A DNA stretch of 64,000 nucleotides from Acidimicrobium ferrooxidans. Its GTDB lineage: Bacteria > Actinomycetota > Geothermincolia > Fen-727 > Anoxymicrobiaceae. Shown piece by piece: positions 1 through 64,000 of this stretch. Under the pieces are notes generated by a model. The model worked only from the letters and a program-made list of their open reading frames with translations, was not told the DNA's origin and made no database searches. Within the stretch, counting starts at the first letter, position 1. Each line of letters begins with the position of its first letter. Location of the stretch: positions 963,190 to 1,027,189 of the forward strand of contig DYIU01000002.1 of NCBI GenBank assembly GCA_020723485.1. The letters run 5' to 3'. The translations under genes and the position numbers were made by a program.

Positions 1-1
1 C

Positions 2-973
2 GGCACCGAGGCCAACAACCTGGCGGTAAAGGGCATCGCCTGGGCCGCTCGCAAGAAGGGAAACCACGTGGTCGTCTCCGCCGTTGAGCACTTCTCGGTT
101 CTGCACGCCGCGAGGACTCTCGAGAAGTTCGGCATGGAGGTGACGGAGGTCCCGGTGGACTCCTACGGCATGGTCGATCCCGAATCGATAAAGGAGGCCA
201 TCACCTCCGACACCGTCCTGGTCTCAGTGATGACGGCGAACGGTGAGATAGGCACGATACAGCCGGTCCAGGAGATAGCGGCGGCAGCCGCTGAAAAGGG
301 CGTAGGATTCCATACGGACGCGGTAGCGGCCGCCGGGTACATCCCGCTGGACGTGAAGACCATGGGCGCCGACGCGGTGTCCATCGCCTCCGACCTCCTT
401 TACGGGCCCAAGGGGGTCGGGGCGCTCTGGGTCAGGAAGGGCAGGCGCCTGATGGCGCTCCTCGACGGGGGCGTCCAGGAGGGAGGGCGCCGGGGAGGTA
501 CCGAGAACGTGCCCGGCATCGTGGGCATGGGCAAGGCCGCCGAGCTGGCCGCCCGCGACCTCGAAACGCGCGCCGAATACCTCCGGGGCATGAGCTCCGA
601 GCTGCTGAAATGGCTGCCCGAGTCCATCCCGCGGCTGAGTGTTACGGGCCACATGGAAAAGCGCCTGCCGTGGAACGCGAGCTTCGTGGTCGAGTTCATC
701 GAGGGCGAGGGCATGCTCCTGTTCCTGGACCAGAAGGGCATTGCGGTGTCCAGCGGGTCGGCCTGCACGTCACGGGCCCTCAAGGGCTCCCACGTGCTCA
801 CCGCCTGCAGCATCCCGGCGGAGATCGCGCAGGGGTCTCTGCTGTTCAGCTTCGGGCTCGACAACAAGCCCGAGGACGTCGACTACGTGATAGAGACACT
901 GCCGCCGATAGTCGAGAGGCTGCGGCAGATGTCACCGCTATACGACAAGTTCCTGAAGCAAGGGGGTGGTTGA
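2..973 (+). CDS. iscS: Cysteine desulfurase homologue (NifS/IscS family), 5'-truncated, PLP lysine missing
   Basis: The frame is already open at base 2 (first residues GTEANNLAVKG, a NifS/IscS hallmark), so the N-terminus lies outside the window. The family takes sulfur from cysteine using PLP and a mobile catalytic Cys. The Cys loop is intact (VSSGSACTSR, Cys codon 764-766), as is the His of VEHFSVL that stacks on PLP. However, the segment normally reading S-H-K-x-Y-G-P-K-G reads SDLLYGPKG, so the Schiff-base Lys is Leu (395-397) and the preceding His is Asp (392-394). The Gln of the HxDxxQ motif is Ala (326-328). A PLP-lysine-less IscS is known from Archaeoglobus fulgidus, so this can be a functional sulfur or cluster partner without desulfurase activity. 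It overlaps the IscU scaffold gene by 8 bases, so the two are translationally coupled. Confidence 0.93.
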   Translation, partial: GTEANNLAVKGIAWAARKKGNHVVVSAVEHFSVLHAARTLEKFGMEVTEVPVDSYGMVDPESIKEAITSDTVLVSVMTANGEIGTIQPVQEIAAAAAEKGVGFHTDAVAAAGYIPLDVKTMGADAVSIASDLLYGPKGVGALWVRKGRRLMALLDGGVQEGGRRGGTENVPGIVGMGKAAELAARDLETRAEYLRGMSSELLKWLPESIPRLSVTGHMEKRLPWNASFVVEFIEGEGMLLFLDQKGIAVSSGSACTSRALKGSHVLTACSIPAEIAQGSLLFSFGLDNKPEDVDYVIETLPPIVERLRQMSPLYDKFLKQGGG

Positions 974-1364
974 GATAGCACAGTACAGCGACACGGTCAT
1001 GGACCATTTCATGAACCCTCGCAACGTCGGCGAGATCGAGAGCGCCGACGGGGTCGGGGAGGTGGGAAACCCGGTCTGCGGCGACATGATGACCTTCTAC
1101 ATCGACGTGGACGAAGACGAGCGCATCAAGGACGTGAAGTTCAAGACGTTCGGATGCGGCGCGGCAATAGCGGTCTCGAGCATGGTGAGCGAAATGGCAA
1201 TGGGCAAGACGCTAGACGAGGCTCTCCAGATCTCCAGGGGAGACGTGGCCGAGCAGCTCGGGGGCCTGCCGGAGAACAAGATGCACTGCTCGAACCTGGG
1301 GGCGGACGCTCTGCACAAGGCGATCGAGGATTACAAGAGCAAGAAAGCCGTGAAGGAGGGATGA
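966..1364 (+). CDS. iscU: IscU/NifU-type Fe-S cluster assembly scaffold
   Basis: About 132 residues, the normal length of a stand-alone IscU. It opens with YSDTVMDHFMNPRNVGE, typical of the family, and carries the three cluster-binding cysteines in context (NPVCGD, FGCGA, MHCSN) plus the conserved Asp next to the first Cys. It assembles [2Fe-2S]/[4Fe-4S] clusters using sulfur from the partner encoded just upstream. The GTG start at 966 overlaps the end of the desulfurase gene; ATG at 999 is the alternative but would cut into the conserved N-terminus. The stop overlaps the next start in an ATGA, so three genes are coupled in a row. Confidence 0.95.
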   Translation: MVEIAQYSDTVMDHFMNPRNVGEIESADGVGEVGNPVCGDMMTFYIDVDEDERIKDVKFKTFGCGAAIAVSSMVSEMAMGKTLDEALQISRGDVAEQLGGLPENKMHCSNLGADALHKAIEDYKSKKAVKEG

Positions 1365-1555
1365 GCGTGGGTGAACCTGACGAGAAGAAAGCCGGAACGT
1401 GCCGCTGTCCCTTCTGCGACGTCGAGGTCGAGCTCGAGGAGGAGTCGGTCCTCTGCGTGGCCTGCAAGACCGTGATAGTGGAGTGCGTGAACTGCGGCTC
1501 ACCGGTGCGGGAGGGCGCCGACAGCTGTTCGAACTGCGGCAAGCCGCCCCGCTAG
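1361..1555 (+). CDS. Small double zinc-ribbon protein in the Fe-S assembly operon
   Basis: A 64-residue protein with eight metal-binding-type cysteines in two ribbons: CPFC with CVAC, then CVNC with CSNC. A ninth Cys sits just before the first ribbon (CRCPFC). The acidic linker VEVELEEES lies inside the first ribbon. The ATG at 1361 overlaps the IscU stop (ATGA) and has a perfect AAGGAGGG ribosome site just upstream. The same segment can be read in a longer frame, but only this start keeps the coupling and avoids overlapping IscU. The position next to the scaffold suggests a role in metal or cluster delivery or in regulation; this is inference. I do not recognise a named family. Confidence 0.8.
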   Translation: MSVGEPDEKKAGTCRCPFCDVEVELEEESVLCVACKTVIVECVNCGSPVREGADSCSNCGKPPR

Positions 1556-1618
1556 GCGGCGCCGCCTGGAATGCGCGCGCCTGGGCTGCGGGCCGCCGCT
1601 CAGAGCGCAGGGGGAGTC

Positions 1619-2095
1619 ATGAGCGAGAAGATGACGGTCATCGTCTTCAGCGATGACCTGGACAGGGCCCTGGCGGCGTTCAACCTGGCCAACACCGGAG
1701 CCTCCATGGGGATGGAGGTGACGATGTTCTTCACCTTCTGGGGCCTCGGGGTCATCAAGAAGGAGAGGGTCGCCAGGGGCGACAAGAGCTTCATGCAGTG
1801 GGCCATGGGCCTCATGAAGCGGGGCAGCGCCAGGCGCCTCAAGATGTCGCAGATGAACATGCTGGGCTTCGGCACGAGCACGATGAAGTCCATGATGAAG
1901 ACCTACCGGATGCCGTCGCTCCAGGAAGGGATTGCCCTCGCGAAGGAGCAGGGTGTGAAGTTCATGGCCTGCACCACCTCGATGGCGCTGATGGGGCTGA
2001 CCAGGGATGACTTCATCGACGAGGTCGACGATGTCGCAGGCGCTGCGACCTACCTCGGAATCGCGTCCGAGGGCAAGGTCAACCTGTTCATTTAG
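1619..2095 (+). CDS. DsrE/DsrF/DrsH-like sulfur-relay family protein
   Basis: About 158 residues starting MSEKMTVIVFSDDLDRALAA, the Rossmann-like opening of the DsrE superfamily, with the family's NTGASMGMEVTMFFTFWG segment. A conserved-position cysteine lies in KFMACTTSM near the C-terminus, where DrsE_2 proteins carry their persulfide Cys. Such proteins are thought to pass sulfane sulfur or sit at the membrane with TusA and rhodanese partners. ATG 1619 follows AGGGGGAG; an upstream GTG/ATG extension from 1571 lacks a good ribosome site. A TusA-like gene follows 110 bases later, which fits a sulfur-relay operon. The TAG stop is part of a repeat-element end (TTTAGGGTCAGACC). Confidence 0.85.
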   Translation: MSEKMTVIVFSDDLDRALAAFNLANTGASMGMEVTMFFTFWGLGVIKKERVARGDKSFMQWAMGLMKRGSARRLKMSQMNMLGFGTSTMKSMMKTYRMPSLQEGIALAKEQGVKFMACTTSMALMGLTRDDFIDEVDDVAGAATYLGIASEGKVNLFI

Positions 2096-2122
2096 GGTCA
2101 GACCATTTTCGTTGCATTGGCA
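2095..2122 (+). repeat. Solitary arm of the GGGTCAGACC palindromic element
   Basis: GGGTCAGACCATTTTCGTTG continuing to GCATTGGCA matches the left arm of the full elements at 43203 and 40051 with one or two differences. No matching right arm lies downstream. Its first base is the last base of the TAG stop of the DsrE-like gene. Probably the remnant of a longer element. Confidence 0.75.
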
Positions 2123-2204
2123 TCAGTAATTAACAGGCGCAACACGCGTCGCGGTCGAAGGGGCCCGCGCAAGGAGACGCCGGGTTGCCCCACGGGAGGC
2201 GAAA

Positions 2205-2435
2205 ATGGATGCGGACAAGACGATTGACTGCGTCGGGTTGTACTGCCCGATGCCGATAGTGAAGACGGCCCAGGCGATGAAGGAGCTCGAGCCCGGGCAG
2301 GTCCTCGAGGTGCTTGCCGATGACGCGGGCATAAAGAGCGACATGCCAGCGTGGTGTGAGAAAACGGGCAACGAATGCGTCTCTATCGATGAAGAGGGGG
2401 ACGAGATAAAGGTCTACGTCCGGAAAACCGGATGA
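2205..2435 (+). CDS. tusA: TusA-like sulfurtransferase
   Basis: A 76-residue SirA/TusA fold protein. The signature CPMPIVK (family pattern CPxPxxxxK-like) lies at residues 14-20 after DCVGLY, giving the persulfide-carrying cysteine. A second Cys lies in PAWCEKTGNEC. TusA proteins relay sulfane sulfur between desulfurases or rhodaneses and acceptors. The gene follows the DsrE-like gene, from which it is separated by a repeat-element arm, and the upstream GGAGGCGAAA gives the ribosome site. The combination of desulfurase homologue, IscU, DsrE-like and TusA points to one sulfur-handling locus. Confidence 0.92.
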   Translation: MDADKTIDCVGLYCPMPIVKTAQAMKELEPGQVLEVLADDAGIKSDMPAWCEKTGNECVSIDEEGDEIKVYVRKTG

Positions 2436-2470
2436 CGCCCGTAATTAACAGCTGCCGGAGGTGATGGGAC

Positions 2471-2974
2471 TTGGCGGACGAAGCGATCAGTGACGGTCTT
2501 CACCAGGCCTACGAGGGCGAGGCCAAGGCGAGCGTGAGGCTGAAGGTCTACGCCGAGAAGGCTGACAAGGAAGAGTACCCGGGGGTGGCAAAGCTGTTCC
2601 GCGCAATCGCGGAGTCTGAGGCCATCCACGCCCGTAACAACCTCAAGATGCTCGGAGAGGTCAAGGACACTGAGACCAACCTCTCGGACTCCTTCGCGCG
2701 CGAGACCAAGGTCGCGGGGGTCCATTACAGCGATTTCATCGCCAGGGCCGAGGCGGCCGGCGACGAGAACGCCGCGAGGATGTTCACCTGGGCGCGCGAC
2801 GTCGAGGACGTGCACGCGAAGCTCTACGAGAAAGCCCTCGAGCACCTCGTCGCCGAGGAGGAGAATCCCACTTACTTCGTCTGCGACGTCTGTGGGTACG
2901 TCGCAGACGGCCAGGTCCCGGACAAGTGCCCGGTGTGCGGCAGCCCGGCCACCGTGTTCTTCGAGACGCGTTAG
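2471..2974 (+). CDS. Rubrerythrin
   Basis: 167 residues with the two-domain layout of classical rubrerythrin: an N-terminal ferritin-like di-iron domain (Glu residues in AYEGEAKA, AESEAIHARNNLKML and the later helix DVEDVHAKLYEKAL) and a C-terminal rubredoxin-type [Fe(SCys)4] centre made of CDVCG and CPVCG. It reduces hydrogen peroxide at the expense of NADH-linked donors and is typical of anaerobes. The start is TTG 2471, placed about 5 bases after GGAGGTGATGG; no in-frame ATG exists nearby. It stands between the sulfur operon and the kinase gene and may have its own transcript. Confidence 0.93.
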   Translation: MADEAISDGLHQAYEGEAKASVRLKVYAEKADKEEYPGVAKLFRAIAESEAIHARNNLKMLGEVKDTETNLSDSFARETKVAGVHYSDFIARAEAAGDENAARMFTWARDVEDVHAKLYEKALEHLVAEEENPTYFVCDVCGYVADGQVPDKCPVCGSPATVFFETR

Positions 2975-3059
2975 CGGACTCCCGAAAGGTGTTCCCCGGG
3001 GCGGGGAAAAAGTATATTCAGTAGGTCGGCTCCTGTGACCACGAAGGGACAAGCTCTCG

Positions 3060-4871
3060 ATGGTTGGTAAAGTTCTCAACTCCCGGTACGAGCTCGAGCA
3101 GCTGATCGGCACCGGCGGAATGGCGGACGTCTACATGGCCCGGGACAACCTCCTGGGCCGCACCGTGGCTGTCAAGATACTGCACCCGCAGTACGCCAAG
3201 GACGAGGTTTTCATCGCGCGGTTCCGCCAGGAGGCCCAGGCCGCGGCGAACCTCAACCAGCCGAACATCGTGAACGTCTACGACTGGGGGATAGAGAACA
3301 GCACTTACTACCTGGTCATGGAATACGTCGAGGGCCGCGACCTCAAGGACATCATCCTCCAGGGAGGGCCCCTCCTCCCGGAGCGCGCGGTCGAGATAGC
3401 GATGTCGATATGCCTGGCGCTCCAAGCGGCGCACGCGCAGGGGATAGTCCACCGCGACATAAAGCCACAGAACATCATCGTGACCTACGATAACAAGATA
3501 AAGGTCATGGACTTCGGCATCGCCCGCACGACAGGCGGCTCGGCGATGACGCAGACCGGCACAATAATGGGAACTGCGCAGTACATCAGCCCGGAGCAGG
3601 CCCAGGGCCGCGCCGCCGACCCGCGCTCCGACCTCTACTCCCTTGGTGTGGTCCTCTACGAGATGTTGACCGGCAAGGTCCCGTTCGACGGCGACAACCC
3701 GGTCTCCATAGCCTATAAGCACGTCAGGGAGGACCCTCTTCCTCCGACGATGGTAAACCCCGACATCTCCCCCGGGCTCGAGGCAGTGGTCATGAAGGCC
3801 CTGTCTAAGAACCCGGAGAACCGCTACCAGAGCGCTGTCGAGATGCGCTCCGACCTGGAGCGCTGCCTCGAGGGCGCTCCTGTCTTCGCTACGCCGGTGC
3901 TTCCGGCTGACGAGGCGGCACTCGGGGCGACCCGGGCGTACCCGGTGGCGGCGGGCGCGCCCCCGGCCAAGCGATCGCTCGCCTGGCTGTGGATATCGAT
4001 CATCGTGATAGCCGTCCTGGCCGGAATAGGGGTCGGAGTCTGGGCGATTGCGCGCAACACCGGAGGCGCTACCGTGCCCAGCGTGACCGGCAAATCCGTA
4101 GCGGAGGCCGAGCAGCAGCTCGAGGCTGAGGGCCTGAAGATGAAGGTCGCGAAGACGGTAGTCGACGCGGAGAGGCCCAAGGACACGGTCATCAGCCAGG
4201 ACCCATCCCCCGGCACCAAGATCGACAAGGGCGGCACGGTCGAGGTCGTGGTCAGCAAGGGCCCCAACCTCGGCGAGGTACCCGGAGTCACCGGCAAGAC
4301 CCGGACCGAGGCCCAGGGCATCCTGGAGGCCGCGGGCTTCGAGCTCGGCGACGTAACCGAGGCTTACAGCGCGTCGGTCGAGAAAGGCAAGGTCGCCTCG
4401 CAGCAGCCCGAGGCCGGCACCCAGGTGTCCAGAGGGAGCTCGGTCTCGATCGTCATCAGCAAGGGGCCTGAGATGGTCAACGTCCCCAGCGTGGTGGGCA
4501 TGACCCAGGCGGCGGCCACCGAGAGGCTCGAGGGCTCCGGGCTCGTGGCGCAGGTCGAGACGGAGACCTCCACGACTGTGCCCGAAGGGAACGTCATATC
4601 TCAGAGCCCGAGCGCCGGTCAGAGCGTCGCCAAGGGGTCCAGGGTCACGATAGTGGTCGCGGAGCAGGCGCCCCAGGTGCCGAACGTCATCGGCCAGTTG
4701 AAGGCCGACGCCGAGAACACCCTGGTCAGCGCCGGATTCTCTGTCACAGTCATCAACCAGACGACCGCCGACCCGACAAAGGTCGGCAGGGTTATCAACC
4801 AGGACCCGGCGCCGCTCAGCGAGGCTGCCGCGGGCAGCTCGGTAAAGATTTATGTCGGGGTGGCCCCCTGA
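3060..4871 (+). CDS. pknB: PASTA-domain serine/threonine protein kinase (PknB/StkP type)
   Basis: 603 residues. Kinase domain about 10-275 with the glycine loop GTGGMADV, Lys39 in VAVKIL, catalytic Asp133 in HRDIKPQN and Asp151 in MDFG. A single transmembrane segment at about 306-331 (WISIIVIAVLAGIGVGVW) follows, then four extracellular PASTA repeats, each beginning with a V-P-x-V-x-G type motif and ending near S-K-G-P. These kinases sense muropeptides or lipid II and control growth and cell-wall synthesis in Gram-positive bacteria. No PP2C phosphatase, FtsW or PBP gene is adjacent, unlike the usual actinobacterial and Firmicutes clusters. ATG 3060 has AAGGGA upstream. Confidence 0.96.
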   Translation: MVGKVLNSRYELEQLIGTGGMADVYMARDNLLGRTVAVKILHPQYAKDEVFIARFRQEAQAAANLNQPNIVNVYDWGIENSTYYLVMEYVEGRDLKDIILQGGPLLPERAVEIAMSICLALQAAHAQGIVHRDIKPQNIIVTYDNKIKVMDFGIARTTGGSAMTQTGTIMGTAQYISPEQAQGRAADPRSDLYSLGVVLYEMLTGKVPFDGDNPVSIAYKHVREDPLPPTMVNPDISPGLEAVVMKALSKNPENRYQSAVEMRSDLERCLEGAPVFATPVLPADEAALGATRAYPVAAGAPPAKRSLAWLWISIIVIAVLAGIGVGVWAIARNTGGATVPSVTGKSVAEAEQQLEAEGLKMKVAKTVVDAERPKDTVISQDPSPGTKIDKGGTVEVVVSKGPNLGEVPGVTGKTRTEAQGILEAAGFELGDVTEAYSASVEKGKVASQQPEAGTQVSRGSSVSIVISKGPEMVNVPSVVGMTQAAATERLEGSGLVAQVETETSTTVPEGNVISQSPSAGQSVAKGSRVTIVVAEQAPQVPNVIGQLKADAENTLVSAGFSVTVINQTTADPTKVGRVINQDPAPLSEAAAGSSVKIYVGVAP

Positions 4872-4882
4872 CGATATTACTT

Positions 4883-4907
4883 CCGGGCACCCGCATCGGG
4901 CGCCCGG
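4883..4907 (+). other. Intergenic hairpin after the kinase gene
   Basis: CCGGGC-A-CCCG and CGGG-C-GCCCGG form a ten-pair stem with one internal mismatch around a CAT loop. It lies 12 bases after the kinase stop. There is no U-tract after it, so it may be a weak or factor-assisted terminator or an mRNA 3' stabiliser. Confidence 0.4.
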
Positions 4908-4943
4908 TCACCTGGAACAGTCCCGGTTGAGCAAGGAGGAGTC

Positions 4944-5705
4944 ATGCAACGGGCAATAATGCTTGCGAACCTGCTGGACGAGGCAAAGGAAGTCGACGTC
5001 CCCGACGCGTTCGTGCTCCAGAACAAGAAGCTCCTGAAGGTGCAGATGCAGGCGGCCGGGGGCCAGGTGCTCACAAAGGCCGGGGCGATGATCGCCTACC
5101 AGGGCCAGGTCACATTCGCGCGCAAGGGCGGTGGGGCCGGCAAGTGGCTCAAGAAGCAGATCTCCGGCGAACAGTTCACCCTGATGGAGGCCACCGGGAC
5201 GGGAGACCTGTTCCTTGCAGACGGCGCGAACGATATCGTCCTTCTCTACCTGCAGGATGAGGCCATCGGGGTCGAGTCGTTGAACCTGCTCGCGTTCACC
5301 CCCAGCCTGCAGTGGGACATCAAGATGATAAAAGGCGTGGCAGGCATGATGGGCGGAGGCCTGTGGAATGTCTCGCTCCAGGGGACGGGTTACCTCGCGC
5401 TCATCAGCAAGGGAGAGCCCATGGCGCTCGCCGTCACCCCCGACTCACCTACGTACACCGACCCGAACGCGACCGTCGCCTGGTCCGCCGGTCTCGAGCC
5501 CGCTGTCCACACCGACGCGAACCTTTCGAGCCTGAAGGGCATCTTCGGCTCCATGTCGAGCGGCGAGACGTTCCAGCTGGCGTTCCAGGGGCAGGGCTAC
5601 GTGATAGTCCAGCCCAGCGAGTTGCCGCCGACCACGCAGATGGCCGGCCCGGGCGGCGGAGGAGGGGCCGCCGGCGGCATCCTGGGCGGCATCCTGGGCC
5701 AGTAG
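4944..5705 (+). CDS. AIM24-family protein
   Basis: 253 residues with the all-beta AIM24/TIGR00266-type layout: LLKVQMQAAGGQVLTKAGAMIAY, then a TGTGDLFLAD segment, GVESLNLLAFTPSLQW and a terminal LAFQGQGYVIVQPSE, all familiar from this family. The molecular role is not established; proteins of this group are trimeric beta-sandwiches related to TNF-like folds. The C-terminus is a low-complexity Gly/Ala tail (GPGGGGGAAGGILGGILGQ). ATG 4944 follows AAGGAGGAGTC. The TAG stop abuts the repeat element that begins at 5705. Possibly co-transcribed with the kinase gene, with a hairpin in between. Confidence 0.82.
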   Translation: MQRAIMLANLLDEAKEVDVPDAFVLQNKKLLKVQMQAAGGQVLTKAGAMIAYQGQVTFARKGGGAGKWLKKQISGEQFTLMEATGTGDLFLADGANDIVLLYLQDEAIGVESLNLLAFTPSLQWDIKMIKGVAGMMGGGLWNVSLQGTGYLALISKGEPMALAVTPDSPTYTDPNATVAWSAGLEPAVHTDANLSSLKGIFGSMSSGETFQLAFQGQGYVIVQPSELPPTTQMAGPGGGGGAAGGILGGILGQ

Positions 5706-5820
5706 GGGTCAGACCACTTTCGTTCCGTTAGCAACACCAACAACATAAGCAACAAGGCCGGTTCGGCCGTGTTGCGAAAGTACACTTGTGTTGCTAACGG
5801 AACGAAAGTGGTCTGACCCC
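5705..5820. repeat. Palindromic GGGGTCAGACC element, complete copy
   Basis: A 116-bp element with perfect 33-bp inverted ends: GGGGTCAGACCACTTTCGTT onward at 5705-5737 and its reverse complement at 5788-5820. The left part of the loop is A/C-rich (CAACAACATAAGCAACAA) and contains a small GGCCGGTTCGGCC hairpin. It encodes nothing. It begins two bases after the stop codon of the AIM24 gene. Homologous copies occur at 23671, 40051 and 43203. Confidence 0.9.
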
Positions 5821-5933
5821 ATTGAGATGCCTCATTGCGTGGTTTTCCCCTGCTCTATACACTGTTTTCGGAGCCACTGAAAAGGCCCGGAACCGCGGCT
5901 TTCCGTGCGGTAGGAAACTGCCCGGAAAATCAT

Positions 5934-5961
5934 TTGAAATTTACAAATAATTGTGTATAAA
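5934..5961 (+). promoter_or_regulatory. Candidate sigma70-type promoter of the Hdr/ETF operon
   Basis: TTGAAA (5934-5939) and TATAAA (5956-5961) are separated by 16 bases within a markedly A/T-rich patch, the only such patch before the operon. The first gene starts 88 bases further on. Confidence 0.55.
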
Positions 5962-6020
5962 ATTCAACTGCTTTAATCGGATGTGAGTCGCGGTGCGCCC
6001 TTTCAGGGTGCGCCGATTCA

Positions 6021-6036
6021 TGTCAGCAACCTGACA
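6021..6036. promoter_or_regulatory. Inverted repeat TGTCAG-CAAC-CTGACA, possible operator
   Basis: A perfect 6-bp inverted repeat with a 4-base spacer, downstream of the predicted transcription start and 13 bases before the ATG at 6049. It could be a repressor site or an mRNA hairpin that affects translation. Low certainty because it is short. Confidence 0.3.
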
Positions 6037-6048
6037 ATGGAGTAGAAC

Positions 6049-7182
6049 ATGAGCATCGAAGAGGGAACTTTTGTGCAGAAATACGACCTTCTCGGTTGTA
6101 TACAGTGCGGCAGGTGCACCGGTGGTTGTCCCGTCACGGTGCGCACCCCGCTCAACGTCCGCCGCTTCGTGTACGACACGGTCGACGATGAGCGCCTCGA
6201 GGAGCTCTCCGAGAACCCGGACATCTGGGACTGCACCACGTGCAACACCTGCGCCATCCGGTGCCCGAAGGGCCTGGAGCCGTTCGAGGTCCTTCTCGGA
6301 CTCAGGGCCATGAGGGCCGAGGAAGGCAACCTCGAACCGACCGCCATAACGGCGCTGGAGAGCATGTTCAACAACGGCAATCCCTGGGGCAAGGCCGCGG
6401 CCAAGCGCCTCGACTGGGCCGAGGGGATCGACAACCTCAAAGTCCTCGAGGAGGGGCAGAAGACCGACGTCCTGCTCCACATCTGCTGCACCGCCGCTTA
6501 CGACCCCAAGATACAGCCGTTCGTCAGGAATCTCGTCAGGGTCCTGGACGCAGCCGGGGTCGACTACGGGCTCATCGGCGAAGAGGAGAAGCACTGCGGC
6601 TCCGAAGCCCGCAGGCTCGGCGAGGAGGGCCTGTTCGAGTACTTCGACGAGGAGAACACCGAGCTCTTCGCCCGCTACGACTTCCAGCGCCTGGTGACCC
6701 TCTCCCCCCATTGCTTCAACTCATTCAAGAACGAGTACACCAACCTGGACATCCCGGTGATGCACTACACCCAGCTCGTCGCGGAGCTCCTCGAGGACGG
6801 AAAGCTCGAGCTCTCCAAGGAAGTGGCATCCAAGGTCGTCTTCCACGACCCATGCTACCTCGGCAAGAAGAACCTGGTCTTCGACGAGCCCCGTTACATC
6901 CTGGGCAAGATACCGGGTGTCGAGACCACCGAGTTCTTCCGCTCGAAGGAGCGAAGCCTCTGCTGCGAGGGCGGCGGCGGAAAGATGTGGGTCGAGTCCG
7001 AGTCCAAGGCGCCCCGCCTGGCCGAGACCAGGGTGGCCGACGCTCACGACCTGGGCGCACAGACCATAGCTGTCGCCTGCCCGTTCTGCTGGCTGACCAT
7101 CGAGGACGCCATAAAGGCCAAGGGCTACGAAGAGGAGATGCAGGTCAAGGACATCCTCGAGCTGCTCGACGAGGCCCTCTGA
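6049..7182 (+). CDS. HdrC-HdrB fusion (HdrD-like Fe-S oxidoreductase)
   Basis: 377 residues. An N-terminal HdrC-like part binds two [4Fe-4S] clusters (CIQCGRCTGGCP at residues 17-28 and CTTCNTCAIRCP). The HdrB-like part has two CCG-type cysteine domains: the first with HICC, KHCGS and SPHC, the second with HDPCYLGKK, CCEGGGGK and ACPFC, as needed for noncubane clusters. Such proteins reduce disulfides or serve as the electron-transfer partner of ETF. The gene opens the eight-gene operon, is followed by etfBA, and probably supplies the HdrBC function otherwise absent from the cluster. ATG 6049 follows GGAGTAGAAC. Confidence 0.9.
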   Translation: MSIEEGTFVQKYDLLGCIQCGRCTGGCPVTVRTPLNVRRFVYDTVDDERLEELSENPDIWDCTTCNTCAIRCPKGLEPFEVLLGLRAMRAEEGNLEPTAITALESMFNNGNPWGKAAAKRLDWAEGIDNLKVLEEGQKTDVLLHICCTAAYDPKIQPFVRNLVRVLDAAGVDYGLIGEEEKHCGSEARRLGEEGLFEYFDEENTELFARYDFQRLVTLSPHCFNSFKNEYTNLDIPVMHYTQLVAELLEDGKLELSKEVASKVVFHDPCYLGKKNLVFDEPRYILGKIPGVETTEFFRSKERSLCCEGGGGKMWVESESKAPRLAETRVADAHDLGAQTIAVACPFCWLTIEDAIKAKGYEEEMQVKDILELLDEAL

Positions 7183-7247
7183 TGAATAGGGAACCAAGAA
7201 GGTATCAGACTGTAAGGTAACTCTAAGAGAAGTGAGGTGAACCGGGT

Positions 7248-8045
7248 ATGAACATTGTGGTCTGCGTAAAGCAGGTGCCGGACACTTCCGACCCCGACAC
7301 CGAGGTCCACATCGACGGGACCGGTAAGGGCGTTGATCAGGGCAAGTTCAGCTTCGTGATCAATGACGCGGACAACTTCGCGGTGGAAGAGGCCATCCTG
7401 CTCAAGGAGAAGCACGGCGGAGAGGTGACCGTTGTAAACATCGGCCCAGAGGCGGCAAACCAGGTGATCAGGATGGCGCTGGCCAAGGGCGGCGACTCCG
7501 CGGTCCGCCTCGATGACGAGAAGTTCGCCTACTCAGACCCCGTCGCGACCGCGCGCCTGCTGGCGTCGGCGCTCAAGGACGTCGAGTACGACCTGGTGAT
7601 GACCGGCTGCCTGGCGACCGACGACGGGTACGGCGCGGTCGGCATAGCGCTGGCGCAGTTGCTGGGAGTGCCCCACGCCGCTTACGCCAAGACGGTCGAA
7701 GTGGTCGACGACAAGAAGCTCAAGGTCGGCCGCGAACTCGAGGGCGGCCTGCTCGAGATGAACGAGATCGAGCTGCCCTGCGTCCTCGCGATACAGACCG
7801 GCGGCAACGAGCCCCGGTACGCCTCGTTCAAGGGCATCCGCGAGGCCTCCAAGAAAGAGATAAAGGTCATGGACCTCGCCGCGACCGGCCTCTCCGAGGA
7901 CCAGGTCGGCGAGGCCGGCTCCGTAGCAGTGATGACGCAGTACTCGGTGCCCGAGGTCGGCGAGCTCGCCGAGATCCTCGAGGGCGACCCCGCCGAGACC
8001 GCCGGGAAGCTTGCCGGCATACTGAAGGAAAAGGGGCTGGTATAA
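7248..8045 (+). CDS. etfB: Electron transfer flavoprotein, beta subunit
   Basis: 265 residues, starting MNIVVCVKQVPDT, a nearly invariant EtfB opening, with the adenine-nucleotide-binding region (VMTGCLATDDGYGAVGIALA) and the C-terminal LPCVLAIQTGGNEPRY signature. With EtfA it forms the FAD-binding heterodimer that takes electrons from acyl-CoA dehydrogenases. GAAGTGAGGTGAACCGGGT precedes the ATG. It sits between the HdrCB fusion and etfA with the etfA start directly after its stop. Whether this ETF bifurcates cannot be read from the sequence by eye. Confidence 0.95.
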   Translation: MNIVVCVKQVPDTSDPDTEVHIDGTGKGVDQGKFSFVINDADNFAVEEAILLKEKHGGEVTVVNIGPEAANQVIRMALAKGGDSAVRLDDEKFAYSDPVATARLLASALKDVEYDLVMTGCLATDDGYGAVGIALAQLLGVPHAAYAKTVEVVDDKKLKVGRELEGGLLEMNEIELPCVLAIQTGGNEPRYASFKGIREASKKEIKVMDLAATGLSEDQVGEAGSVAVMTQYSVPEVGELAEILEGDPAETAGKLAGILKEKGLV

Positions 8046-9008
8046 ATGGGTGACATTCTTGTACTTGCAGAGCACAGGCAGGGCGAGCTGCGCGAGGTCA
8101 CCCTGGAGCTGCTGACCCTTGCCGGCCAGCTGGGCGGCAACGTAACGGCGCTGCTGCTAGGCAGCGGAGTCGACGATTTCGCGAGCAAGATAGCAGGCTT
8201 CGCGGACAAGGTCATGGTGGTCGACGACCCGATGTTCGCCGACTTCAACCAGATGGCCTACCAGGCCGCGCTCGCCGAGATAATCAAGAACGACAAGCCG
8301 GGCCTCGTGCTCATCGGCAACACCGGCCAGGGCGTCGACCTGGTCGGCTCGCTCGCCGTAGAGCTCGACCTCCCCTTCACCACCGACGCTATCGCGGTGG
8401 TCATGGAGGGCGACAAGCCGGTGGTGACCCGCCAGTATTACGGCGGCAAGATAAACGGGACCATCAACTTCAAGGACGCCGAGACCTACGTCATCGGCGT
8501 TCGCGAGGCCGCGGTCCCCGCGGGCGAGGGCGGAAAGTCCGGGGAGGTCGCCAAGGTCGACAACCCGGTGACCGCAGAGATAACCGCCCGGAAGTTCCTG
8601 GAGTACGTAGAGGCCGCGATCGGCGACGTGGACATCACGCAGTCGGCGCTGCTGGTCTCCGTGGGCCGGGGCATCAGGGAAGACAAGAACCTGCCGATGA
8701 TCGAGGAGCTCGCGGCCCTGATGGGCGCGGACATCTCCGGAAGCCGCGCGGTCATAGACGCCGGGTGGCTCCCCGCCGACCGCCAGGTGGGCATCTCGGG
8801 CAAGACCGTGAAGCCCAAGCTCTACCTTGCACTCGGCATCAGCGGCGCGTTCCAGCACGTGACCGGGATAAAGGGCTCCGACTTAGTGGTCGCCATCAAC
8901 AAGGACCCGGACGCCCCGATATTCCAGTACGCGGATTTCGGAATCGTGGATGACCTGCTGAAGGTGGTGCCCGCCCTTATCGACAAGATCAAGGAGACTA
9001 AGGGGTAA
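8046..9008 (+). CDS. etfA: Electron transfer flavoprotein, alpha subunit
   Basis: 320 residues. The C-terminal FAD domain shows the EtfA pattern: [13 protein letters not shown], the SRAVIDAGW segment, and [20 protein letters not shown] followed by [18 protein letters not shown]. The N-terminal domain ends near residue 190. The ATG immediately follows the etfB TAA. The two subunits would carry electrons between an acyl-CoA dehydrogenase (none in the window) and the Hdr-type proteins encoded on either side. Confidence 0.95.
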
Positions 9009-9032
9009 GGGCTCCAAGGAGGACCGGAGTAA

Positions 9033-11066
9033 ATGGTTGATAGTCTTAGACCCAAGATAGGCGTTTACATCTGCCACTGCGGCATCAACATCGGCTCGGT
9101 GGTCGACGTGCCCGCTGTGGTCGAGTACGCCTCGAAGCTGCCGGGGGTCGCGGTATCACGCGAGTACACATACATGTGCTCCGACCCGGGCCAGAACCTG
9201 GTCAAGGAGGACATCGAGAAGGAGGGTCTCAACCGCGTGATCGTGGCCTCCTGCTCGCCCCGCATGCACGAGCCGACGTTCCGCAAGACCCTGAAGGACG
9301 CGGGCCTGAACCCCTACTACCTCGAGATGGCCAACATCCGCGAGCAGTGCTCGTGGGTGCACGAGGACCACGCCGAGGCGACCGAGAAGGCCAAGAAGCT
9401 GGTCGAGGCCGCCGTGGCGAAGGCCCTGCTGCTCGAGGCCCTCGAGGAGAAGGAGGTCGACGTAATCCCGTCGTGCCTGGTCATAGGCGCCGGGATAGCC
9501 GGCATACAGGCCGCGCTCGACATCGCGGACGCCGGGTTCAAGGTGTACGTCGTCGAGAAGACCCCCTCGGTGGGCGGCCACATGGCCCAGCTCGACAAGA
9601 CGTTCCCGACGCTCGACTGCTCGGCATGCATCCTCACGCCGAAGATGGTCGACGTGGCCAACCACCCGAACATCGAGCTCATGACCTACTCACAGCTCGA
9701 GGAGATATCCGGCTACGTGGGCAACTTCAAGGCCAAGATCCGCAAGAAGGCGCGCTACGTCGATTTCGACAGGTGCACCGGCTGCGGGGTCTGCGCCGAG
9801 AACTGCCGCTTGGCAGGCCGGATACCCAACGAGTTCGACGAGCTCATCGGGAACCGTGGGGCTATCTACCTGCCGTTCCCGCAGGCGGTCCCTGCCAAGT
9901 ACACTATCGACCCGGAGCGCTGCCTGCAGCTCTCCAAGGGCAAGTGCGGTAAGGAAGGCCCCGCGTGCGTGGCCGCGTGCGGTCCGGGCTGCATCGACTT
10001 CGAGCAGCAGGACGAGATTGTCGAGATAGAGTGCGGGACCGTCATCGTGGCCACCGGCTACGACGTGTTCCCGATGGAGAAGAAGCCCGAGTACGGCTGG
10101 GCCGAGAACGACAACGTCCTGACCGGCCTCGAGTTCGAGCGCCTCGTGTCGGCATCGGGCCCCACCGGGGGCAAGCCCATCCTCGGCCGCGACAAGAAGG
10201 GTGAGGGCGGCTACGAGCCCAAGAAGGTGGCTTTCATCCACTGCGTCGGCTCCCGCGACAAGTCAGTGGGTAACGAGTACTGCTCGCGCGTCTGCTGCAT
10301 GTACCTGGCGAAGCAGGCCCACCTCATCCGCGACAAGCTGCCCGACGCGGAGATAACCGTCTTCTACATGGACGTGCGCGCGTTCGGCAAAGGCTTCGAG
10401 GAGTTCTACGACAGGGTGCGCCGCGAGGGCGTGCGCTACGTGCGCGGCAACCCGAGCGAAATATTCAAGAAGAGCGCGGACCCTGAGGACCACACCCTCA
10501 TCGTCAAGGTAGAGGATACGCTGACCGGAACTCCTCTGGAGTACGAGTCGGACCTGGTGGTCCTCGGCGTCGGCCTGGAGCCGCGCAGGGACATCAGGGA
10601 GATAATCGACCTCTTCAAGCTCTCGCAGTCCACGGACGGCTTCTTCCTTGAGGCCCACCCCAAGCTGCGCCCGGTGGACACCGCCTCCGACGGCGTGTTC
10701 CTGGCGGGCTGCTGCCAGGGCCCCAAGGACATCCCCGACACCGTCGCCCAGGCCAAGGGCGCCGCTTCGAGCGCGCTCATCCTGATGGCGTACGGAAAGG
10801 TCAAGGTCGAGGCCCAGGTCTCCGTGGTCAACCCGGACGAGTGCCGCGGCTGCGGTTTCTGCGTCGAGGTCTGCCCGTTCACCGCGATCGAGCTGGTCGA
10901 CGAGAACCGCATGGGCAACATCGTCCAGGTGGCGAAGGTGAACGAGGCCCTCTGCAAGGGCTGCGGCAGCTGCGCGGCGGCCTGCCTGTCCGGCGCCATC
11001 CAGCCGAAATCCTTCAAGGATGAACAGATACTGCCACAAATCGCTGTGCTAGGAGTGAAGCCGTAA
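9033..11066 (+). CDS. hdrA: HdrA-like flavin-based bifurcating subunit
   Basis: 677 residues with the HdrA architecture: N-terminal domain ([15 protein letters not shown]) with the HdrA cluster Cys residues, the FAD-binding loop [17 protein letters not shown], the conserved [20 protein letters not shown] and TPKM region, an inserted ferredoxin-like pair ([12 protein letters not shown] and further Cys near 300-330), and a C-terminal 2x[4Fe-4S] domain ([12 protein letters not shown] and [12 protein letters not shown]). All expected cysteines are Cys; no in-frame TGA suggests selenocysteine. HdrA splits or merges electron pairs between NADH, ferredoxin and a high-potential acceptor. It directly precedes mvhD (TAATG overlap). 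Confidence 0.94.
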
Positions 11067-11497
11067 TGAGTGAAGAATTCGAGCCCAACATAGTCGCGTT
11101 CCTGTGCAACTGGTGCTCGTACGCGGGGGCGGACCTGGCGGGGACCTCGAGGACGCATTACCTGCCCAACGTCAAGATAATCAGGGTGATGTGCTCCGGG
11201 CGCGTCAACCCGCTGTTCCTGGTGAACGCCCTTCAGCAGGGAGCGGACGGCGTCCTGATATCCGGTTGCCATCCGGGCGACTGCCACTACCTCGAGGGCA
11301 ACTTTTTCGCCAGGCGCCGCTTCATGCTCATGCGCAAGCTGCTGGAACACGTCGGTGTGGACCCGGCCCGCGTGAACATGAGCTGGGTCTCGGCCTCCGA
11401 GGGCGCCAAGTTCAAGGACGTCGTCGACGAGGTCGTGACCAAGGTCAAGGAAGTGGGTCCGATGGACCAATTCAGACGGAGGCAGATAAATTGGTAG
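11066..11497 (+). CDS. mvhD: MvhD/FlxD-type [2Fe-2S] subunit
   Basis: 143 residues of the FlpD/MvhD family with five conserved cysteines: CNWC at residues 14-17, MCSGR, and GCHPGDCHY. The protein carries electrons from the input module (hydrogenase, formate dehydrogenase or Flx) to HdrA. Here no hydrogenase genes are present and the following genes are Flx-like, which points to NAD(H) as the partner. The start overlaps the hdrA stop (TAATG), and the stop TAG lies inside the TTGGTAG start region of the next gene, so the order is tightly coupled. Confidence 0.93.
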   Translation: MSEEFEPNIVAFLCNWCSYAGADLAGTSRTHYLPNVKIIRVMCSGRVNPLFLVNALQQGADGVLISGCHPGDCHYLEGNFFARRRFMLMRKLLEHVGVDPARVNMSWVSASEGAKFKDVVDEVVTKVKEVGPMDQFRRRQINW

Positions 11498-12474
11498 ACG
11501 AGAAGAAACTCCAGGACAAGGCCAGGGAGACCCTCAGCCGCGACGACGTGCGGAGGCTCATAGGCTGGAAGCGGAGCACCTACGGCTACGAGGCCGCGCC
11601 GGCGGTCCTGACGGACGCTTCCGAGGCGGACCAGCTCATATTCGACCCGACCTGCGTTCAGAACCCGGCCTCCTTCATCTCGCTCGAGGAGAAGAAGCCG
11701 GTCCCGCGCGGGCAGGAGCCCGATACCCGCAAGATAGCGGTGATGGTCAAGGGCTGCGACTCGCGGGCCATCGTCCAGCAGCTGGTCGAAAAGGCCTACA
11801 ACCGGGATGACGTGGTGGTGCTCGGGATACCGTGCATCGGTGTCATCGACAGGCGCAAGGCCGAGAAGCTATTCGGCGAGACCGGCAAGCAGGTCAAGGC
11901 CAAGGTCGACAAGGAGAAGGTGGCGGTGGATATCGGCGGCGACGTAAAGACGGTCGACCGCAAGGACATCCTCATGGACAAGTGCCTGCGCTGCCGGTAC
12001 CCGAACCCGCTGGTGAGCGACTTCCTCCTGGGCGATGAGGTCGAGAAGTGGGCCGACGACGACTTCGCCGACGTCGACGAGTTCGAGAAGATGACCCCCG
12101 AGGAGAAGTGGAAGCACTGGGACGAGCAGCTCTCGAAGTGCATCCGCTGTTACTCGTGCAAGAGCGTCTGCCCGATGTGCTACTGCGTCGAGTGCGTCGT
12201 CACTCAGCAGAAGCCGCAGTGGACCCGCCGGTCGACGGACATAAGTGAGAACGCCGCGTACCACCTCCAGAGGGCGTGGCACCTGGCCGGGCGCTGCATC
12301 GAGTGCATGGAGTGCCAGCGGGTCTGCCCGGTGGACATACCGATAATGGAGCTCAACCGGAAGATGACCAGAGAGGTCAAGGAGATGTTCGACTACGAGC
12401 CGGGAGTGGACGCGGAGGCCGAGCCGCTGCTCGCCAGCTATAACCCGCAGGACCCCGAAGACTACATCATGTAG
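11491..12474 (+). CDS. Flx-type Fe-S subunit (FlxC-like) with FrhB-like N-terminal part
   Basis: About 327 residues from TTG 11491, which overlaps the mvhD stop and has GGAGG 8 bases upstream; the same frame stays open far upstream but only antisense-style noise precedes this point. The N-terminal half (KIAVMVKGCDSRAIVQQL, VVLGIPCIGVIDRR) resembles the F420-hydrogenase beta / FrhB family. Cysteine groups follow: CLRCRYPNP, CIRCYSCKSVCPMCYC with VECV, and CIECMECQRVCPVDIP, giving two or more [4Fe-4S] clusters. It would bridge FlxA and MvhD. The exact FlxB/FlxC name is uncertain. Confidence 0.82.
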   Translation: MVDEKKLQDKARETLSRDDVRRLIGWKRSTYGYEAAPAVLTDASEADQLIFDPTCVQNPASFISLEEKKPVPRGQEPDTRKIAVMVKGCDSRAIVQQLVEKAYNRDDVVVLGIPCIGVIDRRKAEKLFGETGKQVKAKVDKEKVAVDIGGDVKTVDRKDILMDKCLRCRYPNPLVSDFLLGDEVEKWADDDFADVDEFEKMTPEEKWKHWDEQLSKCIRCYSCKSVCPMCYCVECVVTQQKPQWTRRSTDISENAAYHLQRAWHLAGRCIECMECQRVCPVDIPIMELNRKMTREVKEMFDYEPGVDAEAEPLLASYNPQDPEDYIM

Positions 12475-12483
12475 GTGGAGGTT

Positions 12484-13518
12484 ATGGGAGATTATAAGTT
12501 CGCAAAAGACAAGCTCGCCGAAGCGCTTTCCGGTCTCACGGATTACGAGGTGTTCGCGCCGGCCGCGGTGGGCGACGTGCTGAGGTTCAAGGTGGTCGAG
12601 GACCCCGCGAGCGTCAGTCTCGACTACGACAACACCACCGTGCCTCCCAAGGAGCTGATGTTCCCCCAGACCGAGACGCTCTTCAAGTACCGGCTCGGGC
12701 AGACGGACATCGAGCCGACGGTGCCTGACGCTTCCGCGAAGAGGGCCGTGGTCGGGATAAGGCCGTGCGACGCGCTCGCCTACACCATCGTGGACAACCT
12801 CTACGGGTGGGACTTCCCGGACCCCTACTACCAGCAGCGCCGTGAGGCCACCACCCTTGTGGGCCTCGCATGCTCGGACCCGTGCGCAAACTGCTTCTGC
12901 CCGTCGGTGGGCGGCGCCCCCGCCTCGGAGAAGGGCCTGGACGCCCTCATCTTCGACCTGGGTGACGCCTACTACGTCAAGACCCTCACCGACAAGGGCG
13001 AAGAGTTCGCGAAGGCGGCGGGCCTCGAGGCGGCCGGGGACGCGGAGGCCAAGGCGGCGGCAAAGCAGGGCGAGGAGGCGCTCGGCAAGGTGCAGCGCTC
13101 CATCGATACCGCCGGGATCCCGGAGCACCTGCCGGAGCTCTACGACGACAAGTTCTGGGAGCAGTTCTCGGACAGGTGCCTCTCCTGCGGTATCTGCACG
13201 TTCCTGTGCCCCACCTGCCACTGCTTCGACATCCAGGACGAGAGCGAGGGGTTCGACTCCAGGCGCGCGCGCATGTGGGATACGTGCATGTTCGCCGAGT
13301 ACACCCGGCACACCTCCGGGCACAACCCGCGCCCCACGCGCAAGGAGCGCACCCGGAACCGCATCAGCCACAAGTACTCTTACTTCCCCGAAAAGTTCGA
13401 CGTGATAGCCTGCGTCGGCTGCGGGCGATGCATCAACAACTGCCCGGTCAACATCGACATCGTGGACATCCTCGAGAAGTCCAAGCAGGCTGGAGCCAAG
13501 GAGGCAAAGACGGCATGA
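12484..13518 (+). CDS. Flx-type Fe-S subunit (FlxB-like; AsrA/hydrogenase-beta family)
   Basis: About 344 residues. An N-terminal domain with DPCANCFCPSVGG and a C-terminal ferredoxin pair (CLSCGICTFLCPTCHC and CVGCGRCINNCPVNIDI) match the family of sulfite reductase subunit A, sulfhydrogenase beta and FlxB proteins, which move electrons from the NAD(P)H:flavin subunit. A conserved RKERTRNRISHKYSYFPEKF segment lies between the two cluster motifs. ATG 12484 has GGTGGAGG just before it with very short spacing; GTG 12475 directly after the previous stop is the alternative. The stop overlaps the flxA start. Confidence 0.85.
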   Translation: MGDYKFAKDKLAEALSGLTDYEVFAPAAVGDVLRFKVVEDPASVSLDYDNTTVPPKELMFPQTETLFKYRLGQTDIEPTVPDASAKRAVVGIRPCDALAYTIVDNLYGWDFPDPYYQQRREATTLVGLACSDPCANCFCPSVGGAPASEKGLDALIFDLGDAYYVKTLTDKGEEFAKAAGLEAAGDAEAKAAAKQGEEALGKVQRSIDTAGIPEHLPELYDDKFWEQFSDRCLSCGICTFLCPTCHCFDIQDESEGFDSRRARMWDTCMFAEYTRHTSGHNPRPTRKERTRNRISHKYSYFPEKFDVIACVGCGRCINNCPVNIDIVDILEKSKQAGAKEAKTA

Positions 13519-14363
13519 TGGACGAAAGCAACCCCTACCTCCCTTACATAGTCAAGATCGAGGACGCCTGGTACGAGACCCCGGTGGGCGACAGGGCGGT
13601 CAAGACCTTCAAGGTGAGCTTCGTCGACGAGAAGGTCTGGGACACCTGGAGCCACGAGCCCGGGAACTGCGCCATGGTCGGGCGCCTTGGCATCGGCGAG
13701 TCGATGTTCTGCATATCCTCCTCTCCCACCGAGAAAGGGTACCTGCGCTTCTCGATAATGAAAGCGGGGAAGGTTACGAGCGCGCTTCACGAGCTCGAGG
13801 CCGGGGACACCATGACCGTCCGCGGGCCCCTGGGCAACTCTTTTCCGATGGCCGAGTGGGAAGGCAAGAACATCGTGAGCATCGGGGGCGGCATCGGCCA
13901 GGCCCCGCTGCGGCCCGTCATCAACTACGTAAGGGCCAACAAGGAGAAGTACGGCGACCTCTCGGTACTGTACGGCGCGAGGACCTCGGACCTCCATTGC
14001 TTCAAGACGGAGTTCGACGAGTTCACCAAAGAAGGCACCGCCTGCCACCTGGCGATCGACGTCGAGGAAGAGGACTGGCCGCACTTCGTGGGCTTCGTCC
14101 CCGACCTGCTGATGAAGGTCGCTCCCGAACCCGCCAACACCATCGCCGTGACGTGCGGCCCGCCGATACTGATAAAGTTCGTGACGCAGGGTCTCGAGAA
14201 GCTGGGATTCACCCCCGACCAGATATACACCACGCTCGAGGAGCGCATGAAGTGCGGCATCGGAAAGTGCGGACGCTGCAACGTCGGGCACCTGTACGTG
14301 TGCAAGGACGGGCCGGTGTTCAGCTACGCGACCCTCAAGGAGATACCCGAGGCGTTCGCCTGA
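13515..14363 (+). CDS. flxA: FlxA-type FAD/NAD(P)-binding oxidoreductase subunit
   Basis: 282 residues of the ferredoxin-NADP reductase / AsrB / dihydroorotate-dehydrogenase-K family. The FAD-binding beta-barrel contains FSIMKAGKVTSALHELEAGD and RGPLGNSFP; the NAD-binding part has GGGIGQAPLRPVI and CGPP near the C-terminus; a [2Fe-2S] motif follows (CGIGKCGRCNVG then YVCKDGPVFSY). It oxidises or reduces NAD(H) and passes electrons to the Fe-S subunits encoded just upstream. Start ATG 13515 overlaps the preceding stop (ATGATG). It is the last gene before a strong terminator. Confidence 0.92.
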   Translation: MMDESNPYLPYIVKIEDAWYETPVGDRAVKTFKVSFVDEKVWDTWSHEPGNCAMVGRLGIGESMFCISSSPTEKGYLRFSIMKAGKVTSALHELEAGDTMTVRGPLGNSFPMAEWEGKNIVSIGGGIGQAPLRPVINYVRANKEKYGDLSVLYGARTSDLHCFKTEFDEFTKEGTACHLAIDVEEEDWPHFVGFVPDLLMKVAPEPANTIAVTCGPPILIKFVTQGLEKLGFTPDQIYTTLEERMKCGIGKCGRCNVGHLYVCKDGPVFSYATLKEIPEAFA

Positions 14364-14386
14364 TACGACCATAAAGCCGGAATCTC

Positions 14387-14420
14387 GAGGGCGGGCTTGA
14401 AAAGCCCGTCCTCTTTCTTT
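14387..14420 (+). terminator. Rho-independent terminator of the Hdr/ETF/Flx operon
   Basis: GAGGGCGGGCTT (14387-14398) pairs with AAGCCCGTCCTC (14402-14413) with one G-U pair and a 3-base loop, followed by TTTCTTT. It lies 23 bases after the flxA stop. Confidence 0.88.
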
Positions 14421-14457
14421 GCGGTGTAGACCGCTCCCGCCCTATGCAATAGTATGA

Positions 14458-14492
14458 AATGCAACAAAATGACCTGACCCCGATGTTGCATT
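14458..14492 (-). repeat. Solitary GGGGTCAGGTC-type unit (minus orientation)
   Basis: AATGCAACA and TGTTGCATT (9-bp inverted repeat) enclose AAATGACCTGACCCCGA. The same unit, slightly changed, lies at 20285. Its ATG (14459) is in frame with the SCP2 gene and would add a spurious 23-residue N-terminal extension. Confidence 0.7.
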
Positions 14493-14527
14493 TTCACTCT
14501 ATCGCGAGCGGAGGGGTGGTGCCTGCC

Positions 14528-14962
14528 ATGAAGTGGAGAGTCGACAGCGGCCAGCCCATCGACGAGGAGCTCAGGGACTCCATCCTCGACAGGATAGAAG
14601 AGGGGACCTTCTGCATCGACGACCTCGAGGACTACTGCACGGTCTTCACCCAGATCTGCAACGACACCGAGGATATCGCCGACGAGGTGGAGGGGCTCGA
14701 CAAGAAGTTCCAGATAAAGATCGACGGCAAGCCGGCGGCGTGGCTCGCCTTCAAGGACATGAAGTTCGAGATGGGCTCCGGAGCCATAGAGTCACCGGAC
14801 CTCACCTTCGACATGGGCGCCGACCTCGCGGCGGACATCTTCTCCGGGCAGGTCGACGCGACCGCGGCATACATGAGCGGCGACCTCAAGGTGGACGGCA
14901 TCATCAATGACGCGATACTCTACCGTACCCTGCTCGAGCTGGTGCAGGACGAGCTCGAGTAA
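14528..14962 (+). CDS. SCP2 sterol-binding-domain protein
   Basis: About 144 residues. The C-terminal hundred residues match the SCP2 lipid-binding fold: FQIKIDGKPAAWLAFKDMKFEMG, then SPDLTFDMGADLAADIFSG and AYMSGDLKVDGIINDA. SCP2 proteins bind acyl-CoAs, sterols or other lipids. The start is placed at ATG 14528, after GGAGGGGTGG; an upstream in-frame ATG at 14459 lies in a repeat unit and should be ignored. The TAA stop (14960-14962) is part of a repeat-element end. It follows the terminator of the Hdr operon, so it is a separate transcription unit. A role with acyl-CoA substrates feeding the ETF is possible but unsupported by more than proximity. Confidence 0.85.
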   Translation: MKWRVDSGQPIDEELRDSILDRIEEGTFCIDDLEDYCTVFTQICNDTEDIADEVEGLDKKFQIKIDGKPAAWLAFKDMKFEMGSGAIESPDLTFDMGADLAADIFSGQVDATAAYMSGDLKVDGIINDAILYRTLLELVQDELE

Positions 14963-14996
14963 ACGCAAAATCGGGGTCAGGTCACTTTGTTGCATT
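14960..14996 (+). repeat. Solitary GGGGTCAGGTC-type arm including the TAA stop
   Basis: TAAACGCAAAATCGGGGTCA followed by GGTCACTTTGTTGCATT is identical over 37 bases to the reverse complement of 52769-52805, where it also supplies the TAA stop of another gene. Confidence 0.8.
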
Positions 14997-15036
14997 CTGT
15001 AACGCGCGTCCGCCCCGCGCGGTCAGGGAGAGCACT

Positions 15037-17304
15037 ATGAAACAGGTGAAGTTCGGCATCATCGGCGCGGGAGGAGCCTGGAGCTTCCACTCGAACGCGT
15101 GCGCCGACTCGGAGCTGGTCAGGTTCACCGCGGTGTACGACGTCAATCGCAAGCAGGCCGTCAAGAAGGCCCGGCGCTACAAGGTGAACGAGATGGCGCC
15201 ATACGACGACCTGGGCGAGTTCCTGGCCTCGGACATCGACGCGGTGCTGGTCATGGTCCCGCACATCTACCACGAGAAGGTGGTCTCGCGCTGCGCGGAG
15301 GCCGGCAAGCACGTGCTGTGCGAGAAGCCGATGGCCACGACGCTCGAGGGCTGCCGGGCTATGATAAACGCCTGCCGGAAGGCCGGCGTAAAACTGATGA
15401 TAGCCGAGAACCACCGCTTCCTGCCCGCGCACACCTGGATACACGACACGGTCCAGCGGGGCCTCATCGGGGACGTGCTTCTGGTGCGGGCCTACGAGGG
15501 CGTGAACGAGATACCGGGCCTGAGCCTCCCCGACTTCTGGAAGGGAGACCCCCTGAGGGCCGGGGGCGGGTCGCTGATGGACATGGGAGCGCACAAGTTC
15601 GCGGCGCTCGAATGGATACTGGAGGACCGGGTGGAGTCGGTGAGCGCGATGCTCGCCAAGCAGGCCATCAACCTGCCGGAGAAGGCCGAGGACAACGCCC
15701 TGACCATGCTCCGGTTCTCGGGGGGACCTATCGGAGAAGTGGTGGTCAGCTTCACGCAGATGACCACCCCGTTCAACAGCATGGAGATCTACGGGACGCA
15801 GGGCACGATACTGGAGAACCACATGTGGGAGAGGCCCGTCCGCATACTCTCCCACCACCCTGAGATGGGCGAGCACAAGCAGCAGTGGTACGAGCCCGAG
15901 GTCGAGCACGCCCCGTTCCCCGTCTATTACTCCATCTCGGTCAAGCACGAGGACGAGCATTTCGCCCGCTGCATCATCGAGGACACCGAGCCGGAGTTCA
16001 GCCCCGAGGACGCCATGAGCGCCGTAGAAGCGGTGCTGATGGGGTACCTGTCCGCGCACACGGGCAGGGCGGCGACCCGCGACGAGCTCGAGGAGCTCGC
16101 TGCCGGGCAGGGAACGCGGAGCCTCCTCGAGGACCTGAACGAGCACGTCCCAGTAGACAAGCGACTGCCGGAGGTGAAGCGCGTGGAGCCCATCGGTTTC
16201 GACAAGGACAGGGCCGCCGAGGCAATGGAGAGGCACGACCTGGACGTGTTCATAGCCACGTCCCCGGTCAACGTCTACTATCTCACGGGCCTGCCCACCC
16301 TGCACGCCGAGCCGAATCCCATCCTGTTCGCGCTCAGCAACCAGTACCCCAACGTGGCGATGCTCAACCGCGAGGGAGACGTCACCCTGTTCAACTGGGA
16401 CCTCTTCAGGAGCGTGGACGATATCTGCTGGGTGGCGGACCACCGCGGCGCCTCGGGCCAGAAGGGCATAAGGAAGCAGGTCTGGTCGAAGATTAAGAAG
16501 TGGGGGGTGGTCGGCAAGCGCGTAGGCGTCGAATCGACCGCGCCCAAGTACCTGCTCGACCACCTGGCCAAGAAGAACCCGGACGCCGAGGTCGTCACCG
16601 CCGACGAGGCCGTCCTGGACATGCGCCTCATCAAGAGCGAAGAGGAGATCGCCTGCATCGAGGAGGCCACCCGCATCGCCGAAAAGGCGATAACCTCCTG
16701 CATCAAGGCGGCGCGCCCCGGCATGACGGACAACGACTTCCTCCAGCTCGCCAGGAAGACGATGGTCAATGAAGGCGCGGTGGGCTGGGACCACCTGACC
16801 ATGAGCATCGGGGGGTCCGACCCGGAGGCGCCGGGAGTCGGCACGGTAGCGAAGAAAGGCGACATCATCCGCTTCGATTTCGGGGCAGTCTTCAGGGGCT
16901 ACGTATCGGACGTAAACCGGCACGTGGTGCTGGGCCCCGTGCCCCGCGAGGCGAAGAAGCTCATAAGCCAGCTCATCGGTCTCCAGGAGTACTTCGAGAA
17001 GCGCGTCAAGCCGGGCGTCAACATCAAGGCCTTGAACGACGAGGCCATCGATTACTACCGGTCGGTCAAGCCCGAGGGCATGACGTTCACCGTCGGCCAC
17101 TCCCTCGGCCTCGAGTGCGAGGAGGCGCACCTCTTCGGGACGATGGGGGTCGCCGACCGCCCGTTCGAGGAGGGCATGGTGTTCGAGATAGAGGCCTGGG
17201 AGGGCTTTGGCGACACGCTCATCGGGGTGGAGGACTGCTACGTGGTCACTGCGGACGGCTGCCGCAAGTTGACCACCCTGGACAAGCGGATGACCTCGAA
17301 ATAG
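15037..17304 (+). CDS. Fusion of Gfo/Idh/MocA oxidoreductase with M24 (creatinase/prolidase-like) hydrolase
   Basis: 755 residues in one uninterrupted frame. Residues 1 to about 355 are a Gfo/Idh/MocA NAD(P)-dependent dehydrogenase: GIIGAGGAW nucleotide loop, Lys97 in CEKPM, then the C-terminal beta domain (EIYGTQGTI). From about 390, DLDVFIATSPVNVYYLTGLP begins a creatinase-type N-terminal domain, and the M24 pita-bread domain keeps all five metal ligands: Asp614, Asp625, His688, Glu719 and Glu732. M24 enzymes are Xaa-Pro aminopeptidases, creatinases or related C-N hydrolases. Both halves look active. The fusion suggests sequential action on one substrate, perhaps an N-linked or sugar-like compound. 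A BKACE-like gene and an SDR gene follow in the same operon. I do not know this fusion. Confidence 0.9.
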   Translation: MKQVKFGIIGAGGAWSFHSNACADSELVRFTAVYDVNRKQAVKKARRYKVNEMAPYDDLGEFLASDIDAVLVMVPHIYHEKVVSRCAEAGKHVLCEKPMATTLEGCRAMINACRKAGVKLMIAENHRFLPAHTWIHDTVQRGLIGDVLLVRAYEGVNEIPGLSLPDFWKGDPLRAGGGSLMDMGAHKFAALEWILEDRVESVSAMLAKQAINLPEKAEDNALTMLRFSGGPIGEVVVSFTQMTTPFNSMEIYGTQGTILENHMWERPVRILSHHPEMGEHKQQWYEPEVEHAPFPVYYSISVKHEDEHFARCIIEDTEPEFSPEDAMSAVEAVLMGYLSAHTGRAATRDELEELAAGQGTRSLLEDLNEHVPVDKRLPEVKRVEPIGFDKDRAAEAMERHDLDVFIATSPVNVYYLTGLPTLHAEPNPILFALSNQYPNVAMLNREGDVTLFNWDLFRSVDDICWVADHRGASGQKGIRKQVWSKIKKWGVVGKRVGVESTAPKYLLDHLAKKNPDAEVVTADEAVLDMRLIKSEEEIACIEEATRIAEKAITSCIKAARPGMTDNDFLQLARKTMVNEGAVGWDHLTMSIGGSDPEAPGVGTVAKKGDIIRFDFGAVFRGYVSDVNRHVVLGPVPREAKKLISQLIGLQEYFEKRVKPGVNIKALNDEAIDYYRSVKPEGMTFTVGHSLGLECEEAHLFGTMGVADRPFEEGMVFEIEAWEGFGDTLIGVEDCYVVTADGCRKLTTLDKRMTSK

Positions 17305-17319
17305 GCGGGAGCTCCGGCG

Positions 17320-18114
17320 ATGGAAAAGCTCATAATCACGGCGACGACCGCGAACTCGTGGCTCCATCCCGACGTCCGGAACTGGCCCGAGACCCCCGAC
17401 GAGCTCGTGGACGAGGCGGTCGCCTGCGCCGAGGCCGGGGCGGCGATACTCCACCTGCACCTGCCGCGCAGCAGCGAGGCCACAGCCGTGGTGAGCAGGA
17501 TAAGGGCGCGCACCGACGCGATAGTGCAGGCGGGGATGTCGAGCTACCCCGTCGAGGACCGCCTGACCGACTTCGAGTGCCGCCCGGACATGGTCTCCTG
17601 CATCCTCAACCACCACGACGAGCACTTCGCGGACGCCCACGTGGACCGGCTCCATACCCTGCAGGAATTCGAGGAGTACTGCCGCCTGTTCGAGGAATAC
17701 TCGGTCAAGCCCGAGTGGGAGGTGTGGCACACCGGCTCCTACTGGAACCTCAACTACATGGTGGAGCAGGGGTGGCTCGCCGGGCCGCACGTGCTGACGC
17801 TGTTCTTCGGCTGGCCCGGGGGCACCTGGAGCCCGGCGACCCCGGACAGCTACTACTTCAGGCTCGGCCACATGCCCGCCGACTGTTTCTACACGGTGAG
17901 CGTCATGGGCCCCCAGCAGAGGGACATCGCCATCCTGGCGCTCGCCGACGGGGGCAACGTGAGAGTGGGCACCGAGGATTATCCCTTCCTGGATGAAGGG
18001 GTGCCCGCGGAGAGCAGCGCCGAGCTCGTGGAGGCGATGGTCCGAATGTCGAGAGGGATGGGCCGCGAGGTGGCAGGAGCCGCGGAGGCCAGGAAGATAC
18101 TGGGGATGGGATGA
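17320..18114 (+). CDS. BKACE-family (beta-keto acid cleavage) enzyme
   Basis: 264 residues of the DUF849 / 3-keto-5-aminohexanoate cleavage family. The TIM-barrel opening KLIITATTANS, the zinc-binding LHLHLP pair of histidines (AAILHLHLP), and the C-terminal VRVGTEDYPF (family pattern RVGxED) are visible. These enzymes condense a beta-keto acid with acetyl-CoA and release acetoacetate plus a new CoA thioester; substrates range from carnitine and lysine degradation to beta-ketoadipate. ATG 17320 lies 15 bases after the fusion gene and its stop overlaps the SDR start. Somewhat shorter than the usual 270-310 residues. Confidence 0.88.
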   Translation: MEKLIITATTANSWLHPDVRNWPETPDELVDEAVACAEAGAAILHLHLPRSSEATAVVSRIRARTDAIVQAGMSSYPVEDRLTDFECRPDMVSCILNHHDEHFADAHVDRLHTLQEFEEYCRLFEEYSVKPEWEVWHTGSYWNLNYMVEQGWLAGPHVLTLFFGWPGGTWSPATPDSYYFRLGHMPADCFYTVSVMGPQQRDIAILALADGGNVRVGTEDYPFLDEGVPAESSAELVEAMVRMSRGMGREVAGAAEARKILGMG

Positions 18115-18890
18115 TGAGGCTTGAAGACAAGGTGGCGGTCGTAACCGGTGCGGCATCGGGCATCGGCAGGGCGACCGCGGTCCTGTTCGCGCGGGAAGGG
18201 GCGCTCGTGCACGCATCCGATGTGGACGGGCCGGGGCTCGACGAGACCCGCGAGCTCGCCGGCGCGGGCGGCGGGGTGGTCGAGACGTCCATCGTCGACG
18301 TGACGGACTTCGCCGGCGTGAAGGGGCACATCGACGGTGTGGTCTCGAAGCGTGGCAGGATCGACGTGCTCGTCGTGAACGCGGGCGTGGTGCGGGTCGG
18401 ACGGGTCGAGGATTTCTCCGAGGAGGACTACGACCTGCTCATCGACGTGAACCTGAAAGGGACTTTCTTCACCTGCAAGGCCGCCGTCCCCCATTTCAAG
18501 CGGCGGCGGGCCGGGACGATAATAACGCTCGCCTCGGTGGCGGCCCACATTGGGCAGAACAACCACGCCAACTACTGTTCGACCAAGGCGGGCGTGCTCG
18601 GCTTTACCAGGGCACTGGCCCTCGACCTCGCGCCGTTCGACGTCAGGGTCAACAGCGTCTCGCCGGGAGCGACGGACACCCCGATGCTGCGCAGCGACGT
18701 GGCGAAAGAGGCCGAGCAGCGGGGGCTCCCCTTCGAGCAGGTCAAGAGGGAGTTCGAGGAACAGGGCGTCCTCACGAGGTGGGCCGCCCCGGAGGAGATA
18801 GCGGCAGGCATCCTGTTCCTGGCCACCGACGACGCTTCCTACATGACAGGCGCGGACCTCAGGATGGACGGCGGCTGGACCACCAGGTAG
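18111..18890 (+). CDS. Short-chain dehydrogenase/reductase
   Basis: 259 residues of the classical SDR family: TGAASGIGRAT cofactor loop, LVVNAGV (NAG motif), catalytic Ser in LASVAA, Tyr and Lys in NYCSTKAG, and the PGATDTPM segment after the active site. The C-terminus ends ADLRMDGGWT as in 3-oxoacyl-ACP-reductase-like SDRs. It oxidises or reduces a secondary alcohol with NAD(P)(H). Its start overlaps the BKACE stop (ATGATGA), so it acts with the two upstream enzymes; oxidation of a beta-hydroxy acid to the beta-keto acid cleaved by the BKACE would be the simplest scheme (inference). Confidence 0.93.
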   Translation: MMRLEDKVAVVTGAASGIGRATAVLFAREGALVHASDVDGPGLDETRELAGAGGGVVETSIVDVTDFAGVKGHIDGVVSKRGRIDVLVVNAGVVRVGRVEDFSEEDYDLLIDVNLKGTFFTCKAAVPHFKRRRAGTIITLASVAAHIGQNNHANYCSTKAGVLGFTRALALDLAPFDVRVNSVSPGATDTPMLRSDVAKEAEQRGLPFEQVKREFEEQGVLTRWAAPEEIAAGILFLATDDASYMTGADLRMDGGWTTR

Positions 18891-18892
18891 GG

Positions 18893-19816
18893 TCAGGGCG
18901 CCTCGCCCGGCTCCTCGGCCCCGACCTCCGGTACGGCGTCCGGCTCGATCCACGGGGCGGGCTTGAGCGACGAGACGCTCTTGCGCCCGGAGAAGAACAT
19001 TATCGAGTTTATCTTCTTGGTCACCACGTTGTTCACGCCGCGCGCCGCCAGCTCGGCGATGAACTGCTCCTCGGTGTAGATGGGGCGCGAGAACATCCCG
19101 AACCAGGCGCCCACGTGTCCGAGGAGTATGTCGGTCAGGAGCCTCTCCCCCCGCACGTAGAGCGAGCCCGCGAGCTTCCCGTTCGGCCGGAGCACCCTGA
19201 CCAGCTCGTCGAGGGCGCGGGACGGGTCCGGGAAGGACCCGAACCCGTTCATGGTGAGCACCCCGGTGAAGGTCCCGTCGACGAACGGGAGGCTCCGTAC
19301 GTCGGTGCGCACCAGCATCACGTTCCCGTAGTCCTCTGCCGACACCTTCTCGAAGGCGCTCTCCAGCATCGAGCGGCTGTAGTCGGCGGCTATGAACTCC
19401 AGGTTGGGCTGCAGGCTGTACTCTCCCGCGGTGAAGACCCCGGTCCCGACCGGGATATCGAGGAAGTACCCGGGCTCGCAGTCGGACGCCACGCTCTCCA
19501 TCAACTCGAAGAGAAGGGGGATGAATTTCGTGGTGCCCCACATCATCCACGAGACGAAGCGGTCGAAGCCGGTCGCCGCGGTGACGTTCTTCTCGTACAT
19601 CCTGCCGGCGATGCGCTCGAAAGCCCGATCGACCCTCTTCTGGCGGCCCTCCGGCTCGCCGTGGACCAGGTCCGCTATCTGGTCCCTCACGCGGTACGTG
19701 TGAAGGACGCGGCCCTCGCAGCAGTACGAGTAGACCCGCGGGCGGTACCTCATCTCCCTGCCGCAGGCGGGGCAGCGCAGGAGCTCCGCCAGGCGCTCAT
19801 GGTTCACCGGGAGCAC
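18893..19816 (-). CDS. Class I SAM-dependent methyltransferase with N-terminal zinc-binding motif
   Basis: 307 residues. The N-terminus has LLRCPACGREM and a second Cys pair (YSYCCEGR), a Trm112-like zinc knuckle often found on UbiE/BioC-like methyltransferases. The SAM fold is seen from about residue 118: FLDIPVGTG (motif I), FIAADYSRSML, VRTDVRSLPFVDGTF (motif for post-II), and LDELVRVLRPNGKLAGS. The product is not predictable. It is convergent with the SDR gene (stops 2 bases apart) and its start lies 20 bases inside the upstream membrane-protein gene, so these two minus-strand genes are coupled. Confidence 0.85.
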   Translation of the reverse strand: MLPVNHERLAELLRCPACGREMRYRPRVYSYCCEGRVLHTYRVRDQIADLVHGEPEGRQKRVDRAFERIAGRMYEKNVTAATGFDRFVSWMMWGTTKFIPLLFELMESVASDCEPGYFLDIPVGTGVFTAGEYSLQPNLEFIAADYSRSMLESAFEKVSAEDYGNVMLVRTDVRSLPFVDGTFTGVLTMNGFGSFPDPSRALDELVRVLRPNGKLAGSLYVRGERLLTDILLGHVGAWFGMFSRPIYTEEQFIAELAARGVNNVVTKKINSIMFFSGRKSVSSLKPAPWIEPDAVPEVGAEEPGEAP

Positions 19817-20171
19817 CCCCTTCCGGGGTGCCTTCGTAACCCGGGTCGGGCCCCGCCGCAGGCTCGGGTTGCTCTATGAGGCCGGACACGTCCTCATCGC
19901 CGTCGCCGGGAGGCTCCGAGCGCAGCTCTCCCAGCCTCTCGCTTATCAGCCCGTCGAGCTGGTGGGTCCGGTAGGCGTGGTAAACGAGGATGACGCTCCA
20001 GAACGCCCCGACAGCAGCGAGCAGTAGGGCGGGCCAGTCGTGCCTGGCGAAGAACAGCACCACCAGGGCGACCGATAGCCCCAGTATGCCCAGGCCTCCC
20101 AGGAAATAGACGTATTTGCGGATGCGGACCTTGTGCAGGTCCTCGAGCATTTCCTTCTCAGAGAACGGCAT
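19797..20171 (-). CDS. Small two-TM membrane protein
   Basis: 124 residues with two adjacent hydrophobic helices (YVYFLGGLGILGLSVALVVLF and PALLLAAVGAFWSVILVYHAY, residues about 18-65), a short N-terminal positively charged stretch (KVRIRK) and a long acidic cytoplasmic-type tail (GDGDEDVSGLIEQPEP). I recognise no family. It overlaps the methyltransferase gene by 20 bases. The start ATG at 20171 has no strong ribosome site in view. Confidence 0.65.
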   Translation of the reverse strand: MPFSEKEMLEDLHKVRIRKYVYFLGGLGILGLSVALVVLFFARHDWPALLLAAVGAFWSVILVYHAYRTHQLDGLISERLGELRSEPPGDGDEDVSGLIEQPEPAAGPDPGYEGTPEGGAPGEP

Positions 20172-20284
20172 CTTCCCCGCCGGGTTCTGTCTGCATGGAA
20201 TATTACCCCCCCGGCCCGGGTAATACCTTCCGCCTGGAACAGGCCGGCTTGTGGGGGCTCGGCTGAGCGCTTCGGGCTCAGTTC

Positions 20285-20317
20285 TGCAAAAAAGTGACCT
20301 GACCCCGATGTTGCATT
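20285..20317 (-). repeat. Solitary GGGGTCAGGTC-type unit (minus orientation)
   Basis: TGCAAAAAAGTGACCTGACC continuing CCGATGTTGCATT matches the unit at 14458. It lies in the 272-base divergent intergenic region 20172-20443. That region also holds a small CTGAGC/GCTCAG hairpin (20263-20281); I see no other gene or clear promoter in it. Confidence 0.7.
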
Positions 20318-20443
20318 CTGGGCCGCCCGCGGTAGTGCTAGCATATGGATTGAAAGAATTTCCGCTGTTTCATCGTCTATCAGGGAAAGCACGGCCGGTT
20401 CTATGATAGGAGCCCCGCGGGGCGGCAAAGGGGGTCTCGAGAG

Positions 20444-22627
20444 ATGGACAGGACAAGGAAGACTGCAGTCTGGCTGGTGGTGGCGGTCCTCGCGCTCGGG
20501 ATGGTGCTGGCGATCTCGGGGCAGGCCGCCGCCCACGATAAATGGACCTTCGTCTGGGACCAGCAGTTCCCCGGCACGGTGAGCGACCTGTACGGGGTGG
20601 ACGCCCTGGACCCGACCCACGTCTGGGCGGTCGGGACAGGAGGCGCGATCTACTTCTACGACGGCGCGAGCTGGACCCAGCAGGGCGCCGGGGCGACGCT
20701 GGAGACCCTGTACGAGGTCAGCGCGCTCGACGCGAGCCACGTCTGGGCCGTTGGCGGGCACGGGACCGTCCTCTTCTTCAACGGCTCGACCTGGAGCGCC
20801 CAGGCGAGCGGCACAACGCGCATCCTGTACGGCGTCTTCGCCCTGAGCGCGAACCACGTGTGGGCGGTCGGCTCCAACGGGACCATCCGCCATTTCAACG
20901 GGAGCGCCTGGGGCGAGCAGGCGAGCGGCACCACCGAGACCCTGCACTCGGTGGAGGCGATGAACGCCGGCTACGCAATCGCTGTGGGGAACAACTCAAG
21001 GCTCTTCTTCAACGGGGCTGGCTGGGCGAGCACCGGGGCTACTACCTTTGACTCCCTGTCCGTCGCCATCTACGACGCAGCTCATGCCTGGGCGGTCGGC
21101 GCCAACGCGCGGATCTCCCATTACACCGGCGGGACCTGGACGGACCAGGCCAATCCGATGCCCGCGGGGGTGACCATCAACGGCATCACGATCACGAACA
21201 ACCCTTCCATGCACGCCTGGGTTTGCGGGAGCGACGGCTCAATCGTATGGGGCTCCGAGACAGAGTACTGGACCGACGGAGGCGACATCTACTGGGAATC
21301 CCTGCAGGACATTTCTGCAGCTGACAGCACGCACGTCTGGACCGTGGGTTCGAGCGGCGCGATCTTCTACGGGCACACCTTCGAGCATCCGACGACCAAC
21401 CGCGACTGGGGCACGGACTCGAGGGGGATGACCTCCGCCCAGGCCAACTGGTACCTCGCCGAAGGCTCCACGGGGCCGGGCTTCGTGACGTATGTCCTCA
21501 TAACGAACCCGCAGGCCGCGGACGCGGCGATAGACGTATCGTTCATGTCCGATGACAGCACGGTGACCGTTCCCACGTTCAACCTGCCCGCGCAATCAAG
21601 GACTACCTTGAACGTGGCCGACTACATGCCGAACGAGTGGGGGGTGGCCACGCGGCTCCACTCGAGCGTCGGGGTGGTGGTCGAGAGGTCGATGTACGCC
21701 TCGGACCGCACCTGGGGACACAACTCCATCGGTGTCACGGGGCCGAACATCGACTGGTTCCTCGCTGAGGGCTCCACCGGGCCGGGCTTCGAGACCTGGA
21801 TAACCGTCCAGAACGCGGCGGCGGTGCCTGCGCACGTAACGCTGTCCTATATGACCCCGGACGGGACCACAGTGGGCCCGTCGGTGACCATGGCCCCGGC
21901 ATCGAGGGAGACGTTCAACGTCGCTGACACGTTGCCCGACGAATGGAGCGTCTCCACGATGGTCACCTCGGACAGCCCGGTCATCGCCGAGCGGTCCATG
22001 TACGGAAACGGGCGCACCTGGGCGCACGAGTGCGTCGGCCTGAATACCCCCAGCGCCAACTGGTTCCTGGCCGAGGGGTGCACCGGGCCCGAGTTCGAGA
22101 CCTGGATAGTGCTCCAGAACGCCGGCATAGAGACCGCGCACGTCACGCTCACCTACCAGACCGCCGCCGGGCCGGTCGCCGGACCGGTGGTCGACCTGTT
22201 CCCAGGGACCAGGCAGTCGATCAACGTGGGGGATACCGTCCAGACCTGGGAAGTCTCGACCCGGGTGACGTCGGACAGGGGAATCATCGCGGAAAGGGCG
22301 ATGTACGGGAGCAGCCGGACGTGGGGACACGATTCGTTCGGCGCCACCGCGCCGATGGTGAACTGGTACCTGGCCGAGGGCGGGACGAGCAACAGCGTCG
22401 AGACCTGGTTCACCGTCCAGAACCCGACCATCGAGCCAGCCAACGTCACCTTCACGTTCTATACGCCCGCCGGTGAAGGCCCCACTTTCACGGTGACCGT
22501 GCCGGCCCAGACCCGCAGGACGTACAACGCGGGGGACTACATAGCCAACTACGACTTCGGCGTAAGGGCGGCGTCGACGCGGCCGATAATCCTCGAGCGC
22601 TCGATGTACGGCGGGTGCTCCACGTGA
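20444..22627 (+). CDS. Secreted protein: seven-bladed propeller plus four ~101-residue repeats
   Basis: 727 residues. A signal peptide (basic MDRTRK, hydrophobic core VWLVVAVLALGMVLAI, cleavage near GQAAA-HD) is followed by seven blades of about 40 residues, each with a pattern like L-Y-x-V-x-A-L-D-x-x-H-V-W-A-V-G, so very probably a seven-bladed beta-propeller (residues about 40-315). From about 335 come four tandem repeats starting N-W-Y/F-L-A-E-G-S/C-T-G-P and ending R-S-M-Y-G-x-x-R-T-W-G-H-D-S. The repeats look like cell-surface beta domains. No sortase motif or C-terminal anchor is visible. The same repeat occurs in the gene at 28816. Function unknown; perhaps a surface adhesin or envelope structure. 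Confidence 0.82.
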   Translation: MDRTRKTAVWLVVAVLALGMVLAISGQAAAHDKWTFVWDQQFPGTVSDLYGVDALDPTHVWAVGTGGAIYFYDGASWTQQGAGATLETLYEVSALDASHVWAVGGHGTVLFFNGSTWSAQASGTTRILYGVFALSANHVWAVGSNGTIRHFNGSAWGEQASGTTETLHSVEAMNAGYAIAVGNNSRLFFNGAGWASTGATTFDSLSVAIYDAAHAWAVGANARISHYTGGTWTDQANPMPAGVTINGITITNNPSMHAWVCGSDGSIVWGSETEYWTDGGDIYWESLQDISAADSTHVWTVGSSGAIFYGHTFEHPTTNRDWGTDSRGMTSAQANWYLAEGSTGPGFVTYVLITNPQAADAAIDVSFMSDDSTVTVPTFNLPAQSRTTLNVADYMPNEWGVATRLHSSVGVVVERSMYASDRTWGHNSIGVTGPNIDWFLAEGSTGPGFETWITVQNAAAVPAHVTLSYMTPDGTTVGPSVTMAPASRETFNVADTLPDEWSVSTMVTSDSPVIAERSMYGNGRTWAHECVGLNTPSANWFLAEGCTGPEFETWIVLQNAGIETAHVTLTYQTAAGPVAGPVVDLFPGTRQSINVGDTVQTWEVSTRVTSDRGIIAERAMYGSSRTWGHDSFGATAPMVNWYLAEGGTSNSVETWFTVQNPTIEPANVTFTFYTPAGEGPTFTVTVPAQTRRTYNAGDYIANYDFGVRAASTRPIILERSMYGGCST
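21448..22612 (+). repeat. Four tandem ~101-codon LAEG repeats
   Basis: Copies begin near 21448, 21751, 22060 and 22363. Each encodes W-Y/F-L-A-E-G, then F-E-T-W-I-x-x-Q-N, a V-x-L-x-Y-x-T-P-like strand, N-V-A/G-D, then V-S-T-x-V-T-S-D and I-x-E-R-S/A-M-Y-G. DNA similarity is only moderate, so they are old duplications. Confidence 0.8.
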
Positions 22628-22671
22628 CACTGAGCATGCGCCGGCCGTGAGCCGGCAGGAGACGAACCCGG

Positions 22672-22703
22672 AGCCCCTCGTCCGCGTCGAAGGCCGAGGG
22701 GCT
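22672..22703 (+). terminator. Terminator-like hairpin after the propeller gene
   Basis: AGCCCCTCG (22672-22680) pairs perfectly with CGAGGGGCT (22695-22703). The following TCGTCCATCT is only weakly U-rich, so termination strength is uncertain. Confidence 0.5.
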
Positions 22704-22723
22704 TCGTCCATCTGGGAGTCCTG

Positions 22724-22729
22724 TATAAT
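22724..22729 (+). promoter_or_regulatory. Consensus -10 box before the MscS gene
   Basis: TATAAT preceded by CTG, 70 bases before the mscS-like start. A convincing -35 box is not visible (best TTCGTC at non-ideal spacing), so only the -10 is annotated. Confidence 0.4.
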
Positions 22730-22751
22730 ATTGAGCCGCTGTAATAAGAAT

Positions 22752-22767
22752 GGGGTCACGTCTGATT
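22752..22767 (+). repeat. Solitary GGGGTCACGTC-type arm
   Basis: GGGGTCACGTCTGATT is identical to the left arm of the complete element at 49270-49343. No right arm follows. It lies between the -10 box and the MscS gene. Confidence 0.7.
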
Positions 22768-22798
22768 CTATGAATGAGTACGGAGGTGTGAGCTGAGT

Positions 22799-23671
22799 AT
22801 GATCGCGGCCGCGGTGCCGGTGAGCCAGCCGTTCACCGACCTGTGGGAGAAGATAACCGAGACGGGGCCGAGGTGGCTGGTAGCGCTGGCCATTCTGGTG
22901 GTCGCGTACCTTGTCGCCCACATAGTCGGCAAGCTGGTTCAGAAGGCGGTCGGGCGCACCAGCACGCAGGGGCACATAGACATCCTCATTGGACGGGGGG
23001 TCTCCGCGCTGATACTGCTCATCGGCGTCATACTCGCGCTGAGCGAGGTAGGGATGAGCTTGTCCGCCGCCATGGCCACCCTGGGGCTCGCGACCGTCGG
23101 CATCGGGTTCGCCCTGCAGGACATACTCTCCAACCTGTTCGCAGGCGTCATCCTCCTGGTGCAACACCCGTTCACGATAGGCGACCAGGTGCGCGTCGGG
23201 GAGCAGGAGGGAATGGTGGAGAACGTAAGGGTGCGCGACACGCAGATACTCACCTACGACGGCGAGCGGGTCTTCATCCCCAACAGGACCGTCTTCAACA
23301 GCCCGATAATCAACTACTCGTCCACGCCGACGCTCCGGACCGACCTCCGGGTAGCCATCAAGTTCGCCTCCGAGATAGAGAAAGCCAGGGCTATCGCGGT
23401 CAACACGCTGGCAGGCGTCGGTGGGGTGCTCGAGCAGCCCGAGCCGGTCGTCCTGGTGGAATCCGAAGAGGAGCACGTCGTCCTCATCATGAGGTTCTGG
23501 AGAGACTCGGACAGGAACAGGGGACTGAAGCTTTCCTCCGACATCACCGAGAAGCTGCTCTACGAGTTCCAGGTAGCGGGAATCGACTTCCTTCACGAGG
23601 AGCCGCCCTGCCCCCCTCCGCCACCTCCCGAGCCTCCCGGCGACGGCGAGACCGGCATCATGGACATTTAG
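22799..23671 (+). CDS. mscS: MscS-family mechanosensitive channel
   Basis: 290 residues: three N-terminal helices (WLVALAILVVAYLVAHIVGKL, VSALILLIGVILALSEVGMS and the pore helix), with the Gly/Ala-rich pore-lining helix MATLGLATVGIGFALQD and the MscS hallmark LSNLFAGVILL, then the soluble beta domain (PFTIGDQVRVG, GMVENVRVRDTQI, IPNRTVFNSPIINYS). The C-terminus is a poly-Pro/Glu tail. It opens under membrane tension to release osmolytes. ATG 22799 has CGGAGGTG upstream. The stop codon TAG is fused to the GGGTCAGACC element that begins at its last base. Confidence 0.95.
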   Translation: MIAAAVPVSQPFTDLWEKITETGPRWLVALAILVVAYLVAHIVGKLVQKAVGRTSTQGHIDILIGRGVSALILLIGVILALSEVGMSLSAAMATLGLATVGIGFALQDILSNLFAGVILLVQHPFTIGDQVRVGEQEGMVENVRVRDTQILTYDGERVFIPNRTVFNSPIINYSSTPTLRTDLRVAIKFASEIEKARAIAVNTLAGVGGVLEQPEPVVLVESEEEHVVLIMRFWRDSDRNRGLKLSSDITEKLLYEFQVAGIDFLHEEPPCPPPPPPEPPGDGETGIMDI

Positions 23672-23784
23672 GGTCAGACCACTCTCGTTCCATAAGCAAC
23701 ATAAACCACTTCAACCACAACGACCATTGTGCCGCGTTGCGTGGGTCAACTAGTGTTGCTTATGGAACGAAAGTGGTCTGACCC
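23671..23784. repeat. Palindromic GGGTCAGACC element between convergent genes
   Basis: About 114 bp with 30-bp inverted ends (29/30 matching): GGGTCAGACCACTCTCGTTC onward at 23671-23700 and its complement at 23755-23784. The left loop half is A/C-rich (ATAAACCACTTCAACCACAA). The outermost bases complete the TAG stop codon of the MscS gene on the plus strand and the TAG stop of the Gfo/Idh/MocA gene on the minus strand. Confidence 0.9.
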
Positions 23785-24866
23785 TATTCGAGCTCGTTCA
23801 GGTAGACCTCGCGGTTCTCGTGGGCCGAGCGCATAATGGCAAGGCCGAACTTGAGCACCTCTCTCCCCCGCTCACCGGTCAGGTGCGGCTCGGTGTCGTT
23901 CTGGATGCAGTCTATGAAGTGGTGGGTCGAGTCGTGGAACGAGTCGCCCCAGTCCTGCCGCATGTCCGAGTACTTGGTCAGCTTGCCGTCCTTGTACATC
24001 ATCACCGCCGGCACCTTGAGCATGTCGGCGGTGCACTTCATCACCCAGATGACGCCCTTCTCGCCGGTGAGCTCGAACCTCTCGTCCACGGAGTAGTACT
24101 TGCTCTCGATGAAAAGGTCGCGGCAGAGCATCGAGTCGCACACGCCGAAGAGGTCCTGCTCGCCCTTCCAGCGCCAGGCCACCACGCCGGGCGCGTCAAC
24201 CGCGATACCCGGCAGCACCTCCTTGGAGCCTATCCAGGCGAACACCTTCTCTACCTCGCCCAGCAGGTCGATCGCCACCGACCACTTGTGGTAGCCGTCG
24301 TCCCAGAGACACGGGCCCCCGCCGCACATGTCCTCCACTATCCGCCAGGCCCACGACTCGAGCGGCACCTCCCAGCCGCCGGGCGCCAGGCTCGATGCCA
24401 GCTTGTAGCGGAAAGCCACCGGGTCTCCTATCTCCCCGGCCTCGAACAGCTGTTTCGCGAGCAGGTAAGGCGGGTAGAAGACGAAGTTCTCGAACACCTT
24501 GAACTTGGTGCCGGCCTTCCCGGCCGCCGCTATCATGTCGTCCATCTCCTCCAGGTTTATCGCCGGGGGCTTCTGGAGGCTGACGTGCTTGCCGGCGGCG
24601 AGGGAATCCAGGACCATCTGCTTGTGCAGGTAGTGCGGGGTCAGGACCTCGACGATGTCCACGGCGGGGTCGTTCAGCATGTCGAGGTGGTCGAAGTAGG
24701 TCCTGGCGGGGCCGTACTTCCCGTATTCCTCGACACGGGCCTTGAGCTTCTCCTCGGTGACATCACAGAACGCCGCCACCTCGACGTCGTCGCGGTCGAG
24801 GTACCCGAGGATGTTGAGGTCCAAAATCCTGCCGCAGCCGATGAATCCCACGCCCAGTTTAGACAC
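23784..24866 (-). CDS. Gfo/Idh/MocA-family oxidoreductase
   Basis: 360 residues from GTG 24866 (VSKLGVGFIGCGRI), which follows AAGGAGGTCCAG; longer upstream reading would run antisense to the radical SAM gene. The Rossmann loop GFIGCGRI, the VDIVEVLTPHYLHKQMV segment and the C-terminal beta-sheet (FELTGEKGVIWV) mark the family. The usual E-K-P motif reads LQKPPA, with the catalytic Lys kept but the Glu replaced by Gln. A GGWEVPLESWAWRIVEDMCG segment and a DGYHKW His correspond to the family's substrate loop. Substrate unknown (sugar or cyclitol-like in general). Its stop is supplied by the repeat element at 23671-23784. Confidence 0.9.
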   Translation of the reverse strand: MSKLGVGFIGCGRILDLNILGYLDRDDVEVAAFCDVTEEKLKARVEEYGKYGPARTYFDHLDMLNDPAVDIVEVLTPHYLHKQMVLDSLAAGKHVSLQKPPAINLEEMDDMIAAAGKAGTKFKVFENFVFYPPYLLAKQLFEAGEIGDPVAFRYKLASSLAPGGWEVPLESWAWRIVEDMCGGGPCLWDDGYHKWSVAIDLLGEVEKVFAWIGSKEVLPGIAVDAPGVVAWRWKGEQDLFGVCDSMLCRDLFIESKYYSVDERFELTGEKGVIWVMKCTADMLKVPAVMMYKDGKLTKYSDMRQDWGDSFHDSTHHFIDCIQNDTEPHLTGERGREVLKFGLAIMRSAHENREVYLNELE

Positions 24867-24914
24867 CTGGACCTCCTTCCCGAGAGGACTGCAAGAGGCA
24901 CCCGAGCTTTCGCA

Positions 24915-24920
24915 TATAAT
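24915..24920 (+). promoter_or_regulatory. Consensus -10 box before the radical SAM gene
   Basis: TATAAT in GCATATAATACC, 22 bases before the ATG at 24943, in the divergent gap. No clear -35 hexamer. Confidence 0.4.
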
Positions 24921-24942
24921 ACCACTCGACGGAAGGAGCCAG

Positions 24943-26010
24943 ATGGACAATACACCGGTCCCTCCCTCCGAGCGCGGGAGGCTCCTCGAACTGCCCACGG
25001 TCCACAAGGCATACCTGGTCGAGAAGACCTACGGAGAGACGGACGTCCTCTGCGGCGCGTGCGCCCAGGCCTGCCGCATTCCCGACGGCGGGAAGGGCTT
25101 CTGCGGGACCCGCGTCAACATCGATCGGGAACTCTACACGTTGACCTACGGCGACGTCATCGCGGCCGAGAGCCGCCCGGTCGAGATCAAGCCGTTCTTC
25201 CACTTCCACCCGGGGAAGAGCATGATGACCATCGCCGGGCCGTCGTGCAACCTGCTCTGCCCGTGGTGCCAGAACCACGAGCTCTCGCGCGCCGTCCCGA
25301 GGCCTCTCAAGGCGAGGCACGTGCCGATGCGGGAGGTCGTGGACGCCGCCCAGGCCGCAGGGGACATCGGCATCTGCGCGAGCTTCACCGAGCCGCTGAT
25401 GCTCTTCGAGTACTGCCTGGGCCTGTTCCGGGAGTCCGGAGCCCGCGGGATGGTGAACGCGTTCGTCTCCAACGGCTACCTGACCTCGGACGCCCTCCAC
25501 ATGCTCGCCCGCGCCGGGCTCAACGCCATAAACGTCGACATAAAGGGCTCCGAGCGCGTCTACCGGGAGTACTGCGGGGGCCGGGCCGGGGACGTTCCCG
25601 CCTGGGAGACGGTGCGCAACGCGCTCAACATGGGGGTGCACGTCGAGGTAGTGCATCTCGTGGTGACAGGCCTCAACGACGACGAGGGAGAGTTCAGGGA
25701 GGTCTGCAGGAAGCACCTCGAGTACGGCGGGCCGGAGGTGCCGCTTCACATCACCGCCTACCGCCCGGCTTTCGAGTACGACCGCCCGGCTACCTCAGTA
25801 CGTTTCCTCGAATGGGCGTACGGTGCGGCGAAAGAGGCGGGGATACTCTTCCCGTACGTGGGCAACGTGAGAGAGCACCCTTACGAGAACACGTTCTGCC
25901 CGGGGTGCGGGGAGCTCCTGCTCGAGCGCTCGTACTTCCAGCTCAAGCACGACCTCACCGAGGAGGGCAAGTGCCCCTGCTGCAGCCGCGCGGTCCCGCT
26001 CGTCCTGTAA
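24943..26010 (+). CDS. AmmeMemoRadiSam-system-type radical SAM enzyme (AmrS/PflA-like)
   Basis: 355 residues from ATG 24943 with GGAAGGAGCCAG upstream. The radical SAM motif is CNLLCPWCQ (CX3CX2C). An N-terminal cysteine-rich segment (CGACAQACRIPDGGKGFCG, typical of this family) and a C-terminal zinc ribbon (FCPGCG and CPCC) flank it. The sequence NVDIKGSERVYREYC matches PflA-like glycyl-radical activases. In many genomes this enzyme travels with AMMECR1 and MEMO domains; neither is seen nearby here. The product is unknown. It may be co-transcribed with the flavoprotein at 26055 and the B12 radical SAM enzyme at 27238. Confidence 0.88.
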   Translation: MDNTPVPPSERGRLLELPTVHKAYLVEKTYGETDVLCGACAQACRIPDGGKGFCGTRVNIDRELYTLTYGDVIAAESRPVEIKPFFHFHPGKSMMTIAGPSCNLLCPWCQNHELSRAVPRPLKARHVPMREVVDAAQAAGDIGICASFTEPLMLFEYCLGLFRESGARGMVNAFVSNGYLTSDALHMLARAGLNAINVDIKGSERVYREYCGGRAGDVPAWETVRNALNMGVHVEVVHLVVTGLNDDEGEFREVCRKHLEYGGPEVPLHITAYRPAFEYDRPATSVRFLEWAYGAAKEAGILFPYVGNVREHPYENTFCPGCGELLLERSYFQLKHDLTEEGKCPCCSRAVPLVL

Positions 26011-26054
26011 GGCTTATTGATACAATAGGACCCCTGAACATCGATGGAGGTTTG

Positions 26055-27227
26055 ATGGATTACGACGTCATAGTTGTCGGGGCGGGGCCTGCAGGCTCCA
26101 CAACCGCCTACCACCTGGCCAAGCGCGACGTGAACGTCCTCATCGTCGACAAGGCGAGCTTCCCCAGGGACAAGATCTGCGGGGACGGCATAGCGCCGCG
26201 CGCGGTGAGGACCCTGTATAAGATGGGCCTCCAGGAGCGCCTGGACGGCCAGTTCAACAAGTTCCACGGCTTCCGGTTCGCCGGCGCCGGAAAGTCGGTG
26301 GTCGAGAACGCAATTCCGCCCACTCCCAGGTTCCCCGACCACGGCTACATCATCAGGCGCGTGGACCTCGACAGGATACTGCTCGACCACGCGAGGGATG
26401 CGGGCGCCGAGGTCTGGGAAGGGACCGAGGTGAGCGGCCCCCTCGTCGAGGGCGGCCGCGTCGTCGGTGTAAAGGCAGTGCGCGACGGCAGGGAGCTCGA
26501 GCTCACCGCACCGGTCGTAGTCGGGGCCGACGGTCCGCACTCGCCCCTCGGCAAGGCGATGGGCCTCCTGGTAGACGACCCGCTCTACCTCGGCGTATCG
26601 ATAAGGCAGTACTTCGAGGGAGTGGAGGACATCGGCGACTTCCTCGAGATCTACCCCGAGAAGGTCATCAGCCCCGGCGCCGGCTGGGTGTTCCCCGTCA
26701 CGCGTGACGGAGTCGCCAACGTCGGCATCGGCTATATGCTCTACCATATCAAGCGCGACAAGATCAACCTGCGACGCTCGTTCGAGACGCTCCTGAACGA
26801 CGCGCCGCACGTAGCGCCCAAGATGCGCAACGCCAGGCCCATCTCCCCCATCCGCGGCGAGCTCCTGAGGGTAGGACTCGGCGGCAGCAGGGTTGAGTGC
26901 CCGGGGATGATACTGGTGGGCGACGCGGCAAGCATGACCAACCCCGTGAGCGGCGAGGGTATCACGTACGCCCTCGAGACCGGCGAGATGGCCGCCGAGC
27001 ACATCCTGGACAGCCGCATGGGCGGCCGCGGACTGCACATCGACCCTGGCGAAGATTCCTTCAGGGAGAAGCTCGTTGAGCGCTACGAGCACTACTTTCA
27101 CCTCGGGATCCTCAGCATAAAGTGGGGCAACCGCAGCTCGTTCATGCGCCCGCTTCTGCTGGTGGTCTCGAAGCGCCGGAAGTGGCGCGAGGACCTCATC
27201 AGGGCGCTCATGTACCTGAGGCACTAG
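26055..27227 (+). CDS. Geranylgeranyl-reductase-family flavoprotein
   Basis: 390 residues from ATG 26055 (GGAGGTTTG upstream). FAD loop YDVIVVGAGPAGSTTAYHLA, the family's KICGDGI motif, the GADGPHSP segment and the C-terminal FAD motif VGDAASMTNPVSGEGITYAL. The family saturates isoprenoid chains (archaeal lipids, chlorophyll, menaquinone side chain) or hydroxylates aromatics. The next gene begins 10 bases downstream, suggesting an operon with the B12 radical SAM enzyme, so a role in lipid or quinone isoprenoid modification is possible. Confidence 0.92.
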   Translation: MDYDVIVVGAGPAGSTTAYHLAKRDVNVLIVDKASFPRDKICGDGIAPRAVRTLYKMGLQERLDGQFNKFHGFRFAGAGKSVVENAIPPTPRFPDHGYIIRRVDLDRILLDHARDAGAEVWEGTEVSGPLVEGGRVVGVKAVRDGRELELTAPVVVGADGPHSPLGKAMGLLVDDPLYLGVSIRQYFEGVEDIGDFLEIYPEKVISPGAGWVFPVTRDGVANVGIGYMLYHIKRDKINLRRSFETLLNDAPHVAPKMRNARPISPIRGELLRVGLGGSRVECPGMILVGDAASMTNPVSGEGITYALETGEMAAEHILDSRMGGRGLHIDPGEDSFREKLVERYEHYFHLGILSIKWGNRSSFMRPLLLVVSKRRKWREDLIRALMYLRH

Positions 27228-27237
27228 GCGGACCGCG

Positions 27238-28698
27238 GTGAAAATCACCTTCATTTACCCGGACTTCTTCCAGTACGAGGACGGCTCTTTCATGCCCGAG
27301 GGGCGCATCTACCTCGGGATAGCCTACCTCTCGGCCGTCCTGAAGAATGCCGGTCACCAGACCTCGCTCGTCCACGTTGTCGAGCCGCCGCGGCGCGAAT
27401 GGTTAGTGGAGCGCGTCAGGCAGGAGGCGCCCGACCTCATCGGCTTCTCGAGCACTACGCACATGTACCGTCACGTCGCCGAGTGGGCCGGGTGGCTGCG
27501 CGAGGCCACGGGAATCCCGGCCGTGTGCGGCGGGGTCCACCCCACCATCGCGCCGGAGGAGGTCATTTCGACCCCGGGCATCGATTACGCCGCGGTGGGC
27601 GAGGCCGAGGACACGCTCCTGGAGCTGTGCGGGGCGCTGGGGGAGGGCCGCGACACTACTTCGATTGAGGGGCTCTGGGCACGACGAGGCGACCGGGTCT
27701 TCCGCAACCCGGCGCGCGCCCTGCGCACCGACCTCGACTCGCTCCCTTTCCCGGACCGCTCGATATTCGACCGGTCGCTGTTCTGCGCCGACCAGCACCC
27801 CCGCGGGACCCTGATGGCGAGCCGCGGGTGCCCGTTCAACTGCACCTACTGCTCCAACCACGCACAGAAGAGCGTGTACCCCAACCAGAAGGAGTACGTC
27901 AGGTTCCGCAGCCCCGAAAACGTCGTGGCCGAGATAGAGGGCATGGTGGCCGAAGACCCCGCTATCGAGTTCATCCGCTTCGATGACGACATACTGACCA
28001 CCGACCGGGAGTGGTTCTCCCGCCTTTCCAGGCTCTACAGGGAGAGAGTGGGGATGCCGTTCATATGCAACTCGCGGGTGAACTTCATGGACCGGGAGAT
28101 GGCTCGCTCACTGGCCGAGATGGGCTGCACGGTCGTCTGCATGGGCATCGAGAGCGGGAATCCCTGGCTGCGTGAGAAGGTGCTGAACCGCCACATGAGC
28201 AACAGGCAGATAGTCGAGGCGTTCGCGGCATGCCGGGAAGCGGGGCTCAAGACGGTGTCGACGAACATGTTCGGCCTTCCGCTCGAGCAGACCTCGATGG
28301 TGCTGGACACCATCAAGCTGAACGGTCTCTGCCACCCGGAGACCATACAGGTCTCCACCTTCATACCCTACCCCAACACGGAATTGCACAGGCTCTGCGT
28401 GGAGAAAGGCCTGCTCGAGGGCGGCCGGGTGGACTCCATCTTCGGTGTGCGGTCGCCCCTGAAGGAGACCGATCTCGGATGGGAGCAGCAGGCCGTCCGC
28501 CGGAATTTCCATACGCTTGCCTACACATACGCCCGCATCGACGGGATCGGGAACCGCACGCTCTCAAGGCTCGCCCGGGGGAGTCTCGATTCGCTTGTGC
28601 TGTCGCGGAGGCTTCCTTCGGCTGCGCGCCGCAGGGCTTTCGACGCTCTCACGGCCTGGGCCGCTGGCCGCTGGCAGCCCGACTGGATAAAGTACTGA
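27238..28698 (+). CDS. B12-binding radical SAM protein
   Basis: 486 residues from GTG 27238. An N-terminal cobalamin-binding-like Rossmann domain (IYLGIAYLSAVLKNAGHQ, SSTTHMY, GGVHPTIAPEEV) lacks the DxHxxG signature, as in many BchE-type proteins. The radical SAM motif is CPFNCTYCS, followed by RFDDDILT and a GIESG motif. A C-terminal domain follows. The family includes oxidative cyclases, lipid methylases and hopanoid enzymes. The upstream flavoprotein and radical SAM gene may form a pathway with it. The TGA stop is embedded in CTGACCCC, a remnant of a repeat element. Confidence 0.9.
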   Translation: MKITFIYPDFFQYEDGSFMPEGRIYLGIAYLSAVLKNAGHQTSLVHVVEPPRREWLVERVRQEAPDLIGFSSTTHMYRHVAEWAGWLREATGIPAVCGGVHPTIAPEEVISTPGIDYAAVGEAEDTLLELCGALGEGRDTTSIEGLWARRGDRVFRNPARALRTDLDSLPFPDRSIFDRSLFCADQHPRGTLMASRGCPFNCTYCSNHAQKSVYPNQKEYVRFRSPENVVAEIEGMVAEDPAIEFIRFDDDILTTDREWFSRLSRLYRERVGMPFICNSRVNFMDREMARSLAEMGCTVVCMGIESGNPWLREKVLNRHMSNRQIVEAFAACREAGLKTVSTNMFGLPLEQTSMVLDTIKLNGLCHPETIQVSTFIPYPNTELHRLCVEKGLLEGGRVDSIFGVRSPLKETDLGWEQQAVRRNFHTLAYTYARIDGIGNRTLSRLARGSLDSLVLSRRLPSAARRRAFDALTAWAAGRWQPDWIKY

Positions 28699-28713
28699 CC
28701 CCGGGTTTGCGTT
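28695..28713 (-). repeat. Degenerate end of a GGGGTCAG-type element
   Basis: CTGACCCCGGGTTTGCGTT resembles the right ends CTGACCCCGATTTTGCG at 52769 and CTGACCCCGATTTGGCG at 32772. It includes the TGA stop of the preceding gene. Short, so coincidence cannot be excluded. Confidence 0.45.
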
Positions 28714-28815
28714 GTAGGAAAAGCACGGCGACTTCCGTCTTTACGCTAAACAGGCCGTTCATGCAGCCGATACATAATTAGACCGCTGCCCGAACCCTTG
28801 AAAGGGAGTTGGACC

Positions 28816-31221
28816 ATGCTGAAGAAAGCCGCAGCGCTGACCCTGCTCATAGCAGTATCCGCATCGATCCTCGTCCCCGCCGCGTTCGGAGCCGACGACC
28901 CGAACCCGCCGGCGGGCACGCCCAAGCTGGTCTTCATCCACCACTCCTGCGGTCAGAACTGGCTCGAAGACGGCAACGGCAACCTTGGGATCGCCCTGCG
29001 CGACAACCACTATTTCGTGAGTGACACAAACTACGGGTGGGGCACGGACAGCATCGGCAGCTACACCGATATCGGCCACTGGTGGACCTGGTTCCGCGGT
29101 CCGAGCAGCGCGACGTACATGAACGAGCTCTACACTGAGTATGGACAGAACTCCTCGTACTCCCGTCTGGCGTCCGATCCGGGCGGGCAGAACGAGATAA
29201 TCATGTTCAAGTCGTGCTACCCGAACTCAGCCCTGACCGGAAGCTTGTCCGACCCGGTCCCACCCATCGGGAGCAACCCCCTGGCCGGCAACTCAGGTCC
29301 GCTCACGGTGGCCAACTGCAGGGGAATCTACATCGACCTGCTCAACTATTTCTCGACCAGGCCCGACAAGCTGTTCATCGTGGTCACCGCGCCCCCGATG
29401 CAGAGCCTGCCGGACAGCGGCGCCCCCAACCGCGCCTTCAACGACTGGCTCGTGAACGACTGGCTCGACTCGTACCCGTACGGCAACGTGTTCGTGTTCG
29501 ACCTCTGCAATGTCCTTACAACGAACGGGGGCAGCGCAAACGTCAACGACCTCAACCAGGAGACCGGGAACCATCACCGCTGGTGGAACAACGCAGTGCA
29601 GCACAAGACTGATGCCGGCTCCAACGTGCTCGCCTACCCAACCGGGGACGACCACCCTTCCGCCGCGGGAAACCAGAAAGCCACCGGAGAATTCGCGGCC
29701 CTGCTGAACGTCGCTTACAACCGCTTCAAGGCCTCGGCCAACCTGCCTCACATAACGTCCATCTCCCCGACCTCCTCCCAGGTGCCCGTCACGGTCACCC
29801 TCACCGGCAGCAGGTTCGGCGCGACCAGGGGCTCATCGTACGTCTCGTTCAACGGGGTTCACGCTTCCTCGTACTCCTCCTGGAGCGACACCAGCCTCAG
29901 GTGTGTCGCCCCGGCGGGCACGCAGTCCGGCCCGGTCACCGTCACCACCGGTGAAGGAACGAGCAACTCGGTGCTCTTCACGGTCGCGAACCAGACCTGG
30001 TACCTCGCGGAGGGCTGCACCGGCAGCAACAGCCAGGGCTCGTTCGAGACCTGGATAGTGGTTCAGAACCCCTCGGCCGGCCCGAGGTACATCGACGTCA
30101 TCTTCCAGACGGAGGACGGCCAGGTGCACGGCCCGCAGGAGTTGGTCCCCGCCGAGACTCGCCGGTCGTACAGGGCGAACGATTACGTGAGCTCGTTCGA
30201 CGTCTCCACCAAGGTGAACGCTGACGGCGACGTCGTGGTCGAGCGGGCGATGTACGGGAACGGCGGCGCCTGGGCGCACGACTCCATCGGCACCACGGAC
30301 CCCGCCACTACCTGGTACCTGGCCGAGGGATGCACCCGGGGCGGCTTCGAGACCTGGGTGCTTGTGCAGAACCCGAACTCCAACCCGGCGCGGGTCACCC
30401 TTACCTACATGACGGAAAGCGGACAGGCCCCCGGGCCCACGGTCGACATAGAAGCGAACTCACGACAGACGTTCTTCGCGGCCGACTCGGTCCCGGACCA
30501 GTGGTCCGTCTCCACGCAGGTGACGAGCGACCGCCCCGTCATTGCGGAGCGGTCTGTGTACGGCAACGCCAGGGCCTGGGCACACGACTCCATCGGGGCC
30601 TCGGCCACCTCGCAGGACTGGTACCTGGCGGAGGGCTGCACGGCCGGTGGCTTCGAGACGTGGGTGGTGGTCCAGAACCCGAATGCCTCCGAGGCGGAAG
30701 TGCAGCTGACCTATATGACCCCCGGCGGCGCCGTCAGCGCCTCGCCTGTAAGCGTCCCCGCGTTCACCCGGAGGACGTTCGACGTCTCGGAGAGCGTCCC
30801 GGACGCCTGGGAGGTCTCGACCAGGGTCCACTCGGATTCCGGCGTGGTGGCCGAGCGGGCGGTGTACGGCAACGGCCGAACCTGGGCGCACGATTCGACC
30901 GGCGCTCGGGCGCCCGCCGCGACCTGGTACCTGGCAGAGGGCTGCACGGCCACCGGTTACGAGACGTGGATAGAGGTGCAGAACCCCGCTTCGACACCCG
31001 CGGAGATCGACGTGGTCTTCCAGACGGATGCGGGCAGGGTCCAGGGCCCGCGGGAGACCGTTCCCGCCCGGACGCGAAAGACCTACAACGTCGCCGATTT
31101 CGTCGACAGCTACAACGTGTCCACCATGGTCACGGCCACCTCCGGACAGGTAGTGTGTGAGAGGGCCATGTACGGTGCCGGCCGCGGATGGGCCCACGGC
31201 TCGATCGGCTACACGCCCTGA
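28816..31221 (+). CDS. Secreted SGNH-like hydrolase with IPT/TIG domain and four LAEG repeats
   Basis: 801 residues from ATG 28816 (AAAGGGAG upstream). Signal peptide MLKKAAALTLLIAVSASILVP with cleavage near AFG-AD. Residues about 30-300 look like an SGNH hydrolase: LVFIHHSCGQNW with a candidate nucleophile Ser, and TGDDHPSAAGNQK as the D-x-H block. A TIG/IPT-like domain follows (ITSISPTSSQVPVTVTLTGS and RFG), then four repeats starting at residues about 393, 498, 601 and 703, each beginning T/D-W-Y-L-A-E-G-C-T. The hydrolase assignment rests on motif order only. Probably a surface enzyme that uses the same display or adhesion repeats as the protein at 20444. Confidence 0.78.
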   Translation: MLKKAAALTLLIAVSASILVPAAFGADDPNPPAGTPKLVFIHHSCGQNWLEDGNGNLGIALRDNHYFVSDTNYGWGTDSIGSYTDIGHWWTWFRGPSSATYMNELYTEYGQNSSYSRLASDPGGQNEIIMFKSCYPNSALTGSLSDPVPPIGSNPLAGNSGPLTVANCRGIYIDLLNYFSTRPDKLFIVVTAPPMQSLPDSGAPNRAFNDWLVNDWLDSYPYGNVFVFDLCNVLTTNGGSANVNDLNQETGNHHRWWNNAVQHKTDAGSNVLAYPTGDDHPSAAGNQKATGEFAALLNVAYNRFKASANLPHITSISPTSSQVPVTVTLTGSRFGATRGSSYVSFNGVHASSYSSWSDTSLRCVAPAGTQSGPVTVTTGEGTSNSVLFTVANQTWYLAEGCTGSNSQGSFETWIVVQNPSAGPRYIDVIFQTEDGQVHGPQELVPAETRRSYRANDYVSSFDVSTKVNADGDVVVERAMYGNGGAWAHDSIGTTDPATTWYLAEGCTRGGFETWVLVQNPNSNPARVTLTYMTESGQAPGPTVDIEANSRQTFFAADSVPDQWSVSTQVTSDRPVIAERSVYGNARAWAHDSIGASATSQDWYLAEGCTAGGFETWVVVQNPNASEAEVQLTYMTPGGAVSASPVSVPAFTRRTFDVSESVPDAWEVSTRVHSDSGVVAERAVYGNGRTWAHDSTGARAPAATWYLAEGCTATGYETWIEVQNPASTPAEIDVVFQTDAGRVQGPRETVPARTRKTYNVADFVDSYNVSTMVTATSGQVVCERAMYGAGRGWAHGSIGYTP
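29996..31215 (+). repeat. Four tandem ~102-codon LAEG repeats
   Basis: Copies begin near 29996, 30310, 30618 and 30924 and are closer to each other than to those at 21448-22612 (for example W-A-H-D-S-I/T-G in all four). Confidence 0.8.
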
Positions 31222-31260
31222 ACGTCCGGTCAATACTTGTGACACCGCGGCCGTCCTTTC

Positions 31261-31269
31261 TGGTATACT
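31261..31269 (+). promoter_or_regulatory. Extended -10 promoter before the FAD oxidoreductase
   Basis: TGGTATACT is an extended -10 element (TGn-TATACT). A TTGTGA lies 21 bases upstream, too far for a standard -35. The gene starts 85 bases downstream. Confidence 0.45.
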
Positions 31270-31353
31270 CCTAACGGTATTCATGCGGCTGGCCTGCCGC
31301 CGCGGACCCTCTCCGCGGCGTCCGGGGCCGGTCGCTATTGTCGCTAGGAGGTC

Positions 31354-32682
31354 ATGATGGGGAACACCGTCATCGTGGGTGGAGGAACTGCCGGACTGGC
31401 TGCCGCTTACACGCTCGAGCGTGCCGGGGCCGATTACACGGTCCTCGAGAAGAGGGATTTCAGCGGGGGCAGGATATACGGAACCGTGAGGGACGGCCTG
31501 ACGCTGGACCTCGGGGCGCAGTTCATGTTTACCCGCTACTACACCATGTTCGACCTCCTCGACCAGATGGGCCTGAGAGACGAGCTCGTCTCCTGGAAAC
31601 TCTCCGCAGGCATTCAAAGGGACGGCAAGTTCTACTACATCAGAACGGATGTTCGGGATGCCGTAAAGCACTTCAAGGAGACCGTCGAAGCCCGCAAATA
31701 TCTGTCGACGAGCGGCAAGCTCAACGCTGTGAAGCTCGGGCTCGACTTCGCGAAGATCGGAAGAAAGCTCGATTTCAACGACCCCCTGAAGGCCATCGAG
31801 CTCGATGACATCTCTTTCGCGGACTATACCAGGAAGAAGTTCGGCGACGAGGTGCTCGAGTACCTCCAGCAGCCGGTCGTGAGCGCGCTTTCACTCGGGC
31901 AGCCTGAAGAGGTATCGGCCGCCTACGGCATGGCCCTCGGATGGTACGGGGTTCCCGGGCTCGCCACGTTCAAAAAGGGCATCGGTTTCCTGGCCGAATC
32001 TCTCAAGAGCAGGATCAAGGAAGTCAGGCTCAACACGTCCGTCAAGCGGATAGTCCTCGAGGGCAAGATGGTCAAAGGCGTAGAAATAGAGAGCGGCGGA
32101 AAGACCGAGGTCATCGAAGCGGACAATGTCATCTGCTGTACGCTCGCGGGCGAGGCGGCGGCCCTCCTGCCCGATCTTCCGGTCGAGATGCTCGACGTAC
32201 TGAACAGCATCAAGTACAGCGCCTGTGCCCATGTCATGCTCGGGGTCCCCGGGCGGCCGCTCGGCGGATTCTATGCCCTCGTCGGCCCCAGGAAAGAGGG
32301 ATTCAGCCACGCCGGCATCACCGAGAACGCCGTGAAGGCGCCCGGTTACGCGCCCCCCGACAAGGGTATCATCCACGTCTATACATACGCGGATCACGCG
32401 AAGCGGATGCTCGATATGAGCGACAGCGAGGTCCTGGACATAATCCTTCCGGAGATAAGACAGATGGTCCCGACGTTCCCCGACCCGCTGTTCTGCGAGA
32501 TATTCCGCTGGCCGCAGGCCGTGTGCCTCTCGCGGCCGGGGCAGATCCGCGACGTGCAGAAGCTCAAGGTGGCGCTCCGCGACTACAGCGGGCTGTACCT
32601 GGCGGGCGAGTACTTTGCCCTGCCGTCGGTAGAAGGAGCGCTGACCTCCGGAGTGAAGACGGCCGAGCGCCTGCTCTACTGA
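31354..32682 (+). CDS. NAD(P)/FAD amine-oxidase-like (protoporphyrinogen-oxidase-type) flavoprotein
   Basis: 442 residues. The dinucleotide loop NTVIVGGGTAGLAAAYTLE and the amine-oxidase GG-motif (KRDFSGGRIYG) are at the N-terminus. The C-terminal FAD region reads SGLYLAGEYFALPSVEGALTSG, as in phytoene-desaturase, HemY and squalene-associated oxidases. The substrate is not clear; no carotenoid, haem or squalene gene lies nearby. ATG 31354 (or 31357) has AGGAGGTC directly upstream. It stands alone between a secreted-protein gene and a repeat element. Confidence 0.9.
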   Translation: MMGNTVIVGGGTAGLAAAYTLERAGADYTVLEKRDFSGGRIYGTVRDGLTLDLGAQFMFTRYYTMFDLLDQMGLRDELVSWKLSAGIQRDGKFYYIRTDVRDAVKHFKETVEARKYLSTSGKLNAVKLGLDFAKIGRKLDFNDPLKAIELDDISFADYTRKKFGDEVLEYLQQPVVSALSLGQPEEVSAAYGMALGWYGVPGLATFKKGIGFLAESLKSRIKEVRLNTSVKRIVLEGKMVKGVEIESGGKTEVIEADNVICCTLAGEAAALLPDLPVEMLDVLNSIKYSACAHVMLGVPGRPLGGFYALVGPRKEGFSHAGITENAVKAPGYAPPDKGIIHVYTYADHAKRMLDMSDSEVLDIILPEIRQMVPTFPDPLFCEIFRWPQAVCLSRPGQIRDVQKLKVALRDYSGLYLAGEYFALPSVEGALTSGVKTAERLLY

Positions 32683-32696
32683 GCGAAAGTGCACAT

Positions 32697-32772
32697 CGGG
32701 GTCAGGTCCATTGTTGCGTTATCACCGTTAGCTCAGGCAAGCACTTGAAACGCAACAAGGGACCTGACCCCG
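32697..32772. repeat. Palindromic GGGGTCAGGTC element, complete copy
   Basis: 76 bp with 24-bp inverted ends differing at one base: CGGGGTCAGGTCCATTGTTG and CGTT at 32697-32720, complement at 32749-32772. It lies 14 bases after the stop of the flavoprotein gene. A possible TACAAT -10 box (32784-32789) follows directly. Confidence 0.85.
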
Positions 32773-32864
32773 ATTTGGCGTGTTACAATCATGATGGAAT
32801 CTGCGGCGAAACATAATCGACTTTCACGCTCGATTTTCGCCACCCCTTCCACGAGGAACTGCGC

Positions 32865-35468
32865 ATGGACCGCAACAAGAACATGAAGGCCCTGGTCATC
32901 GAGGACGACCCGGAGATGGCCGGGCTCGTGATGAGCCTCCTGCGAAGGAGGTTCTCACTGGACGCGGAGATAGCCTACGACTGCGCCTCGGCGCGCAGGA
33001 TGATGTCGATGAAGGAGTACGACATCATAACCCTCGACTACAGGCTGCCGGACGGCGCCGGGCTTGACCTCCTCGACGAGATAACCGAAGGCCTCGAGCA
33101 CCCGCCGGTCATAATGGTGACGGGGCACGGGGACGAGGAGACCGCCGCCCGCTCTTTCCAGTCGAGAGCGTCCGGATACGTTGTCAAAGACTCCAAGCTC
33201 CCGGCGACGCTGACAAAAGCGGTCGAGAAAGCCCTCGCCGACATATCTCTCAAGCGGGTGGAAAGAGAGATACTTGACGAGAAGATCTTCATCGAGGACG
33301 CCATCAACTCCCTGCCCGACATCTTCATGGTGCTCGACATCGAGGGCAGCCTCTTCAGGTGGAACAGGGCTCTTTCCCATGCAACCGGCTACTCCGACAC
33401 GGAGCTGGCCTCGATGAGCGTCATCGACCTGTGCTCACCCGGCGACGCGGACGCCCTGGCAGCCGCAATGGAGCGCATGAAGGAGGAAAGCACTCCCTCG
33501 CGGCAGACGGTCCGACTGGTCCCCAGGTCGGGGCAGGAAAGGACATACGAACTGTCCTGGAGGCTGCTGCGAACGACTGACGGGTTCCCGCTCGGGTTCT
33601 GCGCGACGGGAAGGGAGGCGGTCGAGCGTTCGCCCTCGGGGCAACCCTCGATGTGGGGCAGCGAACAGTTCCGCGCCGTATTGGATAACTCCATGGACGC
33701 TATAGCCGTGTTCGACAGCAGGGGGACCTTCATCTACGCGAACCGCGCGAGCGAGGTCATCACCGGTTTCTCACAGAATGAGTGGGCCGGCATGGACGTC
33801 TTCGGGCTTGTCCATCCGGACGACCTTCCTATAATCCTGGAGGCGCACCAGAGCTCAGTCGAGAACCCCGGCAGGGTGACCCCTGTGGAGGTGCGCTTCC
33901 GGCACAAACAGAAGGGCTGGCGGATTGTCGAGGCCGTCGGCCAGGGTTTCGTCACGCCCGACGGCGAGGCCTATGTAGTAGTAAACGCACGCGACATCAC
34001 GAGCCGCAAGCAGGCCGAAGAGGACCTGCGCGAGCGCGAGCAGCAGCTGCGCATGATAACGGACAACATGGAGGACATAATCGCCTACATAGACAGTGAG
34101 GGCGTTTACCGTTACGTCAGTCCGTCCTTCGGAACGGTGCTCGGCTACGACCTGAGGGATTACGTTGACACCGCCGCCGTCGAGCACATGGACCTGGTGC
34201 ACCCGGACGACCTGGGCCCCTACCTCGGCGCACTCGAGCGCAGCCTGGCATCATTCAAGCCCGAGCGCGTCTCGTATCGAATAAAGCACAAGGACGGCCA
34301 CTTCGTATGGATGGAGTCGGTCGGCGTGCCGCTGCTTGCGGACGACGGCTCGCCCCTCGGCATCGTAGTGGCGAGCCGCGACGTGTCAGAGCGGATGATG
34401 GCCGAGGAGGCGGTACGCAAGAGCGAGGAGAAATACCGAAGGATGTTCGACCTGAGCCCCGAGCTCGCGTACCTCCTCGACCGCGAGGGCAACATCATGG
34501 ACGCGAACGAAGCGCTCGTCCGACGCACGGGGATGAGCGCCGATGAGCTGAGCCGGACCAACTTCATGGAGTTCTTTGCGGGCGACAACCTGGATGAGCT
34601 CAACTCGGCCATAGAGCGGCTGTGGTCCGGGGAGGAAGTGCGCGGCCTCGAGATAACGGCGGACGCTGGCGCCGGGGAGCTCACCTACGAGGTGAACTCC
34701 ACCCCTATCTTCGAGGACGGCTCGGTCAAGTACGTCCTGAGCCTCGCGCGGGACATCACCGAACGCAAGCGCGCGGAGGAAGAGCAGCGGCGGCTCACAA
34801 GCGAGCTCGAGGGCTTCGCGCGTACGGTCTCCCACGACCTTAAGAGTCCCCTCACCTCGATAAAGCTCGCGGGCGAGACGCTGGCCAGGGTGTGGGACAG
34901 GCGGGACCAGGTGGCCGACGTCGGGGCGGAGATCCACCGCCTGGCGGACGTGATAGGGATAAGCACCTCGCAGGCCGAACAGCTGATAAGGGACCTGCTG
35001 GCGCTGGCGGTCGCGGGCCCCGAGCCCGAGGACATCACCGAGGTAGACGTAGGCGAAACGGTAGGCCGCCTGATAGAGGAGAAAAAGGCACTCATCGAGG
35101 ACAGGGGCGCGCAGGTCATCGTGGAGGGCGACCTCGGCCGGGTGAGCGCGCATCCGACCCACGTATACCAGCTCTTCGGCAACCTGATCGACAACGCGAT
35201 ACGGCACAACCACGGCCCCAAGCCCCGGGTGCTGGTCAGGTACCTCGGCGAGGGCCCGGGCGGTCACACTTATGTGGTCAAGGACAACGGCCCGGGGATA
35301 CCACCGGATGAGATAGAGAACGTCTTCCTGCCGTTCTACAAGGGCGAGAACGGCTTCACCGGGGTGGGGCTCGCCATCGTGGACAAGATAGTGAAGCTCT
35401 ACGGCGGCTCGGTGAGGATATACGGGGACGGGGGAGCGTGCTTCGAGTTCACCCTTAAGGACCGTTGA
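32865..35468 (+). CDS. Hybrid sensor kinase: REC - four PAS - HisKA - HATPase
   Basis: 867 residues. An N-terminal receiver domain has acidic residues 13-15 (IEDD), phospho-acceptor Asp58 (TLDYRLPDG) and a Lys near 110. Four PAS domains follow at about 137-265, 270-395, 397-515 and 520-640, with the usual W/Y-x-N-x-A type cores. HisKA carries His657 in TVSHDLKSPL; HATPase shows NLIDNAIRHN, DNGPGIP and GVGLAIVDKI. No membrane segment is seen, so it is a soluble sensor. REC before the PAS array suggests it is itself controlled by another kinase. No output response regulator lies nearby. ATG 32865 follows GAGGAAC. Confidence 0.93.
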   Translation: MDRNKNMKALVIEDDPEMAGLVMSLLRRRFSLDAEIAYDCASARRMMSMKEYDIITLDYRLPDGAGLDLLDEITEGLEHPPVIMVTGHGDEETAARSFQSRASGYVVKDSKLPATLTKAVEKALADISLKRVEREILDEKIFIEDAINSLPDIFMVLDIEGSLFRWNRALSHATGYSDTELASMSVIDLCSPGDADALAAAMERMKEESTPSRQTVRLVPRSGQERTYELSWRLLRTTDGFPLGFCATGREAVERSPSGQPSMWGSEQFRAVLDNSMDAIAVFDSRGTFIYANRASEVITGFSQNEWAGMDVFGLVHPDDLPIILEAHQSSVENPGRVTPVEVRFRHKQKGWRIVEAVGQGFVTPDGEAYVVVNARDITSRKQAEEDLREREQQLRMITDNMEDIIAYIDSEGVYRYVSPSFGTVLGYDLRDYVDTAAVEHMDLVHPDDLGPYLGALERSLASFKPERVSYRIKHKDGHFVWMESVGVPLLADDGSPLGIVVASRDVSERMMAEEAVRKSEEKYRRMFDLSPELAYLLDREGNIMDANEALVRRTGMSADELSRTNFMEFFAGDNLDELNSAIERLWSGEEVRGLEITADAGAGELTYEVNSTPIFEDGSVKYVLSLARDITERKRAEEEQRRLTSELEGFARTVSHDLKSPLTSIKLAGETLARVWDRRDQVADVGAEIHRLADVIGISTSQAEQLIRDLLALAVAGPEPEDITEVDVGETVGRLIEEKKALIEDRGAQVIVEGDLGRVSAHPTHVYQLFGNLIDNAIRHNHGPKPRVLVRYLGEGPGGHTYVVKDNGPGIPPDEIENVFLPFYKGENGFTGVGLAIVDKIVKLYGGSVRIYGDGGACFEFTLKDR

Positions 35469-35538
35469 TGTTGCCGCCGGGCGGGGCCGTCCTGCTGGAA
35501 GGGTCATCCGGGCGGGTAAACGAAATCTCTGATGGGCC

Positions 35539-35544
35539 TATAAT
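35539..35544 (+). promoter_or_regulatory. -10 box abutting the sensor kinase start
   Basis: TATAAT ends two bases before ATG 35547 and eight before ATG 35553, with no ribosome site between. This arrangement fits a leaderless transcript starting at or near ATG 35553. The -35 region is poor. Confidence 0.4.
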
Positions 35545-35546
35545 CA

Positions 35547-36962
35547 ATGGGTATGAAGACGAGTAGCGCCGGCCCCGAGGGGCCTCCGGTCCCAGGGGCG
35601 AACATAGCAAGGAACCTGAAGTGGCTGGCGGCGGTCATCTTCGTGGTGGCAGAGACCGCGATGGCCGGTACGGCAGTGGTGTACCTGTCCATAGGCGACA
35701 TCAGCGTGGGCCTCTTCGTCACCGCCTTCATTGTCTTCACAGCCGTCATCCTGGTCATCGTCACCGGGGCTTACTTCTATGCCAGGGGCGTGTGGCTGCG
35801 CGTGAGCGCCGAGCGGGCGGGCCTGGAAGAGAAGATCCGTGAGTCGGAGGAGCGCTACCGGACGCTGTTCCAGTCGTCGGCGGACGGGATAGTATTCTCC
35901 GACATCGAAGGGCGCCTGCTCGAGTGCAACGAGGCGTTCTCGGAGATGCTGGGCTTCTCCGCCGAAGAGCTGAAGGGGATGACCTACAGCGAGCTGACCC
36001 CCGCCGAATGGCACCACGTCGACCAGGACATAGTAGAGAGCCAGATGAAGAACGCCGGCTACTCAGACGAGTACATGAAGGAGTTCCTGAGGCGTGACGG
36101 TTCCAAGGTGCCTGTGAGCATGCGCTCATGGGTCGTCTACGACCCCGACGGCAGGCCGGACGGGGCCTGGGCGATGGTCCGCAACATGAGCGAGCGGATA
36201 CAGTACGAGAACTTCATGCGGGACACAATCATCCGCCTGGAGCAGGCGAATGACAGGCTCCACGAGCTCGACCGGCTGAAGACCGAACTGGTCGCCATGG
36301 TGTCGCACGAGCTGCGCGCCCCGCTCGGGGCCATCGAGAGCAGCCTCAACGCGATGAGGTCGCTCAGGCCGGAAGGCTCCCTGGAGGAGCGGGAGGAGCT
36401 CATCAGGATCCTGGACCGGGGGGTCCAGCGGCTGACCAACCTGGTCGACGACCTGATGGACATCACGCGGATAGAGTCCGGCCAGTTGAAGCTCCAGCTC
36501 GAGGAGGTCGACGCGGTCGAAATGGCCTCGAGGGTGGTCAACTCCTTCGAGGGCCTGTTCGAAGGCAAGGGCATAGAACTGGTGCTGGACAGCCCTGACG
36601 GGCACTCCACGGGGAGGTTCGATCCCGGGAGGGTCGAGCAGGTGCTGACCAACCTCGTCGACAACGCTCTCAAGTTCACCGACAGCGGACAGGTGTCGGT
36701 CCGGGTGGTCTGCAATCCCGACAACGCGATATTCTCTGTCTCGGATTCCGGGCCGGGCATCCCGCCCGAGCTCCACCAGAAGGTGTTCGAGAAGTTCTTC
36801 AGCCTGGACACCGAGTCGCGGGGGGGCAAGCAGGGCATCGGCCTAGGGCTGGCTATCTCCAAGGGTATAGTCGAGGCTCATGGGGGGCGGATCTGGGTCG
36901 AGAGCCGGAAGGGCGGGGGCACCACCTTCAGCTTCGTAATCCCGGGAGATACCGGTCCCTGA
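35547..36962 (+). CDS. Membrane sensor histidine kinase (2 TM - PAS - HisKA - HATPase)
   Basis: 471 residues. Two transmembrane helices (WLAAVIFVVAETAMAGTAVVY and FVTAFIVFTAVILVIVTGAYF), a PAS domain from about residue 100 (YRTLFQSSADGIVFSDIEG), then HisKA with His254 in MVSHELRAPLG and HATPase with NLVDNALKF, DSGPGIP and GIGLGLAISKG. It is a complete class I kinase without a partner regulator nearby. The preceding gene is a soluble hybrid kinase on the same strand 78 bases upstream; a phosphorelay between them is possible but unproven. The true start may be ATG 35553, two codons in. Confidence 0.93.
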   Translation: MGMKTSSAGPEGPPVPGANIARNLKWLAAVIFVVAETAMAGTAVVYLSIGDISVGLFVTAFIVFTAVILVIVTGAYFYARGVWLRVSAERAGLEEKIRESEERYRTLFQSSADGIVFSDIEGRLLECNEAFSEMLGFSAEELKGMTYSELTPAEWHHVDQDIVESQMKNAGYSDEYMKEFLRRDGSKVPVSMRSWVVYDPDGRPDGAWAMVRNMSERIQYENFMRDTIIRLEQANDRLHELDRLKTELVAMVSHELRAPLGAIESSLNAMRSLRPEGSLEEREELIRILDRGVQRLTNLVDDLMDITRIESGQLKLQLEEVDAVEMASRVVNSFEGLFEGKGIELVLDSPDGHSTGRFDPGRVEQVLTNLVDNALKFTDSGQVSVRVVCNPDNAIFSVSDSGPGIPPELHQKVFEKFFSLDTESRGGKQGIGLGLAISKGIVEAHGGRIWVESRKGGGTTFSFVIPGDTGP

Positions 36963-36977
36963 ACGCCTCATCGATGC

Positions 36978-39362
36978 TCAGTCGGCCCGCTCCTTGGTGA
37001 CCCGCGCCAGGTCGAGGCGCCACAGGCGCCTTATCGAGGGAAGCTCCGAGAGTATGACCACGACCAGTGACGCCGCTATCACGAGCACGAGCGTCGCCGC
37101 GGAGATGACCGAGTCCGGCGCAAGCCTGTCCGAGCCCAGCACCTTCTCTATGACCACCCACTCCATGAGCCTTCCCAGCAGGATGCCGGGCACCAGAGCA
37201 GCCAGGACCACCGTCACCGATTCCACCGTCACGAACGAGAATATCCGCGCCCGCCCGCAGCCCAGGGTCCTGATGGTCGCTATCTCCCGGCCCCGCTCGA
37301 GGAGGTTCACCGTGGTCATTGAGAACAGGATGGCGAACCCCATCGCGAACGCCATCACGTAGAAGATGAAGAACAGTGTGTCGACCGCGCCGACGAGCTC
37401 CTCGAAGACCTTCATCATCCCGGACTTGGTAAGGACCTCCGAGACGCCTGGCAGCTCCCGGAGCGCGTCCGCCACGTTCCCGGCCTCCCCCTCCTCTGTC
37501 TTCACGACTACGGCGTTGAAGGCGCCTGGAATCCCGGTTGCGCGCTCGAACAGACGCTGTATGTAACCGAGGTCCACGTAGCACACCCCGCCGAACGGCT
37601 CGCTCACGAACCCGGCGACCTCGAACGGCAGAGACCCGATGGGGGTGCTCAGCATGACGCGGTCGCCGATCTCGACCGGCAGCCTGTTCTTTATGCCCCT
37701 GTTCAGCACAACCTGGGCCGGGCCGGGGCGCGCTTTCGAGCCCGCCGTCGGGTACGCGCCGTGCATCTCGGTATCCTCGTCGTAAGCCTGGACCTGCACG
37801 TCGGCCGACTTGTCCTCGAAGATCACCAGGGCCGGCGCGTCTATCACTGGCTCGGCGGACTCGATCCCCGGAATGGCCTTGACCCGCTCCATGGTGCCGG
37901 CGCCCGCCAGGCCGTTCAGCCAGACCGCGCCGGCGTCCCAGAGCAGGACCCCGTTCAGGTACTTGTCGACCGCGTAGTCGAGCGAATCCCTTCCTCCCGT
38001 GGCGGTGACCAGGAGGCAGATTGCGCCTATCACTCCCAGGCACGTCAGAATCGTGCGCCTGCGGTTGCGGAGCAGGTTCCGGAATGAGATGCGCAGCCAG
38101 GCCGGGACGCTCAGGCGCTCCCAGGCCGGGTGGCCGCCTGCGCGCGGATGACGGGCGAGCCCGAGCGAGAGGCCCGCCTCGACGCGCATCGCGTCCGCGG
38201 GCTTCATGCGCACCGCGTGCCGGGCCGGCACGAGCGCCCCCGCGACAGAGAACAACACACCGACCGCTACGCCCGCCACTACTATCCAGGGATACAGGCC
38301 CGCACTCACGAACGGGAGCTCGAAGATGCCGGCGTAGATATTGATGAAGACGCGGGAGAGGATGTACCCGAGGACCACCCCGAGGGCCCCGCCGGCCGTC
38401 CCCAGCACCGCCCCGTAAGCCAGGTAATGCCCGGTTATGCTGCCCCTCCCGTAACCCAGTGCCCTCGTCACGCCTATCTCCCTCTGCTGGGAGAACACTA
38501 TCTGCGTCATGGTGATGTAGAGGGCGAGCGACGCGACCGCGAGCAGCAGTATCGAGAAGAAGACGGCGACCTTTCCGAGGTTCTCGATGTCGAGGTTCAG
38601 GGTCACTGCGCCCGGCTCGTCGGCTCCCTCGGTGAGCCCGGTGACCCTGTACGGCTCGAGGAACTCCCTCGTCCTCGTCATCACTTCGTCCAGGTCGCCC
38701 ACGTCCGTGACGGTGGTCACGAACTCGTTGACCGTCCCCTCGAGCCCGAGGAGTGCCTGGGCCTCGGAGTAGGTCACGAATATCACCCCGAACTGCGCTG
38801 GGTCCGTCACGTGCTCGGCCCTGCTGCGGACCAGCCTCATGTACTCGGGGCTCACAACCGATCCAGAGACACCGAGCGTGACCGGGCCGGACCCGGTCTC
38901 GACCGAGACGGTGTCTCCGGGCTCGAGGCCGAACTCGGTCGCCAGGTGGTGCTCGACCATGCACTCAGCCACCGCGCCGGCCGGCAGGTACTCTCCGGTC
39001 TCGACCAGCACGTCGTTGACGGCGGGCCGCCCGGTATCCGGGACCGAGATGACCCTGAGGTTGAGACCGCTGCCCTCCACCGTCCCCTGGACGTCGCGCG
39101 AGAGGCGGCCCTCGACGGCCGCGATGCCCTCGAGTTCCCCGACGCCGTCGACCGTGCCGAGGGGCGCAGACTCCACCCGGGCGGAGAAGTCTTCGTAGTT
39201 GGTGAGCCTGTACACCTCGTCTATCGAATCACGGAGGTCGCGCTGGGCGAGAAGGGGCCCGGAGAACATCACTATGCCGAGCGCTATCACTATGACTATC
39301 GCCCCGACCTGGGCCCAGTGGGTCACCAGGTCCCGGGCCAGCTTCCGGTTGAGCAGGCTCAA
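36978..39362 (-). CDS. ABC transporter permease, FtsX/MacB type (duplicated)
   Basis: 794 residues from TTG 39362 (SLLNRKLARDLVTHWAQVG), placed after AAGGAAAGGAAG; a longer frame to 39563 lacks a ribosome site. Two FtsX units: an N-terminal helix (GAIVIVIALGIVMFSG), a large extracytoplasmic domain, then helices (VAVFFSILLLAVASLALYITM onward) with the QREIGVTRALG motif, then a second unit from about 495 (WLRISFRNLLRNRRRTIL) with GREIATIRTLGCGR. Such permeases work with an ATPase (LolD/MacB-like) in lipoprotein or peptide export or envelope signalling; no ATPase gene is in this region. Convergent with the kinase gene, divergent from the nitroreductase. Confidence 0.93.
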   Translation of the reverse strand: MSLLNRKLARDLVTHWAQVGAIVIVIALGIVMFSGPLLAQRDLRDSIDEVYRLTNYEDFSARVESAPLGTVDGVGELEGIAAVEGRLSRDVQGTVEGSGLNLRVISVPDTGRPAVNDVLVETGEYLPAGAVAECMVEHHLATEFGLEPGDTVSVETGSGPVTLGVSGSVVSPEYMRLVRSRAEHVTDPAQFGVIFVTYSEAQALLGLEGTVNEFVTTVTDVGDLDEVMTRTREFLEPYRVTGLTEGADEPGAVTLNLDIENLGKVAVFFSILLLAVASLALYITMTQIVFSQQREIGVTRALGYGRGSITGHYLAYGAVLGTAGGALGVVLGYILSRVFINIYAGIFELPFVSAGLYPWIVVAGVAVGVLFSVAGALVPARHAVRMKPADAMRVEAGLSLGLARHPRAGGHPAWERLSVPAWLRISFRNLLRNRRRTILTCLGVIGAICLLVTATGGRDSLDYAVDKYLNGVLLWDAGAVWLNGLAGAGTMERVKAIPGIESAEPVIDAPALVIFEDKSADVQVQAYDEDTEMHGAYPTAGSKARPGPAQVVLNRGIKNRLPVEIGDRVMLSTPIGSLPFEVAGFVSEPFGGVCYVDLGYIQRLFERATGIPGAFNAVVVKTEEGEAGNVADALRELPGVSEVLTKSGMMKVFEELVGAVDTLFFIFYVMAFAMGFAILFSMTTVNLLERGREIATIRTLGCGRARIFSFVTVESVTVVLAALVPGILLGRLMEWVVIEKVLGSDRLAPDSVISAATLVLVIAASLVVVILSELPSIRRLWRLDLARVTKERAD

Positions 39363-39451
39363 ACGCTTCCTTTCCTTGGAACGATGCCCTCCGTGATAAT
39401 CTAACGTCAGAAGCCTGCGCGCGGTGCTTCCGACATCTAGGAGGTTACCAG

Positions 39452-40105
39452 ATGGACCTTTTCGAAGCGATAGAAGCAAGGCGCTCGGTGCGCAAGTACA
39501 CCGCCGAACCGGTACCGGACGAGCTCGTACGAAAGGTGCTCGAGGCGGCGCGCATCGCCCCATCCACGAGCAACACGCAGTCGTGGAAGTTCAAAGTCGT
39601 CACAGACCCCTCGACCAGGGACAGACTCAGGGAGCTCGCGTTCAACCAGAGGTTCGTCTCCGAGGCGCCCGTGGTCATTGCCTGCTGCCTCGACTTCGAG
39701 GCGTTCGCGGAACGGGGCAGGCGGACCCTCGAGCTGGTCCTGAAAGGCCGCGTCAGGCCGAGCCTGGAGATGATGCTGCGCTCGGTGCGCGGCGGCAGGG
39801 ACAAGGAGCTCGACCCCGAGCGCGTCATAGTCAACGGCGCCATCAACGTGTCCATCGCGACCGAGCACATGGCGCTCGCCGCGACCGCGCTCGGGCTGGG
39901 CACCTGCTGGGTGCGGGCATTCGAAGCCGGGAAGGTGGAGGAGCTGCTCGGCGTCCCGGACAGCTGCAAGGTGCTGGTCATGCTGACCCTGGGCTACCCC
40001 GCCCAGTCGCCGCCCGCGCGCCCCCGCAAGCCCCTCGACGAGATCCTATTGGGGTCAGACCACTTTCGTTCCATTAGCAACAATAACAACATGACAAACA
40101 CATAG
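39452..40105 (+). CDS. Nitroreductase-family protein with element-derived C-terminus
   Basis: 217 residues. RRSVRKYTAEPVPDE and ARIAPSTSNTQSWKF are the FMN-binding hallmarks, and ALGLGTCWVRAFE is the family's G-x-G-x-C-W motif. These enzymes are FMN-dependent NAD(P)H oxidoreductases. The native sequence ends RPRKPLDEILL; the last residues, GSDHFRSISNNNNMTNT, are read out of the repeat element that begins at 40051, so the original C-terminus (normally a few more residues, often aromatic) has been cut off and replaced. The core is intact, so activity is likely kept. The start ATG has CTAGGAGGTTACCAG upstream. Confidence 0.9.
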   Translation: MDLFEAIEARRSVRKYTAEPVPDELVRKVLEAARIAPSTSNTQSWKFKVVTDPSTRDRLRELAFNQRFVSEAPVVIACCLDFEAFAERGRRTLELVLKGRVRPSLEMMLRSVRGGRDKELDPERVIVNGAINVSIATEHMALAATALGLGTCWVRAFEAGKVEELLGVPDSCKVLVMLTLGYPAQSPPARPRKPLDEILLGSDHFRSISNNNNMTNT

Positions 40106-40165
40106 AACACACGCACGTTGCTGGAGACAACTACTGTTGCTCATGCAACGAAAGTGGTCTGACCC
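40051..40165. repeat. Palindromic GGGGTCAGACC element inserted in the nitroreductase 3' end
   Basis: About 115 bp. Arms GGGTCAGACCACTTTCGTTC onward (40052-40081) and its complement (40136-40165) match at 28 of 30 positions. The left loop is A/C-rich (AATAACAACATGACAAACAC). Its right edge completes the TAG stop of the acyl-CoA ligase on the minus strand. Confidence 0.9.
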
Positions 40166-41736
40166 TATCCGAGCTCTTCGTAGAGTGCGCGCTTCATCAC
40201 CTTGCCGAGCGGGGTGAGCGGGAGCGCGTCCCGGAACTCCACGTAGCGGGGCACCTTGAACTTTGCGAGCCTCTCGGTGCACCACTGCTTGATGTCGTCC
40301 TCCGTGGGGGGCTCGACACCCGGCATGGGGACGATGAACGCCTTGCCTTCCTCGCCCATCAGCTTGTCCGGCACCCCGATGACCGCCGCGAACATGACGC
40401 CCGGGTGCTGTGTCAGGACCTCTTCGACCTCCGGCGGGTAGACGTTCTCGCCCCCGCGGATGTACATCTCCTTCTTGCGGCCCAGGATGTAGACGTAGCC
40501 GTCGGGGTCCATGCGCCCCATGTCGCCCGTCCTGAAGAAGCCGTCAGCGGTCATGACGAGCGCGGTCTCCTCGGGCTTCTTGTAGTAACCCTTCATGACC
40601 ATGTCGCCCTTGATGCATATCTCGCCCTCTTCACCCTCAGGCACGAGCTTGCCCTCGGAGTCGAGGATCCCGATGGTGACGCCCTTGTTGGCCTTCCCGA
40701 TGCTGGTCGACAGGCGCTCGAAGGGGTCCACCTCCACATCGCAGAAAGTCACGGCGCCGCAGACCTCGGAAAGCCCGAAGCCGTTCGTGAGGTAGATGCC
40801 GAACTTGTCGTGGACCTGCTCGAAGACCTCCTTCGGAGTGGGCGCGGCGGACACAACGGCCTTCTTCACGGAGGAGAGGTCGTAGGAGTCGAAGTCCGGG
40901 ACCATCATCATCATCACGTACTGGGCGCCGACCTGCCCGAGTACGGTTATCTTCTCCTTCTGGATGTACTCGAGCACCTCCTGCGGGATGAACTGGTCGA
41001 TGACGACAAGCGTCCCGCCGCAGCCCAGCATCGACATGATAGCCATGACGTTGCCGCCCACGTGGTTCACGGGGATGTCCAGCAGCAGGCGGTCCTCCGA
41101 GCTTATGTCGGCCGCGTCGAGCTGGCCTTCCACATAGGAGACGATGTTCTTGTGCGAGAGCTCGGCGGCCTTGGGGACGCCGGTGCTCCCGGAGGTGTAG
41201 CACAGGAAGGCGGTGTCGTTCTCGTCGACCTCGGCGCGCGCCCTGGCGAGCGCCTCCAGGTCCGCTTCGCCGACCTCGCCGAAGACCGCCGATTCGGGAA
41301 GGGCCCCCGGCACCCTCGCGACGTCATCGGGCCCGCCCAGGACAACTACTTTCTCGATCTGGGGCAGGGACGGCAGTATCTGGTTCACTATCTCCAGGAA
41401 GTCGATCCCAACGGCCCCCGGGGCCACCACCAGGAACGACGAATCGGAGTTCTCCAGCACGAACTGCGCCTCGTTCGCCGCGAAACGCGTAGAGACGGGC
41501 ACCGCGGCCGCCCCGATGGAGACAGTTGCTATGTAACAGAAGACATACTCCGGGCGGTTGCCGATATAGAGCCCGACCTTGTCGCCCCTCCTGACGCCGA
41601 GCTTGAGGAGGTTGGCAGCCACACGGTTGACCGTCTCGAGGTACTCGGCGTAGCTGATGCGGCGGTCGCGGAAGACTATCGCCTCCTTATCGGGGGCGTT
41701 CTCGGCGTTCTTCTCCAGCAGCTCGTGCATCAACAT
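40165..41736 (-). CDS. Acyl-CoA synthetase (AMP-forming, class I adenylate-forming)
   Basis: 523 residues from ATG 41736 (GGAGGTCAAG upstream). The adenylation motifs are complete: P-loop CYTSGSTGVPKA, NGFGLSEV, the RTGDMG hinge region, GRKKEMYIRGGENVYPPEVE, and the C-terminal catalytic Lys in PLGKVMKRAL. It activates a carboxylic acid with ATP and CoA; chain length is not readable. The stop TAG is completed by the repeat-element end, and the C-terminus is of normal length. Upstream lies a PmbA-type gene in the same direction, 17 bases away. Confidence 0.93.
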   Translation of the reverse strand: MLMHELLEKNAENAPDKEAIVFRDRRISYAEYLETVNRVAANLLKLGVRRGDKVGLYIGNRPEYVFCYIATVSIGAAAVPVSTRFAANEAQFVLENSDSSFLVVAPGAVGIDFLEIVNQILPSLPQIEKVVVLGGPDDVARVPGALPESAVFGEVGEADLEALARARAEVDENDTAFLCYTSGSTGVPKAAELSHKNIVSYVEGQLDAADISSEDRLLLDIPVNHVGGNVMAIMSMLGCGGTLVVIDQFIPQEVLEYIQKEKITVLGQVGAQYVMMMMVPDFDSYDLSSVKKAVVSAAPTPKEVFEQVHDKFGIYLTNGFGLSEVCGAVTFCDVEVDPFERLSTSIGKANKGVTIGILDSEGKLVPEGEEGEICIKGDMVMKGYYKKPEETALVMTADGFFRTGDMGRMDPDGYVYILGRKKEMYIRGGENVYPPEVEEVLTQHPGVMFAAVIGVPDKLMGEEGKAFIVPMPGVEPPTEDDIKQWCTERLAKFKVPRYVEFRDALPLTPLGKVMKRALYEELG

Positions 41737-41753
41737 CTTGACCTCCAAGCTTG

Positions 41754-43136
41754 TCAGTTACCGCTGACCGTCAGGCCCTCCACGAGGATGGAGGGTGTGC
41801 CTATGCCTCCAAGGAGAGGGGTGAACCTGAGGTCGTTCCCGATCCCCACGACGCCCTTCAGTATGTCGTCAAGCGAGCCGGCTATGGTCACCTCGCGCAC
41901 GGCGTGCACGGGCCTGCCGTTCTCCACCCAGCGCCCCCTGGCGCCGAGCGAAACCTCACCTGTGACCGGGTTGAGTCCGACGTGCACGCCCTGCAGCTCG
42001 AGCACCTGCAGGCCTGTACCCATGCCGGACCGGAGCTCCTCCGGCGTGCCGGGCCCGGGCTCGAGGACGATGTTGGTCGGCGACACGCCGACGTTCGCCC
42101 TGAATGACTGCCGGCTCGCGTTCCCGGTGCTGGAGGCCCCCATCCTGGACGCCGTGTAGGAGTTGTGGAGGAACGACTTCAGGGCGCCCCGCTCTATCAA
42201 AGTCTTGCGCTTCGCGGCCACGCCCTCGCCGTCGAACGGCATAGTCCCGAAACCGCCCTTCATGGCCCCGTCATCCACCACGGTCATAAGCCCCGATGCC
42301 ACTTCCTCGCCGAGGCGCTCCGCCAGGTACGAGCGCCCCTTGCTCACCGACTCGCCGGAGACCGCGGCGCCGACGGCTGAAAGGATCTCCGCGGTCGAGA
42401 GGTTGTCCATCAGGACCGGCACCCTCGCCGAGGCGACCTGTCTCGCGCCGAGCAGGTCGACCGCCATCGAGGCGGCTTCCTCGGCCGCGGCCCCCGCGTC
42501 GAGAGAGCCGAACGAGCGCCCCGCGGTGAAACCGAATCCCGTCTGGGACTCGGCGTTCTCCTCGGCGATCGCCATGAGGTACCCGTAGCATACCGACGAG
42601 CGGTACCCGGCGCGGAACCCCGCGGTGCTGGCGAGCAGGACCTCACCCGTGGACTCGCTGTACGCCGCGGTCTCGACCCCGCTGATGCGTGGGTCGTAGG
42701 CCCGGGCGGCGCGCTCGAGGTCCATCGCGAACTCTATCTTCTCTCCCGCGGAGACGGTCTCGATGTCATGACTCAGTATCTCGAGTTCGTCTCCGAGGTA
42801 CGAGCCATCGCTGCAGCCGGGGCCGAAGAGTGCAGGGTCCGGGAGCCGCCTGTCGGGGTCCTCCCCGGATACTTCCGCGCTCGCCAGCGCGGCGGCCACG
42901 GCCTCCTCGATCGAGGCGCGTTCGAGGTCGGAGGTGTACGCCCTGCCCTGGCGGTCGCCGACGTAGACCCTCAGGCCTATCCCCCGGGTCTCGGCCGATG
43001 AGAACCTCTCTACCCTGCCGTCGAAGACCTTCACGGTGAGCCCGAGCTCGCGCTCGAGAAACGCTTCCGCAGCCGTTGCGCCGCGCGCCACGGACAGGTC
43101 GATAGCCATGTCCATTGGTGTGAAATCCGGTTGCAT
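41754..43136 (-). CDS. pmbA: PmbA/TldE-family metalloprotease homologue
   Basis: 460 residues. The TldD/PmbA fold is evident from LTVKVFDGRVERFSSAETRGIGLRVYVGDR at the N-terminus and from AKRKTLIERGALKSFLHNSYTASRMG, TGNASRQSF and GMGTGLQVLELQGVHVGLNP further on. It lacks the HExxxH zinc motif of TldD, as expected for the PmbA/TldE partner. TldD/TldE pairs process peptide natural products or antitoxins. No tldD gene is within the window. It lies upstream of the acyl-CoA ligase gene on the same strand. Confidence 0.92.
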   Translation of the reverse strand: MQPDFTPMDMAIDLSVARGATAAEAFLERELGLTVKVFDGRVERFSSAETRGIGLRVYVGDRQGRAYTSDLERASIEEAVAAALASAEVSGEDPDRRLPDPALFGPGCSDGSYLGDELEILSHDIETVSAGEKIEFAMDLERAARAYDPRISGVETAAYSESTGEVLLASTAGFRAGYRSSVCYGYLMAIAEENAESQTGFGFTAGRSFGSLDAGAAAEEAASMAVDLLGARQVASARVPVLMDNLSTAEILSAVGAAVSGESVSKGRSYLAERLGEEVASGLMTVVDDGAMKGGFGTMPFDGEGVAAKRKTLIERGALKSFLHNSYTASRMGASSTGNASRQSFRANVGVSPTNIVLEPGPGTPEELRSGMGTGLQVLELQGVHVGLNPVTGEVSLGARGRWVENGRPVHAVREVTIAGSLDDILKGVVGIGNDLRFTPLLGGIGTPSILVEGLTVSGN

Positions 43137-43202
43137 GCGACTACCCTATCAAAGCGGGGAGTAAATGTGAACTATCGGTTTTTTCAGGTCACCGGTCAAA
43201 TA

Positions 43203-43284
43203 GGGTCAGACCACTTTCGTTGCATTGGCAACATGTTCAACAAGTGAAGAACTGGGGCTTATGCAACGAAAGTGGTCTGACCCC
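43203..43284. repeat. Palindromic GGGTCAGACC element, short copy
   Basis: 82 bp with 23-bp perfect arms: GGGTCAGACCACTTTCGTTG then CAT at 43203-43225, complement at 43261-43283. It lies in the divergent gap between pmbA and metG, unlike most copies, which sit at gene ends. Confidence 0.88.
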
Positions 43285-43326
43285 ATGTTATGATTTCACT
43301 TGGCATCGATTGGAGGTGTTGGCCGA

Positions 43327-44871
43327 TTGGGAGAGGTCTTTTACATAACGACGCCGATCTACTACGTCAACGACGTTCCGCACATCGGCACCGCTTACAC
43401 GACACTGGCCGCCGACGTCATCGCGAGGTACCAGCGCCTGCGTGGGCGCGAGGTCTTCTTCCTGACGGGCACTGACGAGCACGGACAGAAGGTTGCGCTC
43501 GCCGCCGCCGAGCGCAACCAGAGCCCGCAGGCATGGGCGGACGAGATGGTGACACACTTCGAGGAGAACTGGAGACTGCTCAACATCTCGAACAACGACT
43601 TCATCCGCACCACGCAGAACCGCCACACCCAGGTGGCGCAGCTCTTCATCGAGAAGCTGAAGGAATCGGGCGACGTCTACCTGGGGTCGTACGAGGGCTG
43701 GTACTGCGTGCACGACGAGGCGTTCCTGCTCTCCAGCCAGCTGGCGGAGGGCAACTGCCCGGAGTGCGGCCGGCCCGTTGACTGGGTAAAGGAGGAGAAC
43801 TACTTCTTCCGCATGTCGAAGTACGCCGACGCGGTCCTGAAGCACATCGAGGACAACCCCGAGTTCGTGCAGCCCGAGACCCGGCGCAACGAGGTGGTCA
43901 GTTTCATCAAGTCAGGGCTCTCCGACCAGAGCATCTCGCGCACGAGCTTCTCCTGGGGCATCCCGCTGCCGTTCGACCCCAGGCACGTGATGTACGTGTG
44001 GTTCGACGCCCTGCTCAACTACATAAGCGCAATAGACTTCGGCTCCGACACGGAGCGCTTCGAGCGCACATGGCCCGCGGACTGGCACCTGGTGGGCAAA
44101 GAGATACTCCGGTTTCACGCGGTCATCTGGCCGGCGATGCTCATGGCGGCGGGGCTCCCCCTGCCGAAGCGGGTGTTCGCCCACGGGTGGCTTACCGTCG
44201 AGGGCCAGAAAATGTCGAAGTCCCTCGGGAACGTTGTAAGGCCTGCCGAGATAGTGGACGAGTACGGGGTGGACGCCTACCGCTACTACTTCATGCGCGA
44301 GTTCTCCTTCGGCATCGACGGGAACTTCTCGAGGAGGACCATCCTCAGGCGCTATAACGCCGAGCTCGCGAACGACCTCGGAAACCTGGAGAGCCGGGTA
44401 CTGACGATGGTCCACAAGTACCGGGGCGGGCTCGTACCCGAGCCGGGAACCCCCGGTGAGGAGGAGACCGTTCTCGCCGAGCGCTGCGAGGCGCTGACGG
44501 CGGTCGTGGAAGAGAAGCTCGCCGCCCCGGCCTTCAACGACGCGCTGGCCGAGATATGGGAGTTCGTCCACGCGGTCAACCGCTACGTGGACGTCTCTGC
44601 GCCCTGGGCCCTGGCGAAGGACGACTCCCTCGCCGCGGACCTCGACCGGGTCCTCTACAACAGCCTCGAGGGGCTCCGCCAGATAGCGCTGTTCATCGCC
44701 CCGTTCATGCCGCAGACCGCGGAGAAGGTCTGGGAGCGGCTCGGCCTGCCGGACATATGGTCCGCGCGCATCCCGGCCTCGTCGGCCTGGGGAGCCCTGC
44801 CCACGGGAGGGGCGACGACGCGGGCCGAGGCGCTGTTCCCCAGAAAGATGGAAGGCGCGGAGGATAGTTGA
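43327..44871 (+). CDS. metG: Methionyl-tRNA synthetase
   Basis: 514 residues from TTG 43327 (GEVFYITTPIYYVNDVPHIG), with GGAGGTG about 10 bases upstream. Class I motifs: HIGT (His19) and KMSKS (Lys295). The connective peptide keeps one zinc-type CPEC pair. The anticodon-binding helix bundle has NRYVDVSAPWALAKD. The C-terminal EMAP/Trbp111-like domain of longer MetRS is absent, as in the MetS type. It begins the conserved metG-tatD-rsmA cluster; its TGA overlaps the TTG start of tatD. Confidence 0.96.
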   Translation: MGEVFYITTPIYYVNDVPHIGTAYTTLAADVIARYQRLRGREVFFLTGTDEHGQKVALAAAERNQSPQAWADEMVTHFEENWRLLNISNNDFIRTTQNRHTQVAQLFIEKLKESGDVYLGSYEGWYCVHDEAFLLSSQLAEGNCPECGRPVDWVKEENYFFRMSKYADAVLKHIEDNPEFVQPETRRNEVVSFIKSGLSDQSISRTSFSWGIPLPFDPRHVMYVWFDALLNYISAIDFGSDTERFERTWPADWHLVGKEILRFHAVIWPAMLMAAGLPLPKRVFAHGWLTVEGQKMSKSLGNVVRPAEIVDEYGVDAYRYYFMREFSFGIDGNFSRRTILRRYNAELANDLGNLESRVLTMVHKYRGGLVPEPGTPGEEETVLAERCEALTAVVEEKLAAPAFNDALAEIWEFVHAVNRYVDVSAPWALAKDDSLAADLDRVLYNSLEGLRQIALFIAPFMPQTAEKVWERLGLPDIWSARIPASSAWGALPTGGATTRAEALFPRKMEGAEDS

Positions 44872-45644
44872 TACCTGACTCCCACGCGCACCTGGACCTC
44901 ATCGAGGAGGACGTCAGGGACGTACTCTCCGCAGCGGCGTCCGCCGGCGTCTCCCCGGTCATCACCGTCGGGATAACCATCGACTCCTGCCTCGAGGCGG
45001 TGCGCGCGGCAAGCGAGTATCCGGGGGTGTTCGCCGCCGTCGGCATCCACCCCAACGACACGGCGGGCGCCACGCCCGAGATGTTCGACCGCCTGGAGGA
45101 TATCGCCCGCTCCAGCGAACGCGTTGTCGCGATCGGCGAGACCGGCCTGGATTACTACCGGGACCGGAGTCCCGCCGACCGGCAGGAGTGGGCCCTCCGG
45201 CGCCACGCGCGCCTCGCCGGCGCACTGGGCAGGGCCCTGATAGTCCACGACCGCCAGGCCCACGGCGACGTGATGGACGTGCTTGCCGAAGAGTGCGCCG
45301 GAGATTTCCCCGTCATAATGCACTGCTTCTCCGGGGACGAGAGCCTCCTTTCCGAGTGCCTCTCCCGGGGCTATTACATCTCGTTCGCAGGACCGGTGAC
45401 GTTCAAGAAGAACGAGGAGGCCAGGGGCCTCGCGGCAATTGTCCCGCCCGACCGCCTCCTGGTGGAGACCGACTCGCCGTTCCTCTCCCCGGAGCCGTTC
45501 CGCGGCAAGCCTAACACGCCGGCCCGCGTCCGGCTGGTGGCGGAGACGCTCGCAAGGGTAAGGGGCGTTCCCCTAGAAGAATTGGAATGTGTCCTGGCCG
45601 AGAACACCGCCAGGGCTTTCGGCATAGACCTGACGGAGGGATAG
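44868..45644 (+). CDS. tatD: TatD-family 3'-5' exonuclease / metal-dependent hydrolase
   Basis: 258 residues with the amidohydrolase metal ligands of TatD: DSHAHLD at the N-terminus, Glu in IGETGLDYYRD, VHDR, MHCFSG and VETDSPFLSPEPFRGKPN. It is a Mg2+-dependent DNase/RNase in DNA repair and degradation. TTG 44868 overlaps the metG stop, and rsmA begins right after its stop (TAG then CTTGG), so the three are one operon. The RnmV gene that often sits between tatD and rsmA is missing. Confidence 0.95.
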   Translation: MIPDSHAHLDLIEEDVRDVLSAAASAGVSPVITVGITIDSCLEAVRAASEYPGVFAAVGIHPNDTAGATPEMFDRLEDIARSSERVVAIGETGLDYYRDRSPADRQEWALRRHARLAGALGRALIVHDRQAHGDVMDVLAEECAGDFPVIMHCFSGDESLLSECLSRGYYISFAGPVTFKKNEEARGLAAIVPPDRLLVETDSPFLSPEPFRGKPNTPARVRLVAETLARVRGVPLEELECVLAENTARAFGIDLTEG

Positions 45645-45645
45645 C

Positions 45646-46536
45646 TTGGAAGCGGGAGCGGCACCCAGGACACTGGCGTCCCCGGCGGCCGCCAGGACCC
45701 TGCTCGAGGCAGCGGGGATCCGCCCCAGCCGCTCGATGGGACAGAACTTCCTCGTCGACGCGAACATCCTGCGGATAATCAGCGAGGCGGCCGGCCTTGA
45801 GCCCTACGACACCGTCATCGAGGTCGGCGCCGGCCTGGGAGCGCTGACCCAGGTGCTCATCGAAGAATCCGGGAAGGTGTACGCCCTGGAGTCTGACAGG
45901 AGGCTCATGGGTGTCCTCGAGCATGAGCTGGGAAGCGCCGCCAACCTGGTTCTGGTGGAAGCCGACGCCTCCCGCTTCGACTTCGCCACGCTGTGGGACT
46001 CGGAGCCCCCGACGCCGGTGAAGATGGTGTCCAACCTGCCGTACCAGATAGCCGCGACGCTCGTCGTGGACTGCCTGCAGCGGTACCCGTGGCTCACAGA
46101 GTACACCGTGATGGTCCAGCGGGAGGTCGCCGGCAGGATCGCCTGCGGGCCGGGCAGCCGTGACTACTCGGGGGCGAGTGTAAAAGTGCAAGTGCGGGCT
46201 GAGGTAGGCAGGGTGGCGAGCGTCTCGCGCAACAGCTTCTACCCGAAGCCGGCGGTCGACTCGACCATCCTCCACCTGGTCCGGCGCGACCGCGCCTCCA
46301 TACCTGACGTCGTCGGCTCGGGCCTGCTGGACAGGGTCGTCACCGCCGCGTTCAGCCAGCGCAGGAAGAAGCTCACCAACTCGCTGGCCGCCTCGGGCGG
46401 TCTGAATGTCGACACATCCTGCGTCACGGGCGCCCTCGATTCGCTGGGCGCCGCTGCGGGGGCCCGCGCCGAGGACCTGTCGCCAGAGCAGTTCGTTAGG
46501 CTGGCCGAGTTCATCGAGAGGGGGGCCGGACGTTGA
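45646..46536 (+). CDS. rsmA: 16S rRNA dimethyladenosine transferase
   Basis: 296 residues of KsgA/RsmA: SMGQNFLVDANIL, SAM motif VIEVGAGLGALTQVL, NLPYQIAATLV (the NLPY catalytic motif) and SFYPKPAVDSTILHL. It dimethylates two adjacent adenines in helix 45 of 16S rRNA. TTG 45646 starts one base after the tatD stop. The gene is somewhat longer at the N-terminus than typical (an Ala-rich start), and the P-ATPase gene follows 28 bases downstream. Confidence 0.95.
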   Translation: MEAGAAPRTLASPAAARTLLEAAGIRPSRSMGQNFLVDANILRIISEAAGLEPYDTVIEVGAGLGALTQVLIEESGKVYALESDRRLMGVLEHELGSAANLVLVEADASRFDFATLWDSEPPTPVKMVSNLPYQIAATLVVDCLQRYPWLTEYTVMVQREVAGRIACGPGSRDYSGASVKVQVRAEVGRVASVSRNSFYPKPAVDSTILHLVRRDRASIPDVVGSGLLDRVVTAAFSQRRKKLTNSLAASGGLNVDTSCVTGALDSLGAAAGARAEDLSPEQFVRLAEFIERGAGR

Positions 46537-46564
46537 GCCGGCCCTGACAAGGGAAAGGCAGCGA

Positions 46565-49267
46565 TTGGAGAGGCAGGGAAAAGCAGAGGAGCCCCGGGAG
46601 TGGCAGGCGCTCGGCGTCGCCGACACCCTTCGCGAGCTCGGCACCGACTCGGAGTCGGGACTCTCATCAAAAGAAGCGGGCCACCGCCTGTCGCGGTACG
46701 GCCACAACATCCTCCGCGAGGAGAAGAAGAAGCCCGCGGTGCTCCGATTCCTCGCCCAGTTCAACGACTTCATGATATGGGTCCTGCTGGCGGCGGTCCT
46801 GATAAGCGGGCTGTGGCTCAGGGAGTACGTAGACGCTGTGGTGATACTCATCATCGTGATACTGAACGCGGTGATGGGCTTCGTGCAGGAGTCCCGGGCG
46901 GAGAGGGCCATAGACAAGCTCAAAGCCCTGGCGGCGCCCACGGTCAGGGTCGTTCGCGGCGGGGTCGAGTCAGAGATAGCGGCGCGCGACCTGGTGCCCG
47001 GGGACCTGCTCACCCTTGAAGCGGGCGACCTCGTGGCAGCCGACGCCCGGCTGGTGACCGCGGTGAACCTGATGCTCAACGAGTCGAGCCTCACCGGGGA
47101 GTCAACCGCGGTGGATAAAGACGCGGGCGAGACCTGCGAGGCGGACACCCCGCTAGGCGACCGCTGCAACATGATATTCGCGGGCACGCACGTGGAATAC
47201 GGCCGCGGCACCGCCGTGGTGGTCGAGACCGGGCAGCGCACTCAGCTCGGGCAGATAGCGAGCATGCTCGAGGAGGGCAAGCCTGAGCCGACCCCGCTGC
47301 AGGTCGAGCTCCGGGACGTGGGGAAGCGGATAGTCTACCTGTGCCTGCTCATTGTGGCAGTGGTTTTCGCAGTCGGCATGATACGGGGCAACGAGTTCGC
47401 AGCGATGCTGCTCGTGGCGGTGAGCCTCGCTGTGGCCGCCATCCCGGAGGGGCTGCCCGCCATCGTGACCATAACGCTCGCGCAGGGCACGCAGACGATG
47501 GCGAAACAGAACGCGATAATCCGCAACCTGCCGGCGGTCGAAACGCTGGGATGCGCGAACTACATATGCTCGGATAAGACCGGCACCCTCACCCTCAACC
47601 GCATGACCGTCACAGACGTCCTCTTCGCCGACGGGAGGCACTTCCTCTTCGAGGACGCGGTCGGGGGGGCCGCCGGTGAGCCCGATATCTTCCTCCGGAT
47701 GCTGACCACGGCTGCGCTGTGCAACGACGCGCGGAGGAGCGCCGAGGGCGCGAGCCTCGGCGAGGCGACGGAGGTCGCCCTTATGGAGGCGGCGGAAGCG
47801 GCCGGCCTGGTAAAGGCCGACCTCGAGGCCGAGCTCACGAGGGTGGCGGAGATACCTTTCGACTCCGACCGCAAGATGATGACGACGGTCCACAGGGAGA
47901 ACGGAGGTTATGTCGTCCTCGTGAAGGGTGCCGTCGAGGTGCTCCTCGACCGCTGCGACAGGATGCTGGCCCCCGGCGGGGAACGCGCGCTCGGGCCCGA
48001 CGACCGCGAGGTCATCTCCAGGGAGACCACCGGGCTCGCCTCACAGGCGCTAAGGACCATAGGGGTGGCCAGCAAGCCCCTCGAGACGCTTCCGCCGCAC
48101 GAGCAGCTCGGCGCGGTGGAGTCGGGGCTCATGTTCCTGGGGACCCTGGCCATGAAGGACCCACCGCGCGCCGAGGTCCAGCCGGCGCTCGAGCTCTGCC
48201 GCAGGGCGAGCATCGACGTCGCCATGATAACGGGTGACCACAGGGCGACCGCCGACGCGGTGGGGCGCGAGCTGGGCATTCTGGTCCCGGGCAGGAGACT
48301 CGTAGAGGGGCCCGACATAGAGAAGATGACCCCCGAGGAACTCGCGGAACAGGTCGAGGAGATCGGGGTCTACGCGCGCGTCTCGCCGCGGCACAAGGTG
48401 AATATCGTGGAGGCGCTCAAGGAGCGGGGCCACGTCGTCGCCATGACCGGCGACGGGGTGAACGACGCGCCGGCCCTGAAGCGCGCCGACATCGGCGTTG
48501 CCATGGGCATAACAGGGACGGACGTCTCGAAGGAGGCGTCCGACATGATACTGGCAGACGACAACTTCGCGACCATCGTCGCCGCCGTGCGCCAGGGGCG
48601 CATCATCTTCGGGAACCTCAAGAAGTTCATCTACTTCCTGCTCTCGTGCAACATAAGCGAGGTCCTCACCGTATTCGTGGCGATGCTCGTCGGGTTCCCG
48701 CTCCCCCTGGTCCCGGCGCAGATTCTCTGGATAAACCTCGTGACCGATGGCCTGCCGGCCCTGGCGCTGGGCGTGGACCCGCCCGAGAGGGACGTGATGG
48801 AACACCCGCCGCGCCGCCTCGGGGAGAACATCCTCGCGGTGCACAAGCAGCTGTGGCTGGCCTGGCAGGGCCTTATCATAACCGCGGGAGCGCTCTCCGC
48901 GTTCATCCTCAGCAACTACTGGCTGGGCTACGACTGGAACGCGCCCGGGGCACTGGGAGACGAGTACATCGACATGGCGAGGACAATACTGTTCACGACT
49001 CTCGTCCTGGCGCAGATACTACACTCGTTCAACATGCGCTCGGAGTCGCGCTCGTTCTTCCTGTCCGCCCCGTGGGAGAACCGCTACCTGTTCGGCTCAG
49101 TGATGCTCTCGATCGCGCTTCAGCTGTTCGTGCTCTACGCGCCGTTCATGCAGACCGCGTTCAAGACGCATCCGCCGACGGCCCAGGGGTGGTTGCTCAT
49201 CCTGCTTTGCGCGGTGATACCGATACTGGTGATCGACCGCATCAAGTGGCTCATCAACCGTTCATGA
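46565..49267 (+). CDS. Calcium-type P-type ATPase (P2A)
   Basis: About 900 residues from TTG 46565 (LERQGKAEEPREWQALGV); longer reading overlaps rsmA. Phosphorylation Asp337 in CSDKTGTLTLNRMTV, actuator LNESSLTGES, TGDGVNDAPALK hinge, and membrane ion-site motifs AAIPEGLPAIV (M4) and NLVTDGLPALALGVDPPE (M6) of the SERCA/PMR1 group. The N-terminus has the cation-ATPase LSRYGHNILREEKKK segment. It exports Ca2+ (or Mn2+) from the cytoplasm. The stop TGA lies directly against the repeat element at 49270 (TCATGATTGGGGTCACG). Confidence 0.94.
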   Translation: MERQGKAEEPREWQALGVADTLRELGTDSESGLSSKEAGHRLSRYGHNILREEKKKPAVLRFLAQFNDFMIWVLLAAVLISGLWLREYVDAVVILIIVILNAVMGFVQESRAERAIDKLKALAAPTVRVVRGGVESEIAARDLVPGDLLTLEAGDLVAADARLVTAVNLMLNESSLTGESTAVDKDAGETCEADTPLGDRCNMIFAGTHVEYGRGTAVVVETGQRTQLGQIASMLEEGKPEPTPLQVELRDVGKRIVYLCLLIVAVVFAVGMIRGNEFAAMLLVAVSLAVAAIPEGLPAIVTITLAQGTQTMAKQNAIIRNLPAVETLGCANYICSDKTGTLTLNRMTVTDVLFADGRHFLFEDAVGGAAGEPDIFLRMLTTAALCNDARRSAEGASLGEATEVALMEAAEAAGLVKADLEAELTRVAEIPFDSDRKMMTTVHRENGGYVVLVKGAVEVLLDRCDRMLAPGGERALGPDDREVISRETTGLASQALRTIGVASKPLETLPPHEQLGAVESGLMFLGTLAMKDPPRAEVQPALELCRRASIDVAMITGDHRATADAVGRELGILVPGRRLVEGPDIEKMTPEELAEQVEEIGVYARVSPRHKVNIVEALKERGHVVAMTGDGVNDAPALKRADIGVAMGITGTDVSKEASDMILADDNFATIVAAVRQGRIIFGNLKKFIYFLLSCNISEVLTVFVAMLVGFPLPLVPAQILWINLVTDGLPALALGVDPPERDVMEHPPRRLGENILAVHKQLWLAWQGLIITAGALSAFILSNYWLGYDWNAPGALGDEYIDMARTILFTTLVLAQILHSFNMRSESRSFFLSAPWENRYLFGSVMLSIALQLFVLYAPFMQTAFKTHPPTAQGWLLILLCAVIPILVIDRIKWLINRS

Positions 49268-49269
49268 TT

Positions 49270-49343
49270 GGGGTCACGTCTGATTAATGACCGCTCCTGC
49301 CTCAGCACCGGCCAGCCTGATTCATAAAATCAGACGTGACCCC
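49270..49343. repeat. Palindromic GGGGTCACGTC element between convergent genes
   Basis: 74 bp. Perfect 16-bp inverted ends GGGGTCACGTCTGATT (49270-49285) and AATCAGACGTGACCCC (49328-49343). The flanking AATT/AATTA and the stops of both neighbours (TGA at 49265-49267, TAA on the minus strand at 49350-49352) lie within a few bases of the ends. Confidence 0.88.
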
Positions 49344-49349
49344 GATTAA

Positions 49350-52082
49350 TTACGGGGTGTAGGTTATGGCGTCGGAGACGGGGATCGACCAGTTGGAGGG
49401 CATCGCCGCGTCCCTGAACTGCACGTACACCCGCCTGGTACCGGCGACGCCGTCCTTGAGCTTCCACGCGAACTCGGCAGGCCCGGTGCAGGGCGCCCAG
49501 CCCGCCCCGGCGAGCGCGGCAAGGCTGTTGCCCACCCTGAAATCGGTTATGCCCGAGCCGCCCACGTCGTGCGCGGCCACCGAGACGGTCACGCTGAGGC
49601 TCGAGGTGGTCGCCGCCCCGCCGTTTATCGCGAGCGAGTCCACGACCGGGGCCTGGTTGTCGGGCCCGGCTGCGTACACGCGAACCGGCACCACCGCTCC
49701 CGCTGCTCCCGGGACGTCCGCGAGCACGACGACCATCCTCAGGCCGGAGTCGGTGTCGTACTGCTCCAGGATTGTCCCGTTCTCGACCGCGTAATAGCCG
49801 CCGCCGGCCAGTCGCTTCATGGGGAACTCTATCCTGCACCCGGTGAGGTCGAGTTCCGCCCCCGTCGAGCCGTCGAGGGTGTTTCGCACCTTGCAGGTGA
49901 CGTCCTCGAACGGTCCGCCCGCCGCCTCGTTCAGCGGCAGCGGCAGCGCCCCTGGCAGCGCCGGGGTGCTGAACGTGCCCTCACCGTTGACTATGGCCGG
50001 CCGCGCCGGGGAAGCGTCCTGCTCCATCCACTGCAGCGCCGGCCTGTTGTTCTGGTATATCTCGTAACCGTTCGGGGCCGGGTTCTCCGGGGTGGCGGTC
50101 CCCACTCCTATGCCCTGCCATCCCGGGATAGAGAACCTGTTGGTCGGGTCGGCGGCGGCGCCGGGCAGCCCCCACGAGACCAGGTCGCCGTCGCTTATAG
50201 TCATCAGGCGGAACCCGGCGTAGTCGGCGGAGGACTTGCTGATGAGCGCCTCGTTCCCCACGGGGATGGAGACCGCGGTGGTGTTGATCGCCTTGAGCTC
50301 GCCCGTCCCGTCGTACCACCCCACGGTGCCGACCCAGTCACTGTGCGCGTGGCCGGATGCCTCGAACGCGACGTCGTACGCCCTCATCAGGTACACGAGC
50401 GCCTGGGAGCCCTCACCCTGGCCCGCAGGCATGGTGAGCCCGAACTGCTTCGCGTTGTCCCACATTCCGGGGTCGGCGCCGAGAGGCTCGAGCGGGTCGT
50501 GGTGCATGAACACCCCACGCAGCTCCTTGCCGATGTTGGCTTCCAGGTCACGCTTCATCCATCCGAGCTGTCCGGCATACGTCGAGGGGTCGCCCGGGTC
50601 CCACCTGAGCTCCGAGCCGGGCGGCGCCGTCCCGGTCGCCCACTTGTCCCCATTGCCCCTCACCTGGCCATGCCACTTGTTCGGGTTCGTGACGTAGCCG
50701 AAGAAGTTGACCCCGTTGCGGTCGTCGTAGTCCGGGAACAGCGGGAACGGGTCCGGGCCGTCCGGGTCGACCTTGGGCCAGTCCATGGTGTTGACTCCCA
50801 GGAAATGGTACGTCCCATAGTCCCATGAGCGGTAGACCGGCCCGAAGAGGTCCTGCCAGATCTCGAGGCCGTCGTCGTGCGCCAGTCCTCCCTCGGCCTC
50901 GTGGCCGTCCCAGCAGTAGGCGTCGTGGTTGCCCGGCACGCAGAACACCGGCACGTTGAGCGCCAGCAGCTCGTCGTACCACCAGTTCATCTCGAACCTG
51001 TACTCCGAGCCAACGTCCCCGGTGGTGCCCTCGAAAGGCGGGGCGTCCTTCGGGTAGGTGTTCCAGTTCTTCTGCGCGAACACCGAGTCTCCGGTGAACA
51101 CGACGAAGTCGGGGTTGACGAGGTTTATCGCCTGCAGCTCCTCCTGCAGGTACTGCGCCCCCTCGTTAGTCTTGCCGTCGCCGTCCTTGTCCAGGGGGAA
51201 GTCCTCGTACTTGAGGAAGAGCCTCTCAACGGGGTCGAGCTTGCGGTCCGGGGTCCCGGGGCGCGGCTCGCGCAGCACGAACGAATCGTAGTTTATGCCG
51301 AACGAGTTCTGTATCTCCTGCCCGAAGACGTGTGTGTCTGAGACCTGTACTACCTTGACGTCCTTCTTGAACTCATCCACCACCTGGATGGCGTGAGGCT
51401 GCGAATCGGACGCCAGGCTGTCCTCGTGTCCCGGGGGCACGAGCGGGGGGTACCAGGGCGGTATCCAGCCCTTGAACTCGACGTGGAGGTCGTAGAGGTC
51501 GAGCGGAACGTTCGCCGGCACCTTGACCGTTATCCGGTCCACCTTGAAGCCGGTCTGCCCGAAGACCTCCGGCCAGGCGCAGCTCGCCTCCCTCCTGACC
51601 TTCGTCACCTGGAGCTTCCGGGTGTTCACGACGGTGTGCACCGGGCGCTCGTAGGTGCCGTAGCCGTAGGGGTCCGCGGCGTTCGTGTAACGGTACCACT
51701 GCTTCTCGTCGTTCACACTCCCGTTGTAGTGCTGCACGTTCGCCGCCACCGAGGTCGTGAGGTATGCGTTCCAACTGGCGGGGCCGCCCTTTGGGGGAAG
51801 CGCCGCCGTGGGTATCGCCGCGTTGCTCAGGCGCCAGTCCCACTCCACCACGAGCTCTCCGCCGCGCCGGACTATCGCCGGGTTGCCGAAGGTCGGGAAG
51901 ATGAGCTGGTTGACCTTCTTCGCGACCTCGGGCAGGGAGCCGCTCGATGTGAACTCCTGCCCCCCGGCCCCACCAAGCGGTACCAGGAGCATTACGGCGA
52001 GGACAGCGAGCGTCACCAGGGCGCAAACGCCCCTCCGCCTTGAGAAGCTGGTCCCCCCGCGAAGATTGCCGGGCTCAGGCAT
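49350..52082 (-). CDS. Secreted calcineurin-like metallophosphoesterase with C-terminal Ig-like domain
   Basis: About 910 residues from ATG 52082 (MPEPGNLRGGTSFSRRR), with GGTGGGGGTG upstream. Signal peptide with RRR and the hydrophobic core VCALVTLAVLAVMLLVPLGG, cleaved near GAG-GQ. The metallophosphoesterase motifs are complete: VSDTHVFG, FTGDSVFA, VPGNHDAY, FMHHDP and GHAHSD, spanning about residues 260-620. The domain is large with inserted loops. The C-terminal part (QAPVVDSLAINGGAATTSSL, DVGGSGITDFRVGN) resembles a bacterial Ig-like/FN3 domain. Probably an extracellular nucleotidase or phosphodiesterase. The stop sits at the edge of the repeat element 49270-49343. Confidence 0.88.
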   Translation of the reverse strand: MPEPGNLRGGTSFSRRRGVCALVTLAVLAVMLLVPLGGAGGQEFTSSGSLPEVAKKVNQLIFPTFGNPAIVRRGGELVVEWDWRLSNAAIPTAALPPKGGPASWNAYLTTSVAANVQHYNGSVNDEKQWYRYTNAADPYGYGTYERPVHTVVNTRKLQVTKVRREASCAWPEVFGQTGFKVDRITVKVPANVPLDLYDLHVEFKGWIPPWYPPLVPPGHEDSLASDSQPHAIQVVDEFKKDVKVVQVSDTHVFGQEIQNSFGINYDSFVLREPRPGTPDRKLDPVERLFLKYEDFPLDKDGDGKTNEGAQYLQEELQAINLVNPDFVVFTGDSVFAQKNWNTYPKDAPPFEGTTGDVGSEYRFEMNWWYDELLALNVPVFCVPGNHDAYCWDGHEAEGGLAHDDGLEIWQDLFGPVYRSWDYGTYHFLGVNTMDWPKVDPDGPDPFPLFPDYDDRNGVNFFGYVTNPNKWHGQVRGNGDKWATGTAPPGSELRWDPGDPSTYAGQLGWMKRDLEANIGKELRGVFMHHDPLEPLGADPGMWDNAKQFGLTMPAGQGEGSQALVYLMRAYDVAFEASGHAHSDWVGTVGWYDGTGELKAINTTAVSIPVGNEALISKSSADYAGFRLMTISDGDLVSWGLPGAAADPTNRFSIPGWQGIGVGTATPENPAPNGYEIYQNNRPALQWMEQDASPARPAIVNGEGTFSTPALPGALPLPLNEAAGGPFEDVTCKVRNTLDGSTGAELDLTGCRIEFPMKRLAGGGYYAVENGTILEQYDTDSGLRMVVVLADVPGAAGAVVPVRVYAAGPDNQAPVVDSLAINGGAATTSSLSVTVSVAAHDVGGSGITDFRVGNSLAALAGAGWAPCTGPAEFAWKLKDGVAGTRRVYVQFRDAAMPSNWSIPVSDAITYTP

Positions 52083-52282
52083 CCGAATCACCCCCACCGC
52101 GGCACGCGCTCGAGTCGCGGCCGCGCCCTGACGACAAGAAGTCACATTACACCTGCAAAAAAGGACTTAAAAGGATATGCTTCGCCAGCGTCACAAACCA
52201 CCACGGGTCTCATGCTATGGCCGGCCCCGGAGCTTGTCAATTGAACCGATGGGGGATGTCGGTAAAGCTTAATAAGGGCGAG

Positions 52283-52744
52283 TCAGAGATCGCGACCGAA
52301 GATGAAGCCCAGGCGCCTCATGCCGTGTTCCTCGTAAAACCGGTGAGCGTCTTCGCGGTGGAAGAATGAATCCAGTGCGATGTGCCGGCATCCCTGTGCC
52401 GCCGCGATTTCCGCCGCGCGCTCGAGGAGGGCGGCGCCGATACCTCTTCTGCGAAAGGCCCCGTCCACGACCAGGTCGTCCAGGTATGCGAGCTTCCCCG
52501 ACTGCCAGAGGCTCGGCCTCACCGTCAGGTCGCAGAACCCGATGACCGTGCCCCCCCGGACGGCGCAGAGCGCGTAGTAGTCGTCACCCCGGAGGCACTC
52601 CTCAAAGACGACTTCCATCGCAGTGTCGTCGAGCTCGAGGTCCGGCCAGAGCTGGCGCAGGAGGTTCAGAATGTCCCTGAAGTCCTCCGCGCGGCAGCCG
52701 CGCACCGACACGCCCGTGCCCTGTACCTCATGAGAAGGGTGCAC
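52283..52744 (-). CDS. GNAT-family N-acetyltransferase
   Basis: About 153 residues. The acetyl-CoA motif is RRRGIGAALLERAAEIAAAQG (motif A), preceded by LAYLDDLVVDGAF and followed by IALDSFFHREDAHRFYEEHGM, the usual GNAT C-terminal pattern. The acceptor is unknown. The GTG at 52744 with GGAGGTCC upstream is the preferred start; a TTG six codons further up is possible. It lies next to a repeat element on its 5' side and about 200 bases from the metallophosphoesterase start. Confidence 0.85.
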   Translation of the reverse strand: MHPSHEVQGTGVSVRGCRAEDFRDILNLLRQLWPDLELDDTAMEVVFEECLRGDDYYALCAVRGGTVIGFCDLTVRPSLWQSGKLAYLDDLVVDGAFRRRGIGAALLERAAEIAAAQGCRHIALDSFFHREDAHRFYEEHGMRRLGFIFGRDL

Positions 52745-52768
52745 CGGACCTCCAGCCCACAACGGGAA

Positions 52769-52805
52769 AATGCAACAAAGTGACCTGACCCCGATTTTGC
52801 GTTTA
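52769..52805 (-). repeat. Solitary GGGGTCAGGTC-type arm including a TAA stop
   Basis: Read on the minus strand it is TAAACGCAAAATCGGGGTCA then GGTCACTTTGTTGCATT, identical to 14960-14996. Its TAA is the stop of the receiver-like gene at 52803. Confidence 0.8.
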
Positions 52806-53168
52806 GCGGTCGCGGAAACGCAGCAGCTCGCCCAGGACGTCCTCCTGGGTGGTGGCGATGGCCCCCGGCGTCTCGGCGAGCGCCTTCTTGACGGCCTTTT
52901 CTTTCCCGTCGACGAAGAGTATGGGTATTCCTTCGGTCTCCTCGCTCGAGCGCAGGTCGTCCGCGAGCGCCCTGCCGTAAGCCGGCAGGCTGGAAAGGTA
53001 GATGACCACGACGTTCGGCCCGTACGACTTTATCAGGTCGAAAGCCTTCCGCGGGTCCACGGACTCGCGCTCGACCTCCCACCCGTCCTCGTAGAGGTGC
53101 TTCGAGTGCTCTTCCACGGCGACTACGTCCCAGTCGACCAGGAACAGCTTGCCTTTCCTGGCTTCCAT
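52803..53168 (-). CDS. Degenerate (pseudo-)receiver-domain protein
   Basis: 121 residues with the spacing of a single CheY-like domain: LFLVDWDVVAVEEHSKHL (strand 1 and helix 1, one acidic residue kept), then VVVIYLSSLPAYG where D-x-x-L-P of a receiver should be. The phospho-acceptor Asp is Tyr in this alignment. The PILFVDGKEKA segment lacks the usual T/S and the later KP lysine. It therefore probably does not take a phosphate and may act as a constitutive or protein-binding domain. No DNA-binding domain is attached. A 14-bp palindrome lies 36 bases upstream of its start. Confidence 0.6.
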   Translation of the reverse strand: MEARKGKLFLVDWDVVAVEEHSKHLYEDGWEVERESVDPRKAFDLIKSYGPNVVVIYLSSLPAYGRALADDLRSSEETEGIPILFVDGKEKAVKKALAETPGAIATTQEDVLGELLRFRDR

Positions 53169-53203
53169 TCGATCCTCCGTTCAGATACCTGTCTTTCAGC
53201 GGC

Positions 53204-53217
53204 TCCCACCGGTGGGA
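53204..53217. promoter_or_regulatory. Perfect 14-bp palindrome upstream of the pseudo-receiver gene
   Basis: TCCCACCGGTGGGA lies in the 95-base gap between the pseudo-receiver and the acyltransferase gene. It could be a dimeric repressor site or an mRNA hairpin. Promoter-like TTGATATTG (minus strand) lies upstream of it. Confidence 0.4.
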
Positions 53218-53263
53218 ACTCCGTGGATACAATATCAAAACCAGCCGCTCCGCGCCTCCCAGA

Positions 53264-54184
53264 TCACCCTGACGGCTCCGGGGTGCTCTCAGCTCCTTCC
53301 TCGCCTGCCTCCGGGATGGCCGGTGGGGCCGGCACCTGAACCGGCGGAGCCGCGAGGGCCGGGGGGGCCGGGCGCTTCGCGGGGACCTTCCTCCAGTCGT
53401 TCGGCAGGAGCTCCAGCACCCTGTCCTGCAGGAACCTGTTGTCCTCGGCTTCTGCCAGCTTGCAGAACGAGTCGAACGAGAGTTCCTGCTTCTCCAGGTT
53501 CTGCAGGACCATTCCCACCAGGCTCGCTATCATCTTCATGCCCTTGCGGTTTCGGGTCACGCCCTCGCTCCATTGCTTGAGTTCGTCCACCCGCCGGCTG
53601 AATCTCTCCTCGACCCTGTCCTCGAGCTCTGAGAGTCTCTTGAGTGGGGTCTTGGTGGGCATGAAGAACGGCTTGCCGATGTTGACCTGCACGCCGCCGT
53701 CCTCCTTCCGGAGCCAGAGGCCGACCGGCAGTATCGGCGCCGGCGCCCCGCGCGCCAGGTTGGCAACACCGTACTTGAACGGCCCGACCTCACCGTAGGG
53801 GTACCGGGTCCCTTCCGGGAATACCAGGATGACCTCACCCTTCCGCAGGTACCCGAGGCTCGTCATTATCGCCGGCGTGAGCTCGTGCTCCATCTCCCGG
53901 TCGATAGGCACCTTGTCGAATATGCGCCAGAGCAGCCAGCCGAGCTTGCCCTCCCTGCCCCTCGCGATGTCGGTCTTGGCCCACGGTATTATCCTGTTGT
54001 GGTTGAGGGTCTTGTGCAGTGCGAGGGCTATCGCGAATCCGTCAAAGTGCGTCTGGTGGTTGGAGATGACGATGAAGGGACCGTTGCGGGGAGCGTTTTC
54101 CTCGCCCGTGTACTGCAGCTTGAATTTCTTCGTCCTCGCGGCCACCGCGAAGACCGGTCTGAGCAGTATGTACCTCAGCCACAT
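53264..54184 (-). CDS. plsC: PlsC-family 1-acylglycerol-3-phosphate acyltransferase
   Basis: 306 residues with the acyltransferase motifs NHQTHFDG (H-x4-D) and FPEGTR, plus GPFKYGVANLARGAPAPILPVGL. It transfers an acyl chain to lysophosphatidic acid. The N-terminal 20 residues may form a membrane anchor (WLRYILLRPVFAVAA). A Pro/Ala-rich, charge-poor C-terminal tail after residue 265 is unusual for the family. It lies between the pseudo-receiver and pentapeptide genes, same strand, with no clear operon. Confidence 0.92.
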   Translation of the reverse strand: MWLRYILLRPVFAVAARTKKFKLQYTGEENAPRNGPFIVISNHQTHFDGFAIALALHKTLNHNRIIPWAKTDIARGREGKLGWLLWRIFDKVPIDREMEHELTPAIMTSLGYLRKGEVILVFPEGTRYPYGEVGPFKYGVANLARGAPAPILPVGLWLRKEDGGVQVNIGKPFFMPTKTPLKRLSELEDRVEERFSRRVDELKQWSEGVTRNRKGMKMIASLVGMVLQNLEKQELSFDSFCKLAEAEDNRFLQDRVLELLPNDWRKVPAKRPAPPALAAPPVQVPAPPAIPEAGEEGAESTPEPSG

Positions 54185-54290
54185 CCCGCGCTCCGGGCCC
54201 GATGCAGATCAATGCCTCAACACCCTTATTTAAGTGCCTGCGCGGGCGCCTGTCCACCGCGAAGGTCGGGCCGGGGCTCCGAACCCCGTC

Positions 54291-54785
54291 TCAGGCGCTG
54301 AACCCGGTGGTCCCCTCTGCCTTGACCTCGTTTATCCTGGCCCTGGTGAAATCCGAGCCGGTCAGGTCGGAGCCCGAGAAATCGACCTCCTGCAGGAACG
54401 CGCCGATGAAGATGGAGTCGCGCAGGTCGCAGTCGGTGAGGTCAGTCCTGTAGAGGACCGCCCTCACGAAGAGCCCCTCGAAGAGGTCGGAGTTCCGCAG
54501 TACAGCGTTCGCCAGGTTCGCGTTCCGCATGTCGGCACGGCTCAGGGTAGCCCCTTCCAGGTTCGCGTCCGAGAGGTTTGCGTGGGTCATGTAGGCCTGC
54601 CTGAGGTTGCTCCCTGAGAGGTCGCAGCCCGAGAGGTCGGTGACCATGAAGTTGGCGTAGGAGAGCTCTCTGCCCTTGAGTTTCATGCCGGAGAGGTCGG
54701 GCCTCACTCCCATGTTGTCCTTGCGCCACGCGTTCCAGGCTTTCACGCCCTTCTTCATGACCTTCACGTGCTCCGGATTGGCCAT
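54291..54785 (-). CDS. Pentapeptide-repeat protein
   Basis: 164 residues from ATG 54785 (MANPEHVKVMKKGVKAWNAW). About eighteen A/S/C-D/N-L-x-x pentapeptides run from about residue 38 to 155 (ANLSDANLEGATLSRADMRN and so on), a right-handed beta-helix. Members bind gyrase, membranes or other partners, with no shared enzyme activity. The ribosome site AAGGGG lies before the start. It is divergent from the MFS gene. Confidence 0.9.
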   Translation of the reverse strand: MANPEHVKVMKKGVKAWNAWRKDNMGVRPDLSGMKLKGRELSYANFMVTDLSGCDLSGSNLRQAYMTHANLSDANLEGATLSRADMRNANLANAVLRNSDLFEGLFVRAVLYRTDLTDCDLRDSIFIGAFLQEVDFSGSDLTGSDFTRARINEVKAEGTTGFSA

Positions 54786-54814
54786 CTGCGACCCCTTCTT
54801 GTTAACCTGTTCGG

Positions 54815-54835
54815 GCGGCCCGGCGGGCGGGCCGC
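54815..54835. other. GC-rich hairpin between divergent genes
   Basis: GCGGCCC (54815-54821) and GGGCCGC (54829-54835) with a GGCGGGC loop, in the 94-base gap between the pentapeptide and MFS genes. Role unknown; possibly an mRNA leader structure. Confidence 0.35.
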
Positions 54836-54879
54836 AGAAGAATATATCACAAGAGAGGCCGCACCGGACGGAAAGCAGG

Positions 54880-56226
54880 ATGGAACCGGAGGAACCGGCG
54901 GAGCAGCGCGAATACACCAGGACAGGCGAGTTCGAGGCCGACGTCACGGCGCCGAGGACTGAACTCATGGAGAGGTCCCTGTTCAGGGGCGGGGTCCTCT
55001 CCGCTTTCGGCTACCGCGACTTCCGGCTGCTGTGGTCCGGCGCGTTCATCTCTAACGTCGGGACGCTCATACACAACACGGTCCTGCTCTGGTACGTGAA
55101 GGAGCTCACCGGGTCGAACGCCTGGGTGGGCGCGGTGAACCTCGCCAACTTCCTGCCGATACTCGTCTTCGTGCTTTACGCGGGGTCGCTCGCCGACCGG
55201 CTCGACCGCAGGAAGCTCATAATCTGGACGCAGGCCGTCATGATGGCGGCGGCGCTCTTCCTGGGCATCGCCACCAGCCTGGGCTGGAACACGATGCCGG
55301 TCATCATGATAGATACCGTGGTGATAGGCATCGCGTTCGTCTTCACCTTCCCCGCGTGGCGGGCGCTCGTGCCCGACCTGGTGCCCCCAGGGGAGATACT
55401 GAACGCCGTCGCCCTGGACGCGGCCGGCTACAACATGGCGAGGTTCATCGGGCCGGCGCTAGGCGCGCTCGTCCTGAACCTCTGGAACGCCGCCGGCGCA
55501 TTCTATATCAACGCCATAAGCTTTATGACAGTGATCGCCGCGCTGCTCTTCATCCGCTTCAGGCCTGAAAAGGCCGCGCGAGCGCCGAAAAACGACTGGC
55601 TCCGGACGAAGGAAGGGATCAGTTACGTCCGGCGCAACCGCTGGGCGGCGAACCTCCTGACGGTGCTAGGCATCGCCTCCTTCTTCGGGCTGTCCTTCGT
55701 GGTCCTGCTCCCTGGCATCGCCAGGGACGTGCTCCACAAGGGTTCCTGGGCGTTCGGCCTCCTCCTGGGAGGCATCGGATTGGGGGCGGTGATTGGCGCG
55801 CCCCTCGTGACGCTCCTCAACCGGAGGATGGAGGAGAGCAGGATAATCAGGTACGCGATGCTGGGGACCTCCCTCATGATAATCCTCCTCGCCGTCTCGG
55901 AGACATACTGGCTCTCTATCCTCGCGGCGGTCGGGGTCGGCATCACATTCCTGATGGTGGCGGCCTCTATCAACACGGTCCTGCAGTCGCGGGTCGAGCG
56001 CGACATGAGGGGCAGGATAATGAGCTTCTACATCCTGCTCTTCCAGGGGACCGCCCCGGTGGGAGGCCTCCTGATGGGGTACCTGTCGGACATCACATCG
56101 ACCTCGACGGCGCTGCTCATCGGCGGCTGCGTCTGCCTGGCCCTGGCCGTTGCGATCATCACCTTCCCATCCATCCTCAGGGACGCCGTGTCACCGGGCT
56201 GGAAGCCCGCCGTGCCCGGGCCCTGA
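54880..56226 (+). CDS. MFS transporter (EntS/MFS_3-like efflux)
   Basis: 448 residues from ATG 54880 with GAAAGCAGG upstream; a longer frame would overlap the divergent pentapeptide gene. About 12 helices in two halves. The first-loop motif GSLADRLDRRKLI and the FRLLWSGAFISNVGTLIHN opening match the MFS_3 (EntS-type) group, which exports siderophores, macrolides or other small compounds. The cytoplasmic N-terminus (about 45 residues) is acidic and unusual. It is followed by a possible operon of small membrane protein, methyltransferase and sulfatase genes. Confidence 0.93.
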   Translation: MEPEEPAEQREYTRTGEFEADVTAPRTELMERSLFRGGVLSAFGYRDFRLLWSGAFISNVGTLIHNTVLLWYVKELTGSNAWVGAVNLANFLPILVFVLYAGSLADRLDRRKLIIWTQAVMMAAALFLGIATSLGWNTMPVIMIDTVVIGIAFVFTFPAWRALVPDLVPPGEILNAVALDAAGYNMARFIGPALGALVLNLWNAAGAFYINAISFMTVIAALLFIRFRPEKAARAPKNDWLRTKEGISYVRRNRWAANLLTVLGIASFFGLSFVVLLPGIARDVLHKGSWAFGLLLGGIGLGAVIGAPLVTLLNRRMEESRIIRYAMLGTSLMIILLAVSETYWLSILAAVGVGITFLMVAASINTVLQSRVERDMRGRIMSFYILLFQGTAPVGGLLMGYLSDITSTSTALLIGGCVCLALAVAIITFPSILRDAVSPGWKPAVPGP

Positions 56227-56336
56227 GCGCCGCGCCGACCTGTGCCGGGGTTGCAAAGCGGCACAATCGGTGTTTGGATATTGCAGATACAGGCAGGCAT
56301 ATTCTGGAGATCCGCGAGAAGAAAGGCCCTGGGAAA

Positions 56337-56573
56337 TTGAAGAGCATCAGAGAAGAAGAACTTAGAGCGTTCATCGCGGCCCTTACGATTCCTTTCCGGG
56401 CAACTGGCTACATCGGAGCCGGGACTGGCAGTCTGATAATACAGGCCGTCATCGCCTTCCTGGTGGGCGGGCTATTCGTGCTCAAGATCTACTGGAGAAG
56501 GATCGTGTCCTTCTTCTCCCGCAACAAGGAAGAAGAGGCCGTACCCGCCGAGGACGAGGCCGGGGCAGAATAG
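56337..56573 (+). CDS. Small one-TM membrane protein of glycan-type clusters
   Basis: 78 residues from TTG 56337 (alternative TTG 56274, 99 residues). One hydrophobic helix, SLIIQAVIAFLVGGLFVLKIYW, preceded by YIGAGTG and followed by the basic WRRIVSFF. This resembles the small Y-L-D-P-G-T-G-S-type membrane proteins that often precede sulfatase and methyltransferase genes in envelope-glycan loci. The C-terminus is acidic. Function unknown; the context suggests a subunit or anchor for the enzymes downstream. Confidence 0.65.
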   Translation: MKSIREEELRAFIAALTIPFRATGYIGAGTGSLIIQAVIAFLVGGLFVLKIYWRRIVSFFSRNKEEEAVPAEDEAGAE

Positions 56574-56578
56574 CTCCG

Positions 56579-57961
56579 ATGACCGGCGCGACAGGCATAC
56601 TCCCTGGCTCCTTCAGGGACCCGAGCGGCTTCCTCTTCAGACGGGACGGCGCCCTCTACAGGCAGGTCAACCAGGTCTACCGGGACGATTTCGACCTCAT
56701 GCTCTCATCCGGACTCTACGACGAGCTCACCGGGGCGGGCCTCCTGGTGCCCCATGAGGCCGCGGCCATCGAGCCTTTCATCGCCGACCGCTCGTACCTC
56801 GTAATAAAGCCCGAGGAGGTAGGGTTCATCTCCTACCCGTACGAGTGGTGCTTCAGCCAGCTCAGGGACGCCGCGCTCGCAACCCTCGAGATACAGAGGA
56901 GGGCCCTCGAACGCGGGATGTCCCTCAAGGACGCGAGCGCCTACAACATCCAGTTCGTGCGCGGCGGGCCGGTGCTCATCGATACGCTCTCGTTCGAGAA
57001 GTACCCGGAGGGCAAGCCCTGGGTCGCCTACAGCCAGTTCTGCAGGCACTTCCTGGCCCCGCTCTACCTGATGTCGCGCCGGGACGTGCGTCTCGGCTCG
57101 CTCCTGCGCGAGAACATCGACGGCATCCCTCTCGACCTGGCAAGCCGCATACTGCCGTTCTGGACGCGGTTCAGGCTGCCGGCGCTCCTGCACATACACC
57201 TCCATGCCCGCAGCGAGAAGAAGTACGAGCAGCGGTCCGTGGACGTCGAGAAGATGCGGGGCGTGAGTCCCACCGCCCTGCGCGGTCTCATCGACAATCT
57301 CCAGTCCGCGGTGCGCAAGCTCAGGTGGAAGCCGGCGGGCACCGAGTGGGGCGAGTATTACGGTGAGACCAACTACTCCGAGGCGGCGTTCCAGGCCAAG
57401 GAGCGCATCGTCCGTGACTTCCTTGCCAGGTGCAGCCCGACCGAGGTATGGGACATAGGCGGGAACGTGGGCGTCTTCAGCCGGGTAGCCGCGGCCGCAG
57501 GCGCCGGGACAGTCTGCATGGACGTGGACCCCGCATGCGTGGAGAAGCTCTACCTGGAGTGCCGCGATGAGGGCGAGGAGAGGATACTCCCGCTGCTGGT
57601 CGATCTCTTCAACCCCAGTCCCGCCATAGGCTGGGAGGCGAAAGAGCGCCTGTCGCTCTTCGAGCGGGGGCCGGTGCATACTGCGCTGGCGTTGGCCCTG
57701 ATACACCACCTCATCGTCTCGAACAACGTCCCGATGGCTAAGGTCGCCTCGTTCTTCGCCGACCTCTGCGAGTGGCTCGTCATCGAGTTCGTGCCCAAGT
57801 CCGACTCGCAGGTCCAGTTCCTCCTCGAGACCCGCGAGGACGTCTTCTCCGACTACACCAGGGAGTCGTTCCTCGCCGAGTTTGAGAGGCGGTTCACCAT
57901 CGAGGCGAGCGAGGACGTGACGGGCTCGGAGAGGACCGTCTTCCTGATGAGGAGGCGATAG
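56579..57961 (+). CDS. SAM-dependent methyltransferase (glycan/nodulation-type)
   Basis: 460 residues. The N-terminal 260 residues form a family-specific domain (SGLYDELTGAGLLVPHEAA, DASAYNIQFVRGGPVLIDTL, a kinase-like D-A-x-x-x-N patch). The SAM fold follows: EVWDIGGNVGVFSRVAAAAG (motif I), CMDVDPACVEKLY, and a catalytic segment ALALIHHLIVSNNVPM. Such proteins occur beside sulfatase-like membrane enzymes and probably methylate a surface glycan or lipid. Start ATG 56579, 5 bases after the small gene; the sulfatase gene begins six bases after its stop. Confidence 0.82.
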   Translation: MTGATGILPGSFRDPSGFLFRRDGALYRQVNQVYRDDFDLMLSSGLYDELTGAGLLVPHEAAAIEPFIADRSYLVIKPEEVGFISYPYEWCFSQLRDAALATLEIQRRALERGMSLKDASAYNIQFVRGGPVLIDTLSFEKYPEGKPWVAYSQFCRHFLAPLYLMSRRDVRLGSLLRENIDGIPLDLASRILPFWTRFRLPALLHIHLHARSEKKYEQRSVDVEKMRGVSPTALRGLIDNLQSAVRKLRWKPAGTEWGEYYGETNYSEAAFQAKERIVRDFLARCSPTEVWDIGGNVGVFSRVAAAAGAGTVCMDVDPACVEKLYLECRDEGEERILPLLVDLFNPSPAIGWEAKERLSLFERGPVHTALALALIHHLIVSNNVPMAKVASFFADLCEWLVIEFVPKSDSQVQFLLETREDVFSDYTRESFLAEFERRFTIEASEDVTGSERTVFLMRRR

Positions 57962-57967
57962 TAGAGC

Positions 57968-59470
57968 TTGTCGCTGCTGCACCCGCTCCTGTTCGCCCTT
58001 CTCCCGGTGCTGTTCCTCTACTCGAGGAACGCGGACGAGGTGCCTTTCTACGACATCCTCCTGCCGGCGGCGCTGTTCCTCGGGGCGGCGCTGGCCTGCT
58101 ACGCGGCCCTGCGTCTCGCGCTGAAGGACGGCGAGGCGGCGGGCATCATCGTATCGGCCGGCCTGGTGCTCTTTTCCACTTTCGGGAGGCTCGTCGACGC
58201 CCTGGGAGGTTCCGCCGCGGCGATGGCGGGGGTCTCGGTGGTCTACGCCGCCGCGTTTGCACTCGTCGCCTACCTCGCGGTGAGGAAGCGGGGCAAGCTC
58301 AAGGCGCCGTCCACGGTCGTGACCGCGGTGGCGGTCACGCTGGTCGCCCTCTCTGCGTTCGGGGCGGTGTCCGCCCAGTTCAGCAAGGAGCCCGAGCCGA
58401 AACTGCAGGCCGACGACGTCACCAGGGCTATTTCCGATAAGAGCGCGGAGAAGCCGGACCCGGCGACCCTTCCGGACATCTATTACATAATCCTCGACGG
58501 CTATGCGAGCGAGTCAACCCTGCGGGACCACTACGGCTTCGACAACAGCGCGTTCCTCGACTCCCTGGCCTCGAAGGGCTTCTATGTGGCACCGGGCAGC
58601 CACAGTAACTACTCCCAGAGCCGGCTGTCGCTCGCGTCCTCGCTGAACATGAAGTACATCAATTACCTGACCGATGAGCTCGGGAAGAACTCGAGGCGCT
58701 CGAAGGTCCTGAACAGGATGATCGAGGACAACAACCTCATGCGCTTCCTCATGTCGAAGGGCTACAGCTTCGCGTTCTTCGGTAGCAACTGGTCCGGCAC
58801 GCTCTCCAACAGGAACGCCGACCTGAGCGTGACCGAAGGAGGGCTCTTCGACACCGAGTTCATGGTTGCGCTCCTCAAGACCACCGCCCTCAGGGGCCTG
58901 GTCTCCACCGAGGAGGGTCTCTACACGCGCGAGGGGGTGCTGAACATCTTCGAGAAGCTCCCCGGCGCCAGCGGGGAGGCGGGCCGGCCTTCGTTCGTCT
59001 TCGCTCACATAGTGCCGCCCCACCGGCCGTTCATGTTCGACCGCGAGGGTAACCCGGTGACCGGGCCCGGGACCAACGACTGGACCTCGAAGGACCTCTA
59101 CATCGACCAGGTCGTCTTCGTGAACAGGAAGGTCGAGGAGATGGTGGACGCCATACTCACCAACTCTAAGAACCCACCGGTCATAGTCATTCAGGCCGAC
59201 CACGGCCCCATGCCCTCGGAGGACTGGGAGGCCCTTGCGAACCCGACCCCCGAGGACGCCCGCATCCGCACCGGCATCCTCAACGCCTACTACCTCCCCG
59301 GGGCGGAGGCCGGCGCCCTCTACCCGACCATCACGCCGGTGAACTCGTTCCGCGTCGTCCTCAACACCGTCTTCGGCACAGGCTTCGACATCCTCGAGGA
59401 CAGGGTCTACATGTCGAGCTACGAGCACCCGTACGACTTCATCGACGTGACCGACCAGGTGATGCCGTAA
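57968..59470 (+). CDS. Membrane-anchored sulfatase/phosphoethanolamine-transferase-like protein
   Basis: 500 residues from TTG 57968. Four N-terminal hydrophobic helices (PLLFALLPVLFLY, LLPAALFLGAALACYAALRL and two more) then an alkaline-phosphatase-superfamily domain: DIYYIILDGYASES, HSNYSQSRLSLASSLNM and VIVIQADHGPMP. The nucleophile in this group is a Thr or Ser near SQSRLSLA; no CxPxR sulfatase signature is present, so it is more like LTA-synthase/EptA-type transferases than a true sulfatase. It likely modifies a surface polymer. Ends before the tRNA gene. Confidence 0.85.
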   Translation: MSLLHPLLFALLPVLFLYSRNADEVPFYDILLPAALFLGAALACYAALRLALKDGEAAGIIVSAGLVLFSTFGRLVDALGGSAAAMAGVSVVYAAAFALVAYLAVRKRGKLKAPSTVVTAVAVTLVALSAFGAVSAQFSKEPEPKLQADDVTRAISDKSAEKPDPATLPDIYYIILDGYASESTLRDHYGFDNSAFLDSLASKGFYVAPGSHSNYSQSRLSLASSLNMKYINYLTDELGKNSRRSKVLNRMIEDNNLMRFLMSKGYSFAFFGSNWSGTLSNRNADLSVTEGGLFDTEFMVALLKTTALRGLVSTEEGLYTREGVLNIFEKLPGASGEAGRPSFVFAHIVPPHRPFMFDREGNPVTGPGTNDWTSKDLYIDQVVFVNRKVEEMVDAILTNSKNPPVIVIQADHGPMPSEDWEALANPTPEDARIRTGILNAYYLPGAEAGALYPTITPVNSFRVVLNTVFGTGFDILEDRVYMSSYEHPYDFIDVTDQVMP

Positions 59471-59622
59471 CGCCGACCCCGGCTCCTACAAATTGTCACT
59501 CCGATTCCACCTACCTCCCGGCAACACAACGTACCGGCTATAAAGGGCAGTCAATCTGTGTTTTGCGGTAAGGCAGGTTCTGGTTGACAGAGGCTCCAAG
59601 CCGAACGGTGTGTTCGACCGGC

Positions 59623-59698
59623 TGGTGGAGGTAGGCGGGCTCGAACCGCCGACCTCTGGCTTGCAAAGCCAGCGCTCTCCCAACTGAGCTATACCCCC
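59623..59698 (-). tRNA. tRNA-Ala (anticodon TGC)
   Basis: 76 nt including an encoded CCA end. 5' GGGGGTATAGCTCAGTTGGG, anticodon stem CTGGC-TTTGCAA-GCCAG with anticodon TGC, T-arm GGCGG-TTCGAGC-CCGCC. The acceptor stem holds the G3:U70 wobble that defines alanine tRNAs. Discriminator base A73. Confidence 0.97.
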
Positions 59699-59816
59699 AC
59701 GGGAGACATAATTGTCGAAGCACTCCTGACTTTATACCCGACAGGCAATGGTTGGGCAAGTGTCTCCTCCAGGGCATCGGCTCCCGGAATTCTCTCGCTC
59801 GATACTCGAGTGCCGG

Positions 59817-60698
59817 CTAAGTGGCTTCGATTGCACCGAGCAGCATATCGACCATGAATGTCATGACATCATCAAGACTGTAAGCGTGATCGAGGTTTTT
59901 CCTGGACATGAGCCAATCCGACATTCCAATGATTGCGCAAGCGAGGAGCTCCGGATCGAGCCTGCGGATCATCCCTTTATCCATCGCGATCCGAAGGTCA
60001 TTGATGACCGGCAGGGCGAGTTCGTTATACACCTCCGTCACACCTGCCTCGGCCCATGAGCCGGGAATTATGGCCTCCGCCCGTAACTGGGTGATGATCC
60101 TGCTGAACCTCGTGTAGTGCCTGTCCATCGCCGCGATCCGAAGCACAAGCCTCTTCTTGAAATCCTTCTCCTTTTCTATCAGGTAGTTCACCTCGGTCAG
60201 GATATCTCGAAGGGCTGTCGTTACAGCGTGGCTGAATAGCTCCTCTTTGCTGGTAAAATAGAGATAGAAGGTCCCGGTCGACATCCCAACTCTGTCTGTT
60301 ATGTCCTTGATGCCCGTCCGGTAGTAGCCCTCGTTGGAAAAGAACTCGATTGCCGCTTCCGTTATCTCTCTCTTCCTCTCGACGTGCTTCGCGTCGGCCC
60401 GCTCATCCCCCCCCGATGACCGCGTTCTTTCGATGCGAGTGCGGCGTTTGCCCTCACCGGCTTCCTGCGAGCTTTCCAGCTCAGCTTTGACGAAGTCCAG
60501 CGGCGTATTCCTCTCCTGGCGTATCGCCTCTATCTCCTCGAGTCGCTTGAGGTGGGAAGAATCGTAGTAGGCGCTTGTCCTGCCCGTCCTTCGAGGTTCA
60601 GGGAGAAGTCCTTTCTTGATGTAATAATGAATGGTATGCCGAGGTACTCCGGAAAGACCTGATAGCTCTCCCATCCTCATCCATCTCGTATCCCCCAT
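59817..60698 (-). CDS. MerR-TetR hybrid transcriptional regulator
   Basis: 293 residues from ATG 60698, with AAGGGGG seven bases upstream. Residues 1-70 are a MerR-type winged helix (MRMGELSGLSGVPRHTIHYYIKKGLL and YDSSHLKRLEEIEAI). A charged linker (residues about 85-105) leads to a TetR N-terminal helix-turn-helix (AAIEFFSNEGYYRTGIKDITDRVGMSTGTFYLYFTSKEELF) and a TetR ligand domain. Two different DNA-binding heads on one chain are unusual. It is divergent from the Fe-S protein gene at 60966 and probably controls that operon. Base composition is lower in GC than the left part of the window. Confidence 0.88.
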   Translation of the reverse strand: MGDTRWMRMGELSGLSGVPRHTIHYYIKKGLLPEPRRTGRTSAYYDSSHLKRLEEIEAIRQERNTPLDFVKAELESSQEAGEGKRRTRIERTRSSGGDERADAKHVERKREITEAAIEFFSNEGYYRTGIKDITDRVGMSTGTFYLYFTSKEELFSHAVTTALRDILTEVNYLIEKEKDFKKRLVLRIAAMDRHYTRFSRIITQLRAEAIIPGSWAEAGVTEVYNELALPVINDLRIAMDKGMIRRLDPELLACAIIGMSDWLMSRKNLDHAYSLDDVMTFMVDMLLGAIEAT

Positions 60699-60740
60699 CG
60701 GAAAACCCCCTTGCCCTATTATGAATTCCAACAGCACTAT

Positions 60741-60762
60741 AATAACTGTTCTAACAAATATT
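60741..60762. promoter_or_regulatory. Candidate operator of the MerR-TetR regulator
   Basis: AATAACTGTTC-TAACAAATATT is an imperfect palindrome (8 of 11 half-site positions match) with the core TGTTCTAACA. It lies in the A/T-rich 267-base divergent gap between the regulator and its probable target operon. A consensus TATAAT (60738-60743) overlaps it. Confidence 0.4.
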
Positions 60763-60797
60763 GAAACAACACTCAGCCAGGTTATTACAATTACTTG

Positions 60798-60826
60798 TTG
60801 ACTTCACTATTTCTACCTCTCAGAAT
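60798..60826 (+). promoter_or_regulatory. Candidate promoter of the Fe-S/APH operon
   Basis: TTGACT (60798-60803) and CAGAAT (60821-60826) with a 17-base spacer in the A/T-rich gap upstream of the start at 60966. Confidence 0.35.
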
Positions 60827-60965
60827 GAGAATTCGGGCCGTACTCCCGGAAGCAAGATAGAAATGCTCATTCAAATCAGGAAAAGAAACAAGTGTTCATC
60901 AATGACCTCGAGCAGCAATATCGAGCAGTCAGGCTGAGACATCTTTGCGCAAGGAGATGATGAGG

Positions 60966-62096
60966 ATGACAGTTGAGCAGGTATACATCGACATAGCGGA
61001 AGGAATGAGGGACGGCGAGGCAGAATTTTTGCCGCGGTTGTTGAAGAAGATGTTCACCGTGGAAGAAGCGAACATAGTCCGTGAGCTGCCGGCACACTTC
61101 GAAGACGTCGCGAAGAACCTGAATCTTGACAGGGAATCCGTCGAGAAGACCTGCAGGAAGCTGGTCAAAGAGGGAAAGATACTGCAAACGGACAATGGGC
61201 CCAGGGCATTCAACTTCGGGGCGCAGTTCGGGGATATCCTCCTCGCCGATCCCTCACAGGACGAGACACGGGATGACGAGTTCTGGCAGCTTCTCACCGG
61301 TTACCTGACGAGCCCGGAACGCATGGGCAACGAGAGGAACTACCTTACGAGAGATATCCAGGTGGACGGCCAACCCATCAACAGGGTCATCCCTCAATGG
61401 AAAGCCATTGAGAACATCCCCGGTGTCATGCCCTGCGAAGATGTAAGAGATATCCTCAGGGCATATCCAGACAAACTGAACACGACCAGGTGCATCTGCA
61501 GGACGGCTACCAAACAGGCCCTGAAGGTCATGGGCGCCGGGGATCTAATAACATGTCCCCTCCCGGACGGGACGGGAACGCTTCCCGAGGACGGCAACTG
61601 CATACATTTCGGTCAGATGGCGGAGTACATCACGGAAGCCATGGAGCTTACCCCTTATGGCAGCCCCGACAAGATCCTGGAACACATCACGAAGCTGGAA
61701 AACAAGGCTCACTACCAGATGGGGCCCAACGACCGAGACGTCAAGTTCATCTGTACATGCTGCGATTGTTGCTGCGGAGTCGCTAACGCCGTGAAGGGCA
61801 GCCCTGATCTCAAGCTATCGGACATGCTCTCCAAGAGTCGATTCCTCTCCATGGTCAACGAGGATACCTGCGACGGCTGCGAGGATTGCGTAGCAATATG
61901 TCCGTTCCATGCCGTCGAAGTGAAGGAGGGGAAGGCTCGGATTGCCGAGGAGGATTGCTACGGGTGCGGGATCTGCGTATTAAACTGTCCGGCCGAGGCT
62001 CTGAAGATGAAGTTAGTACGCCCACCCGAGCATATTCCCGAGAATGGCGCACAGCTTGTCGACGTCGAGATACTGGAGATCAGGGGGTTGACCTGA
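60966..62096 (+). CDS. Cysteine-rich 2x[4Fe-4S] protein with N-terminal winged-helix-like part
   Basis: 376 residues from ATG 60966, nine bases after AAGGAG; ATG 60957 abuts the ribosome site and TTG 60945 is less likely. The N-terminus (VEEANIVRELPAHFEDVAKN, LDRESVEKTCRKLVKEGKIL) looks like a helix-turn-helix. A middle domain has CRTATKQALK, CPLPDGTG and a striking CTCCDCCC run (six Cys in eight). A standard ferredoxin pair ends the protein (CDGCEDCVAICPFHAVEV and CYGCGICVLNCP). Similar proteins accompany CoA-ester and lipid catabolic genes in anaerobes; the reaction is unknown to me. It is the first gene of the operon with the two downstream genes. Confidence 0.8.
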   Translation: MTVEQVYIDIAEGMRDGEAEFLPRLLKKMFTVEEANIVRELPAHFEDVAKNLNLDRESVEKTCRKLVKEGKILQTDNGPRAFNFGAQFGDILLADPSQDETRDDEFWQLLTGYLTSPERMGNERNYLTRDIQVDGQPINRVIPQWKAIENIPGVMPCEDVRDILRAYPDKLNTTRCICRTATKQALKVMGAGDLITCPLPDGTGTLPEDGNCIHFGQMAEYITEAMELTPYGSPDKILEHITKLENKAHYQMGPNDRDVKFICTCCDCCCGVANAVKGSPDLKLSDMLSKSRFLSMVNEDTCDGCEDCVAICPFHAVEVKEGKARIAEEDCYGCGICVLNCPAEALKMKLVRPPEHIPENGAQLVDVEILEIRGLT

Positions 62097-62102
62097 GACG
62101 AG

Positions 62103-63125
62103 ATGGCGATCACGAAGTGGGACGAATACCTGATTCATCAGACGTACGACACCATCGACAATGGCGAAGTCGATGTGGACAGGCTGTATCTTACCTGCCA
62201 CGACGCCGATGGTGACCTGCACCTGGCCGTGGGGATGGGTGTCTATCCGAAGGCCGGTGTCATGGATGGCTTTGCCTGCGTGCGGCACGGGAATACCCAG
62301 CACAACCTCCGGTTATCTCGTCATGCTCGTGGTGACCGATCCGACACCCGCATAGGTCCTCTAGTTGTCGAGGTGATCGAGCCGCTGAAACGCTGGGGGG
62401 CGTACCTGGATGGCAACGAGCATGTCGACGTACGTTTCGAGATGGAATTCGTGGGACGGGGAGAGCCGTTCCTGTCCAGGAGCTCGCTGATACCGTTTGT
62501 TCACTACAACCAGCCGGGGCGATGCAGTGGCAGCATCACGGTTGCCGGCCGGCGGATAGATCTCCACGGGTTCCCGGGCGCCAGGGACCGGAGCTGGAGG
62601 ATGCAGCTCGCCCCTCAACCCGGCAGTACGTGGTTGGGGCACTTCTGGATAATGGCTCAGTTCCCCGGTTGCTGGTTGTCTTTGCACGGCCTGCCCCTGT
62701 GGGACGGTCTTCCGCCCGACTTTCACTCCGCGCTGGTATACGACGGCGGCCCGGTCGTACCTGTGAATGAGGTAAGGCACAGGATTGGATTCGTGCCCGG
62801 CGCCCGGGCTCTTGCAGGGGTTGAGCTGCTGCTGATAGACAGCGAGGGAAAAGAAAGGCACGTGGTCGCCAAGCCGAAGTCGCCTGCGCTCTACATAGGC
62901 AGCGGAGCTGCTTATGAGAGCCAGGGACAGGACAGGGGGCCAAGCCATATCGAGGGCGAGCGATGGCAGCTGTCCCGTCCGGCCGATGTTGGCTCTCGCC
63001 CCTTCGGCCTTATCGGAATGAGCGAGTATGTTGCCGATTTCCAGCTAGATGGAACACAGGGAGTCGGGGTACTCGAGACTTCCTACTGCCCGGACATGAA
63101 CCGTGAATACATGCCCACCTGGTAG
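62103..63125 (+). CDS. Lipocalin-like (CrtC/AttH-type) protein
   Basis: 340 residues, mostly beta structure with many aromatics and Gly. The motif IDLHGFPGARDRSWRMQ, then GSTWLGHFWIMAQFPGCWLS and a C-terminal segment with DFQLDGTQGVGVLETSYC, resemble lipocalin-like hydratase/cyclase proteins and the DUF7064/7065-type proteins of actinobacteria. That assignment is tentative. The ATG at 62103 follows the preceding stop by 6 bases and the APH-like gene follows 12 bases after its stop, so it is the middle gene of an operon. No catalytic residue can be named. Confidence 0.55.
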   Translation: MAITKWDEYLIHQTYDTIDNGEVDVDRLYLTCHDADGDLHLAVGMGVYPKAGVMDGFACVRHGNTQHNLRLSRHARGDRSDTRIGPLVVEVIEPLKRWGAYLDGNEHVDVRFEMEFVGRGEPFLSRSSLIPFVHYNQPGRCSGSITVAGRRIDLHGFPGARDRSWRMQLAPQPGSTWLGHFWIMAQFPGCWLSLHGLPLWDGLPPDFHSALVYDGGPVVPVNEVRHRIGFVPGARALAGVELLLIDSEGKERHVVAKPKSPALYIGSGAAYESQGQDRGPSHIEGERWQLSRPADVGSRPFGLIGMSEYVADFQLDGTQGVGVLETSYCPDMNREYMPTW

Positions 63126-63137
63126 GAGCCTTGTCGG

Positions 63138-64000
63138 ATGGATGAAAGACCTGACATCAGGCATACGATCGGAGAATACCTGAAGGCCAGGTTTCCCGAC
63201 CGGAATGAACTGGCGGTCGATGACCTGAGGGAGATTCAAGTAGGTGGTTCGCACGTCATCTATGCCTTCAGCGCTTGCTGGCGGGATGACGAGGGCTGGG
63301 TATCCAAGAATCTGATCATTCGCAGAGAACCGGATATGGGGGTCCACGGATCATACGATATCGGCCGGGAGTGTGAGGCGCTTTCAAGGCTGTACGAAGC
63401 GGGCATCCCGGTACCGGTTGTTCATTGCCTTGAACGTGACACCCGGGTACTGGGACGACCTTTCGCCATCATGGAGAAGATCGAGGGGGAGCGCATGGTG
63501 GATGCCTGGCTGCGACGCCCGGAATCGCGGAAGCAGCTGGCGGAGGACTTCGTGTCGACCCTGGCTTCGATTCACGGCATCGACTGGCACGGTCACGGGC
63601 TCTCCTTCCTGGGAACGAGCGAGCACGACCGGCATTCCGCCGAAGGCGAGATCGACAAATGGGAATCAGTCCTGGAAAGAAGTCAGTACGGTCCTCATCC
63701 GGCACTGGCCGAACTCTCTACATGGCTCAGGAGGAACATCCCCAGATCAGAGCATGCGACCATATGCCACGGTGACTACAGCCCTTTCAACGGCCATGTT
63801 TTGAACGGCCGGATCGTAGCCATGCTGGACTGGGAGATGGTAGACCTCGGTGATCCCATCAGCGATGTTGCCTGGGCCTGTTTCTTCTGCGGTCTGACCT
63901 GGATGCCCGAGTGGGATGAGGCGGCGTTCATTCACCGCTATGAGGAGCTGACCGGCGTTGAGGTGAAGGCGGAAGACCTGTTCTTCTGGAAGATGCTGGC
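63138..64000 (+). CDS. Aminoglycoside-phosphotransferase-fold kinase, 3' end outside window
   Basis: Open from ATG 63138 to the window edge, at least 287 residues and unfinished. The APH/ACAD10-type motifs are clear: IQVGGSHVIYAF (nucleotide loop), catalytic HGDYSPFN and the metal-binding LDWEMVDLGDPISDVAW (D-W-E). Such enzymes phosphorylate hydroxyl groups; close relatives act in CoA-linked lipid or steroid catabolism next to acyl-CoA dehydrogenases, not in antibiotic resistance. It follows the lipocalin-like gene by 12 bases. Confidence 0.9.
   Translation, partial: MDERPDIRHTIGEYLKARFPDRNELAVDDLREIQVGGSHVIYAFSACWRDDEGWVSKNLIIRREPDMGVHGSYDIGRECEALSRLYEAGIPVPVVHCLERDTRVLGRPFAIMEKIEGERMVDAWLRRPESRKQLAEDFVSTLASIHGIDWHGHGLSFLGTSEHDRHSAEGEIDKWESVLERSQYGPHPALAELSTWLRRNIPRSEHATICHGDYSPFNGHVLNGRIVAMLDWEMVDLGDPISDVAWACFFCGLTWMPEWDEAAFIHRYEELTGVEVKAEDLFFWKML

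Follow-up and report, generated by a model that had tools for sequence, protein, structure and literature searches.

In the textbook route of Fe-S cluster assembly, a scaffold-bound PLP enzyme takes the sulfur from cysteine. The IscS of A. fulgidus (AfIscS) has been reported to lack desulfurase activity; in the structure of its complex with IscU, the [2Fe-2S] cluster on IscU has the loop Cys of AfIscS as a ligand (PMC7585200; PMC9769115). In E. coli, IscU and TusA each bind IscS (PMC2854127, PMC11302665). In this enzyme, Arg354 holds the substrate cysteine by its carboxylate, and the variants K206A and Q183E are both inactive (PMC9978102). In sulfur oxidizers, TusA acts as a sulfur donor (PMC4175335).

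The current work concerns an IscS homologue without the Schiff-base Lys, encoded in an operon with IscU and TusA. Our search of the open-access literature found AfIscS and the IscS1 of Methanosarcina acetivorans, and no description of an operon combining a Lys-less IscS, TusA and IscU.

A desulfurase homologue with altered PLP-site residues

The window, which is the whole stretch of 64,000 nucleotides analysed here, opens within a gene whose frame contains no internal stops (Table 1). The full gene encodes 395 aa and starts 215 bases upstream, at L006:12976 (G000:C5:962975); the window holds its 3' part only. Residues are numbered as in E. coli IscS, and columns were taken from a 133-row alignment that includes this protein.

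Table 1. Coordinates of the Lys-less gene, its pocket and loop codons, and the downstream genes of the operon
Feature	Position	Strand	Basis or remark
Lys-less IscS/NifS homologue, 3' part	2..973	+	Pfam, clade with AfIscS, AF2 model
His104 codon	89..91	+	Retained in 83/83 Lys-less rows
N155 column, Gly	242..244	+	Alignment
Asp180 codon (PLP ring N1)	317..319	+	Retained in 83/83 Lys-less rows
Q183 column, Ala (GCG)	326..328	+	Alignment
S203 column (phosphate contact), Ala	386..388	+	Alignment
H205 column, Asp (GAC)	392..394	+	Alignment
K206 column (Schiff-base Lys), Leu (CTC)	395..397	+	Alignment
Cys328 codon, catalytic loop	764..766	+	Retained in 83/83 Lys-less rows
E334 column, Lys	782..784	+	Lys in 77/83 Lys-less rows
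R354 column (substrate carboxylate), Leu	842..844	+	Arg in 0/83 Lys-less and 43/43 Lys-bearing rows
iscU, 132 aa, GTG start overlapping the stop of the Lys-less gene	966..1364	+	NifU_clost over cut-off
Small double zinc-ribbon protein, start overlapping the iscU stop	1361..1555	+	DZR; seen in other Lys-less loci
DsrE2-like sulfur-trafficking protein	1619..2095	+	Conserved Cys in ACTTS motif
TusA-like sulfur carrier	2205..2435	+	CPMP motif (Cys-Pro-x-Pro)
Rubrerythrin with rubredoxin-like domain	2471..2974	+	Recurs beside Actinomycetota and Chloroflexota Lys-less loci

The protein matches Pfam PF00266 (Aminotran_5) at 9e-53, which places it in the class V aminotransferase fold. Among NCBIfam models, NifS (TIGR03402) scores best and is matched over its full length, TIGR02006 being the other IscS/NifS equivalog. 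The score of 493.9 bits lies under the curated TIGR03402 cut-off of 530.75, which one of the Lys-bearing paralogues from this genome clears with 551.1 bits.

The original prediction had read Leu in place of the Schiff-base Lys, Asp in place of the preceding His and Ala in place of a PLP-contacting Gln. Alignment with E. coli IscS and AfIscS, which it had proposed as a check, confirms all three changes, the codons falling in the K206, H205 and Q183 columns. The list was nevertheless incomplete, as the losses of Arg354, Asn155 and Ser203 had been missed. The catalytic Cys loop (SSGSACTS) and the IscU partner had been considered intact, and both are; the cluster-ligand motifs CGD, GCGAA and HCSNL are all present in IscU. 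Judged by its residues, the window protein lacks both the Schiff-base Lys and the substrate Arg of a PLP-dependent cysteine desulfurase, and the pocket reads as dead. It is very probably not a normal cysteine desulfurase, and it probably has no desulfurase activity.

An AlphaFold2 model built from 48 Lys-less sequences reached pLDDT 91.9 and pTM 0.91, with low pLDDT at the tip of the Cys loop (326-331). Its best PDB matches were the AfIscS entries 4HVK and 4R5F, at a TM-score of 0.97 (target length); IscS/NFS1 structures gave about 0.9 and above, and E. coli IscS 0.92 to 0.93. The best PDB match of the operon IscU was AfIscU, chain C of 4EB5 (4eb5_C). The PDB also holds a series of Lys-bearing desulfurases (9wep to 9wfy) whose variants alter the pocket columns that have also changed in the natural clade. 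The changes in 9wfy include N155R, Q183P, K206L and R354V, and 9wfy and 9wg1 contain an IscU chain too.

Concerted losses in the pocket

Eighty-three Lys-less rows were compared with 43 Lys-bearing IscS/NifS rows over about 400 columns. Lys206 and Arg354 are present in none of the former and in all of the latter. Only five columns, N155, Q183, H205, K206 and R354, were at least 90% conserved in the Lys-bearing rows and kept in less than 25% of the Lys-less rows, and all five are located in the pocket. Because only pocket columns were jointly lost among about 400, the changes cannot be attributed to chance. In E. coli IscS, R354K retains activity, indicating that a conservative swap is tolerated at this position (PMC9978102); the window residue is Leu. 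Cys328, His104, Asp180, S326 and L333 are each found in 83/83 Lys-less rows and T243 in 82/83, while the E334 column, on the mobile Cys loop, holds Lys in 77/83.

These retained residues bear on the possibility that the protein is still a PLP enzyme, with altered chemistry and with the cofactor held non-covalently or on another Lys, for example K334 of the loop. The invariance of His104 and Asp180 is a hint that the pocket may still accommodate a ligand of some kind or PLP bound non-covalently; T243 and K334 are nearly constant, and the AfIscS structure 4EB5 is drawn with PLP (PMC9769115). However, R354 and K206 are absent from all 83 rows, N155, Q183 and H205 are mostly gone, AfIscS has Gln at 334, and the K206A variant of E. 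coli IscS is inactive (PMC9978102). Another Lys at the PLP position, named in the original prediction as counter-evidence, did not appear: no other conserved pocket Lys was found across the Lys-less rows, the sole Lys gained by most of the clade being K334, which lies on the loop and is absent from AfIscS. A PLP enzyme of altered chemistry is therefore considered very improbable.

The absence of catalytic residues could also reflect a pseudogene or a sequencing error. The orthologues in the family, however, have open frames and are 67-80% identical, the Cys loop is invariant, and the operon is kept across phyla, so that the chance of such an artefact or relic is close to nil. Position 206 is Leu or Met in the orthologues of seven other genomes of the family, and Lys is missing from 83/83 rows, which stem from many independent assemblies. 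Conservation in these orthologues and in the whole Lys-less group rules out a pseudogene and, as the original prediction had maintained, a sequencing error. Mean identity among family orthologues is 73% for the Lys-less gene and 70% for the Lys-bearing gene. Such conservation would speak for selection on an altered function over decay.

Distribution and phylogeny of Lys-less IscS

Nearly all of the best 80 relatives of the window gene in a one-genome-per-species collection are Lys-less, among rows that were chosen by similarity to this gene and include many records from metagenome bins. In a maximum-likelihood tree built with the pocket columns left out, all Lys-less rows, AfIscS and one Lys-bearing row (L059) form a single clade, with support of 99/89. 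A constraint placing L059 outside this clade was rejected (p-AU 0.025). Separate losses of the Lys are not needed, the Lys-less rows with the nested L059 being monophyletic.

According to the record labels, the clade includes Actinomycetota, Chloroflexota, Planctomycetota, Nitrospirota, Aminicenantes, Elusimicrobiota, Thermodesulfobacteriota, Deferribacterota, KSB1, WOR-3, Margulisbacteria and Bathyarchaeota. On this sequence evidence, Lys-less IscS is an old and widespread group of more than ten phyla, Bathyarchaeota among them, and not the extension of an archaeal case by a single anaerobic bacterium that had been envisaged at first. AfIscS was aptly chosen as a precedent: it shares the clade, the pocket losses and, at a TM-score of 0.97, the predicted fold.

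Two Nitrospiria rows nested in the clade, L059:4984-6183 and L063:5215-6429, carry H205-K206. They also show R354L, Q183M, T243A and E334K, together with the iscU-tusA setting. By every mark except Lys206 they would be of the Lys-less type, and the substrate Arg would still be missing; the Lys was either regained in them or lost several times elsewhere. In L146 (WOR-3, two copies), tandem Lys-bearing IscS/NifS genes have Q183A with K206 and R354 intact, and this genome additionally encodes a Lys-less gene.

Gene neighbourhoods

Upstream of the Lys-less gene of the window lies a Crp/Fnr-type regulator. Directly after the rubrerythrin gene that ends Table 1, a serine/threonine protein kinase with PASTA repeats is encoded (3060-4871). 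Farther downstream of the sulfur operon, a cluster at 6049-12474 comprises a CCG/4Fe-4S oxidoreductase, ETF beta and alpha, an HdrA-like flavoprotein of 677 aa and an MvhD/FlpD-type delta subunit, and may indicate anaerobic metabolism of the electron-bifurcation type.

Linkage was counted within 1.5 kb on the same strand, in 65 Lys-less loci with enough flank and in 20 other IscS/NifS loci. A tusA gene was nearby in 47/65 Lys-less loci and 0/20 others (Fisher p 2e-9), iscU in 51/65 and 5/20 (p 2e-5), and dsrE2 in 23/65 and 0/20 (p 1e-3); these p-values ignore kinship and overstate independence, as the rows are related by descent, and the Lys-bearing flanks are short. The CP motif is present in 56/56 neighbouring TusA and the CGD motif in 64/64 neighbouring IscU. 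Linkage to tusA as a general trait of IscS is ruled out by its absence from all 20 other IscS/NifS loci.

Gene order varies among the phyla. In Nitrospirota, an Rrf2 regulator is followed by tusA, the Lys-less gene and iscU, the last three adjacent; in Bathyarchaeota, the Lys-less gene stands directly between tusA and iscU, in that order; elsewhere, the Lys-less gene precedes iscU and then tusA. About a third of Lys-less loci, chiefly from Scalindua and some Brocadia, have no nearby tusA. Lys-less genes without nearby iscU or tusA (L039, L045, L049-L051, L055, L056, L062, L077, L083 and L157) come from Scalindua and related Planctomycetota and are often found beside a UvrD-type helicase or thioredoxin gene. 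The L039 genome has two different Lys-less paralogues.

Desulfurases elsewhere in the genomes

A second, complete desulfurase, for which the original prediction had advised a search, does exist. The window's genome encodes two intact Lys-bearing IscS/NifS, a SufS-like gene and a SufB/D-type gene, and the two intact copies rule out the Lys-less gene as its sole desulfurase. They are located at L008:5643-7040 and L007:4736-6655; the former adjoins mnmA, cysE and a cysteine-synthase-like gene and has no adjacent iscU. No IscU other than that of the operon was found in this genome, which is 95% complete. A single IscU likewise adjoins the Lys-less gene in four further genomes of the family and in those of L033, L065 (a whole chromosome) and L071. 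Of 17 genomes that were checked and have a Lys-less gene, 16 also encode a Lys-bearing IscS/NifS, the exception being a Bathyarchaeota assembly of 1.7 Mb.

These genes raise the possibility of a distribution hub, in which Lys-bearing desulfurases would load TusA or Cys328 and the Lys-less protein would supply not only IscU but also tRNA thiolation or cofactors, with cysteine as the ultimate source. The Lys-bearing IscS/NifS of these 16 genomes and the one that adjoins mnmA in the window's genome are consistent with it. The Lys-bearing genes are, however, unlinked to the operon, and genes of tRNA or cofactor thiolation do not recur in Lys-less loci, which leaves such a hub distinctly unlikely.

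Proposed function and source of sulfur

E. coli IscS binds IscU and TusA, and therefore a homologue that has lost the chemistry, with its loop Cys and its IscU-docking end still in place, could relay TusA-borne sulfur to IscU. The Lys-less protein would be a pseudo-desulfurase, an IscS/NifS fold whose mobile loop with Cys328 and whose C-terminus for docking IscU are preserved, and whose pocket can no longer form the Schiff base with PLP or bind cysteine. It would serve as the dedicated partner of the adjacently encoded IscU, with which it most probably pairs, and most likely as a platform docking both TusA and IscU; complexes with these partners are probably formed. TusA would carry sulfane sulfur, perhaps loaded through DsrE2, and this sulfur may move from TusA to Cys328 of the loop and on to IscU. 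In an alternative step, Cys328 could ligate the cluster for a time, as the loop Cys does in A. fulgidus. IscU would thus receive its sulfur without its partner desulfurating cysteine directly; very probably, the scaffold's own partner cannot take sulfur from cysteine.

A relay of this kind, with a non-catalytic IscS docking IscU and passing on sulfane sulfur from TusA/DsrE2, is our preferred explanation, with a somewhat better than even chance of being correct. The flow from TusA to IscU is only its working hypothesis. Linkage has no direction, and TusA could instead be loaded by Lys-bearing desulfurases or be the acceptor. The relay is also opposed by the third of Lys-less loci that have no nearby tusA, by the invariance of His104 and Asp180, and by the Lys206 of L059 and L063.

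Alternatively, the protein may act as a partner of the A. fulgidus type, docking IscU and lending its loop Cys while free sulfide enters directly, with TusA/DsrE2 as a separate, co-regulated route. AfIscS is reportedly inactive and lends a Cys ligand to the [2Fe-2S] cluster of IscU (PMC7585200; PMC9769115), IscU of anaerobic E. coli can be fed by H2S without IscS (PMC13015791), and the 4EB5 complex is the best or near-best match for both window proteins. Direct entry of sulfide gives no reason, however, for tusA recurring more consistently than any other additional neighbour, across more than ten phyla and in varied gene orders, and we consider this alternative rather unlikely. External sulfide, as first proposed, stays a possible source; it is not the sole possible one, because the conserved TusA/DsrE2 neighbours point to protein-bound sulfane sulfur.

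Extended to the whole clade, the relay would amount to a widespread ISC variant of anaerobes, bacterial and archaeal, in which a dead IscS passes TusA/DsrE2 sulfane sulfur to IscU, no desulfurase serves the scaffold, and TusA works in the direction opposite to that in E. coli. This broader claim is tentative, its chance falling a little short of even. The data suggest that many anaerobes load IscU with sulfur that is not directly derived from cysteine. If many anaerobes have a single IscU whose partner, encoded beside TusA, is a dead desulfurase, another entry of sulfur would be in use; the isolated observation in A. fulgidus would become a general pathway, and one that could bear on how early, sulfide-rich life made its clusters. 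Annotation pipelines may be labelling many non-enzymes as cysteine desulfurase. The purpose of AfIscS-type proteins would become testable with three small proteins.

Comparison with known systems

Archaeoglobus-type IscS is the nearest relative in structure (PDB 4EB5, 4EB7 and 4HVK, and the D199K mutant 4R5F). AfIscS and the window protein belong to one clade (99/89), are 48-50% identical, and share the missing Schiff-base Lys, Q183A, R354L, a residue other than His at 205, the Cys loop and the IscU partner. They differ at position 206 (Leu in the window protein, Asp in AfIscS) and at 334 (Lys and Gln, respectively), and N155 and S203 are kept by AfIscS but lost in the window protein. Unlike AfIscS, the window protein is bacterial and is encoded in an operon with TusA, DsrE2, a zinc ribbon and rubrerythrin. 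In A. fulgidus, a gene annotated as a sulfur carrier may lie near iscS2.

The IscS1 of M. acetivorans (MA0808) resembles the window protein in lacking the essential Lys and in adjoining iscU, and four unknown neighbours have been described (PMC7585200); this likeness was drawn from the published description. The tusA-dsrE2 clusters of the sulfur oxidizers Metallosphaera and Allochromatium also encode TusA together with DsrE2-family proteins; however, they are tied to Hdr-like or Dsr energy metabolism, and the cluster of the window to an IscS homologue and IscU. The E. coli complex of IscS, IscU and TusA (PDB 3LVL, 3LVJ and 3LVM) has the same fold and the same partner families, IscU and TusA. 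E. coli IscS, however, is an active PLP cysteine desulfurase that donates sulfur to TusA, whereas the pocket of the window protein appears dead, and sulfur would thus need another route than in E. coli.

Follow-up and report, generated by a model that had tools for sequence, protein, structure and literature searches.

A conserved gene cassette around a Gfo/Idh/MocA–M24 fusion protein, a candidate carbohydrate-type catabolic pathway in bacteria and Lokiarchaeota

The window, a stretch of 64,000 nucleotides from an Anoxymicrobiaceae genome, contains a compact group of forward-strand genes centered on a protein that joins a dehydrogenase to an M24 domain. The features of this locus are as follows.

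14387..14413, + strand, predicted intrinsic terminator with a 12-bp stem and a T-rich tail (consensus match only)
14459..14962, + strand, SCP2-fold gene, 167 aa, the first of the cassette (Pfam SCP2, AF2 model)
14974..15002, + strand, genome-wide repeat, REP-like, between the SCP2 and fusion genes
15037..17304, + strand, fusion gene, Gfo/Idh/MocA dehydrogenase (NAD-type) plus creatinase-N/M24, 755 aa
15037..16080, + strand, Gfo/Idh/MocA domain of the fusion, residues 1-348 (Pfam and alignment)
16207..17253, + strand, Creatinase_N and M24 domain of the fusion, residues 391-739 (Pfam, alignment, AF2 model)
17320..18114, + strand, BKACE (beta-keto acid cleavage enzyme), 264 aa (PF05853)
18111..18890, + strand, SDR dehydrogenase, 259 aa (Pfam; YxxxK active site)

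The reading frame of the fusion gene starts with ATG and has no internal stop. All of its Pfam matches exceeded the gathering cut-offs, with GFO_IDH_MocA at residues 5-122 and the C-terminal dehydrogenase domains extending to residue 344, followed by Creatinase_N at 391-532 and Peptidase_M24 at 540-739. The BKACE gene begins 15 bases after the fusion stop and overlaps the SDR gene by 4 bases, as the original prediction had described. The predicted terminator, which has a long stem and is intergenic, would divide the cassette from upstream electron-transfer genes; such predictions are consensus matches only, and 2 were found against 2.0 expected in shuffled sequences. The REP-like repeat occurs once in the window, while its 25-base core is found 132 times in the genome and 0 times in the reversed control, and its position in the gap is probably incidental.

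Among 43 related loci, 25 (the window counted) encode Gfo/Idh/MocA and M24 together in a single frame without interruption. Their hosts are Spirochaetota, Actinomycetota, Chloroflexota, Zymogenaceae, Enterocloster, another Bacillota MAG and Cohnella. The proposed search for fused and split versions near BKACE genes returned 25 fused loci, and also split forms in Lokiarchaeota, where the cassette parts co-occur in other arrangements. Together with the reading frame and the Pfam matches, these loci confirm the predicted fusion, and because they come from many assemblies with a single frame, an assembly junction or frameshift artefact is excluded as its source. Downstream sequence was sufficient at 23 of the fused loci, and at every one of these BKACE follows the fusion; the SDR comes next in 22 of them, in which the three genes are contiguous. 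The SCP2 fold is found upstream of Gfo–M24 in 25 of 25 fused loci, as an N-terminal domain of the same chain in 15. The SCP2-fold gene at 14459-14962 is part of the cassette, which has five conserved parts; the four activities originally listed are conserved together, and this fifth part had been missed. The BKACE and SDR of the window are of a different lineage from its fusion, yet the gene set remained together. In copies from a related genus, reading of an in-frame TAG as pyrrolysine was rejected, as no PylS match above the cut-off was present in those genomes.

The dehydrogenase half passed the Pfam cut-offs with PF01408 (90.5 bits), PF22725 (77.1 bits) and PF02894 (57.2 bits). Across 21 aligned sequences, the catalytic residues K97 (in EKP), D182 and H186 (the D-x3-H pair) are invariant, and so is the NAD-type D35. 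Its best named family is inositol 2-dehydrogenase, though the score for the NCBIfam IolG equivalog is below the cut-off (148 bits versus 355). The glycoside 3-oxidase DgpA is among its best solved homologues.

The M24 half matched PF00557 with 95.7 bits, and its AF2 model (pLDDT 92) shows the pita-bread fold, with TM values of about 0.70-0.82 (query-normalised) to M24 structures. The metal ligands D614, D625, H688, E719 and E732 are invariant in the 21 aligned sequences, which bears out the predicted set of five. Closest in solved sequence and fold are the Xaa-Pro dipeptidases/aminopeptidases (1wy2, 2zsg), which share these ligands but keep the catalytic histidines, whereas both are replaced in all 21 cassette sequences, one by Glu695 and the other by an SDPEAPG motif. 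Glu695 stands 7 residues past the metal His, where the catalytic His of the HE motif is expected in Xaa-Pro peptidases and methionyl aminopeptidases; the five best solved homologues and another M24 protein of the same genome (L004) have His there. SDPEAPG, W584, H586 and H698 are also invariant. Creatinase and ectoine hydrolase are both among the structural matches, and the scores for the named models are far below their cut-offs (ectoine hydrolase DoeA, NF038259, 60 bits versus 575; DMSP lyase DddP, NF043017, 31 bits, or 33 in the genome search, versus 600). An ordinary peptidase was rejected as a candidate on the replacement of both histidines, and since Glu695 is moreover invariant, this half is probably not a peptidase. 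With the metal site intact and the peptidase histidines gone, elimination or C-C/C-O cleavage appears at least as likely as hydrolysis; of the predicted "M24 hydrolase", the metal site stands and hydrolysis is one candidate reaction. These residue arguments, and those on BKACE below, rest on sequence alignment.

BKACE was assigned by PF05853 (E = 1.6e-53, 182 bits versus a cut-off of 24.8). Its residues H45, H47, R215, E219 and D220 are invariant in the alignment and correspond to the zinc ligands and the catalytic Arg and Asp of the lysine-fermentation enzyme Kce. In Kce, Glu14 binds the 5-amino group of the substrate (PMC10470551). The cassette enzyme lacks its equivalent, having Ser or Cys at this position, next to an invariant Trp, and the score for the Kce model is 145 bits versus a cut-off of 382. 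The SCP2-fold protein matched Pfam SCP2 (6.4e-10, 39.7 versus 21.3 bits), and the best PDB match of its AF2 model (pLDDT 85) is the SCP2 protein AF1534 (3bn8).

Many copies of the cassette carry, in addition, genes for sugar transport (a ribose-type ABC system or a GPH symporter), for an FCD-GntR regulator and for an epimerase-type SDR. The ABC system is of the RbsBAC type (ribose/xylose/allose-type), and LacI regulators also occur. At the locus L044, a KdgK-like kinase and KDPG aldolase adjoin the Lokiarchaeal genes. Aminotransferases, demethylases and betaine transporters do not recur among the cassette neighbours. In the window's own genome, neither a Peripla_BP_4 protein nor an orthologue of the cassette epimerase was found, and the sole strong GPH symporter is located about 200 kb from the cassette. 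The regulator, epimerase and transporter context points to a carbohydrate or cyclitol as substrate rather than to an amino or quaternary compound. A lipophilic ligand is suggested by the SCP2 domain, an observation that runs counter to a plain sugar.

From these observations we infer a carbohydrate-type catabolic pathway around a redox-coupled M24 enzyme, a reading to which we give somewhat less than an even chance. The Gfo/Idh/MocA domain would use NAD+ to oxidise a hydroxyl on the ring of a sugar, glycoside or cyclitol to a ketone. The ketone would make the neighbouring C-H acidic, and the M24 domain of the same chain, with its di-metal site and Glu695, could serve as base and Lewis acid to cleave it, most likely by beta-elimination and less likely by ring-opening. 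The SDR would then oxidise the product to a beta-keto acid, with a second or epimerase-type SDR perhaps assisting in many species, and BKACE with acetyl-CoA would split this acid into acetoacetate and an acyl-CoA. SCP2, as the constant accessory of the fusion, may bind the substrate.

Parts of this scheme have precedents. Oxidation followed by elimination is known from GH4 and from the levoglucosan pathway LgdA-LgdB1-LgdB2-LgdC of Bacillus smithii (PMC7676230). The latter resembles the cassette in that 3-dehydrogenation precedes beta-elimination by a separate enzyme, and in its Gfo/Idh/MocA member and its clustered LacI and sugar ABC genes. Its elimination steps, though, fall to enzymes with the annotation sugar phosphate isomerase/epimerase rather than to M24 proteins, and the pathway ends reductively and without BKACE. 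The DMSP lyase DddP keeps the M24 fold and its di-metal site and uses them for beta-elimination, with Asp377 near the metal His as the proposed base (PMC4108388); it differs in its substrate, DMSP, and in having no dehydrogenase fusion. Counting from the metal His, Glu695 is 7 residues on and Asp377 6 (DddP residues from PMC4108388), and the two may not correspond. In the oxidative deoxyribose/deoxyribonate pathway of Pseudomonas simiae, an SDR forms a 3-keto sugar acid, and cleavage by BKACE to acetoacetate and an acyl-CoA was proposed (PMC6365646), a precedent for the order SDR–BKACE with a deoxy sugar acid as substrate; unlike the cassette, it starts with a molybdenum dehydrogenase and a lactonase, and Gfo/Idh/MocA, M24 and SCP2 proteins are not described in it. 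A fuller version of our reading is possible though doubtful as a whole: GH4-like chemistry by two unrelated folds in one polypeptide, in which the NAD-dependent Gfo domain makes a keto-sugar, the repurposed M24 domain with its carboxylate base eliminates, and BKACE finishes by converting a 2-deoxy-3-keto acid to acetoacetate and acyl-CoA, in a new pathway common to Asgard archaea and to bacteria of the gut, the termite gut and the subsurface. We know of no M24 group that acts on carbohydrates.

An unlikely alternative is a cyclitol route, in which the Gfo domain would yield a ketone of the inosose type and the M24 domain would open the ring as a retro-Claisen "C-C hydrolase". In its favour is the parallel with the anaerobic phloroglucinol degradation cluster of Clostridium scatologenes (PGR, DPGC, TfD, TAL), where the four activity types recur in identical order and the metal enzyme was recruited from a family of C-N hydrolases (PMC10470551). 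There, too, an oxidoreductase, a metal-dependent hydrolase, a hydroxyacid dehydrogenase and a BKACE without the amine-binding Glu14 cluster with a transporter and a regulator; however, the cyclohydrolase belongs to the "cyclase" family and not to M24, TfD has the 3-hydroxyacyl-CoA-dehydrogenase type, and no Gfo/Idh/MocA protein, SCP2, fusion or sugar ABC system is described. The inositol 2-dehydrogenase match and the IolE-like and IolM-like neighbours at some loci (weak matches) agree with a cyclitol, but every match to an inositol family falls far short of its cut-off, IolG is just the named Gfo family that matches best, and the standard iol genes are not conserved alongside the cassette. It is less probable still that SCP2 holds the hydrophobic part of a glycoside with a lipophilic aglycone, or of another amphiphile, while the Gfo domain makes the 3-keto-glycoside and M24 frees the aglycone. 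The constant presence of SCP2, the similarity to DgpA and the GPH symporters at L010, L012 and L018 would fit, but no glycosidase or aglycone-degrading gene recurs among the neighbours, ribose-type ABC systems usually take small sugars, and BKACE is not explained by this route alone.

The quaternary or amino compound favoured by the original prediction, cut by a creatinase-like M24 and finished by a carnitine/lysine-type BKACE, now seems very improbable. M24 does include creatinase and ectoine hydrolase and BKACE the lysine-type enzymes, but the ectoine hydrolase and Kce scores, the missing amine-binding Glu, the sugar-type transporters and regulators, and the lack of recurrent amine-related genes speak against it. 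That the genes lie together by chance or for housekeeping, with M24 as an ordinary peptidase domain, is hardly credible: every component family is very large, and SDRs are numerous in this genome (27 matches at E<=1e-20), but gene order is kept over several bacterial phyla, the parts stay together in Lokiarchaeota, and the peptidase histidines are uniformly replaced.

In the literature searched, largely outside the subscription journals, neither the fusion nor the gene set was found described. The set is conserved in bacteria and archaea and apparently undescribed, and the suggestion of a candidate undescribed catabolic pathway is supported, with the four activities together across bacterial phyla and Lokiarchaeota. 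M24 proteins in sugar operons are likely labelled "aminopeptidase P family", an annotation issue that is now testable, and the substrate-binding proteins encoded with the cassette in Cohnella and Enterocloster offer a direct route to the compound. If our reading is true, M24 would gain a non-peptidase subfamily marked by an invariant motif, and gut Enterocloster, Treponema MAGs, environmental bacteria and Lokiarchaeota would share an additional degradation route of the carbohydrate or cyclitol type.

The cassette in the window comprises the following features.

14387-14413, + strand, predicted terminator, between the SCP2 gene and electron-transfer genes further upstream
14459-14962, + strand, SCP2-fold protein of 167 residues, 74 bases 5' of the fusion
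15037-17304, + strand, stop-free fusion ORF of 755 residues, with a Gfo/Idh/MocA dehydrogenase (residues 5-344) and a creatinase-N plus Peptidase_M24 unit (residues 391-739), both above Pfam gathering cut-offs
17320-18114, + strand, beta-keto acid cleavage enzyme (BKACE), beginning 15 bases past the fusion stop
18111-18890, + strand, SDR, overlapping the BKACE by 4 bases

The fusion, BKACE and SDR of the original prediction were borne out by the uninterrupted ORF, the Pfam domains, the 15-base gap and the 4-base overlap, but the SCP2-fold gene had been overlooked. The AlphaFold2 model of its product (pLDDT 85) has the SCP2 fold, with AF1534 as the top PDB match. Since the predicted terminator lies 5' of this gene, the unit is likely SCP2, fusion, BKACE and SDR. 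The terminator also suggests that the block at 7248-14363, 5' of the cassette, is a unit apart; it resembles electron-transfer flavoprotein, HdrA-like, MvhD-like and iron-sulfur/flavin subunits and is perhaps an electron-confurcating complex. A REP-like repeat, GGGGTCAGGTCACTTTGTTGCATTC (14974-15002), lies between the SCP2 and fusion genes and has 132 genome copies at <=2 mismatches (reversed control, 0), many as inverted pairs ~50 bases apart. A second, stand-alone Gfo/Idh/MocA dehydrogenase (23784-24866, - strand) shares ~26% identity with the fusion's dehydrogenase domain.

To look for the fusion elsewhere, as originally proposed, we ran six peptide patterns against 84,980 species genomes, a search that finds close relatives only and gives a lower bound of spread, and found 43 loci, with nearly all sequences coming from MAGs. 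A scripted check of frame continuity showed that the Gfo and M24 parts share a single uninterrupted frame in 25 of them, counting the window and two nearly identical loci from the same site (L014 and L015). The fused loci belong to Spirochaetota (many Treponema), Actinomycetota, Chloroflexota/Dehalococcoidia, Candidatus Zymogenaceae, Enterocloster and one further Bacillota MAG, and include the named isolate Cohnella caldifontis YIM B05605. BKACE lies 3' of the fusion, at 19-315 bases, in all 23 fused loci with enough downstream sequence; the SDR follows in 22, the remaining locus reaching its contig end. SCP2 is 5' in 25/25, as part of the fusion chain in 15 loci and as a gene of its own in the other 10. 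The fusion occurs in 5 of 397 Actinomycetota genomes, so its distribution is patchy. No description of the fusion or gene set was found in the open-licence literature, to which "undescribed" is limited. Fusion copies of a related actinobacterial genus (L007/L017 and L008) each carry one in-frame TAG in an otherwise intact frame, at the invariant Gln241 codon in L007/L017 and at a different codon in L008. No PylS scored above cut-off in these genomes, leaving readthrough, decay or assembly error as candidate causes.

Split versions near BKACE, for which a search was also proposed originally, were found in Lokiarchaeota, where the Gfo gene is divergent from an M24-SDR pair and BKACE is nearby in several; unfused Gfo and M24 also stand side by side in some Treponema (L028, L040). 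In trees, the BKACE and SDR of the window are each sister to their Lokiarchaeal counterparts (support 100/100 and 100/99), whereas its Gfo and M24 parts cluster with bacterial fusions, with moderate support around the window, so we claim no transfer direction. These differing affinities indicate that the cassette halves have recombined in evolution yet are still adjacent, and this retention supports one pathway common to both.

In an alignment of 21 M24 sequences, archaeal and split forms included, the metal ligands D614, D625, H688, E719 and E732 are invariant. The position of the peptidase HE-motif His is Glu695 in 21/21, but His in 5/5 best solved homologues and in another M24 protein of the same genome (L004). 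The Xaa-Pro peptidase pocket His position falls within an invariant SDPEAPG motif lacking His, and W584, H586 and H698 are new invariants. Judged from these residues, the domain is probably not a peptidase. Its AlphaFold2 model is confident (pLDDT 92), with structural matches to Xaa-Pro peptidases, ectoine hydrolase, DddP and creatinase. DddP, a DMSP lyase, performs beta-elimination with the M24 metal site intact, and its proposed base is an acidic residue near the metal His (PMC4108388). That residue is at +6 whereas Glu695 is at +7, so the likeness is an analogy only.

Many cassette copies run on into an FCD-type GntR regulator, an epimerase-type extended SDR and RbsB-RbsA-RbsC-like genes; several have LacI or IclR regulators, and L010, L012 and L018 have GPH-family symporters. 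The epimerase-type SDR occurs in 17 loci (among them L010, L012, L014, L016, L017, L019-L023, L025, L027, L028, L046, L050 and L052) and a second classical SDR in 10 (L024, L026, L029, L030, L034, L035, L037-L039 and L044). They never co-occur in one locus, which suggests replacement of one by the other. The Lokiarchaeal genes of L044 have a KdgK-like kinase and KDPG aldolase on their 5' side. Together, these neighbours form a carbohydrate context. Peripla_BP_4 proteins are absent from the window's genome, as is any orthologue of the cassette epimerase (best match 28% identity); the one strong GPH symporter of this genome is located away from the cassette. Immediately 5' of the triple fusion in L018 (3656-7080) are a corrinoid protein, a GPH symporter and an MtaA/UroD-type methyltransferase; this arrangement could mean that the substrate is methylated in this species.

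The BKACE residues H45, H47, R215, E219 and D220 are conserved, and we take them to be metal/catalytic residues from their roles in Kce, the lysine-fermentation enzyme. The protein scores 145 against the lysine-type family model, far under the cut-off of 382. Its pocket is a different one, marked by the conserved motif HHxExF at residues 98-103. Glu14 of Kce contacts the 5-amino group of the substrate and is also lost in the phloroglucinol BKACE, whose substrate is amine-free (PMC10470551). Its equivalent in the cassette BKACE is Ser or Cys, beside an invariant Trp.

By analogy with known pathways, the most likely order would be ketone formation, metal-site cleavage, SDR and BKACE. The dehydrogenase domain would yield a ketone, and the fused metal site would cut beside it by elimination, similar to the oxidation and then elimination of levoglucosan breakdown and GH4 (PMC7676230), or by ring opening, for which phloroglucinol breakdown offers a precedent, a recruited C-N hydrolase there carrying out a retro-Claisen C-C cleavage (PMC10470551). 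The SDR would then produce a beta-keto acid, and BKACE with acetyl-CoA would complete the breakdown, as an SDR precedes BKACE in the deoxy sugar acid pathway (PMC6365646). For instance, a glycoside might pass through 3-keto-glycoside, 3-keto-glucal (elimination), 2-deoxy-3-keto-hexose (hydration) and 2-deoxy-3-keto-hexonate (oxidation), from which BKACE would release acetoacetate and tetronyl-CoA. The SCP2 domain may hold a lipophilic portion of the substrate, and the fusion would retain the reactive keto intermediate on a single chain.
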